A stretch of DNA of 37,340 bases from Pleomorphomonas sp. (lineage in GTDB: Bacteria; Pseudomonadota; Alphaproteobacteria; Rhizobiales; Pleomorphomonadaceae), in contig JAUVXG010000023.1 in assembly GCA_030603685.1 (NCBI GenBank), positions 1-37,340 on the forward strand. The letters run 5' to 3'. Below are positions 1 to 37,340 of the stretch, one piece after another (position 1 is the first letter of the stretch; each line of letters starts with the position of its first letter). Both the position numbers and the translations under genes were made by a program. The notes beneath the pieces were generated by a model. The model searched no databases and was not told the origin of the DNA. It was given only the letters and a program-made list of their open reading frames with translations.

Positions 1-596
1 CCCGCACCTCGCTCGCCCTGGAGTTCCACGGTCACGACGATCTCGGCCTTGCCACCGCCAACACGCTCGCCGCCCTGCGCGCCGGCTGCGAGGAAGCCTC
101 CGTCACCGTGCTCGGCCTTGGCGAGAGGGCGGGTAATGCCGCGCTGGAAGAGGTGGCCGTCGCCCTGCTGCGGCTCGACGGCCGGTCGACCGGCATCGAC
201 CTGCCCTCGCTGAAGCCGCTTGCCGAGATGGTCGCCTCCGCCGCCGGTCGTGGCGTGCCGCCCGGCAAGGCCGTCGTCGGACGCGACGTGTTCTCCCACG
301 AAAGCGGCCTTCACGTTGCCGGCCTCCTCAAGGAAGCCGAGACCTATCAGGGCCTCGACCCCAGGCTGCTCGGGCGCCACCACTCCGTCGTCATAGGCAA
401 GCATTCGGGCGCCCAGGCGCTGGCCCACATTCTGGCGAGCCGTGGCATTGCCCTCGACCCCAAGCTCGCGGCACCACTCGTCGAGGCGGTACGGCGAACC
501 GCAACCGAACGGAAGCGAGCGCTGACCGGCGGCGAACTCGCTCATCTGCATGCCGAGCTGGCAATGCCAACCGGGCAACTGCCCGGCGACGGTTGA
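1..596 (+). CDS. nifV: Homocitrate synthase NifV-like, 3' part (runs off left edge)
   Basis: This is the C-terminal part of a DRE-TIM metallolyase that condenses acetyl-CoA with a 2-oxo acid. The reading frame is open from base 3, so the start lies outside the window. Visible motifs are FHGHDDLGLATANT (metal-binding His-x-His strand), GLGERAGNAALEEV, and VIGKHSGAQAL. The protein ends soon after these, so the long C-terminal leucine-sensing domain of LeuA is absent. A separate full-length leuA lies at 33557-35278, which makes homocitrate synthase (supplier of the nitrogenase FeMo-cofactor ligand) the better reading. An isopropylmalate or citramalate synthase remains possible, because no other nif gene is visible here. 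Confidence 0.75.
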   Translation, partial: RTSLALEFHGHDDLGLATANTLAALRAGCEEASVTVLGLGERAGNAALEEVAVALLRLDGRSTGIDLPSLKPLAEMVASAAGRGVPPGKAVVGRDVFSHESGLHVAGLLKEAETYQGLDPRLLGRHHSVVIGKHSGAQALAHILASRGIALDPKLAAPLVEAVRRTATERKRALTGGELAHLHAELAMPTGQLPGDG

Positions 597-657
597 CCCG
601 CTTCCCTTCCCGGAAACCCTCCCCTATAAATCGTACAAAACAGAAGGGAGGGCGCAC

Positions 658-1665
658 ATGTCCACGCACAAGCCGGTTCGTATCGGCGTCGTTTCCACCG
701 CCAAGATCGCCCGCGAAAAGGTCATTCCCGGGTTCCGCACGACACCTTGGCTGGAGGTGGCGGCCATTGCCTCGCGCAACATAGAGACGGCGAAGACGGC
801 CGCCGCCGCCCTCGACATTCCCGTCGCCCACGGCTCCTACGAGGCGCTGTTCGCCGATCCCTCAATCGAGGCGGTCTATATCCCGACGCCGAACGACAGC
901 CACGTCGATCTGACGCTCGCCGCCGCTCGCGCCGGCAAGCATGTGCTCTGCGAGAAGCCGGCCGCGATGAATGCCGGGGATGCCGAGCGCCTCGCCGCCC
1001 TGCCGCCGGGCATCGTCTATCTCGAAGCCTTCATGGTCCGCTTCCATCCGCAGTGGCTGAAAACGCGCGAGCTGGTTCGCACGGGCGCCATCGGCCGGCC
1101 CGCCGCCGCGCAATCCTTCTTCTCCTATTTCCTCGACGACCCCGCCAACATTCGCAACAAGCCGGAAAACGGCGGTGGCGGTCTGTGGGACATCGGCGTC
1201 TATCCGATCGTTACCGCCCGCTTCGTCTTCGACGCCGAACCGAAACGGGTGATCGGCCTGATCGAGCTGGACAAGACATTCGGCACCGATGTGCTGACCT
1301 CGGCGATTCTCGACTTCGGCGAAGGCCGCCACCTGACGTTCACTGTCGGCACGCAGACCGTGCCGCACCAGCGCGTCAACGTCGTCGGCTCCACCGGCCG
1401 TATCGAGGTGCTGATCCCCTTCAATGCCCCGCCCATGCAGGAAACGGTGATTCGCCTCGATCGCGGCGCGGCCCTCGGCGACGCCCAGATCGAAGAGATC
1501 ACCCTGCCGGCCTGCGATCAGTATGGCCTTCAGGGCGAAGCCTTCGCCAAGGCGATCCGGGGCGTCGAACCGCTACCCTACGACCACCGCGACGCAGTGA
1601 AGATGATGAAGATCCTCGACGCCATCGTCGAGTCCGGCAAGACCGGCCGCTGGGTCAGCCTGTAA
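658..1665 (+). CDS. Gfo/Idh/MocA family NAD(P)-dependent oxidoreductase
   Basis: A 335-residue soluble dehydrogenase. The N-terminus (IGVVSTAKIAREKVIPGF) is a Rossmann strand-turn-helix with the usual glycine positions partly replaced by Ser/Thr/Ala. The family motif GKHVLCEKPAA follows near residue 100, with the Lys expected to take part in catalysis, and the C-terminal half is the alpha/beta substrate domain (GGGLWDIGVYPI). The ATG at 658 follows GGAGGG; the frame is open further upstream, but that part overlaps the previous gene and has no better start. Substrate is not predictable; sugars, inositols and trans-dihydrodiols are typical. It ends 44 bases from the convergent sugar kinase gene, so a role in sugar metabolism is plausible but unproven. 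Confidence 0.88.
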   Translation: MSTHKPVRIGVVSTAKIAREKVIPGFRTTPWLEVAAIASRNIETAKTAAAALDIPVAHGSYEALFADPSIEAVYIPTPNDSHVDLTLAAARAGKHVLCEKPAAMNAGDAERLAALPPGIVYLEAFMVRFHPQWLKTRELVRTGAIGRPAAAQSFFSYFLDDPANIRNKPENGGGGLWDIGVYPIVTARFVFDAEPKRVIGLIELDKTFGTDVLTSAILDFGEGRHLTFTVGTQTVPHQRVNVVGSTGRIEVLIPFNAPPMQETVIRLDRGAALGDAQIEEITLPACDQYGLQGEAFAKAIRGVEPLPYDHRDAVKMMKILDAIVESGKTGRWVSL

Positions 1666-1674
1666 GGAAACAAG

Positions 1675-1702
1675 GGGGCGGTCGATCGACGGACGCCGCC
1701 CC
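1675..1702. terminator. Stem-loop between convergent genes
   Basis: GGGGCGG (1675-1681) can pair with CCGCCCC (1696-1702), and the loop contains the palindrome GTCGATCGAC. It lies between the stop codons of two converging genes, where a bidirectional terminator is expected, but no T-run follows on either strand. Confidence 0.35.
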
Positions 1703-1709
1703 TCCCCGC

Positions 1710-2639
1710 CTATTCCTTCCAGAGGAAGGCGGCGCCTCTGACGCCGGAGCTGTCGCCGTGCCGGGCCTTGCGGATCGGAGTCGCCACGCTGTCGGAGAAG
1801 ACCAGCCGGCTCTCCTCGCCCTCCCATAGGTTGGTCCGGGCCGAAAGCTGCCTGGGAACGTCGTCGTAGAGTTCGTCGACGTTGCTCATGCCGCCGCCCA
1901 GCACGAACACGTCGGGGTCGACGAGGTCGATGATCAGCGCCAGCGACCGGGCGAGCCTATCGACATAACGCTCATAGATCGCGACGGCGGTGGGATCGCC
2001 CGCCCGCTTGAGCGCGATCACCTCCGACGCCTTGCGGGCAACACCCGTCGTCGTCTTGTAGTCGAGTTCGAAGCCGGTGCCCGAGCAGTACATCTCGAGA
2101 CAGCCGTGACGGCCGCACCAGCATTTCGGCCCCGGATACTCACCCTCCTTCGGCCAGGGCAACGAGTAGTGGCCGATCTCGCCGGCGAGGCCTTGGAAGC
2201 CATTGTGGCTCCGGCCCTTGAGGGCGATGCCGCCGCCATGGCCGGTGCCGAGAATGATGCCAACGACAACGTCGAGCCCGGCGCCGGCGCCATCGACCGC
2301 CTCTGAAACCGCGAGGCAGTTGCCGTCATTGGCGAGACGAACCGGCCGGCCCAACGCCGCCTCAAGGTCTCTACCGAGCGGCTGGCCGTTCAGCCAGAAG
2401 GCGTTGGAGTTGCGGATGAGACCAGTGAGCGGATTGGGACTGCCCGGCAGGCCGATGCCGACGCTGCCCGCCTCGCCGGTTGCCGTCTCGACGTGACCGA
2501 CCAGTTCGACCACCGCCCGGATCGAGGCGTCATAATCTTCGCGCGGCGTCGGGATGCGATGGCGAATGAGCTCGACGCCCTGGGCATCGAGCCCGATCAC
2601 CTCCATCTTCGTCCCGCCCCAGTCGATCCCGATGTACAT
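1710..2639 (-). CDS. mak: ROK family sugar kinase, fructokinase-like (Mak type)
   Basis: A 309-residue cytosolic kinase that phosphorylates a hexose, most likely fructose, with ATP. It begins MYIGIDWGGTKMEV, the ROK phosphate-binding loop. The segments LPTPREDY-like (residues ~29-36), NSNAFWLNGQPLGRDL and LANDGNCLAVSEA match the layout of E. coli Mak. The ROK zinc site is present as CWCGRHGCLE (around residue 175) after the catalytic GEIGHY segment. Length matches the family. Upstream on the same strand, 57 bases away, is an MFS transporter gene. N-acetylglucosamine kinase is the main alternative; the match to Mak is closer throughout, as judged from memory of the family. Confidence 0.85.
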   Translation of the reverse strand: MYIGIDWGGTKMEVIGLDAQGVELIRHRIPTPREDYDASIRAVVELVGHVETATGEAGSVGIGLPGSPNPLTGLIRNSNAFWLNGQPLGRDLEAALGRPVRLANDGNCLAVSEAVDGAGAGLDVVVGIILGTGHGGGIALKGRSHNGFQGLAGEIGHYSLPWPKEGEYPGPKCWCGRHGCLEMYCSGTGFELDYKTTTGVARKASEVIALKRAGDPTAVAIYERYVDRLARSLALIIDLVDPDVFVLGGGMSNVDELYDDVPRQLSARTNLWEGEESRLVFSDSVATPIRKARHGDSSGVRGAAFLWKE

Positions 2640-2696
2640 TACCCTTCCTCCCTGAATCTCGCCTCAAGCCGCCTCCCGCGACAATCGAGAGCCAAA

Positions 2697-3917
2697 TCAA
2701 CTGCCGTCGAGTTTCTCGGCCCGACGAAGGTCGGGGAAGATCACCGACCACAAACCGGCGACGACGAGCGTGCCGACGCCGCCGAACACCACCGCCGGCA
2801 CGGTGCCGATCAGCGCCGCCATGCTGCCGGCGCGGAACTCGCCGAGTTCGTTGGAGGCGCCGACGAACACCATGTTGACCGCCGAGACGCGACCGCGAAG
2901 TTCGTCGGGCGTGGCGAGCTGGATCAGCGTCTCGCGCACGTAGACCGAGATCATGTCGCCGGCTCCCATCAGGCCGAGGCAGAGGATGGACAGCCACGGC
3001 GTCACCGACACGCCGAACACCACCGTTGCAAGGCCGAACAGCGCGACGCCCAGGAACATCTTCACGCCGGCCATGGCCTTGATCGGAAAGCGCGCCAGGA
3101 AGGCCGCCACCAGGATGGCGCCGATGCCGGGCGCCGCCCGCATCATGCCGAGGCCGGCCGGACCGAGCACCAGGATATCGGAGGCATAGACCGGCATCAG
3201 CGCCACGGCGCCGCCGAGCAGCACGGCGAAAAGATCGAGCGAGATGGCGCCGAGCACGAGCCGGTTGGAAAAGACATAGCGGAAGCCGGCCGAAACCGCC
3301 TGCCAGGCCGGCTCTTTCTCGCCCTGCTTGACGATGATCGGCGGCATTGCCAGCATCAGCACCACGGCGGCGGCGAGCAGCACCACAGCCGTGCCGAAGG
3401 CGGCGAGCTCGGAAATGCCATAGAGCAGACCGCCGGCCACCGGCCCGCCGATGGCCGCCACCTGCCAGGATGACGACACCCAGCCGATGGCGTTGGCGAG
3501 CGCTTCGCGCGGCACTAGGTTCGGCACCACCGATTGCATGGCCGGTCCCATGAAGGCCCGGGCGACGCCCATCACCAGCAGAATGATGTAGATCGGCATG
3601 ACGCTCGGCGACGCCGTCCACGACAGCACGAACAGCCAGATGGCGGCGGCGGCCTCGACACCGAAACAGGCGATGATGATCAACCGGCGCGACACCCGGT
3701 CGGCCACCGTGCCGGTGATCAGCACCAGCAGGAAGGCCGGCAGGAACTGCATCAGCCCGACATAGCCGAGCGCCATCGGATCATGGGTGAGGTCGTAGAC
3801 CTTCCACCCCACGGCGACCACGACGATCTGAATGGCGAAGGTGGCGAACAGGCGGGCCAGCCAATAGAGAAGATACGGCCGGTGGGCGAAGGCATTCGGC
3901 GAAGGCTGATGGCTCAT
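2697..3917 (-). CDS. MFS transporter, EntS/MFS_3-like exporter
   Basis: A 406-residue integral membrane protein with about twelve hydrophobic segments. The loop between helices 2 and 3 carries GTVADRVSRRLI, the MFS motif A (G-x-x-x-D-R-x-G-R-R type), and the second half repeats it in degenerate form (ELRGRVSAVNMVFVGASNELG). This pattern is typical of the EntS-like MFS_3 group, which exports siderophores and drugs. The longer frame back to 4022 adds an arginine-rich, non-conserved stretch, so the ATG at 3917 (MSHQPSPNAFAHRPYLLYW) is preferred, although its ribosome-binding site is weak. Substrate unknown. Confidence 0.83.
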   Translation of the reverse strand: MSHQPSPNAFAHRPYLLYWLARLFATFAIQIVVVAVGWKVYDLTHDPMALGYVGLMQFLPAFLLVLITGTVADRVSRRLIIIACFGVEAAAAIWLFVLSWTASPSVMPIYIILLVMGVARAFMGPAMQSVVPNLVPREALANAIGWVSSSWQVAAIGGPVAGGLLYGISELAAFGTAVVLLAAAVVLMLAMPPIIVKQGEKEPAWQAVSAGFRYVFSNRLVLGAISLDLFAVLLGGAVALMPVYASDILVLGPAGLGMMRAAPGIGAILVAAFLARFPIKAMAGVKMFLGVALFGLATVVFGVSVTPWLSILCLGLMGAGDMISVYVRETLIQLATPDELRGRVSAVNMVFVGASNELGEFRAGSMAALIGTVPAVVFGGVGTLVVAGLWSVIFPDLRRAEKLDGS

Positions 3918-4037
3918 GGGGTCACTCGGGCACCGCGGCTCGGGAGTGGCGGACGGGGACTTGTGATCCAGAACGGAGCGCCGAACAAGCCTCCTGAGCC
4001 GCCTTGCGGTTCGGTCGCGCAACCGACGCCGGCCGCT

Positions 4038-5042
4038 TCACACTTCCTCGCGCCGCGCCCGGCGCACGGCCAGGCGATGCCGCCCTTCCAGGAAGGCCAG
4101 TAGCGCCAGGGCGAAGAGAAGCGGCACCACGAAATAGATGAGACGAAACAGGATCAACGCGGCGGCGACATCCGGCCGGTGGGCGATGCCGAGCCCGGTC
4201 ACCACCGTCGCCTCGAACACGCCGACGCCGCCGGGCGTGTTGGCGGCCATGCCGGCCAGAAAGCCGATGGAATAGGTGACGAGATAGCGGGCGGCGTCCG
4301 GCACCGCGTCGGGCGGCAGCAGGACGTAGAGCGTGCCGCAGGCCGCGAGCAGGTCGAAGGCCCCGGCGAGCACCATGAGGAAGGCCGGCTTGGCCTTGGG
4401 CATGCGCACGACCATGCCGCTGACCCGGATCGCCCGCCGCTTGCGCGCCAGCCACAAGATGAAGCTCGAAAGAGCCACAAGGACGACGAGACCGACCAGA
4501 CGGTCGATATAGTGGTGGGGGAAAACCGGATATTGCGTCGTCGGCTCCAGCGTCAACGCAAGGCCGAGGACGAACAGGATGCCGGACCACATTGTCAGCC
4601 AGCTCATGACGATCAGCCTCGCCACCACCGAGAAACTGACGCCGACCATGGAATAGATGCGGTAGCGGGCGCCACCGCCCGACAACAGGGGAAAGCCGAG
4701 CGTGTTGGCGAAGACGTTGGCGATGAGTCCCCCGAACACCGCTCGCGCCAGACTGACCGAACTCGTGTAGTTGAGAGCGTGAAGCGCCAGAAGGTCGTAG
4801 GTCGCCAACGCGGCAAGGCCGCAGAAGGTGAAGACGAAGGCCAGCACGAAGCGGTGGGGCGGCAGGGCCAGGGCGGCGTTGTGGATATCGGCGAACGACA
4901 TCTTGGTCGCCATGTCCCACAGCACCCAGACGGCGCCGGCGATCAGCACCACCGCGATGATCGGGCCAACCCACCTCACCGCGAGCGCCAACCGCCTCGG
5001 TGGCAGTTCTGCGCTGTTATGGTCTTCGGTGGGATCGCTCAA
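4038..5042 (-). CDS. Lysylphosphatidylglycerol synthetase flippase-domain (UPF0104/YbhN) membrane protein
   Basis: A 334-residue inner-membrane protein with about eight hydrophobic helices. It matches the flippase half of MprF without the aminoacyl transferase half. Family marks are NTLGFPLLSGGGARYRIYS in the middle and NTPGGVGVFEATVVTGLG near residue 275. In MprF this domain flips charged phospholipids; in stand-alone proteins the cargo is mostly unknown. It starts at ATG 5042. The stop is 120 bases upstream of the MFS gene start, so the two could share a transcript. Function is family level only. Confidence 0.85.
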   Translation of the reverse strand: MSDPTEDHNSAELPPRRLALAVRWVGPIIAVVLIAGAVWVLWDMATKMSFADIHNAALALPPHRFVLAFVFTFCGLAALATYDLLALHALNYTSSVSLARAVFGGLIANVFANTLGFPLLSGGGARYRIYSMVGVSFSVVARLIVMSWLTMWSGILFVLGLALTLEPTTQYPVFPHHYIDRLVGLVVLVALSSFILWLARKRRAIRVSGMVVRMPKAKPAFLMVLAGAFDLLAACGTLYVLLPPDAVPDAARYLVTYSIGFLAGMAANTPGGVGVFEATVVTGLGIAHRPDVAAALILFRLIYFVVPLLFALALLAFLEGRHRLAVRRARREEV

Positions 5043-5186
5043 GTCCTGTCGTCTCCATCAGGCAAGGCGGATCCGGGTGCGCGCGGCCCGAGCCTATGGT
5101 CTCTCATTTAGAGCGCCAGCCATCAAACGCAACCGCTTTTTCCGACGGGCAGAAATGACGGCGCGCAGGTCTGCCCGGCGGCACCA

Positions 5187-7547
5187 TTACCGTTCATCGT
5201 CGGCGTCATCATCGTCGTTGCGGGGCATATCGAGGGTTTTGGACGGCGAACTGGGCTTGGCGGGCCGTCCCATCCTGCCGATATCCGCCTGGGATGCGTG
5301 CGCAACCGACGTCGCACCGGGCGTCGCCGCGTTTGCCTCCCCGGCGCCTTCGGCGAACCAGACCTTGGTCTGCGGGAAGGGAATCTCGATGCCGCGCTCG
5401 TCGAAGACCTGCTTGACGATCTCGCTGTAGAGACGCCCGGTGGCCCACTGTTCGCCGGGCAGCGTCTTGATGCGCGCCCGGACGGAGATGCTGCTCGGGC
5501 CGAAGGCGACGAGTCCGTGCATCTCCAGCGGGTCGAGAACGACAGCGCCGCGCGGGCTTTCCATCAGCCGGTCGAACGCTTCCTGCATGGCGGCCTTCAC
5601 CGCCTCGATGTCTTCCTTGTAGGCGACGTCGATCACCGCCACGTGGAACGAGAAGCCGCGCATGGCATTGGAAACGCTGGTCACCGAGGAGAAGGGGACG
5701 ATGTGATAGACCCCGTCCAGATCGCGAATGCCGACCGAGCGGATGGTCAGTCGGTCAACGGCGCCGGTGATCCCGGCCACGGTGACCACATCCCCCTCGT
5801 TCATGGCGTTCTCGAACTGGATGAAGGCGCCGGTGATGATGTCCTGCACCAGCTTCTGCGAGCCGAAGCCGACGGCAAGGCCGACAACGCCGGCGCCGGC
5901 CACCAGCGGAGCGATATCGACGCCGAGCTGGGATAGCGTCAGCATGGCCGCGATGATGACAAGGACGATCGAGAACGCATTGCGGAACAGCGACAGCAGC
6001 GTGCGGGTCCGTGCGTTGGTGATCCGGCCGAGCGAGGGATTGAGACGATACTCGACCCAGCTCGAAGCGGCGAGCCATATGCCGCCGGCCGCGAGCAGGA
6101 TGATGGCCGCCGACAGGATGCGGCCGACGGCCTCGGTCCCGCCGTCCGACTGGAACCAGGCAATGAGATCCATGACGCCCCAGCTCTGCAGCAGCACCGC
6201 CACCACGATCGCCACCAGCAGCATGCGCATGGCGCGGAAGAACAGCGGCACCATCATGTTGAGCCGCGCTTCCAGGAGGGGCAGCGTCTGCTTGACGTCG
6301 GCCGGCAGGCGGATGCCGCCGGAAATGGCATGGGACAGCAGGCTGTCGACGAGACCACCGACGATGATGGCAAAGACCGTCTCGACCGTCGCCCAGGCCA
6401 TGTAGTCCACGGCGTCGAACGGCCGGCTCACCCAGAGGACGAAGGCCACGGCCAGATAGACGATGACGATGACGTTCCAGCCGTGGATGAGAAGCGCCAG
6501 GATCGTGCGCAGGACCGAACTCTTCACCGGCTCGAGCAGGGGGAACAGACCGTTCCTCACTTCTTCCCGCTTCGCCGACACCAGGATCGTGGCGCCGATG
6601 AGAGTGATCAGCACGATGGCGAGGCGGAAGCCGATACCAACCGAAAAGCCGATCGCCTTGTTGACCAGCGGATGGGCCACCAGCACGCCATAACCAAGGA
6701 AACTGATCAGCCGGCTGAGCCACAGATACCAGAAGCGAGCGGTCGCCGGCTCCAGATTGACCACCTTGAGGGCGGGCCGGCGGTACTGGAGAATCGAGGC
6801 AAGACAGCTTTTCAGGAACTCGATCAGTACGAAGGCGTCGATGAAGAGGCTCTGCATCAGGTCCATGCGTCCGCCGCCCGACGCGGCGATGGCATAGGCC
6901 GACGTGCCGAACCATGCGAGGCCGATCACGGCCCAGTCGATGAGGAGAGCGAGGCCGCTCCAGACCACCCGTCGCGGCAGAGGCTTGTTCCTGGCTGCCC
7001 TTTCGACGGCGCCGAGCGGAAAGCGGGCGATGAAGCGGGCAACCGTCAGCGTGGCGAAGGCGAAGACGATGAGGATGGCAAGCGCAAGGCCCTGCTCCTG
7101 CACCCCCTCCCAGTTGACCGCGGCGCTGCCATCGAAAAGGCGCGTCAGGTTGCCGAGGCCGCGACCGATTTTCAGCACCACCTCGACGACCTGTCGCGAC
7201 AGATCCTGCGTCACCGACCCGATCTCGCGGGCGAGCGGCACGGCTGGTGCATCGGGGGCCTCCGTCGCTGCCGCGTCACCCGAAGGGGCAGCGGCATCGC
7301 CCGCTTCCGGCTGGGCCAGCTTCTCGAGTTCGCCGATCAGGGCGGCCCGCGCCGCGTCATCCTTCAGGATATCGACCAGCGCCTTCGCCGCCTCAGGCGA
7401 GGTCGCGGGGGGCGCGCTCGACGTGGTGTCCGCAGGTTGGGGCGTCAGCGAAAGGCCAGGAAGGGTCTGCGCCGACGCGCCGGCGGAAAGCCCGAGGATC
7501 AGGATCAGGACGAGGAATCGAAAAAAGGGCATGATTCGCTGGATCAT
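5187..7547 (-). CDS. Large mechanosensitive ion channel, MscS family
   Basis: About 786 residues. The ATG at 7547 gives a clean signal peptide (MIQRIMPFFRFLVLILIL, cleavage near ASA/QT). A periplasmic Ala/Pro-rich segment follows (residues ~25-130), then roughly ten membrane helices. The conserved MscS pore and beta-domain lie near residues 555-640: GAGVVGLAVGFGSQKLVQD, FENAMNEGDVV, then IVPFSSVTSVSNAMR. A soluble C-terminal alpha/beta domain ends in an acidic tail (NDDDDADDER). The channel should open under membrane tension to release solutes during osmotic downshock. The longer frame to 7652 adds unrelated residues ahead of the signal peptide. It lies 73 bases downstream of the ABC-F gene and may be cotranscribed with it. 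Confidence 0.88.
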   Translation of the reverse strand: MIQRIMPFFRFLVLILILGLSAGASAQTLPGLSLTPQPADTTSSAPPATSPEAAKALVDILKDDAARAALIGELEKLAQPEAGDAAAPSGDAAATEAPDAPAVPLAREIGSVTQDLSRQVVEVVLKIGRGLGNLTRLFDGSAAVNWEGVQEQGLALAILIVFAFATLTVARFIARFPLGAVERAARNKPLPRRVVWSGLALLIDWAVIGLAWFGTSAYAIAASGGGRMDLMQSLFIDAFVLIEFLKSCLASILQYRRPALKVVNLEPATARFWYLWLSRLISFLGYGVLVAHPLVNKAIGFSVGIGFRLAIVLITLIGATILVSAKREEVRNGLFPLLEPVKSSVLRTILALLIHGWNVIVIVYLAVAFVLWVSRPFDAVDYMAWATVETVFAIIVGGLVDSLLSHAISGGIRLPADVKQTLPLLEARLNMMVPLFFRAMRMLLVAIVVAVLLQSWGVMDLIAWFQSDGGTEAVGRILSAAIILLAAGGIWLAASSWVEYRLNPSLGRITNARTRTLLSLFRNAFSIVLVIIAAMLTLSQLGVDIAPLVAGAGVVGLAVGFGSQKLVQDIITGAFIQFENAMNEGDVVTVAGITGAVDRLTIRSVGIRDLDGVYHIVPFSSVTSVSNAMRGFSFHVAVIDVAYKEDIEAVKAAMQEAFDRLMESPRGAVVLDPLEMHGLVAFGPSSISVRARIKTLPGEQWATGRLYSEIVKQVFDERGIEIPFPQTKVWFAEGAGEANAATPGATSVAHASQADIGRMGRPAKPSSPSKTLDMPRNDDDDADDER

Positions 7548-7620
7548 TCGGCCAAACTGACGTCCTGTCTTGCCCAAAAGAGGGCAGGCGCGCAACCCGA
7601 CCACTTGGGGCAACGCGCCT

Positions 7621-9429
7621 TCAACCCTCGAGTTCTTCCCGCAGCATCTCAAGCCGCAGCCACTCTTCCTCTGCAGCGGCCAAAGCCGCCTCGGTAGCCG
7701 TCAGCTTTTCGGTCGCCGCGGCGAACTGCTTGGGGTCGCGCCCGTAAAGGCCGGGATCGTCGAGCACGGCATGCAAGCGCCTCGCCTCTTCCGTCAGCGC
7801 ATCGATCCGCCCCGGCAACGTCTCCAGAGCATGCTTGTCCTTGAAGCTGAGCTTCGAGCGAGCTTTGGGCGCGGCAGCCGTCGCCGCTTCCTTCTTCGGC
7901 GCTGATGCCGCCTTTTCTGTCTTTCGCGCCTCGACGCCCTTGCCGCGCTGGGCGAGCATGTCCGTGTAGCCACCGGCATATTCGAGCCAGCGCCCGTCAC
8001 CCTCGCTCATCACCACCGAGGCGACGACGCGGTCGAGAAAATCACGGTCGTGGCTGATGACGATGATCGTGCCGCCATAATCGGCGAGCAGTTCCTCAAG
8101 CAGGTCGAGCGTTTCGAGGTCGAGGTCGTTGGTCGGCTCGTCCAGCACCAGCATGTTGGATGGCTTGGCAAGCGCCCGCGCCAGCATGACCCGGCCGCGC
8201 TCGCCGCCGGACAGCGCCGAAAGCGGCGTCCGCGCCTGTTCGGGCGAGACCAGGAAGTCCTTCATGTAACCGATGACGTGGCGCTTTTCCTCGCCGATCA
8301 CCACCCAGTCGCCCTTGCCCTCGGTGAGCGCGTCGGCGAGCGTCGTCTCGGGATCGAGGCTGTGGCGCTTCTGCTCCAGCGTCTGCATGTCGAGGGACAG
8401 ACCGAGCTTGACGGTGCCGCTGTCCGGCGCGAGATCGCCCGTCAGGAGCCTGAGCAGCGTCGTCTTGCCGGCGCCGTTGGGACCGACGATGCCGATCCGG
8501 TCGCCACGCGCCACGCGGATCGAGAAATCCTTGACGATCGGCCGATCGCCGAAGGCCTTGGAAATGGCCTTCGCCTCGACGACCAGCTTCGATGACGCCT
8601 CGGCCTCGGCGGCCGCCATCTTGACCGAGCCCTGCGGTCCGCGATGCTCGCGCTTTGCCTTGCGAAGATCGGCCAGGAGATCGACGCGGCGGACATTGCG
8701 CTTGCGGCGGGCGGTGACGCCGTAGCGCATCCAGTGCTCTTCCGCCTCGATCTTGCGGTCGAGCTTGACGAGCTCGCGCTCCTCCTCCTCCAGCACCTGA
8801 TCGCGCCAAGCCTCGAAATGGGAGAAGCCGCGATCCAGCGTGCGCGTCACGCCGCGATCGAGCCAGACGGTGGTCCGCGACAGGTTTTCGAGGAACCTCC
8901 GATCATGCGAGATCAGCACCATGGCCGACCTCATGCCCTTCAGCTCGCTTTCCAGCCATTCGATGGCCGGCAGGTCGAGATGGTTGGTCGGCTCGTCGAG
9001 CAACAGGATATCGGGCTCTGGCGCCAGCACGTGGGCAAGGGCCGCCCGGCGCGTCTCGCCCCCGGACAAGGATGCCGTCGACTCGTTGCCGGTCATGCCG
9101 AGTTCGTTGAGAAGGTAGAGCGCCCGATAATGATCGTCGCCCGGCGCCAGGCCCGACTCCACGTACTCGAGCGTCGTCTTGAACGCGGAAAGGTCGGGCT
9201 CCTGCTTGAGATAGCGCACCGTCTTGCCGGGCTGGAAGAAGCGCTCGCCGTCATCGGCCTCGACGAGACCGGCGGCAATCTTGAGCAAGGTCGACTTGCC
9301 CGAGCCGTTTCGCCCCACCAGCGTGATGCGATCGCCTTCACCCACCGTCAGGTCGGCGCCGGTGAGAAGCGGCGTTGCGCCGAAGGTCAGGCGGATGTTC
9401 TTGAGATACAGAACCGGAGGAGAAGCCAT
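7621..9429 (-). CDS. uup: ABC-F family ATPase, Uup-like
   Basis: A 602-residue protein with two ABC ATPase domains and no membrane helices. Domain 1: Walker A GRNGSGKSTLL (~residue 40), signature SLSGGETRRAA, Walker B LLLDEPTNHLDL. A charged linker helix follows. Domain 2: Walker A GPNGAGKTTLL, signature LSALSGGERGRVMLARAL, Walker B LVLDEPTNDLDL. The C-terminus is an Ala/Lys-rich stretch, then a coiled coil (KLTATEAALAAAEEEWLRLE), which is the Uup mark. ABC-F proteins act on ribosomes or nucleic acid rather than in transport; Uup is linked to precise transposon excision, branched DNA and ribosome functions. The start is 17 bases after the pyrF stop, so the two are probably cotranscribed. Confidence 0.9.
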   Translation of the reverse strand: MASPPVLYLKNIRLTFGATPLLTGADLTVGEGDRITLVGRNGSGKSTLLKIAAGLVEADDGERFFQPGKTVRYLKQEPDLSAFKTTLEYVESGLAPGDDHYRALYLLNELGMTGNESTASLSGGETRRAALAHVLAPEPDILLLDEPTNHLDLPAIEWLESELKGMRSAMVLISHDRRFLENLSRTTVWLDRGVTRTLDRGFSHFEAWRDQVLEEEERELVKLDRKIEAEEHWMRYGVTARRKRNVRRVDLLADLRKAKREHRGPQGSVKMAAAEAEASSKLVVEAKAISKAFGDRPIVKDFSIRVARGDRIGIVGPNGAGKTTLLRLLTGDLAPDSGTVKLGLSLDMQTLEQKRHSLDPETTLADALTEGKGDWVVIGEEKRHVIGYMKDFLVSPEQARTPLSALSGGERGRVMLARALAKPSNMLVLDEPTNDLDLETLDLLEELLADYGGTIIVISHDRDFLDRVVASVVMSEGDGRWLEYAGGYTDMLAQRGKGVEARKTEKAASAPKKEAATAAAPKARSKLSFKDKHALETLPGRIDALTEEARRLHAVLDDPGLYGRDPKQFAAATEKLTATEAALAAAEEEWLRLEMLREELEG

Positions 9430-9446
9430 GTCTGATGTCGTTCCCG

Positions 9447-10298
9447 TCAGCCGCGCAGCGTGAAAGCGTCTTCGGCGAGACGCTCGACGATCTCGCGCAG
9501 CGCTTTCCTCGACGGACCGGCCGCCGCCACCTGCCGCGACACGTTGGGCAGCGTGCGCTTGGCGGCCACCCGCCCGAAGCGCGATCGGAGGTCGGCCATG
9601 GTGGCGCCCTGCGCGCCAATGCCCGGAGCGAGGATCAGCGAGGTCGGCAGCCGCTCCAGCACCTCATCGGCGTCGTCGAGCGTCGCGCCGACCACCGCGC
9701 CGCAAGGGCCGTTGCCCGTCTTGCCGAGAGCCGTCCGATTGAAGGCAGTGAGATCGTCGGCCAACGCATCGGCCACCGTGCGATCGTCTTCCTGGCGGGC
9801 CGTCTGAAGCTGGATGCCATCGGGGTTCGACGAGCGCACGACGACGAAGAGGCCCGCCCCGTGCTCGACGGCGCGCTTGACCACCGGACTGAGCGAACCC
9901 GACCCCATGTAGGCACCGAGCGTGATGGCATCGACCGGCGTGCCGGCATCCTCGCCGATCCAGGCGCCGGCATAGGCCTCGATGGTGTGGCCGATGTCCA
10001 TCCGCTTGATGTCGGCGATCACCAGCGCATCAGCCGAGCGGGCATGACCGATCACTTCGGCCGCCGACTTGAGGCCCTGCCAGCCGAAGCGCTCGAAGAA
10101 GGCGATCTGCGGCTTGAACACACCGACGATGTCGCCCACCGCCTCGACCATCTCCAGGCCGAAGACGCGCACACCCTCGGCGCTATAGGGCAAGTCCCAC
10201 GCCTTCAGCGTTTCCGGCGCCGGGTCGATGCCGACGGTAAGCGGCGAACGACGGTCGGCGACCGCCTCGAAACGATCGGCGAAGGAAATGACGGACAT
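9447..10298 (-). CDS. pyrF: Orotidine 5'-phosphate decarboxylase (subfamily 2)
   Basis: A 283-residue TIM-barrel enzyme that converts OMP to UMP, the last step of pyrimidine synthesis. The catalytic Asp-Lys-x-x-Asp array is seen as IADIKRMDIGHT. VGIDPAPETLKAW at the N-terminus and LILAPGIGAQGA near the C-terminus (phosphate-gripping loop) point to the longer subfamily 2, not the E. coli type. The ATG at 10298 follows CGGAGAG with good spacing. The frame continues upstream to 10604, but that extension crosses the end of the aldehyde dehydrogenase gene. It is first in a likely pyrF-uup-mscS series. Confidence 0.92.
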   Translation of the reverse strand: MSVISFADRFEAVADRRSPLTVGIDPAPETLKAWDLPYSAEGVRVFGLEMVEAVGDIVGVFKPQIAFFERFGWQGLKSAAEVIGHARSADALVIADIKRMDIGHTIEAYAGAWIGEDAGTPVDAITLGAYMGSGSLSPVVKRAVEHGAGLFVVVRSSNPDGIQLQTARQEDDRTVADALADDLTAFNRTALGKTGNGPCGAVVGATLDDADEVLERLPTSLILAPGIGAQGATMADLRSRFGRVAAKRTLPNVSRQVAAAGPSRKALREIVERLAEDAFTLRG

Positions 10299-10339
10299 GT
10301 CGGCTCTCCGGATTGGGCTTTCGGCAGGCGATATAGCGC

Positions 10340-10393
10340 ATCGCACGGAAAAGTGGGAACCGGTTTTCCGTGAAAGCGCGACCGTCGTGCGAT
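10340..10393. repeat. Nested inverted repeat of the Hyphomicrobiales intergenic type
   Basis: CACGGAAAA (10344-10352) pairs with TTTTCCGTG (10364-10372) around the loop GTGGGAACCGG. An outer pair, ATCGCACG (10340-10347) and CGTGCGAT (10386-10393), shares part of the left arm. From general knowledge, AAAGTGGGAACCGGTTTT hairpins recur between genes in Rhizobium-related genomes. Here it sits just after the aldehyde dehydrogenase stop and could end or stabilise that transcript. Confidence 0.6.
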
Positions 10394-10399
10394 TGACGC

Positions 10400-11803
10400 C
10401 TACACCGGCGCCTGGCGCACGTACCAGCTTTTCGGCCTCGTCAGTCCCTGGAAGCCCAGCGGCGACAACGCGGCGCCGCGTCCGGTGTCCTTGACGCCGG
10501 TCCAGGTCAGCGCCGGATCGAGATAGTCGCAACGGTTGGCGAAGACGGTTCCGGTTTCGAGTTCCTGACCGATCGCCTCGGCGGCGTCGAGATCCTCGGT
10601 CCACAGCGAGCAGGTAAGCCCGTACTTAGAATCGTTCATCAGGGCCACCGCCTCGGCATCGTCCCTGACCTTCATGATGCCGACGGCCGGGCCGAAGGTT
10701 TCCTCGGTCATGAACGCCATCTGGTGGTTGACGGACGTCAGCACCTGAGGCGCGATGTAAGGTGTACCCTCGGCGTCGGCCGGGAACGACTTTGGGTCGA
10801 CATGCGCGACCGCTCCACCGCGCAGCGCCGCCGCGATCTGTTCGCGCACCGTTGCAGCGCCACGTGCGCGTGCCATCGGCCCCAGCGTCACGGCGGGGTC
10901 CGTCGGATTGCCGAGTACGTATTTCTTGGCGAGGTCAACGAGACCGGCGACGAAGTCGTCGTAGACCTTCTCGTGCACATAGACCCGCTCGATGCCGCAG
11001 CAACACTGCCCCGAGTTGAAAAAAGCACCGTCGGCGACATTCTCGATGGCGAAGTCCAGCTTGGCATCGGGCCGAACGTAGGCCGGGTCCTTGCCGCCGA
11101 GCTCCAGATTGACGGCGATGAACGTTCCAACTGCCGCCCGCTCCATGGCCACGCCACCAGCCACGGAACCGGTGAAGGCCACCATGTCGGCCTTGCGAGC
11201 GGCGATGGCCGCCGCCGTCTGGTCGTGGCTGAGCACGATATGCTGGAACACGCCCTCCGGCAGCCCCGCCGCTTCGAAGGCATCCTGAAAGCGCTCGGCG
11301 ACCAGAAGCGTCTGGTCGGAATGCTTCAGCACCACGGTGTTGCCGGCCATCAGCGCCGGCATCACCGAGTTGACGGTGGTGAGATAGGGATAGTTCCAGG
11401 GCGCCACCACGAAGACCACGCCAAGCGGCTCGCGACTGATGTAGCGATGGGCGCCACGCCCACCGAACTCGAGGCCGCTGTCGAGGGGCGCGAGGCTCGC
11501 AGCGGCGATGTTCGCCATGTGGCGCGTGCGCTGCTCGACGCCGTTGAGCTCGTATGGCGTGAAGCGGATCGGTCGCCCCATCTGCCAGGTCAGTTCCTCG
11601 GCGATGCGCGGCCGCATGGCCAGCATGGCATCGAGCGCCTTCAGGCAATAATCGATGCGCGTCTCGAGCGGCAGCCGCGCCCATCCCTTCTGGGCGTCGC
11701 GAGCGAGCCGGAACACGCGGTTCATCTCGGCTTCCGTGGCGATCGGCCGTTCGGCATAGACCGAACCGTCCACAGGCGAGACGAGCGTCATGACGTCGGA
11801 CAT
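10400..11803 (-). CDS. NAD(P)-dependent aldehyde dehydrogenase
   Basis: A 467-residue member of the ALDH superfamily that oxidises an aldehyde to its acid. Visible features are the cofactor-site segment VVAPWNYPYLTTVNSVMPAL with VVLKHSDQT, the nucleotide loop FTGSVAGGVAM, the general base region NLELGGKDP, and the nucleophile segment FNSGQCCCGIERV with three consecutive Cys. The catalytic Cys is expected to be in that run. ETFGPAVGIMKV follows near the C-terminus. It lies 154 bases downstream of an ethanolamine-type permease on the same strand, which suggests oxidation of an amine-derived aldehyde, but succinate semialdehyde or a similar substrate cannot be excluded. Confidence 0.87.
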   Translation of the reverse strand: MSDVMTLVSPVDGSVYAERPIATEAEMNRVFRLARDAQKGWARLPLETRIDYCLKALDAMLAMRPRIAEELTWQMGRPIRFTPYELNGVEQRTRHMANIAAASLAPLDSGLEFGGRGAHRYISREPLGVVFVVAPWNYPYLTTVNSVMPALMAGNTVVLKHSDQTLLVAERFQDAFEAAGLPEGVFQHIVLSHDQTAAAIAARKADMVAFTGSVAGGVAMERAAVGTFIAVNLELGGKDPAYVRPDAKLDFAIENVADGAFFNSGQCCCGIERVYVHEKVYDDFVAGLVDLAKKYVLGNPTDPAVTLGPMARARGAATVREQIAAALRGGAVAHVDPKSFPADAEGTPYIAPQVLTSVNHQMAFMTEETFGPAVGIMKVRDDAEAVALMNDSKYGLTCSLWTEDLDAAEAIGQELETGTVFANRCDYLDPALTWTGVKDTGRGAALSPLGFQGLTRPKSWYVRQAPV

Positions 11804-11909
11804 GAGAAGCGCTCCATTGGTTCCGGACCGACAGCAGGATGCAGGCCCTGGGAGCGCCTATCTCTGCATGCCCGCGCCCGGCGATCAAGGGACAGCTCCG
11901 ATAACGCAA

Positions 11910-11933
11910 CGGGGCGCCGAAGAGGGCGCCCCG
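11910..11933 (-). terminator. GC-rich hairpin between permease and aldehyde dehydrogenase
   Basis: CGGGGCGCC (11910-11918) and GGCGCCCCG (11925-11933) form a perfect 9-bp stem with a 6-base loop, 25 bases past the permease stop. On the minus strand only a TTGCGTTAT stretch follows, so it may be a partial terminator or mRNA-stabilising hairpin. Confidence 0.45.
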
Positions 11934-11957
11934 CAGTCATTGTCGTGCCATGAAGGC

Positions 11958-13475
11958 TCACTCCGCCGGAGCCGGCTCCTCGACGACGGCGCCACCGGCA
12001 TGGGCGATGGCAAACTCTTCTTCCGGCGACAGGATCAGCTTGTGACGCCCGATCACCGCGAAATAGGCGATCGCAACCGCAAACCACACCGCTACCCAGA
12101 GCACGCCCTTGGAGAAGTTGGGGTCCTGCACCTGATAATAGAGGGTGACCACGGCAATGACGATCGTCAGCGCGGCGCCGGGAATGCCGAGCGGGCTCTT
12201 GTAGGGGCGCTCGATGTCCGGCTGGTTGATCCTCAGCATGATGAAGGAAATGGCCTGCATGATGTAGGAGAACATGGCGCCGAACACCGCCATGTTGAGC
12301 AGCACCGAACCGATCGCCGCTCCGCCCTCGGAGGCGCCGAGCGCGAACCAGATGACCATCATGACCAGCAGACCGGCGATGGAGCCGGTGACCATGGCGA
12401 CGTGCGGGGTTTTGTACCTGGCGTGGGTGAGCGACAAGGCGGTCGGGAAATAGCCGGCCCGAGACAGCGAGTAGACCTGCCGGCCCTGCGCGTAGAGGAT
12501 GGTATGGAACGAGGCGATCAGGCCGGTCAGCGCCACGATGCCGAGCACGACCACGCCGCCGTCGCCGTAGACCGCACGGAATCCGTCGAGCAGCGGTTCG
12601 AGCGAGGAGCCGAGGTGGAAGGCGCCGACACCGGCCACGGCCGGGTTGAGCAGCACGATCATGAAGGCCGAGAGAATGAGCGTGGAAATGCCGAGGATGA
12701 TGCCCTTGGGCATGTCGCGCTTGGGATCGACCGATTCCTCGGCGGCCAGCGGCAGCTGCTCGATGGCAAGGAACAGCCAGACGGCGAAGGGCAACGTGGC
12801 GAGAACGCCGGAGAAGCCGAACGGGAACCACTCGCCGCCGCCTTCCGGCAGCTCGATGGCGGCGCCGTCCGGCCCGACGCCGATGTTGAGCGCCCAGCGC
12901 GAAAAATCCATGTTCGGGATGGCGCTCACCCAGAAGAACACCAGGACCGCCAGCGACAGCACCGTCACCACCAGCGTCACCTTGAAGGACAGTTCGAGAC
13001 CGAACACGTTGAGGCCGAGGAAGATCGCATAGAAAACGATCCAGACGAGCGGCGAATAGGCAGCGTCGAGGCCGAGAATGGAGTTCACATAGGCAGTGAT
13101 GAAGGTGACGATCACCGCCGGTGTGATGACATACTCGACATTCTCGCAAAGGCCGGTGATGAAACCGCCCCACGGCCCCATGGCCGTGCGGGCGAAGGAA
13201 TAGGCGGCGCCGGTATGCGGCAGCGCCGGGCTCATCTCGGCGATCGAGAAGGTCAGGCCAAGGTACATGACGGCGATGATGGCGCCGGCGGCCAGCATGC
13301 CGCCCCAGCCGCCGGTGGCAAAACCGAAGTTCCAGCCCGAGAAATGGCCGGAAATCACGGCGCCGACGCCCAGCGCCCAGAGCGACCAGATGCCGGCATA
13401 GCGCGACAGGTGTCGCTGCTCGAAATAGCTCGCGTCAGCCTTCTTGTAGCTGACGCTTCCTTCAGACGTGGACAT
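11958..13475 (-). CDS. eat: APC family permease, ethanolamine-permease type
   Basis: A 505-residue inner-membrane transporter with about twelve helices. The N-terminus after a polar stretch (GIWSLWALGVGAVISGHFSG) and the segments AEMSPALPHTGAAYSFARTA and LCENVEYVITPAV match the ethanolamine permease branch of the amino acid/polyamine/organocation family. The region with FLAIEQLPLAAEESVDPKRDMPKG is the conserved loop after helix 6. The C-terminus is acidic and Pro-rich. It should take up ethanolamine or a related amine; amino acids are the alternative. The downstream aldehyde dehydrogenase fits amine breakdown, but the B12-dependent ethanolamine ammonia-lyase (eutBC) is not in this window. Confidence 0.8.
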   Translation of the reverse strand: MSTSEGSVSYKKADASYFEQRHLSRYAGIWSLWALGVGAVISGHFSGWNFGFATGGWGGMLAAGAIIAVMYLGLTFSIAEMSPALPHTGAAYSFARTAMGPWGGFITGLCENVEYVITPAVIVTFITAYVNSILGLDAAYSPLVWIVFYAIFLGLNVFGLELSFKVTLVVTVLSLAVLVFFWVSAIPNMDFSRWALNIGVGPDGAAIELPEGGGEWFPFGFSGVLATLPFAVWLFLAIEQLPLAAEESVDPKRDMPKGIILGISTLILSAFMIVLLNPAVAGVGAFHLGSSLEPLLDGFRAVYGDGGVVVLGIVALTGLIASFHTILYAQGRQVYSLSRAGYFPTALSLTHARYKTPHVAMVTGSIAGLLVMMVIWFALGASEGGAAIGSVLLNMAVFGAMFSYIMQAISFIMLRINQPDIERPYKSPLGIPGAALTIVIAVVTLYYQVQDPNFSKGVLWVAVWFAVAIAYFAVIGRHKLILSPEEEFAIAHAGGAVVEEPAPAE

Positions 13476-13695
13476 TGAGTTCCCCTTTTCTTTTTCAGTG
13501 GCCCCACGCGCGGCACAACCTCAAGGCCGGTGCCCGTTCCCCGCCGAAGCGGGTCCCTGCGAACGGCAAGCGCGGAAGCTGAGGTTCTCTTTGCAAGGAT
13601 CATGCTACTTTTGGCCAATAGCCGGTCGGTCTCCGCTTGCGCAAGAGCCACCCTGCGGCTAGCCGATAGCTTTGAGGGAACCCAAGGAGCAGCCC

Positions 13696-14208
13696 ATGGC
13701 ACCTATCATCTTCGTCCTGGGCGGCGCCCGTTCCGGCAAGAGCCGCTTCGCCGAACAGCGGACACGCGCTTTTGCCGCGAGTGAGAACGTCTACATAGCC
13801 ACCGCCGAATGCCGCGACGAGGAGATGAAAAAGCGAATCGCCCTCCACCGAGAGCGGCGAGGCGCCGACTGGCGGACGATCGAGGCGCCGCACCGGCTAT
13901 CCGAGACCCTATCCGCGGAAGCGAGGAGTGACCGGGCAATCCTCGTCGACTGCCTGACGCTCTGGCTGACCAACCGTTTGCTTGCCGACGCCGACCTTCA
14001 GGCCGAGGGCGACGGCCTTGCGACCGTACTCGGCGCGATCTCGGGACCGGTCGTCCTGGTATCGAACGAAGTCGGGTTGTCCATCGTCCCGGAGAACGCG
14101 CTCGCCCGTCGCTTCCGAGACGAAGCCGGTCGACTCAATCAGGCAATCGCCGCCGTAGCCGATGAAGCCTGGTTCGTTGCCGCCGGTCTGCCGCTGAGGC
14201 TGAAGTGA
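13696..14208 (+). CDS. cobU: Adenosylcobinamide kinase / adenosylcobinamide-phosphate guanylyltransferase
   Basis: A 170-residue bifunctional enzyme of late cobalamin synthesis (called CobP in the aerobic pathway). It phosphorylates adenosylcobinamide and then transfers GMP to it. The P-loop GGARSGKS is at residues ~8-15, followed by the expected FAEQR. VDCLTLWLTN in the middle and VSNEVGLSIVPENALARRF with RDEAGRLNQ near the C-terminus are family signatures. ATG 13696 follows AAGGAGC with good spacing. It is transcribed away from the permease gene; no other cobalamin gene is next to it here. Length is normal for the family. Confidence 0.92.
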   Translation: MAPIIFVLGGARSGKSRFAEQRTRAFAASENVYIATAECRDEEMKKRIALHRERRGADWRTIEAPHRLSETLSAEARSDRAILVDCLTLWLTNRLLADADLQAEGDGLATVLGAISGPVVLVSNEVGLSIVPENALARRFRDEAGRLNQAIAAVADEAWFVAAGLPLRLK

Positions 14209-14600
14209 TCCGAACGGCTGAGCGTCTGACGACACAGTGCATCAGACCAACGGGGCGATTTGCTCGCAGGCAAGTGTGATATAAGTTTAATCAAAATTAA
14301 CTATGACGAGGATGCAAAGGCCTGGGGAGTCACGGCCATCATGCATGATTTTGGGACATTGATGACGATTTCCATATGGCATGCGGCTTGCAGCCGGGTT
14401 TTTGTGGCCTGCGCTGACGCTGAGCTTTGCGCTGGTTGCATGGGCTTCCCGCTTTTCAGGCAGGCGACTCGGCTTGCGGGATTAGGGGAAATCCACTAGT
14501 TTGGTAAATGTTTTGTTATCTCGGAGTGATCGTTGCGGCTGTTTGAGCCGGACCTTTTCCGAAGTTTTTTGAAGTTGATTTTTGCCTTTTGGGGGATGTA
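14209..14600. other. 392-base gap upstream of the sugar transferase gene
   Basis: No convincing gene. The DNA is richer in A and T than its surroundings. It holds a perfect 12-bp palindrome, ATCATGCATGAT, at 14338-14349, and T-rich runs close to the next start. It probably carries the regulated promoter and a long leader of the exopolysaccharide gene. Confidence 0.5.
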
Positions 14601-15440
14601 ATGCGTCTAACGGACCTTACCCAGGATTTTTCCAAGGGCGGCGCCGAGAGTTCGTCGGGATTGCGCGAACTGACGCCTGCCGAAGGCGGATATTCCGCTC
14701 GCCATACGGCTTCCGCCAGCAAGGTACGCGTCACCTCAACGTCGGCCTTTTCGGCCGGTCAGGCGATGGCGTTGGCTTCCTTCGGCGGGGCCACTCTCGA
14801 TCAAGAGGAAGTTGATAGTCAGGTTAACTGGCGGCCCGCGCATCTCGTCGCCAAGCGGCTGGTCGACGTTGTGGGGGCCGCTTTCGGCCTGCTCCTGCTG
14901 TCTCCGCTTCTGATCGCGGTCGCCGCGATCATCAAGCTCACCAGCGCCGGGCCGGTATTCTTCCGCCAGGAGAGAACGGGACTCGGCAACAAGCCCTTCC
15001 AGATTCTCAAGTTCCGGTCGATGTACACCGATCGCTGCGATCTTTCGGGCGTCGCCCAGACGGTTGCCGACGATCCCCGTGTAACGCCGATCGGCCGCAT
15101 CATTCGCAAGACCAACATTGATGAGCTACCGCAGCTCATCAACGTCCTGTTGGGCGACATGTCGCTGGTCGGCCCCCGCCCGCACGTCCCGGGCATGCTG
15201 GCCGCCGGCGTCCGCTACGAGGAACTCGTGATCGGCTACGAGCGTCGGCACGCCATGCGCCCCGGCATCACCGGGCTTGCCCAGGCCAATGGCTTGCGCG
15301 GCCCGACCACCGAGGTGGAACCGTCGGTGATGCGAGTGGTGCGCGACATCGAGTATATTCGCAACTTCTCGATCTGGCTGGACATCCGCATCCTCTTCCG
15401 CACCGTGATCAACGAAATCCTGCGCGGCAAGGGTTTCTGA
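14601..15440 (+). CDS. Undecaprenyl-phosphate sugar phosphotransferase, ExoY-like
   Basis: A 279-residue monotopic phosphoglycosyl transferase that moves a sugar-1-phosphate to undecaprenyl phosphate, the first step of exopolysaccharide repeat-unit assembly. A low-complexity Ser/Ala-rich N-terminal stretch of ~75 residues precedes KRLVDVVGAAFGLLLLSPLL, the re-entrant membrane helix. The catalytic core follows: GPVFFRQERTGLGNKPFQIL, KFRSMYTD, then TNIDELPQLINVLLGDMS with the catalytic Asp-Glu pair, and LVGPRPHVPGM. ATG 14601 follows GGGGGA; a TTG at 14589 is a weaker choice. It lacks the N-terminal five-helix part of WbaP-type proteins. The ExoP-like gene nearby fits the same pathway. Confidence 0.88.
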   Translation: MRLTDLTQDFSKGGAESSSGLRELTPAEGGYSARHTASASKVRVTSTSAFSAGQAMALASFGGATLDQEEVDSQVNWRPAHLVAKRLVDVVGAAFGLLLLSPLLIAVAAIIKLTSAGPVFFRQERTGLGNKPFQILKFRSMYTDRCDLSGVAQTVADDPRVTPIGRIIRKTNIDELPQLINVLLGDMSLVGPRPHVPGMLAAGVRYEELVIGYERRHAMRPGITGLAQANGLRGPTTEVEPSVMRVVRDIEYIRNFSIWLDIRILFRTVINEILRGKGF

Positions 15441-15526
15441 GCTACCGCCCGACATGCGAACGCCCCGCCACCTTTTCGGCGACGAGGCGTGAAATCGAGG
15501 CAGGCAGCCGTGCCGTACCGGCAACC

Positions 15527-16132
15527 TTACAGACGCACCCACATGCGCGGGTTGTCCGGCGACTGCATCGATATGAACTTGTAACCGGTGGCGCTCCAGG
15601 GCTTGACCAGCGAGTTGAGGTTATCCAGCACGAAGTCGCCGCGGTCGGTACGCACCATCAGCACCGCGTGCGACTCGCCCCGCCGGGTCACAACGTTCGT
15701 CATCAACAGCGACGAACTCGGAAACCCCTTGCGCAGCAGCGCGGCCCGCTTTGTCAGCGCGTAATCCTCGCAGTCACCTGAAGACCCGCCGATTTTCCAA
15801 ACGTCGGTGCTGCCGGACTCGGCTTTCGGCCGGATCGCGCCGTTGACTTGACGATTGATGCGGTCAATCAATGAGAGCGTTTCAATGGTCATCCGCACGT
15901 TGCCGGACGACGTCCCCACATTGCGCGCCCGCTGAACCTTGCAGGCGGACGGAATGGTTGCGCACATCACATAGAAGCCGGACGGACCAAGTGTGGGGCC
16001 CTTGGCATTGACCTTTCCGGCAACAGGCAAATCCAGGCTCTGCTTAGGAACATTCAGGAAGCCGGCCGAGGCCACCTGAGGAAAGAGCCCCACGACAGCG
16101 GAAACAACCAGCGTCCGGATCAACTTGTTCAT
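15527..16132 (-). CDS. Secreted transglutaminase-like cysteine proteinase (BTLCP, DUF920)
   Basis: A 201-residue protein with a signal peptide (MNKLIRTLVVSAVVGLFPQ, cleavage near ASA/GF). The Cys of the catalytic triad is in GSSGDCEDYALTKRAALLRK; the His is in ESHAVLMVRTDRGDFVLDNL, followed by the Asp. These are marks of the bacterial transglutaminase-like cysteine proteinase family, which is related to the LapG periplasmic protease. The target is unknown. ATG 16132 is preferred over an upstream ATG at 16150 because GGAG lies nine bases before it. The gene faces the sugar transferase gene and sits between two exopolysaccharide genes, so a role in cell-surface or biofilm control is possible but inferred. 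Confidence 0.85.
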   Translation of the reverse strand: MNKLIRTLVVSAVVGLFPQVASAGFLNVPKQSLDLPVAGKVNAKGPTLGPSGFYVMCATIPSACKVQRARNVGTSSGNVRMTIETLSLIDRINRQVNGAIRPKAESGSTDVWKIGGSSGDCEDYALTKRAALLRKGFPSSSLLMTNVVTRRGESHAVLMVRTDRGDFVLDNLNSLVKPWSATGYKFISMQSPDNPRMWVRL

Positions 16133-16568
16133 GTCAACAAACTCCGCCAAGTCTTAAGTGGGGCCAGTTGACCATATTTCTTTTGAGATTCTGTTAGTCA
16201 GCGTGGACAACGAATTCGTAGGACCAAGCGGAGAACTCGAAACAAATACAATTCAATTTTTAAGTAAATCACCGGCTCCGACGTTAACCACATCCTGAAG
16301 TCGGAGCGGGCCAGCGGCGTCCGATAAGACAAGAAAATCGAGGAATCATGCGCTGAGCTGACCGGAGAGAATCCCCGGATTTCCCTGCATTTCCAAGGCA
16401 AAATCTCGTCCGGCAGTGCGCCCTGGCACCAAATCAGGAAAAACACGCAGAAGACAGAAAACTCCCCTTGCACGCGCTCAACTACTTAATGTAAACTATC
16501 TGAAAATGTGGCGGCAGGTGGGAGCATCGGCGCTCCAATTTGATGCAACTTTATAGGAGACAATCGAT
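16133..16568. other. 436-base divergent intergenic region
   Basis: It separates the BTLCP gene (minus) from the small secreted protein gene (plus). Parts are AT-rich. GCTCCGAC (16275-16282) and GTCGGAGC (16300-16307) form an inverted repeat with a 17-base spacer, in a suitable place for an operator or hairpin. No convincing gene was seen; the frame at 16198-16473 has no family features. Confidence 0.45.
16468..16497 (+). promoter_or_regulatory. Possible sigma-70 type promoter for the small secreted protein
   Basis: TTGCAC (16468-16473) and TAAACT (16492-16497) are 18 bases apart and end about 70 bases before the ATG at 16569. It is a sequence match only and no start site is known. Confidence 0.3.
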
Positions 16569-16970
16569 ATGACCAGACTTTTCCTTTCCGCCTCGCTTGG
16601 CGCCGCGATGGCTTTGTCGTCAGTTGCGAGCGGCTTTGCCGCCACCACGGCGACCGGCCTGATCAGCGAGCTCCAGGGCACCGGCGTCGATACCGCTTAC
16701 GTGACGGCCGCGCAGGGCGCTTGCGCATCCGGTAGCGCCTCCCAGTGCATTCTGGCGCTTCAGGCGCTGTTGAATGCCCTCCCGGCCAACGTGCCCGCCA
16801 GCGTGGTGGCCGAAGTGACGGAGTATGTGACGACGACCGCCGGTAGCCGCGCGGATGTCGTGGCGAGCCCCCAGTTGGTCAGCCTCAACAACACGCTCAA
16901 CTCGCTCGGCGCCTCTCAGGTCACGGGCTCCGTGACCCCGGATGACAGCCCGGCCAGCCCCGGCGCCTGA
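16569..16970 (+). CDS. Small secreted protein of unknown family
   Basis: A 133-residue protein starting at ATG 16569 behind ATAGGAGAC. It has a clear signal peptide (MTRLFLSASLGAAMALSSVA, cleavage near GFA/AT). The mature chain of ~109 residues is rich in Ala, Ser, Thr and Val, has only two cysteines eight residues apart (C52 and C60, possibly a disulfide), and ends in a Ser/Pro/Asp tail. The middle is probably helical (ILALQALLNALPANVPASVV). I do not recognise the family. The gene stands alone, with its own possible promoter and a strong terminator, between exopolysaccharide genes, so it is likely a separately expressed periplasmic or exported protein. Good start, signal peptide and terminator argue it is real. 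Confidence 0.75.
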   Translation: MTRLFLSASLGAAMALSSVASGFAATTATGLISELQGTGVDTAYVTAAQGACASGSASQCILALQALLNALPANVPASVVAEVTEYVTTTAGSRADVVASPQLVSLNNTLNSLGASQVTGSVTPDDSPASPGA

Positions 16971-17012
16971 TTGAGTTTGCCGCTGCGAGAACAGGGCACA
17001 CATGCCATCTCG

Positions 17013-17050
17013 AAAACCGTGGCTCTCGAAACACAGAGCCACGGTTTTTT
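17013..17050 (+). terminator. Strong intrinsic terminator
   Basis: A 14-bp perfect stem (17013-17026 with 17035-17048) and an 8-base loop end in a TTTTTT run at 17045-17050. The AAAA at the left foot would also serve transcripts on the other strand. It lies 43 bases after the small secreted protein stop. Confidence 0.9.
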
Positions 17051-17255
17051 GTATGAACCCGTTGGTTGTGGGTTGGTGCTGAGTTTGTCATGGGCAAAGG
17101 TGCCCTTCATTCAGGGGTGAACCTTGTTAGTATGGGACTAAATTTCGCGTACTCCTCGCACGACAGCGCCGCATTTCGCTCGGTATAGCTTGGTCGGCGG
17201 CCTGATTTCGGTCATAGTGATCGCGCGTGAGTAGATTCAAGGAAGTTTTCTCCAA

Positions 17256-17510
17256 ATGGATTCATCCGAGTTCGATGTTCGCAACGCAATTGGTCTCGTC
17301 CGACGCCAGATTTGGCTCATTCTTTCAACTGTTCTGATTATCGTCGGTTTGGCAGCCGTCTATGTTTTCCTGCAGACACCGACCTACACCGCCTCGACAT
17401 TGATCCTGGTCGATCCTCGGCAGAAGAACGCCCTCGACCCGGAAAGCCAGATGTCGCTTCTGACCACCGACAACGCACGGGTTGAAATCGAAGTCGAGAT
17501 TCTGAAATAG
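17256..17510 (+). pseudogene. ExoP-like Wzz/BY-kinase gene, N-terminal fragment ended by in-frame TAG
   Basis: The 84 residues from ATG 17256 are the start of a polysaccharide co-polymerase: a short cytoplasmic tail, a membrane helix (IWLILSTVLIIVGLAAVYVF), then TASTLILVDPRQKNAL of the Wzz domain and VEIEVEILK. In homologues this last segment runs on into a Ser/Arg-containing stretch and a conserved helix. Here a TAG codon (17508-17510) interrupts it, and the same frame continues at once with PSTQIEAISRLGLVKDPEFG and stays open to 19412. One base change (for example TCG to TAG) explains the break. Together the two parts give about 718 codons, normal for the family. A sequencing error, a nonsense mutation or amber readthrough are the choices. 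Confidence 0.85.
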
Positions 17511-17597
17511 CCGTCGACCCAGATCGAAGCGATTTCACGCCTTGGCCTGGTCAAGGATCCCGAGTTCGGCGTCAGGCTGAGTACCGTCGACCGCTTG

Positions 17598-19412
17598 ATG
17601 GTCTTCTTCAAGATCAAGACGATGGAAAACCTGCTGGCCGACACCGATGCCCAGTTGCGTGCGGTGTTGACCCGTTTCTCCGACAACATCACCATCGCCC
17701 GTCGCGGTCTGACCTACGTCATCAGCGTCTCCGCCACCTCGGCCGACCCCGCCAAGGCGGCGCTGATCGCCAACACCCTCTCGTCGACCTACATCGACGC
17801 CCAGGTCGACGCCAAGATCTCCAACGCCCTCAGCGTGCGCGACGCGCTCAACCGCCGCCTCGCCCAGGCATCGACGACCATCAACCAGACCGAGAACCGC
17901 ATCGACGCCTTCGTCAACGAGAACATAGAGAAGGTCTCGAACGAAAGCACCCGCGCCGATATTTCGGCCATGCGCTCCAGCCTGGAGGCCCTCAAGGCTG
18001 AAAGCATATCGGCCCAATCGCTGCAGGCCAGCGTCGCCAGCCTCGCCGCCAACAAGGACTGGGACGGCATCGCCGCCCAATTGCGATCGGACACGGTCAG
18101 TCAGATCAAGGCCGAACGCGACAAGGTGCTGGCCGACATCGGCAATGCCGCAGCCGGCTCGACGCGGGAGAGCAATCTGCGCGCCAGCCTCGCCCGGCTC
18201 GACGAGCGTTTGGCGGATCAGGTGAATGTCGAACTCGGCACACTGTCCGATCGGGTCAAGACGGCCCAGCAGGAACAGGACCGGTTGCGGACATCCATCC
18301 GCGACACCGTCTTGTCCAGCAATCTCTCCAACGACATCATGGTCAAGATCTACGAACTCCAGCAGGAGTCATCGGTCGCCAAGACGCTTTATCAGGACCT
18401 GCTGCAGCGCCTGCGCGGGGTGGAAACGCAGGCCGACCTGCAGCTCGCCGACAGCCGCATCGTATCCTCGGCGCTCCCGCCCGACCAACCGAGCGCTCCG
18501 AAGACCAAGCTGATCCTGACTCTGGCGCTTGTCGCGGGCCTGGGCCTGGGCCTGGGGTTGGCCTTCCTCAACGAGAACTTCATCGGCGGCTTCACCTCCG
18601 ACCAGCAGTTCGAGGCGGTGCTCGGCGTGCCGGTCATCTCCTCAATTCCGCTGCTGTCGCGGGCCGGTCGCTCGATCACCGAGAGATCGCAGGTGGCCAG
18701 CGAGCTTCTCGACCATCCGCTGACCGCCTACAGCGAGTCGATCCGGCGAATCCGGCTCGGCCTTGAGAACATGTTGAGGCGCAAGTTGCAGGACAAGGCC
18801 CGCGAGGGCGGGTTGATCGTCATGGTCGGCTCGGCCATCCCGGGCGAAGGCAAGACGACCACGGCCATCGCCATCGCCCGCGCCTTCGCCATGTCCGGCA
18901 AGCGCGTCCTGCTCGTCGACTGCGACCTCCGGCGTCCATCCGTCGCGCCTTCCCTCAACCTTACGCCGGAAAACGGTCTGGCCGATTATCTGACGCTGTC
19001 GCTCGATTCCCAGTCGATCCGCCAGTTCGTCACCAAGGACAAGGTCCCGGGTCTCGACATGATCGTCGGCAAGAACACCCACAGGACCTCCACCGACAGC
19101 CTGATCGAAACGGCGCAGTTCAACCTCCTGATGGAGCTCGCCAAGGAGCGCTTCGAGATCATCGTGCTCGATACGCCGCCGATCCTGCCGGTGGTCGATG
19201 CCCAGTATCTTGCCACCCGCGCCGATATCGTCACGCTGGTCGTTCACTGGGCTTCGACCTCCCAGCGCGATGTCCGCTCGGCCATCAACGACCTCAGGAC
19301 CACCGCCGGCGAGGATTTGCCGATCGCCGCCGTGCTGTCCAAGGCCGAACTCGGCGTCGGATCCTATCGGAACAAGTACAACAGCTACTACTATTACGCG
19401 CCGGAAAGCTGA
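17598..19412 (+). CDS. ExoP-like Wzz/BY-kinase, C-terminal part with tyrosine kinase domain
   Basis: About 604 residues in the same frame as the fragment at 17256-17510; a TTG at 17595 is an alternative start and neither has a ribosome-binding site. The first ~290 residues are periplasmic coiled coil. A second membrane helix follows (LILTLALVAGLGLGLGLAFL), preceded by the Pro-rich motif SALPPDQPSAPK. The cytoplasmic BY-kinase has Walker A GEGKTTT, Walker A' LLVDCDLRRPS, Walker B IIVLDTPPILPVVDA, and a C-terminal Tyr cluster (YNSYYYYAPES) for autophosphorylation. Such proteins set chain length and drive export of exopolysaccharide. Without the first membrane helix this part alone is unlikely to insert correctly, so the gene is probably defective unless the TAG is read through. 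Confidence 0.8.
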   Translation: MVFFKIKTMENLLADTDAQLRAVLTRFSDNITIARRGLTYVISVSATSADPAKAALIANTLSSTYIDAQVDAKISNALSVRDALNRRLAQASTTINQTENRIDAFVNENIEKVSNESTRADISAMRSSLEALKAESISAQSLQASVASLAANKDWDGIAAQLRSDTVSQIKAERDKVLADIGNAAAGSTRESNLRASLARLDERLADQVNVELGTLSDRVKTAQQEQDRLRTSIRDTVLSSNLSNDIMVKIYELQQESSVAKTLYQDLLQRLRGVETQADLQLADSRIVSSALPPDQPSAPKTKLILTLALVAGLGLGLGLAFLNENFIGGFTSDQQFEAVLGVPVISSIPLLSRAGRSITERSQVASELLDHPLTAYSESIRRIRLGLENMLRRKLQDKAREGGLIVMVGSAIPGEGKTTTAIAIARAFAMSGKRVLLVDCDLRRPSVAPSLNLTPENGLADYLTLSLDSQSIRQFVTKDKVPGLDMIVGKNTHRTSTDSLIETAQFNLLMELAKERFEIIVLDTPPILPVVDAQYLATRADIVTLVVHWASTSQRDVRSAINDLRTTAGEDLPIAAVLSKAELGVGSYRNKYNSYYYYAPES

Positions 19413-19446
19413 TTGCGGCCAACCGCCGGCTTCTGTCCAAGCAATG

Positions 19447-19477
19447 GGGCAGCGGCGCCTTTGGGCGTTTGCTGCCC
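19447..19477 (+). terminator. Weak stem-loop after the ExoP-like gene
   Basis: GGGCAGC (19447-19453) pairs with GCTGCCC (19471-19477), with a small inner stem CGCC/GGCG. It is 35 bases past the stop codon. No clear T-run follows, so its terminator role is uncertain. Confidence 0.3.
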
Positions 19478-19581
19478 ATGTTTGCCGAGCAGCATTTTGA
19501 CCGCAGCGGACTCTATCCTGCGTTGACGTCCGGAACCCCCGAGACTAGAGCTTGTCATCCCCACGCTTGACGGAGCCACCC

Positions 19582-20661
19582 GTGAAGCTTCTGCTGCCAT
19601 TGATCGTCGCGTGCTCCATTGTCACGTCGCCCTTACTCGCTGACGACTCGTCGAGCGCCGGAAGCCGCCCAGTCGCCATCCGTGTAACCACCGCCGAGCT
19701 GGAACCGTATGCCGAAACGCTGATTCTGACCGGCGAGATCCGCGCACGCACATCCTCCCAGCTGTCGTTCCGCGTCTCCGGGCGGATCGCAGAACGCTTT
19801 GTCGGGGTTGGCGATCACGTCGATGCTGGAGATCTCCTCGCCCGCCTCGACCCCAGCCAGCAACAGGCCGACGTCGCCAACGCGGAGGCGGCGCTCGCTG
19901 CCGCGCAAGCCGGCGCCCGTCAGGCCACGTCGGCCTTCGAACGCCAGAAGTCGCTGCTCGACAAGGGCTTCACGACACAATCGGCATTCGATGCCGCCAT
20001 GAAGGCGGTGCGAACGACGGCAGGCACCGTCGAGTCGGCCAAGGCGGCCCTCGATATCGCCCGCGCCAATCTCGCCTATACCGAGCTGCATGCCGATACC
20101 GACGGCGTCGTCACCGCCCGAACGGCCGATGCCGGCGAGATTGCCGCCGCCGCCCGGCCGATCTTCGTGGTCGCGGCCGATGGCCCGCGCGATGCCGTGT
20201 TCGACGTTTACGAGCAACTGTTCCTGTCGATCAACGAATTGCCGGACGTCACCGTCGGCCTCATCAAGGATCCGTCCCTCACGGTGTCGGGCAAGGTGCG
20301 GGAGATTTCCCCGACCGTCGAGACACGAACAGGCACCGTGCGCGTGAAGGTCGATGTCGGCATCCCGCCGGCGGCCATGAGTCTCGGCGCCCCGGTCACC
20401 GGTCGCATCGAAGGACGCAAGACGTCCGCCGTGTTGCTGCCGGCCAGCGCTCTCGCCGAGAAAGACGGCGCCGCCGCGGTCTGGGTGGTGGCAACCGACG
20501 GCAAGACCGCCGAGCGTCGTCCAGTCGACATCCTCGCCTATACGACCAGGGACATTGTGGTCGAAACGGGGATTGCCGAAGGCGATCGCGTCGTTACCGA
20601 TGGCGCCAAACTGCTCCGACCCGGAGCGACAGTAGAGATCGTCTGGGAGGAGAAGACATGA
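19582..20661 (+). CDS. RND efflux periplasmic adaptor subunit (first of two)
   Basis: A 359-residue membrane fusion protein. GTG 19582 follows CGGAG and gives a signal peptide (VKLLLPLIVACSIVTSPLLA), so it is preferred to the TTG at 19552. Domains run in the usual mirrored order: beta-barrel, lipoyl half (GRIAERFVGVGDHVDAGDLL), a coiled-coil hairpin (residues ~85-160, Ala-rich with FERQKSLLDKGFTTQ), second lipoyl half (YTELHADTDGVVTARTADAG), beta-barrel and membrane-proximal domain (ALAEKDGAAAVWVV). It links an inner-membrane RND pump to an outer-membrane channel. Its stop overlaps the start of the second adaptor by four bases (ATGA), so the genes are translationally coupled. Confidence 0.88.
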   Translation: MKLLLPLIVACSIVTSPLLADDSSSAGSRPVAIRVTTAELEPYAETLILTGEIRARTSSQLSFRVSGRIAERFVGVGDHVDAGDLLARLDPSQQQADVANAEAALAAAQAGARQATSAFERQKSLLDKGFTTQSAFDAAMKAVRTTAGTVESAKAALDIARANLAYTELHADTDGVVTARTADAGEIAAAARPIFVVAADGPRDAVFDVYEQLFLSINELPDVTVGLIKDPSLTVSGKVREISPTVETRTGTVRVKVDVGIPPAAMSLGAPVTGRIEGRKTSAVLLPASALAEKDGAAAVWVVATDGKTAERRPVDILAYTTRDIVVETGIAEGDRVVTDGAKLLRPGATVEIVWEEKT

Positions 20662-21773
20662 CCCGCAGCTTGCTCCTCGCATTTCTGGCCGGCCTTGTGC
20701 TGGCGGCCTGTCAGGAGGAGACGGCGCCTCCACCGCCGGTGCGCCCCATCCTGTCGGCCCGGGTGGCGGTCGATGCGGCCGACCAGCAGGCCTTCGTCGG
20801 AACGGTCGAAGCGCGCGACAAGGTCGATCTGGGATTTCAGGTCCTCGGCCGGCTGCTGACGAGAACCGTCGACGTCGGCGACACGGTTCGTTCCGGCGAG
20901 GTCATCGCCACCATCGACGCCACCACGCTCGATCTCGCCGTCCGGTCTGCCGAGGCCGCGCTCGGCAACCGGCGGGCCGAACGGGAGAACGCCGCCGCGA
21001 CCGTCACCCGCGTCGAGACATTGCGCGCCAGCGGAACCGCGGCGGAAGCCAGCCTGGAAGACGCTCGCACCGCCTACGACGCCGCGGACGCCGCCGTTCG
21101 CCAGGCGGAAGCCGATCTGGCCAAGGCGCGCGACGCGCTTGGATATGCGGAACTCAGGGCCGGCTTCGACGGCATCGTCACCACAACCGGTGCCGAACCC
21201 GGCCAGACGGTGGCCGCCGGCGAGAGCGTCGTCACCATCGCCAAACCCGATCCCCGCGACGCCGTCATCGACGTGCCCGACTGGCTGGTGAGCACGCTGC
21301 CCCCGGCCGCGCCTTTCGTGGTCGCTCCCCAGATCGCCCCCGACCAGGCGATTGTGGGCCGGCTCAGGGAAATCGCACCGGACGCCGACCCCCTGACGCG
21401 CACCCGTCGCCTCAAGATCGCGTTGTCGGAACCACCCAGCCTGTTCCGTCTCGGAACCACCGTCGAGGTGCGGGCCGACCGGCAGGCAAGTCCGAACATC
21501 ACCTTGCCAGAAACGGCCATACTCACGCGAGACGGTGAGGCCTTCGTCTGGGTTGTCTCCGTCGACGAGACAAGCACCGCCCTCCGGCGCGAGGGCACTG
21601 TCGCCTTGAGGAAGGTGACCACCGCGCCAGCCGACCAAGGGCGTCTCCGCATCGTCTCCGGACTTTCCGCTGGCGAACGGGTTGCGATCGCGGGCGTTCA
21701 CAGCCTTCAGGACGACCAGAAGGTCATCGTGCCGGCGGATGGCCCAGGGGGCACCGAGGGAGACGCGCTGTGA
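20658..21773 (+). CDS. RND efflux adaptor subunit, lipoprotein (second of two)
   Basis: A 371-residue membrane fusion protein with a lipoprotein signal: MTRSLLLAFLAGLVLAAC, lipobox LAAC with Cys18, so it is anchored to the inner membrane. Lipoyl halves are seen at VLGRLLTRTVDVGDTVRSGE and YAELRAGFDGIVTTTGAEPG, with a coiled coil between them (residues ~95-160). It is only loosely similar to the first adaptor, so the pair is not a recent duplication. The start overlaps the previous stop (ATGA) and the stop overlaps the pump start (GTGA). Two adaptors before one pump is the arrangement of the Pseudomonas TriABC system, where both are needed. Confidence 0.9.
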   Translation: MTRSLLLAFLAGLVLAACQEETAPPPPVRPILSARVAVDAADQQAFVGTVEARDKVDLGFQVLGRLLTRTVDVGDTVRSGEVIATIDATTLDLAVRSAEAALGNRRAERENAAATVTRVETLRASGTAAEASLEDARTAYDAADAAVRQAEADLAKARDALGYAELRAGFDGIVTTTGAEPGQTVAAGESVVTIAKPDPRDAVIDVPDWLVSTLPPAAPFVVAPQIAPDQAIVGRLREIAPDADPLTRTRRLKIALSEPPSLFRLGTTVEVRADRQASPNITLPETAILTRDGEAFVWVVSVDETSTALRREGTVALRKVTTAPADQGRLRIVSGLSAGERVAIAGVHSLQDDQKVIVPADGPGGTEGDAL

Positions 21774-24700
21774 AGAGGTTCAATCTCTCGGACTGGTCGC
21801 TCGATCACAAGTCCCTCGTCTGGTACTTCATGATCGTCTTCACGCTGTTCGGCGTGTTCTCCTACATCAATCTCGGTCGGGAGGAGGATCCCTCCTTTAC
21901 CATCAAGACCATGGTGGTCCAGGCCTATTGGCCCGGCGCATCGGTCACGGAGATGACCCGACAGGTCACCGATCGCATCGAGAAGAAGCTGCAGGAGCTT
22001 CCCAACCTCGACTTCACCCGCAACCTGACGCGCCCAGGCGTCACCACGGTCTTCGTCAATCTGCGCAACGACACCAAGGCGTCCGATGTCGACGGGACCT
22101 GGGTCAGGGTGCGCAACCTCGTCTCCGACATTCGTGCCGAACTGCCGGATGGCGTGATCGGTCCGTTTTTCAACGACGACTTCGGCGACGTCTACGGCAA
22201 CATCTACGCACTTACGGCCGACGGCTTCACGCCGCGCCAGCTTCGCGACTATGCCGAGGATATCCGCACCCGCATCCTTTCGGTCGAGAACGTCGGCAAG
22301 GTCGTTATCGTCGGCGCCAAGGACGAGGTCATCTACCTCGAGTTCTCGCCGCGCCAGCTCGCCGCCTATGGCGTCGACGAAAAGGCGGTGATGACCACAC
22401 TGGCCGAACAGAACGCCGTCAATCCGTCCGGCACCATTGAAACGGGCTCCGAACGCGTGTCGGTGCGCGTGTCGGGCGAGTTCCGCTCGGAAAAGAGCAT
22501 CGAGTCGGTCAATCTCCGCGTCAACGGACGCTTCTTCCGCCTGTCCGACGTGGCGAAGATCACCCGCGGCTACGCCGACCCGCCAACGGAACTCTTCCGC
22601 TACAACGGCGAGCCGGCCATCGGCATCGCCATCGGCATGCGGGCTGGCGCCAACCTCCTGAAGTTCGGCGATGCTCTGCGCGCCGAAATGGCGAAAATCG
22701 AAGCCGGGCTTCCGATCGGCATCGCCGTGCACCAGGTCGCCGATCAGCCGAAGCTGGTGGAAAAGGCGGTGTCCGGCTTCACGCAGGCGCTGTTCGAGGC
22801 GGTCGCCATCGTTCTCCTGGTCAGCTTCGTCAGTCTCGGCTTGCGCGCCGGCGTGGTGGTGGCCTTGTCCATTCCACTGGTCCTCGCCATCACCTTCATG
22901 GTCATGGAGGCCTCGGCCATCTCCCTGCAACGCGTGTCGCTCGGCGCGCTGATCATCGCATTGGGCCTTCTGGTCGATGATGCCATGATTGCCGTCGAGA
23001 TGATGGTCGCGCGCCTCGAAAAGGGCGACACTCTCAGGAAGGCGGCCACCGCCGTCTACACGTCCACCGCCTTTCCTATGCTGACCGGCACGCTGGTCAC
23101 CGTGGCCGGCTTCATTCCCGTCGGCCTCAACTCGTCGATGGCCGGCGAGTTCACCTTCACCATGTTCGTCGTCATTGCCGTGTCGCTGCTGGTGTCCTGG
23201 ATCGTCGCCGTCGTGTTCACGCCGCTGATCGGCGTCACCGTGCTCCCGGCGAAACTGAAGCACCAGAAGCCCGAGAAAACCCGCTTTACCAAAGGTTTCG
23301 AGCGCCTGCTCATCCTGGGGCTCCGCAACCGCATCATCGTCATCGGCTTGACGCTCCTGGCCTTCGGCGCTTCGCTCTACGGCCTTACCCATGTCCAGCA
23401 GCAGTTTTTCCCCGACAGCGACCGCTCCGAGCTGATCGTCGATTTCACCCTGCCGCAGAACGCCGCCATCGAGGAAACCGCCCGCGTCGTCTCCCGCTTC
23501 GAGACGGACATGCTGGCCGGCAAGGACGGTGTCGATCACTGGTCGTCCTACATCGGACGCGGCGCGGTGCGCTTCCTGCTCACCTTCGACCAGGAACCGG
23601 CCGCTCCTTATTTAGGGCAGATCGTCGTCGTCACGCGCGACGAAGAAACGCGCGACCGCCTCAAGGCGGAGTTCTCCGACTATCTTCATCGCACCTTCCC
23701 GGGCGTCGACAGCTTCGTCCGTCTCCTGGAGATCGGTCCGCCCGTCGGACGGCCCGTCGCCTACCGTCTGTCAGGGCCGGACATCGAAAGCGTGCGGGAG
23801 GAATCCGGCCGCCTCGCCGCGATCGTCGCCGCCAATCCTCATGTCGACAGTGTCGTGGCGGACTGGGGCGAACCCGGTCGCGTTGTCAAGGTCGACGTCA
23901 TGCAGGACAAGGCACGACTGCTCGGCGTTTCCTCTCAAGACATCTCCAACGCGCTTTATGGCATCATCGGCGGCGCCACGGTCACCAAGATCCGCGACGA
24001 CATCTACCAGATCGACGTCATCGGACGCGCGGTGCCCGAAGAGCGCAACTCAATAGAAACACTGAAGAACCTGCAGCTCGCCACCCAGACCGGCACGAGC
24101 GTGCCGCTCGCCGCCGTCGCCAATCTCCACTACGAGCTCGAACAGCCGGTGGTGTGGAGCCGCAACCGCTTGCCGACGATCACGGTCAGGGCGGCGCGTG
24201 CCGATGCGACCCAGGCGGACACCATCGTCGATCAGCTAAGGCCCGATATCGATGCCTTCGCCGCCACCCTGCCGGCCGGCTACAAGGTGGAGACGGCCGG
24301 TTCGGCCGAGGAGTCGCAGAAGGCGATGGCGCCCATCGTCGACGTCGTGCCGCTGATGGTCTTCATCATGCTCACGGTGTTGATGATCCAGCTCCAGAGC
24401 TTCAGCCGCCTGGTGCTGGTGGTGGCGGTGGCGCCGCTGGCGCTGATCGGCGTGGTGGCAGCGCTTCTGCCGACGGGCGCGCCGCTTGGCTTCGTCGCCA
24501 TCCTCGGCGTGCTGGCGCTGATCGGCATCCTCATCCGCAACTCGGTGATCCTGGTCGACCAGATCGAGCGGTTGCGAGCCGAAGGCATGCCGGCGTGGAA
24601 CGCCGTGGTCGAGGCGAGCGGCCACCGGTTCCGGCCCATCGTGCTGACGGCCTTGGCGGCCAGTCTCGGCCTCATTCCGATCGCCAACGAGGTATTCTGG

Positions 24701-24829
24701 CAACCGATGGCCTTCGCCATGATGGGCGGCATCATCGTCGGCACGGCCCTGACGCTGATCTTCCTGCCGGCGCTCTACGTCACCTGGTTCCGGATCCATG
24801 AAGAGCCGCCAGAGGCTCTGGCGGCCTGA
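21770..24829 (+). CDS. RND efflux pump, inner-membrane permease subunit
   Basis: A 1019-residue HAE-1/AcrB-type proton antiporter. Membrane helix 1 (WYFMIVFTLFGVFSYINLG) is followed by the first large periplasmic loop, helices 2-6, a second periplasmic loop (residues ~535-850) and helices 8-12. The proton-relay pair D403-D404 lies in LGLLVDDAMIAVE (helix 4). In helix 10 the segment GILIRNSVILVDQIE has R923 where AcrB has Lys940. It starts with GTG at 21770, overlapping the adaptor stop. No outer-membrane factor gene follows, so a channel encoded elsewhere must be shared. Substrates are unknown; drugs, detergents or phenolics are usual. Confidence 0.92.
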   Translation: MKRFNLSDWSLDHKSLVWYFMIVFTLFGVFSYINLGREEDPSFTIKTMVVQAYWPGASVTEMTRQVTDRIEKKLQELPNLDFTRNLTRPGVTTVFVNLRNDTKASDVDGTWVRVRNLVSDIRAELPDGVIGPFFNDDFGDVYGNIYALTADGFTPRQLRDYAEDIRTRILSVENVGKVVIVGAKDEVIYLEFSPRQLAAYGVDEKAVMTTLAEQNAVNPSGTIETGSERVSVRVSGEFRSEKSIESVNLRVNGRFFRLSDVAKITRGYADPPTELFRYNGEPAIGIAIGMRAGANLLKFGDALRAEMAKIEAGLPIGIAVHQVADQPKLVEKAVSGFTQALFEAVAIVLLVSFVSLGLRAGVVVALSIPLVLAITFMVMEASAISLQRVSLGALIIALGLLVDDAMIAVEMMVARLEKGDTLRKAATAVYTSTAFPMLTGTLVTVAGFIPVGLNSSMAGEFTFTMFVVIAVSLLVSWIVAVVFTPLIGVTVLPAKLKHQKPEKTRFTKGFERLLILGLRNRIIVIGLTLLAFGASLYGLTHVQQQFFPDSDRSELIVDFTLPQNAAIEETARVVSRFETDMLAGKDGVDHWSSYIGRGAVRFLLTFDQEPAAPYLGQIVVVTRDEETRDRLKAEFSDYLHRTFPGVDSFVRLLEIGPPVGRPVAYRLSGPDIESVREESGRLAAIVAANPHVDSVVADWGEPGRVVKVDVMQDKARLLGVSSQDISNALYGIIGGATVTKIRDDIYQIDVIGRAVPEERNSIETLKNLQLATQTGTSVPLAAVANLHYELEQPVVWSRNRLPTITVRAARADATQADTIVDQLRPDIDAFAATLPAGYKVETAGSAEESQKAMAPIVDVVPLMVFIMLTVLMIQLQSFSRLVLVVAVAPLALIGVVAALLPTGAPLGFVAILGVLALIGILIRNSVILVDQIERLRAEGMPAWNAVVEASGHRFRPIVLTALAASLGLIPIANEVFWQPMAFAMMGGIIVGTALTLIFLPALYVTWFRIHEEPPEALAA

Positions 24830-24834
24830 CGTCA
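24805..24834. repeat. Palindromic end of two convergent genes
   Basis: GCCGCCAGAG (24805-24814) and CTCTGGCGGC (24816-24825) are perfect inverted arms around one G, inside the last codons of the RND gene. Next to them, TGACGTCA (24827-24834) contains the TGA stops of both genes, one on each strand. It may act as a shared hairpin for transcript ends, but no T-run follows. Confidence 0.45.
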
Positions 24835-25581
24835 GATCGAAAGCGTTGGTCGGAAAGCGTCGCGGATCGTCTCGATCGCCGCGATGCGTCGGATTTCCGC
24901 CTCGACGAAGGCATCATCCCTGAGGCGGGCCGGGCGCTCGATGGCGAGGCGGGCAACGATCCGGCCGGGACGGCCGGACAGGACCACGGCCTGGTCGGCC
25001 AGCCGCACCGCTTCGGACAGGTCGTGCGTCACCAGCACCACCGTCACCTCGCGCTCTTGCGCGTCGAGGCGGACGAGTTGCTGCATCTCGCGCGACAGGC
25101 CGACGTCGAGCGCCGAGAAGGCTTCGTCGAGCAGCAGCAGGTCGGGCTCGACGGCGAGTGCGCGCGCCAGCGCCACCCGCTTCTTCATTCCGCCGGACAG
25201 CTGATGCGGATAAAGGCCGGCCTCGCTGTGGCCGAGGCCCACCTTGACCAGCATCGAGCGCGCCCGCGCGAGCCGGTCGCCGCGCGTCAGCCGCTTCCCG
25301 GCGAGGCCAAAGGCGACGTTGCCGCGCGCGGTCCGCCAGGGCAGGAGGAGCGGATCCTGAAAGACGTAGGCTGGGCGCTCGAACGGCCGCTCGACATGGC
25401 CGGCGTCGGGGACGAGAAGACCGCCGAGGATGTGAAGCAGCGTCGTCTTGCCGGTCCCTGACGGACCGAGAATGGCGAGGACCTCGCCCTTCGGCACCCT
25501 TAACTCGATGTCGTCGAGCACTCTCGCGCCGGCAAAGCCGTGCCCGATGCCGGTTGCCGCGAGCGCGCCCTCCTGGCTCAT
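24832..25581 (-). CDS. ABC transporter ATP-binding protein, nitrate/sulfonate/taurine class
   Basis: A 249-residue ATPase that powers import. Walker A GPSGTGKTTLLHIL (~residue 38), Q-loop YVFQDPLLLPW, signature LSGGMKKRVALARALAVEP, Walker B LLLDEAFSALD and the switch His in VLVTHDLSEAVRLAD are all present. The pattern resembles SsuB, TauB and ThiZ proteins. The ATG at 25581 overlaps the permease stop (ATGA) and is preferred to the ATG at 25611, which would lie inside the permease gene. Last gene of the substrate-binding protein, permease, ATPase operon. Confidence 0.9.
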   Translation of the reverse strand: MSQEGALAATGIGHGFAGARVLDDIELRVPKGEVLAILGPSGTGKTTLLHILGGLLVPDAGHVERPFERPAYVFQDPLLLPWRTARGNVAFGLAGKRLTRGDRLARARSMLVKVGLGHSEAGLYPHQLSGGMKKRVALARALAVEPDLLLLDEAFSALDVGLSREMQQLVRLDAQEREVTVVLVTHDLSEAVRLADQAVVLSGRPGRIVARLAIERPARLRDDAFVEAEIRRIAAIETIRDAFRPTLSI

Positions 25582-26372
25582 GCGGCCTCTCCCGGCAAAC
25601 CGCGCCGCCACGTCTCGAAATGCCGGCGGACCGGCTCGATGACGAGGCGGTCGACAACGAGCAGCAGGACCACCACCACGATCACCCAGGCCATGGTCTT
25701 GGCGGTGTCGACCTCGGCGCGGGCCGCCGCCAGACCGTCACCGATGCCGCCGGCACCCGACAGCAGCTCGGCCATCACCGCCACCTTCCAACTCATGGCG
25801 AGCACCGTTCCGAGAGCCGGCAGCAGATAGGAGAGCACGTGCGGCAGGTAGACGTCGGCGACCATCGCCCCGAGCGGCACGCGGAAGGCGCGGGCCATGG
25901 TGCGGAGCCCACCGTCGACCGTCCGCGTACCCTGAGTCGCCGCAGCGAACACCACCGGTCCCGCGGCGACCGACACCGAGAAGGTGGCCGCAAGGCCCGA
26001 CCCGCCGAACCACAGGAGCGACAGCACCACCCAGGCGATGGCCGGCACGCCGATCAGCATGGTGGCGATCGGCTGCAGCATGGCCCGGACCGGCATTGAA
26101 CGGCCGGCGATCCCGCCCAGGAGCGTGCCGACCAGCGTGGCCCCGAGAAAACCCGAGAGAGCGTCGCGCGCCGTCGTGACGACGGCCGGCCACAGATCGC
26201 CGCTCGCAGCGATGCGCCCAAGGGCGGCCAGGGTGGAGAGAGGCGACGGCAAAACGAAGTCGCCATAGACGCGATGGCCGACCTCCCACAGCGCAACGAC
26301 GACGGCGAGCCCCAACGCTGCCCAGCGCCGTTCGCCGCCGCCGACCAGCCGGCGCCAGGGAGTGTTCGCCAT
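25578..26372 (-). CDS. ABC transporter permease, nitrate/sulfonate/taurine class
   Basis: A 264-residue inner-membrane protein with about six helices, beginning with LGLAVVVALWEVGHRVYGDF after a short basic tail. The ATPase-contact loop is seen near residue 160 as GLRTMARAFRVPLGAMVADVY, with the expected EAA-like Gly position. It starts three bases after the substrate-binding protein stop and overlaps the ATPase start by four bases, so all three are translated together. Substrate not predictable from this subunit. Confidence 0.88.
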   Translation of the reverse strand: MANTPWRRLVGGGERRWAALGLAVVVALWEVGHRVYGDFVLPSPLSTLAALGRIAASGDLWPAVVTTARDALSGFLGATLVGTLLGGIAGRSMPVRAMLQPIATMLIGVPAIAWVVLSLLWFGGSGLAATFSVSVAAGPVVFAAATQGTRTVDGGLRTMARAFRVPLGAMVADVYLPHVLSYLLPALGTVLAMSWKVAVMAELLSGAGGIGDGLAAARAEVDTAKTMAWVIVVVVLLLVVDRLVIEPVRRHFETWRRGLPGEAA

Positions 26373-26375
26373 CTT

Positions 26376-27395
26376 CTAGGGTCCCCAATAGAAGGCAGCG
26401 TCCGGCAGATGGCCGGCAACGATGTCGGGCGACAGCGTCATGAGGGCGTTGAAATAGGCTTCGAGGTCGGACTTGGCTTCGAGCGCCGACGCGACTTTCA
26501 GCCGAAAGCGCGGCAACGAAGCCTCGACGATCGGTACCGGCAGCTTCAGCGGATCGGCGATCAGCGCGGCAGCCGCCCTCGAATTACCGGCGACCCAGCC
26601 TGCCGCCGCCACCGACGCGGCATGCAGCGCCCCGACGACGTCGGGATGGGCGTCGAGGAATGCTCCGGTCACCGCGAGGCCAGCCTGCGGAATGCCGGCC
26701 GGCCGGCCGCTGCGGGCCGCGTAGAGTTCGGTCACGTCGAGAGCACGGGCAACGGAAACGCCGGCTTGCTTCGCCTTGATCTCGGCGGCGCTGGCCGCCG
26801 GTTCCGGCAGCACGGCGGCATCGGCCTTGCCGGCCAGCAGCAGGGGCACCGCCTCCGCCGACGTCCCGACATAGGAGAGAGTGATGTCCCGGTCCGGGTC
26901 GAGCCCCGCCGATTTCAGCACGAAGCGGGTCAGAAGGTCCGGAGCATCGTTCTTGGCGCCGACCAGCAGCGTCTTGCCGCGAAGATCCTCGACGGTGTCG
27001 AGACGAACGCCCTGGCCAGCAAAGACGTAGAGCAGCCCCCAGGTCAGCACGTTGACGAGCCTGACGCCGGCACCGCGATTGAAGAGGTTGGCGGCGGCAT
27101 AGGTCGGCGCTGCGAACAACGCGATGTCGCCCGAGACAACGCCCGCCCGCATCTGGTCGGCCGTACGCCAGACCTCGAAGCGTGCATCGCCAGCCAGCGG
27201 CGCCAACGCACCCGAGGCCACAGCACGCGCCAGCACGACCGAGGGCGACGCCGGCATGCCCCAGACGGTCAGGCGATCGAGGGTGGCAGCATCCGCCTTG
27301 GTCAGCGCCGGCAACCCGACGAGACCGGCTGCAATGGCCGCACACTCGATGAAGTGGCGGCGGCTCATGCCAACGGGCATGGAGGAAACTGTCAT
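26376..27395 (-). CDS. ABC transporter substrate-binding protein, NMT1/SsuA-like, probable Tat export
   Basis: A 339-residue periplasmic binding protein. The N-terminus has a twin-arginine-like signal (MSRRHFIECAAIAAGLVGLP, cleavage near ADA). The mature part reads LTVWGMPASPSVVLARAVAS, then a lobe with VSGDIALFAAPTYAAANLF, the hinge region DLRGKTLLVGAKNDAPDLL, and LLAGKADAAVLPEPAASAA, the usual layout of SsuA/TauA/ThiY proteins. The ligand (a sulfonate, nitrate, thiamine precursor or other small molecule) cannot be told. ATG 27395 has an AGG upstream; ATGs at 27380 and 27368 are possible starts. First gene of its operon, transcribed away from the hydrogenase genes. Confidence 0.86.
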   Translation of the reverse strand: MTVSSMPVGMSRRHFIECAAIAAGLVGLPALTKADAATLDRLTVWGMPASPSVVLARAVASGALAPLAGDARFEVWRTADQMRAGVVSGDIALFAAPTYAAANLFNRGAGVRLVNVLTWGLLYVFAGQGVRLDTVEDLRGKTLLVGAKNDAPDLLTRFVLKSAGLDPDRDITLSYVGTSAEAVPLLLAGKADAAVLPEPAASAAEIKAKQAGVSVARALDVTELYAARSGRPAGIPQAGLAVTGAFLDAHPDVVGALHAASVAAAGWVAGNSRAAAALIADPLKLPVPIVEASLPRFRLKVASALEAKSDLEAYFNALMTLSPDIVAGHLPDAAFYWGP

Positions 27396-27772
27396 GATGG
27401 AACCTGAAACCGGCGGTCTGGCCGCATCTTGAGAGGCGTTCTCATTACACTAGACCAATTCGCCCCTCGGGGAAATCGCCAGCCGAGCGCCGTGCATCAG
27501 ATGATCAACGAACTGGAAACCAAGTTATTCCGATGATTTACGGATAGGACTTCACCCTAATACGCAATAACGCGTAATATGAAAGCTGAGAATGGGAAGC
27601 ATCTAAATCGAAAAAGAGAAAAAGCAACTACGTAGGCCAGCTCGTTTGACTTTCCTCATTGCTGTTTGCATGGCAGATGCCTATGGAACGCATGATACGG
27701 ACACATTTCCCCGAAAGTCGCTCGCCTGTGACAGACTTGCCGGGGAACGCCCAACCAAATGGGGGTGGCAGC
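27396..27772. other. 377-base lower-GC gap between the ABC and hydrogenase operons
   Basis: Divergent promoters for both operons must lie here. The middle (about 27530-27660) is clearly AT-richer than the window. It holds an imperfect inverted repeat TACGC-AATAAC-GCGTA near 27560-27580 and a possible LysR fragment. I found no convincing FNR box, NifA site or sigma-54 promoter by eye. The frame from 27659 runs into the hydrogenase gene but reads as non-coding. Confidence 0.5.
27444..27536 (+). pseudogene. Possible remnant of a LysR-type regulator helix-turn-helix
   Basis: One frame reads ITLDQFA, then a short unrelated stretch, then QPSAVHQMINELETKLFR and a stop at 27534-27536. The last part resembles the recognition helix of LysR regulators (S-Q-P-A-V-S-x-Q-I-x-x-L-E-x-x-L-G-V-x-L-F-x-R) with the Gly-Val pair missing. 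It has no start, ribosome-binding site or downstream domain. It may be a decayed regulator lost when this junction formed, or chance. Confidence 0.3.
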
Positions 27773-29773
27773 ATGGCACAGGTTGTTTATGGCGTGTGGG
27801 ACGGCGTCGTCCACGATTACCGCCAGGGAAAGGCCGTGGAGGGCGCGACGCCTCCCGATCTGAAGGACTTCGAGGTCTTCGACGAGGGCAACCCGATCCG
27901 CGCCTTCGTCGCCGATCGCGGCTTCTTCGTCTTTGACGAAAAGGTCAACCTGCTCGATACCTTCTGGCAGTACCTCAGCAAGGCGGCCGACGAGTCCTGC
28001 GGCAAGTGCACCCCCTGCCGCATGGGCACCGTGCTGGTGCGCGACGCCCTCGGCGCCATGCGCCGCGGCCTCGAAGCCGATCTCGGCCTCGACGAGATCG
28101 CCGCCATGGCCGAGCAGATGCGCGCCACCTCGCTCTGCGGGTTGGGTCAGTCCTGCGGCACCGCGCTCGGCAAGGCCATTGCCGCCTTCCGCGACGAGTT
28201 CGAGGCCGAGCTCGCCAAGAAGGAGCCCGCCCGCCAGCAGCACGCCATGAGCTACATGACGGCGCCCTGCATCGAGGCCTGCCCCTCCAAGGTCAACGTC
28301 CCCCGCTACATCGACTACATCCGCGACGGAAAGCCTGAGCACTCGCTCGGCGTCATCCTGCAGAAGTATCCGATGGCCGCCACCTGCAGCCGCGTCTGCG
28401 TCCGCTTCTGCGAGGCGGCCTGCCGTCGCAAGATGGTCGACGAGGCGGTCGGCATCAAGATCCTGAAGCGCTACGTCGCCGAGTACCAGACCGGCGCCCA
28501 TCCGCTGGTGTTCTCCAAGGAGATGATCGCCAACGTTCTGCCGGAAGATCAGCGCGTCGCCGTCGTCGGCGCCGGCCCGGCCGGCGTGTCCTGCGCCTAT
28601 CACCTCTTGATGCGCGGCTATCACGTCGACATCTACGAGGCCCAGGGCGAGATGGGCGGCATGGCCGCCATCGGCATCCCGTCCTACCGTCTGCCCAAGG
28701 ACGTTCTCCTCAACGAGATGAACGCCATCACCAAGCTCGGTGGCCGCTTCTTCTTCAACCAGCGTCTTGGCAAGGACTTCTCGGTCGATGACCTGATGAA
28801 GCGCGGCTACAAGTCGGTATTCCTGGCCCTGGGCTGCCAGGAAGGCACCAAGATGGGCTGCGAGAACGAGGACACCAGCCTCGACGGTTACGAGTCCGGC
28901 GTCGGCTTCCTGCTGAAGGTCCACGACCACGTGGCCGGCATCAAGACGCACAACATCGACGGCGAAGTGGTCGTCGTCGGCGGCGGCAACGTCGCCATGG
29001 ACTGCGTCCGCTCGGCCATCCGCATGGGCGCCAAGAAGGTCCACCTCGTCTATCGCCGCACCGAGGCCGACATGCCGGCCGACCACGAGGAAATCGTGGC
29101 CGCCCATGCCGAAGGCATCGAGTTCCATGTGCTGACCAACCCGCTCGCCATCATCTCCGAGGATGGCAAGGTCACCGGCGTCAAGCTGACCAAGATGGAG
29201 CAGACGGAAATGGACGCCAAGGGTCGCCGCAACGTGCGGCCGATCCCCGGCAGCGAGTACGTCATGCCCTGCTCGGTGGTGATCGCCGCCATCGGCCAGC
29301 AGGTCGACACCGGCTCGGTCAAGCCCGAGGACGGCGTCGAGATGAGCAAGTGGAACTGGGTCGTCGCCAACAAGGAGACGCTCGCCACCTCGCGGCCGGG
29401 CGTCTTCGCCGGCGGTGACTGCTATCTCGGCCCGTCGACGCTGATCGCCGCCATGGCCGACGGCCTCAAGGCCGCCCGCAACATCGACGACTACCTGCGC
29501 CGGGGTTCGACCCGCTTCTTCCCGCGCTCCCGCATGCGCAAGATCCTGGAGAACAACAAGCTGTTCTCCAACGACTGCATCGAGGTTCCGGTCAAGAACG
29601 AGTACCGCGTCCACCATCCGGAACTGTCGCCGGAAGTGCGCAAGACCATGTTCGGGGAAGTCGAGCAGATCATCAGCTCGGAGGACGCCTACAAGGAGTC
29701 CATGCGCTGCATGCGCTGCTACCGCATCTATTCCGTGATCACCGAACACTCCATCCCCGAAGGAGCGGCGTGA
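27773..29773 (+). CDS. FAD/NAD(P)H oxidoreductase with NuoF C-terminal iron-sulfur domain (hydrogenase partner subunit)
   Basis: A 666-residue fusion protein. Residues ~60-140 match only the C-terminal [4Fe-4S] domain of NuoF/HndC (CGKCTPC with C76, C79, C82, then C122); the FMN/NADH Rossmann part and the SLBB domain of NuoF are absent. Residues ~160-230 are the GltD/NfnB/dihydropyrimidine dehydrogenase iron-sulfur region, with C166, C170, C205, C209, C213 and C217. The FAD fold has GAGPAG at 266-271 and GIPSYRLPKDVL; the NAD(P)H fold has GGGNVA at 403-408 and VYRRTEADMPA. A CMRC pair lies near the end. ATG 27773 follows GGGGGTGG. Four bases separate it from hydA, so it most likely passes electrons between NAD(P)H and the hydrogenase. 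It could also be read as an NfnB-like or glutamate-synthase small-subunit relative. Confidence 0.88.
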   Translation: MAQVVYGVWDGVVHDYRQGKAVEGATPPDLKDFEVFDEGNPIRAFVADRGFFVFDEKVNLLDTFWQYLSKAADESCGKCTPCRMGTVLVRDALGAMRRGLEADLGLDEIAAMAEQMRATSLCGLGQSCGTALGKAIAAFRDEFEAELAKKEPARQQHAMSYMTAPCIEACPSKVNVPRYIDYIRDGKPEHSLGVILQKYPMAATCSRVCVRFCEAACRRKMVDEAVGIKILKRYVAEYQTGAHPLVFSKEMIANVLPEDQRVAVVGAGPAGVSCAYHLLMRGYHVDIYEAQGEMGGMAAIGIPSYRLPKDVLLNEMNAITKLGGRFFFNQRLGKDFSVDDLMKRGYKSVFLALGCQEGTKMGCENEDTSLDGYESGVGFLLKVHDHVAGIKTHNIDGEVVVVGGGNVAMDCVRSAIRMGAKKVHLVYRRTEADMPADHEEIVAAHAEGIEFHVLTNPLAIISEDGKVTGVKLTKMEQTEMDAKGRRNVRPIPGSEYVMPCSVVIAAIGQQVDTGSVKPEDGVEMSKWNWVVANKETLATSRPGVFAGGDCYLGPSTLIAAMADGLKAARNIDDYLRRGSTRFFPRSRMRKILENNKLFSNDCIEVPVKNEYRVHHPELSPEVRKTMFGEVEQIISSEDAYKESMRCMRCYRIYSVITEHSIPEGAA

Positions 29774-29777
29774 GACC

Positions 29778-31628
29778 ATGTGCAACGTCGAAACCCTCAT
29801 CCCCGTCGGCGCCGAGGCGACGATCAACGTCAAGATCAACGGCAAGGCCATCACGGCCTACCCGAACGAGACGATCCTCGCCGCCGCCCGCCGGCACGAC
29901 TTCTACATCCCGACGCTGTGCGAGCTGGCGGATATCGACCACACGCCCGGCACCTGCCGCGTGTGCTTGGTCGAGATCCAGATGCCGGGCCAGGCCAACA
30001 CCCACATGGTGACGGCCTGCAACACGCCGGTTAAGGAAGGCCTCGCCATCGAGACGCGCACCAAGAAGGTGCGCGACATGCAGAAGCTGCAGGTCGAACT
30101 TCTGATGGCCGACCACCTTCAGGACTGCGCGACCTGCATCCGTCACGGCTCTTGCGAGCTGCAGGACGTGGCGCAGTTCGTCGGCCTCAAGGAAAACCGC
30201 TTCTTCGACCCGATCCGCGTCGCCGCTCGCGAGGTCGACCGCTCGTCGCCCGCCATGGTTCGCGACATGACCAAGTGCATTCGCTGCCAGCGGTGCGTCG
30301 CGGTCTGCCGCAACTATCAGGAAGTCGACGCGCTGGTCGTCACCGGCACCGGTCTCGACACGGCGGTCGGCCTGCGTCACGGCAAGAACCAGAAGGACTC
30401 GACCTGCGTCACCTGCGGCCAGTGCGTGCTCGTCTGCCCCACCGGCGCCCTCGCCGAGAAGGACGAGACCGATCGCGTCCTCGACTACATCTACAATCCG
30501 GAGATCACCACCGTCCTCCAGTTCGCGCCGGCCATCCGCGTCGGCTTCGGCGAGGAGTTCGGCATGGCGCCGGGCACCAACGTCGAGGGGCAGATCATCG
30601 CCGCCGCCCGCAAGCTGGGTGTTGACGTGGTGCTCGACACCAACTTCGGCGCCGACGTGGTGATCATGGAGGAAGGCACCGAACTTCTGCATCGCCTGGG
30701 CGAGAAGAAGAAGCCGACCATCACCTCCTGCTGCCCGGCCTGGATCAACTTCGCCGAGATCCACTATCCGGAACTCCTGCCGATGCTGTCCTCCACCCGC
30801 TCCCCGCAGGCGGTGGTCGGCGCCATCGCCAAGAGCTATCTGCCGGGGAAGATGGGGCTCGACCCCAAGCAGATCCGCGTCATCTCCATCATGCCTTGCA
30901 CGGCCAAGAAGGACGAGATCGTCCGGCCGCAGCTCGGCGAGGACGGAATGCCGGATGTCGACGTCGTGCTGACGACGCGCGAGTTCGCCCGTCTTCTGAA
31001 GCGCGAAGGCCTTGATCTCTCCACCATGGAGAAGTCGACCTTCGACAACCCCTACATGAGCGAGTACACCGGCGCCGGCGCCATCTTCGGCACCACCGGC
31101 GGCGTCATGGAGGCGGCGCTTCGCACCGTCTACAAGGTCGTCAACGGCAAGGAACTCGACAAGATCGAGCTGACCCAGCTGCGCGGCTTCGAGGGCGTGC
31201 GTTCGGCCACCGTCGACCTTGGCGGCAACATCGGCGAAGTCAAGATCGCCATGGCCCATGGCCTCGGCGAGACCCGCGCCTTGATGGAAGCAATCAAGGC
31301 CGGCGAAGCCGATTTCGACTTCATCGAGATCATGGCCTGCCCGGGTGGCTGCGTCGACGGCGGCGGCACGCTCCGCTCCAAGAAGCAGTATCTGCCCTAC
31401 GCCCTCAAGCGGCGCGAGACGATGTTCAACATCGACCGCAACGCCAAGGTGCGCCAGTCGCACAACAACGAGCAGGTCAAGGCCCTCTACCGCGACTTCC
31501 TGGGTTCCCCGAACTCCGAGAAGGCGCACCACCTCCTCCACACGTTCTACAACGACCGCAAGGCCGAGATGGAACTGACGGTCAAGGAGATCTGGGGCGA
31601 GATCAAGATGAGCACCATGATCTACTGA
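29778..31628 (+). CDS. hydA: [FeFe] hydrogenase catalytic subunit, CpI-like (group A)
   Basis: A 616-residue enzyme for reversible H2 production or uptake. Cofactor sites in order: N-terminal [2Fe-2S] (C48, C60, C63, C81), His-ligated [4Fe-4S] (H113, C117, C120, C126), two ferredoxin [4Fe-4S] clusters (C167/170/173/177 and C210/213/216/220), and the H-cluster domain. H-cluster motif 1 is TSCCPAW (316-322, C318 as likely proton-relay Cys), motif 2 is MPCTAKKDE (372-380), motif 3 is EIMACPGGCVDGGGTL (517-532), where the usual GGGxP ending is GGGTL. The small-subunit-like C-terminal tail (HHLLHTFY) is present. No signal peptide, so cytoplasmic. Maturases HydE, HydF and HydG must be encoded elsewhere. 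ATG 29778 sits behind AAGGAG. Confidence 0.95.
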   Translation: MCNVETLIPVGAEATINVKINGKAITAYPNETILAAARRHDFYIPTLCELADIDHTPGTCRVCLVEIQMPGQANTHMVTACNTPVKEGLAIETRTKKVRDMQKLQVELLMADHLQDCATCIRHGSCELQDVAQFVGLKENRFFDPIRVAAREVDRSSPAMVRDMTKCIRCQRCVAVCRNYQEVDALVVTGTGLDTAVGLRHGKNQKDSTCVTCGQCVLVCPTGALAEKDETDRVLDYIYNPEITTVLQFAPAIRVGFGEEFGMAPGTNVEGQIIAAARKLGVDVVLDTNFGADVVIMEEGTELLHRLGEKKKPTITSCCPAWINFAEIHYPELLPMLSSTRSPQAVVGAIAKSYLPGKMGLDPKQIRVISIMPCTAKKDEIVRPQLGEDGMPDVDVVLTTREFARLLKREGLDLSTMEKSTFDNPYMSEYTGAGAIFGTTGGVMEAALRTVYKVVNGKELDKIELTQLRGFEGVRSATVDLGGNIGEVKIAMAHGLGETRALMEAIKAGEADFDFIEIMACPGGCVDGGGTLRSKKQYLPYALKRRETMFNIDRNAKVRQSHNNEQVKALYRDFLGSPNSEKAHHLLHTFYNDRKAEMELTVKEIWGEIKMSTMIY

Positions 31629-31655
31629 GATCAGGCGCTCCGAGGGAATGAAGAC

Positions 31656-31690
31656 CGGGCGGCGGGGCAACCTGCCGCCCGTTTTCTCTT
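31656..31690 (+). terminator. Strong intrinsic terminator of the hydrogenase operon
   Basis: An 11-bp stem (31656-31666 with 31671-31681, one G-T pair) closed by a GCAA tetraloop is followed by TTTTCTCTT at 31682-31690. It is 28 bases after the hydA stop and also lies just past the stop of the convergent ketosynthase gene. Confidence 0.92.
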
Positions 31691-31697
31691 GTCGCCC

Positions 31698-32963
31698 TCA
31701 GGCAAACCGTGAGAACACCAGCGCCGCGTTGACACCGCCGAAGCCGAAAGCGTTGGACAGCACGTGGTCGACGGCGGCCGCGCGGGCCGCGCCGGCGACC
31801 AGATCGAACCCCTCCGCCTCGGCCATCGGCCGCTCGATGTTGAGGCCGGCGGGCAAGGTCTGGTGGCGCAGCGCCAGGATCGAGAAGATCGCCTCGATGG
31901 CGCCGGCGGCGCCCAGCATGTGCCCGGTTGCCGACTTGGTGGAGCTCACGGGTACGCCACCGCCAGCCATACCGAACACCGACGTGAGAGCGGCAAGCTC
32001 CGCCGCATCGCCAACCGGCGTCGAGGTGGCATGAGCGTTGACATAGCCGATGGCGCCGGGCTTGAGACCGGCCATGTCGAGCGCCAGCCGCATGGCGCGC
32101 GCCGCCTCGCGCCCGTCCGACCAACCGGCCGTGACGTGATGGGCGTCGGTGGTCGTGCCATAGCCCGACACGATGGCGAGCGGCATCGCTCCCCGCGCCT
32201 CGGCATGCGATAGCTTCTCGATCAACAAGGCCGCCGCACCTTCGGACAAAACGAAACCGTCATGATCGGCATCGAAGGGCCGCGACGCCCGCCACGGTTC
32301 ATCGTTGAAGTTGAACGACAGCGCCTTCGCCGCCGTGAACCCGCCGATGGCCACCGGATCGACGCAACCCTCGCTGCCACCGCAGAGCGCGATGTCCGCC
32401 TCGCCACTCCGGATCATGCGCACGGCGTCGCCGATCGCCTGGGCCGACGCGGCACAGGCGGTGACCGGCGCGCCCGAGGGCCCACGAAAGCCGAAGCGGA
32501 TCGACACCTGGCCGGCGGCGAGATTGGGCAGGAAGGATGGCACGACGAACGGCGATAGCCGACGAACGCCATCGGTTCGGACTGTCTCGCTCGCAGCGGT
32601 GATCGCCGGCACGCCGCCGACACCAGTGGCGATCACTGTCGCCGTACGCGTCCGTTCGGCCTCGCTTTTCGGATGCCAGCCCGCCTGTTCGAGCGCCTCC
32701 GAAGCCGCCGCCATGGCGTAGTGGATGAAAAGGTCGGTGCGCCTGAGTTCGCGCGGATCCAGGGCGGTCTCTGGATCGAAACCACCCGGTTCGTCGCGCC
32801 CGGGAACGAGACCGGCAATGCGGCACTTCCATCCCTCGGTGTCGAAGCGGTCGTTTCGCCGGATGCCACTGTCCCCGGCAATCAGGCGTTTCCAGACGGT
32901 CTCGACACCCGTGCCCAGCGGGGACACCGCACCCATACCCGTCACGACGATCGGTTCTTGCAT
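31698..32963 (-). CDS. fabF: Beta-ketoacyl-ACP synthase II (FabF-like)
   Basis: A 421-residue condensing enzyme that extends acyl-ACP with malonyl-ACP. The catalytic triad is visible: nucleophile Cys in GAPVTACAASAQAIGDAV, His in YVNAHATSTPVGDAAE, His in STKSATGHMLGAAGAIEA, with the C-terminal glycine-rich NAFGFGGVNAALVF. ATG 32963 follows GGAGG; the longer frame to 33002 would read through the palindrome at 32971-33005 and adds nothing conserved. No acyl carrier protein or other fab gene is nearby, so it is probably an accessory ketosynthase for a special lipid rather than the main FabF. It is preceded on the same strand by a MarR regulator, the likely controller. Confidence 0.88.
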   Translation of the reverse strand: MQEPIVVTGMGAVSPLGTGVETVWKRLIAGDSGIRRNDRFDTEGWKCRIAGLVPGRDEPGGFDPETALDPRELRRTDLFIHYAMAAASEALEQAGWHPKSEAERTRTATVIATGVGGVPAITAASETVRTDGVRRLSPFVVPSFLPNLAAGQVSIRFGFRGPSGAPVTACAASAQAIGDAVRMIRSGEADIALCGGSEGCVDPVAIGGFTAAKALSFNFNDEPWRASRPFDADHDGFVLSEGAAALLIEKLSHAEARGAMPLAIVSGYGTTTDAHHVTAGWSDGREAARAMRLALDMAGLKPGAIGYVNAHATSTPVGDAAELAALTSVFGMAGGGVPVSSTKSATGHMLGAAGAIEAIFSILALRHQTLPAGLNIERPMAEAEGFDLVAGAARAAAVDHVLSNAFGFGGVNAALVFSRFA

Positions 32964-32970
32964 GCCGGCC

Positions 32971-33005
32971 TCCATGTGTAGAAGCACTGTGCTTATACAC
33001 ATGGA
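32971..33005 (-). promoter_or_regulatory. Near-perfect 35-bp palindrome, probable MarR operator at the fabF-like gene
   Basis: Arms TCCATGTGTAGAAGCAC (32971-32987) and GTGCTTATACACATGGA (32989-33005) match at 16 of 17 positions around one central base. It lies between the MarR stop and the ketosynthase start. On the minus strand it contains a TATAAG (-10-like) and its edge takes in the first bases of the GGAGG ribosome-binding site, so binding or RNA folding here would control the ketosynthase. Confidence 0.75.
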
Positions 33006-33029
33006 GGATGAGGCAAGCTGCCGTGACGG

Positions 33030-33449
33030 TCAGCGAGAGAAGCGCCTGCTGATCTTGAGGTAGGTCTCGGTTTCTTCCGGTGAGCTGCTTCCCTTGAGAG
33101 CCGCCTGTGCCGCCTGCCATTCGACAATCAAACGGTCGAGCAGACCCTCGCCCTCCTCGGTCAGCTCACTAATCCGCATATTGCCGCCAGCACCATCCAG
33201 TCGCCGCACCAGCCCCTTCGCTTCAAGCCGATCCAGGTTGCGGATCAGGCTGGTGCGATCGAGATGGATGCGCGACGACAACGCCCCCACCGTGGCGCCG
33301 GGATTGTAGCGAATGGCGGCCAGCAGCGAGAACTGCTGCACCGTGACACCGAACGGCTTCAGCTTGGCGTCGTAGCGCCGGACCAGCGCGCGCGCCGCCG
33401 CAACGGTGTTGAGTAAGAGGCAGTTCGCGAGATCGTCGGGCAGAGACAT
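33030..33449 (-). CDS. MarR family transcriptional regulator
   Basis: A 139-residue winged helix-turn-helix protein, expected to bind palindromic DNA as a dimer and release it on ligand binding. The fold runs from the dimer helix (LLLNTVAAARALVRRYDAKL) to the recognition part (GATVGALSSRIHLDRTSLIR, NLDRLEAKGLVRR) and the wing (ISELTEEGEGLL). ATG 33449 has no strong ribosome-binding site; the upstream alternative at 33485 is TTG. It precedes a FabF-like gene with a long palindrome between them, so self- and target regulation through that palindrome is likely. Ligand unknown. Confidence 0.88.
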   Translation of the reverse strand: MSLPDDLANCLLLNTVAAARALVRRYDAKLKPFGVTVQQFSLLAAIRYNPGATVGALSSRIHLDRTSLIRNLDRLEAKGLVRRLDGAGGNMRISELTEEGEGLLDRLIVEWQAAQAALKGSSSPEETETYLKISRRFSR

Positions 33450-33502
33450 AGGCCATGCTTGCACGCCCCGCGCGGCCAAAGTCAAGCGGCACCAGCAGGT
33501 GC

Positions 33503-33533
33503 AAAAAAGCCCCCGATCGCAAGATCGAGGGCT
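33503..33533 (-). terminator. Intrinsic terminator of leuA
   Basis: On the minus strand AGCCCTCGATC pairs with GATCGGGGGCT (one T-G pair) around the loop TTGC, followed by TTTTTT (the A-run at 33503-33508). It begins 23 bases after the leuA stop and also insulates the MarR gene downstream. Confidence 0.92.
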
Positions 33534-33556
33534 GTCTTCGTCACGGAAAGATCAGG

Positions 33557-35362
<1,806 letters not shown>

Positions 35363-35400
35363 TCACACGTTGGGTTGAGTACGAGAGAGCTCATGGCCAG

Positions 35401-35443
35401 CGGCGGGCTATCGGCCGCCGGGCGCTCCCTCACTGGACCCGGC
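35401..35443 (-). promoter_or_regulatory. Two mutually exclusive hairpins, candidate leuA attenuator
   Basis: Stem A pairs 35438-35443 with 35417-35422 (GCCGGG/CCCGGC on the RNA). Stem B pairs 35415-35420 with 35401-35406 (CGGCGG/CCGCCG). They share bases 35417-35420, so only one can form. Stem A overlaps the end of the leucine-rich leader ORF. No T-run follows stem B, so it would need Rho or act on translation. Confidence 0.4.
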
Positions 35444-35552
35444 AACCGCAGATAAGGCCGAGACGAAGAAGCGAGCCGAGCATCCGTGCGCTATCCCCGG
35501 GGGCGGTGCCCTCGGCGGAGATATGGCGCGAGATGTCGTGCGTCGTGGTCAT
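35430..35552 (-). CDS. Candidate leucine-rich leader peptide of leuA
   Basis: A 40-codon ORF that ends MLGSLLRLGLICGCRVQ. Five Leu codons (CTC, CTT, CTT, CTC, CTT) fall within ten codons, and CTT is unusual next to the CTC/CTG use in neighbouring genes. A 17-codon version from ATG 35483 may be the real peptide. It lies in the leader of leuA, and paired RNA stems overlap its end, as in amino-acid attenuators. Neither start has a good ribosome-binding site, so this is tentative. Confidence 0.4.
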   Translation of the reverse strand: MTTTHDISRHISAEGTAPGDSARMLGSLLRLGLICGCRVQ

Positions 35553-35592
35553 GAAAAGGGCTATACCCGTAGAAATGCGACCTGACAAGGGC

Positions 35593-36156
35593 TCAGATGC
35601 CCCGCCAGCACGTCAACGCCTGTCCGGGGTCGACGCCGAGCCAGGTGAGCACGCGCGCCGCCATTTCGCGGACCATGTCGTCGATGGTCTCGGGCTTGCT
35701 GTAGAAGGGCGGCACCGGCGGCGCCACCACGGCGCCCATGCGGGTCAGCATCAGCATCGAGTTGAGATGCGCCTCGGTCAGCGGCGCCTCGCGCGGCAGG
35801 ACGACAAGCCGCCGCCGCTCCTTCAGCATCACGTCGCCGGCCCGCGTCAAGAGGTTGTCTCCGAAGCCGTGGGCGAGCGCCGAAAGCGTCCGCATCGAGC
35901 AGGGGACGACGGCCATGGCATCCGCACCGAACGAACCCGAGGCGATCGAAGCGCCGAGGTTGTCGATGTCGTGGACGACTGTTGCGAGCCGCCTGAGATC
36001 GGCGACGCCATCTGGCCCGAGCTCGTGGGCGACGGTTCGCTCGCCGCCCGGCGTAATCACCAGATGCGTCTCGACGCCGGCCGCGCCGAGCTGGCGCAGC
36101 ACCTCTCGACCAAGCGCCGCACCGGAAGCGCCGCTGATGCCGACGACAATCTTCAT
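35593..36156 (-). CDS. ubiX: Flavin prenyltransferase UbiX
   Basis: A 187-residue flavoprotein that attaches dimethylallyl phosphate to FMN, making the prenyl-FMN cofactor for UbiD enzymes. MKIVVGISGASGAALGREVL is the FMN-binding N-terminus. VVPCSMRTLSALAHGFGDNL and RRLVVLPREAPLTEAHLNSM carry the prenyl- and phosphate-site residues. ATG 36156 follows GGAG at good spacing and overlaps the stop of the ubiD-family gene (ATGA), so the enzyme and its cofactor maker are translated together. The frame upstream to 36408 lies inside that gene. Length is normal. Confidence 0.93.
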   Translation of the reverse strand: MKIVVGISGASGAALGREVLRQLGAAGVETHLVITPGGERTVAHELGPDGVADLRRLATVVHDIDNLGASIASGSFGADAMAVVPCSMRTLSALAHGFGDNLLTRAGDVMLKERRRLVVLPREAPLTEAHLNSMLMLTRMGAVVAPPVPPFYSKPETIDDMVREMAARVLTWLGVDPGQALTCWRGI

Positions 36157-37340
36157 GGCGCCGCTCCGAACAGCTCCGTCCACCGAGCGTCGACCGATGC
36201 CTTCACTGCTTCGTCCATCGTCATCACCCGCCCCCACTCGCGGCTGGTCTCGGCGCCGATCTTGTTCGTCGCGTCGATGCCCATCTTGCCACCGAGGCCT
36301 TCGAGCGGCGAGGCGAAATCGAGGTGGTCCATGGGCGTGCGGTTGAGCACCAGCGTGTCGCGGGCCGGGTCGGCGCGCGTCGCCACCGCCCACATCACGT
36401 CGGACCACGAGCGCACGTCAATGTCGTCGTCGACGACGATCACCATCTTGGTCATGGTGAATTGTGGCAGCAGCGACCAGAAGCCCATCATCACCCGCCG
36501 CGCCTGACCGGCGAAGCGCTTGTCGATGGAGATGACCGCAACGCGATAGGAGCATGTCTCCGGCGGCAGCCAGAGGTCGCGGATCTCCGGTATCGCCTCC
36601 ACCAGAAGCGGCTTGAACACGTCGGCCAGCGCATCGCCCATCACCGCCGGCTCATCCGGAGCGCGCCCGGTGAAGGTCGTGAGATAGGGCGCCCCCTCCC
36701 GTGCCCGGATGGCGGAGATGCGGAACACCGGATGCCGCTCGGGCGGATTGTAGTAGCCCGTGTGGTCGCCGAACGGCCCCTCCATGGCCGTGTCGTCGCC
36801 GGTGATCGTACCTTCGAGGACGATTTCGGCCGACGCCGGCACATGCAGGGGAATGGTGCGGCAAGGTGTCACCGACAGTCGCGCGCCGGCAATCAGCCCG
36901 GCGAGCGACAGTTCCGTCACCCCTTCCGGCGCCGGCATGACGGCGCCGAGAATGGTCGCCGGGTCGGCGCCGATCACGACCGCCACCGGCATCGTCTCGC
37001 CGGCCTTCAACCATTGCCGATGATGCTGGGCGCCACCGCGCATCGGCAGCCAGCGCATGATGGCGCTCGTCTCGTCGAGCACCTGCATGCGGTAGACGCC
37101 GACATTGTAGCTGTTGAGGTCGTCGGCGCCGGGCGCACGCGTCACCACCAGCGGCCAGGTGATCAGCGGACCGGCGTCGCCCGGCCAGCAGGTCTGGATC
37201 GGCAGGGCCGAGAGATCGACGGGAAGATCGCGCCAACGCCCTCGATCGCCAACGATCTTCGGCCGGGCGTTGAGCGCCGCCCGCGCCACCGGCCAGAGGG
37301 TGGTCGCTTCGCCAAGCGAGCGCGGCGGCTTCGGCGAGCG
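36153..37340 (-). CDS. ubiD: UbiD family decarboxylase, 3' part (runs off right edge)
   Basis: The frame is open to base 37340, so the start lies outside the window; about 395 C-terminal residues are seen of the usual ~500. UbiD enzymes use prenyl-FMN for non-oxidative decarboxylation. Key segments are VIGADPATILGAVMPAPEG, the catalytic EGPFGDHTGYYNPPERHPV, RVMMGFWSLLPQFTMTKMV and VVDDDIDVRSWSDVMWAVAT. The most likely substrate is 4-hydroxy-3-polyprenylbenzoate in ubiquinone synthesis, but family members act on many aromatic and alkenoic acids. The GTG at 37289 is internal to the conserved part and is not the start. Confidence 0.9.
   Translation of the reverse strand, partial: RSPKPPRSLGEATTLWPVARAALNARPKIVGDRGRWRDLPVDLSALPIQTCWPGDAGPLITWPLVVTRAPGADDLNSYNVGVYRMQVLDETSAIMRWLPMRGGAQHHRQWLKAGETMPVAVVIGADPATILGAVMPAPEGVTELSLAGLIAGARLSVTPCRTIPLHVPASAEIVLEGTITGDDTAMEGPFGDHTGYYNPPERHPVFRISAIRAREGAPYLTTFTGRAPDEPAVMGDALADVFKPLLVEAIPEIRDLWLPPETCSYRVAVISIDKRFAGQARRVMMGFWSLLPQFTMTKMVIVVDDDIDVRSWSDVMWAVATRADPARDTLVLNRTPMDHLDFASPLEGLGGKMGIDATNKIGAETSREWGRVMTMDEAVKASVDARWTELFGAAP

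Follow-up and report, generated by a model that had tools for sequence, protein, structure and literature searches.

The closest described systems to the gene considered here are Wzc, the capsule tyrosine autokinase and co-polymerase (PDB 7nhr and related structures), and the ExoP-type exopolysaccharide transport family (TIGR01005). Small lesions are known to arise in capsule genes, wzc among them: evolved non-capsulated Klebsiella acquired frame changes and premature stops in wcaJ, wzc or rfaH (PMC9376106). In Rhizobium mutants with shorter variants of PssP, a co-polymerase of similar general kind, short chains dominate the polymer (PMC5748678). A nonsense variant described elsewhere affects a gene whose inactivation increases cellulose (PMC4643108) and is not used as support. 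Among papers on Pleomorphomonas and exopolysaccharide, judged by title or the start of the abstract, nothing was found on the gene considered here. We describe this ExoP-like gene, interrupted by an amber codon, in a Pleomorphomonas-type draft genome (4.75 Mb, 296 contigs, 96.11% complete); the window analysed is the whole of one contig (C119), 37,340 bases long.

An interrupted co-polymerase gene

Direct translation of the ORF at 17256-19412 (+ strand) gives 84 codons, a TAG at 17508-17510, 633 further codons and a TGA at 19410-19412, with no other stop in frame. The 5' part (17256-17507, +; 84 codons) matches the Wzz domain (PF02706, 6.9e-15, residues 5-84) and comprises most of that domain together with a hydrophobic stretch that, by eye, we took as the first membrane helix; also by eye, AAGGAAG lies upstream of the annotated start at 17256. 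The remainder (17511-19412, +) holds the end of the Wzz domain, GNVR (PF13807, 2.6e-11), a second hydrophobic stretch seen by eye and, after it, an AAA domain of the BY-kinase type (PF13614, AAA_31, 2.1e-14), followed by a tyrosine-rich tail reading YYYYAPES and the TGA. In profile searches Wzz was found at the N-terminus both of the 5' part and of the intact orthologue, and GNVR followed by AAA_31 exceeded the cut-off in both the window and that orthologue. The motifs IPGEGKTT, LLVDCDLRRP and IIVLDTPP, which we take to be Walker A, A' and B, respectively, are all read downstream of the TAG, as is YYYY, which agrees with an earlier note on this DNA that had described the catalytic motifs and tyrosine tail as intact. 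The domains and motifs of the Wzc/ExoP architecture with a BY-kinase domain are consequently all present, and what is missing is a single uninterrupted frame. The predicted structure is poor (mean pLDDT 51.7) and carries no weight in what follows.

The two sides of the TAG share one frame and, by translation and domain matches, one family, so the same note was right that an in-frame amber codon splits one gene. Codon 85 is a sense codon in all 11 orthologues found in the genus (serine in 10, alanine in one). Since 10 of these genomes have the frame open along the whole gene, and the eleventh (G011) is frameshifted only further on, the TAG is an interruption, not something met by chance in an unrelated reading frame; a private stop in a frame that is open in 10 other orthologues also counts in favour of a null allele. 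The nearest named relatives, Pleomorphomonas sp. JP5 and NRK KF1, each show 97% identity across the 633 residues that follow the stop.

Downstream of the TAG the first in-frame starts are TTG 17595, ATG 17598 and ATG 17622, and inspection by eye of the 20 bases preceding each revealed no ribosome-binding site, in line with the claim that the downstream part lacks a good start. These codons would nonetheless be available to a split gene, in which both the short Wzz product and a kinase initiated within 17595-17622 are functional, and some co-polymerases do function as two chains. Against this, the restarts lie at least 84 bases past the stop with no visible ribosome-binding site, their product would have neither the first hydrophobic stretch nor the beginning of the Wzz fold, and no orthologue among the 11 has a stop at codon 85. 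We consider two working chains at this locus very improbable.

It was similarly proposed that the amber codon might be suppressed, and amber suppression or programmed readthrough, with UAG read as an amino acid and the full-length kinase still made, would accord with the constraint that the downstream sequence retained until recently (see below). In addition, 37 tRNAs were found here and 43 in the sister genome (G008), and the assembly might thus lack a suppressor; by eye, however, 36 of the 37 tRNA scores recur in the sister's list. Among these 37 tRNAs, from a draft that is short of some (family search, with anticodons by ARAGORN), none has a CUA anticodon, and the one leucine tRNA with anticodon TAG decodes a leucine codon and does not suppress amber stops. 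The best match to PylS in the 96% complete draft scored 22.8 bits against a cut-off of 178.15, so that the pyrrolysine system is not indicated, and release factor RF1 is present. TAG is used as an ordinary terminator, ending two of the 19 window genes that were read (26379-27395 was left out of this tally), and it does not occur at codon 85 in any of the 11 orthologues. Given this evidence, the proposal of a suppressor found no support and readthrough appears as remote a prospect as a split gene. Stops inside ABC domains were also considered and were of no use, the strongest matches alone being listed. Nor did phase-like loss, another suggestion of the note, find support, as the lesion consists of a point change with no repeat tract visible by eye at the TAG site.

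The genes around the interrupted ORF are in good order. A bacterial sugar transferase gene at 14589-15440 (+; PF02397, 1.1e-63) is intact, as are the downstream RND efflux genes identified by domain matches at 19552-24829 (+; two adaptors and a permease), which are probably unrelated to the kinase gene. In three relatives (G008, G013 and G001), about 11 kb of extra DNA is present between the RND permease gene and the next gene, with the same junction in each (24797-24832). The ORF at 29778-31625 encodes an [FeFe] hydrogenase resembling the NADH-dependent group A6 (743.8 bits, just under the model cut-off of 765), for which the fetched stretches of the same three relatives, cut short by the extra DNA, contain no homologue. 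A plasmid search gave no match for the window, and no tRNA genes or Rfam families reached the gathering score within it.

Private changes near the stop and the age of the lesion

A base was called private where the relatives are unanimous at that position, and by this rule 17256-17510 contains only three private changes, at 17463, 17488 and 17509. The first two are missense changes, P70T (17463) and S78I (17488, both +), at residues that are invariant in all nine aligned relatives. The earlier statement that no residues are missing or added apart from the stop therefore stands for length, which is unchanged around the TAG in an alignment with nine named relatives, but residues 70 and 78 are also altered. 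All three changes belong to one transversion class, lie within 47 bases and alter the protein, and the bases concerned are identical in 11 of 11 orthologues. Between P70T and S78I, position 17477 also differs, silently, from each of the six relatives compared, which disagree among themselves.

With random placement over the compared part of the window, a same-class triple this tight has P ~0.04, in a test chosen after the cluster was seen; three of 29 protein-changing codons falling within 16 codons has P ~0.03, also chosen after seeing it; and, given the stop, finding at least two more private protein changes no further than 16 codons from it on either side has P ~0.006, again selected after the fact. 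The tightest same-class triple in the sister spans 280 bases. Changes accumulating after inactivation would be expected all along the gene, so a local error, a multi-base mutational event or chance accounts better for the patch at 17463-17509. The presence of two further same-class private missense changes at invariant residues within 46 bases 5' of the stop thus counts against a null allele and brings forward the alternative that the draft consensus is mistaken over a short patch (~17463-17509), the organism itself having an intact gene.

This local error, which we place close behind a null allele and regard as nearly as likely, with a substantial chance of being correct though somewhat below even, is favoured by the three private protein-changing, same-class changes in 47 bases at otherwise identical positions, by the post hoc probability given the stop, and by the draft nature of the 296-contig assembly. 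A second close pair of the same class, at 20644 and 20656, points the same way. These two private protein-changing differences, 12 bases apart, give G365W and P369T in the last codons of the RND adaptor at 19552-20661. On the other side, the sister also has close same-class pairs (6606/6612 and 8674/8679), and when class is disregarded the patch is no tighter than other triples, which span as little as 4 bases in the sister and 21 in the window. The patch lies in the middle of the contig, and within it the transversion class occurs in both orientations, which a single damaged strand would not be expected to give. The rest of the window is normal in both ratio and spectrum: 32 of 216 private changes here belong to the transversion class of the patch, compared with 34 of 224 in the sister, and the spectra are alike. 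Over the same 8,010 codons, private protein-changing and silent codons number 29:159 here (stop included) and 25:147 in the sister. Since there is no window-wide excess of private protein changes, the contig is not poor overall and a generally poor consensus is unlikely, an observation that also favours a null allele. The suggestion of a sequencing error accordingly gains strength locally from the three changes, although no such sign extends across the window as a whole.

The region after the stop bears on the age of the lesion. It contains 14 private base changes, of which 11 are silent and three change the protein: V361I, at a conserved residue, and changes in codons 262 and 314, at residues that vary among relatives. 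Neutral expectation is ~3.4 protein-changing changes per silent one, whereas 1:11 was seen on a strict count and 3:11 on a loose one, and the upper 95% bound on the fraction of the branch spent without constraint is ~13% (strict) or 21% (loose). On these ratios any loss of constraint is recent, which bears out the recency in the note's reading of a very recent mutation. Downstream constraint until recently is among the points in favour of a null allele; a very recent lesion, an error and readthrough would all agree with this pattern, which does not discriminate between them.

The gene in other Pleomorphomonas genomes

At the DNA level, 11 of the 13 other genus genomes searched carry the gene, or 12 of 14 with the window's own. 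The remaining two (G010 and G012) have distant relatives only, at best 30% and 27% identical, on which basis the gene looks dispensable in the genus. In the single-contig genome G011 the orthologue is split by a one-base deletion in a run of C (~1048830-1048880 of C1, in L158), and the homologues of all 19 other compared window genes are intact. This separate frameshift in the same gene, with its compared neighbours unbroken, is further evidence for a null allele here; it lies in a C run, however, and could itself be a homopolymer error.

To place these lesions in context, intactness (cover of at least 85% and no stop) was scored for 20 window genes of our choosing in nine genomes, comprising this one and eight relatives (G005, G006, G007, G010 and G012 are outside the table); other stop-bearing ORFs, which overlap better conserved genes, were set aside. 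Of the 180 gene-genome cells, 172 were intact, in five the gene was absent from the fetched stretch, one had an internal deletion and two were the lesions in the ExoP-like gene. The deletion is in the G009 homologue of the ROK-family gene at 1710-2639, which is ~207 bases shorter than in the window and whose flanking sides share one frame. Among the 20 genes, only the ExoP-like one carries a stop in the window's genome, and the other 19 are intact. Under random placement, two lesions both falling in one of 20 genes has P ~0.06, and some gene receiving two lesions, when the G009 deletion is counted as a third, has P ~0.18. With these values, and with the G011 lesion possibly an error, recurrent loss of the ExoP-like gene is suggested rather than proven, and the weakness of the coincidence counts against using it for a null allele. 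A fuller version, in which recent, lineage-specific inactivation recurs in Pleomorphomonas and a multi-base event produced the three same-class transversions in 47 bases here, would build on two separate single-base lesions in 12 gene-bearing genomes and two genomes without a close copy; we think it unlikely, albeit less so than readthrough or a split gene.

A survey for broken genes elsewhere in the genome used 168 well-covered sister ORFs in the fetched parts, 61 of them gene-like by our filter, and excluded the ExoP-like gene, which spans two fetched stretches. It flagged 10 of the 61, and 10 of 65 in the reverse direction. Those inspected by eye (all 10 of the first list and three of the 10 in the second) were mostly ends of overlong ORFs, compensating pairs of indels and likely shadow ORFs; others did not clearly fall into these groups, for example a 488-codon ORF on C240 with a stop at its codon 352. 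As the survey was small and its filter crude, we claim neither a clear second case of an interrupted gene nor the absence of one.

Predicted consequences of the stop and comparison with known systems

Taking the evidence together, we lean, with slightly better than even confidence, towards a null allele: an ExoP/Wzc-like polysaccharide co-polymerase, of the kind that ends in a tyrosine-kinase domain, has recently lost its function through a nonsense mutation, the amber base being one that we infer to be real in the cells. Only 84 codons would then be translated, enough for one membrane helix and an incomplete Wzz domain, and the GNVR region, the kinase and the tyrosine tail would not be made. 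With these parts lacking, the polymer that this protein would lengthen and export would be expected to be missing, shorter or altered. Two other Wzz-domain proteins (on C153 and C3), which match the downstream half at only 25% identity and outside the kinase domain, are kept in the genome and might conceivably replace it.

If the stop is real, Pleomorphomonas joins the bacteria that lose polysaccharide kinases by single mutations, and we speculate that the loss could mark a change in the cell surface, against phages or for another lifestyle. If it is an error, the case shows again why a lone stop in a draft genome should be checked against reads. Either outcome would be ordinary biology and would change no general idea.

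The name of the gene should be read with its family matches in mind. TIGR01005 is the best NCBIfam match of the intact orthologue (residues 5-689, 1.5e-69), but the score of 235 bits is well below the cut-off of 411.7, so by that model the orthologue is not a member of the ExoP-type family; 'ExoP-like', the term used in the earlier note, is a fair name for the architecture and not a family assignment. The likeness to Wzc is comparable: the intact orthologue matches it over residues 3-680 (E 1.9e-27), and Wzz, GNVR and AAA_31 follow in the same order, with a tyrosine-rich tail. It differs in that the orthologue scores 124.8 bits against the 1068 of NCBI's Wzc equivalog cut-off, and the window gene sits outside any visible capsule cluster and has its stop at codon 85. 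The comparison with evolved Klebsiella (PMC9376106) sets sequenced clones and a phenotype there against one draft consensus here, and the likeness between the two cases is in the small lesions, which in Klebsiella abolish the capsule.
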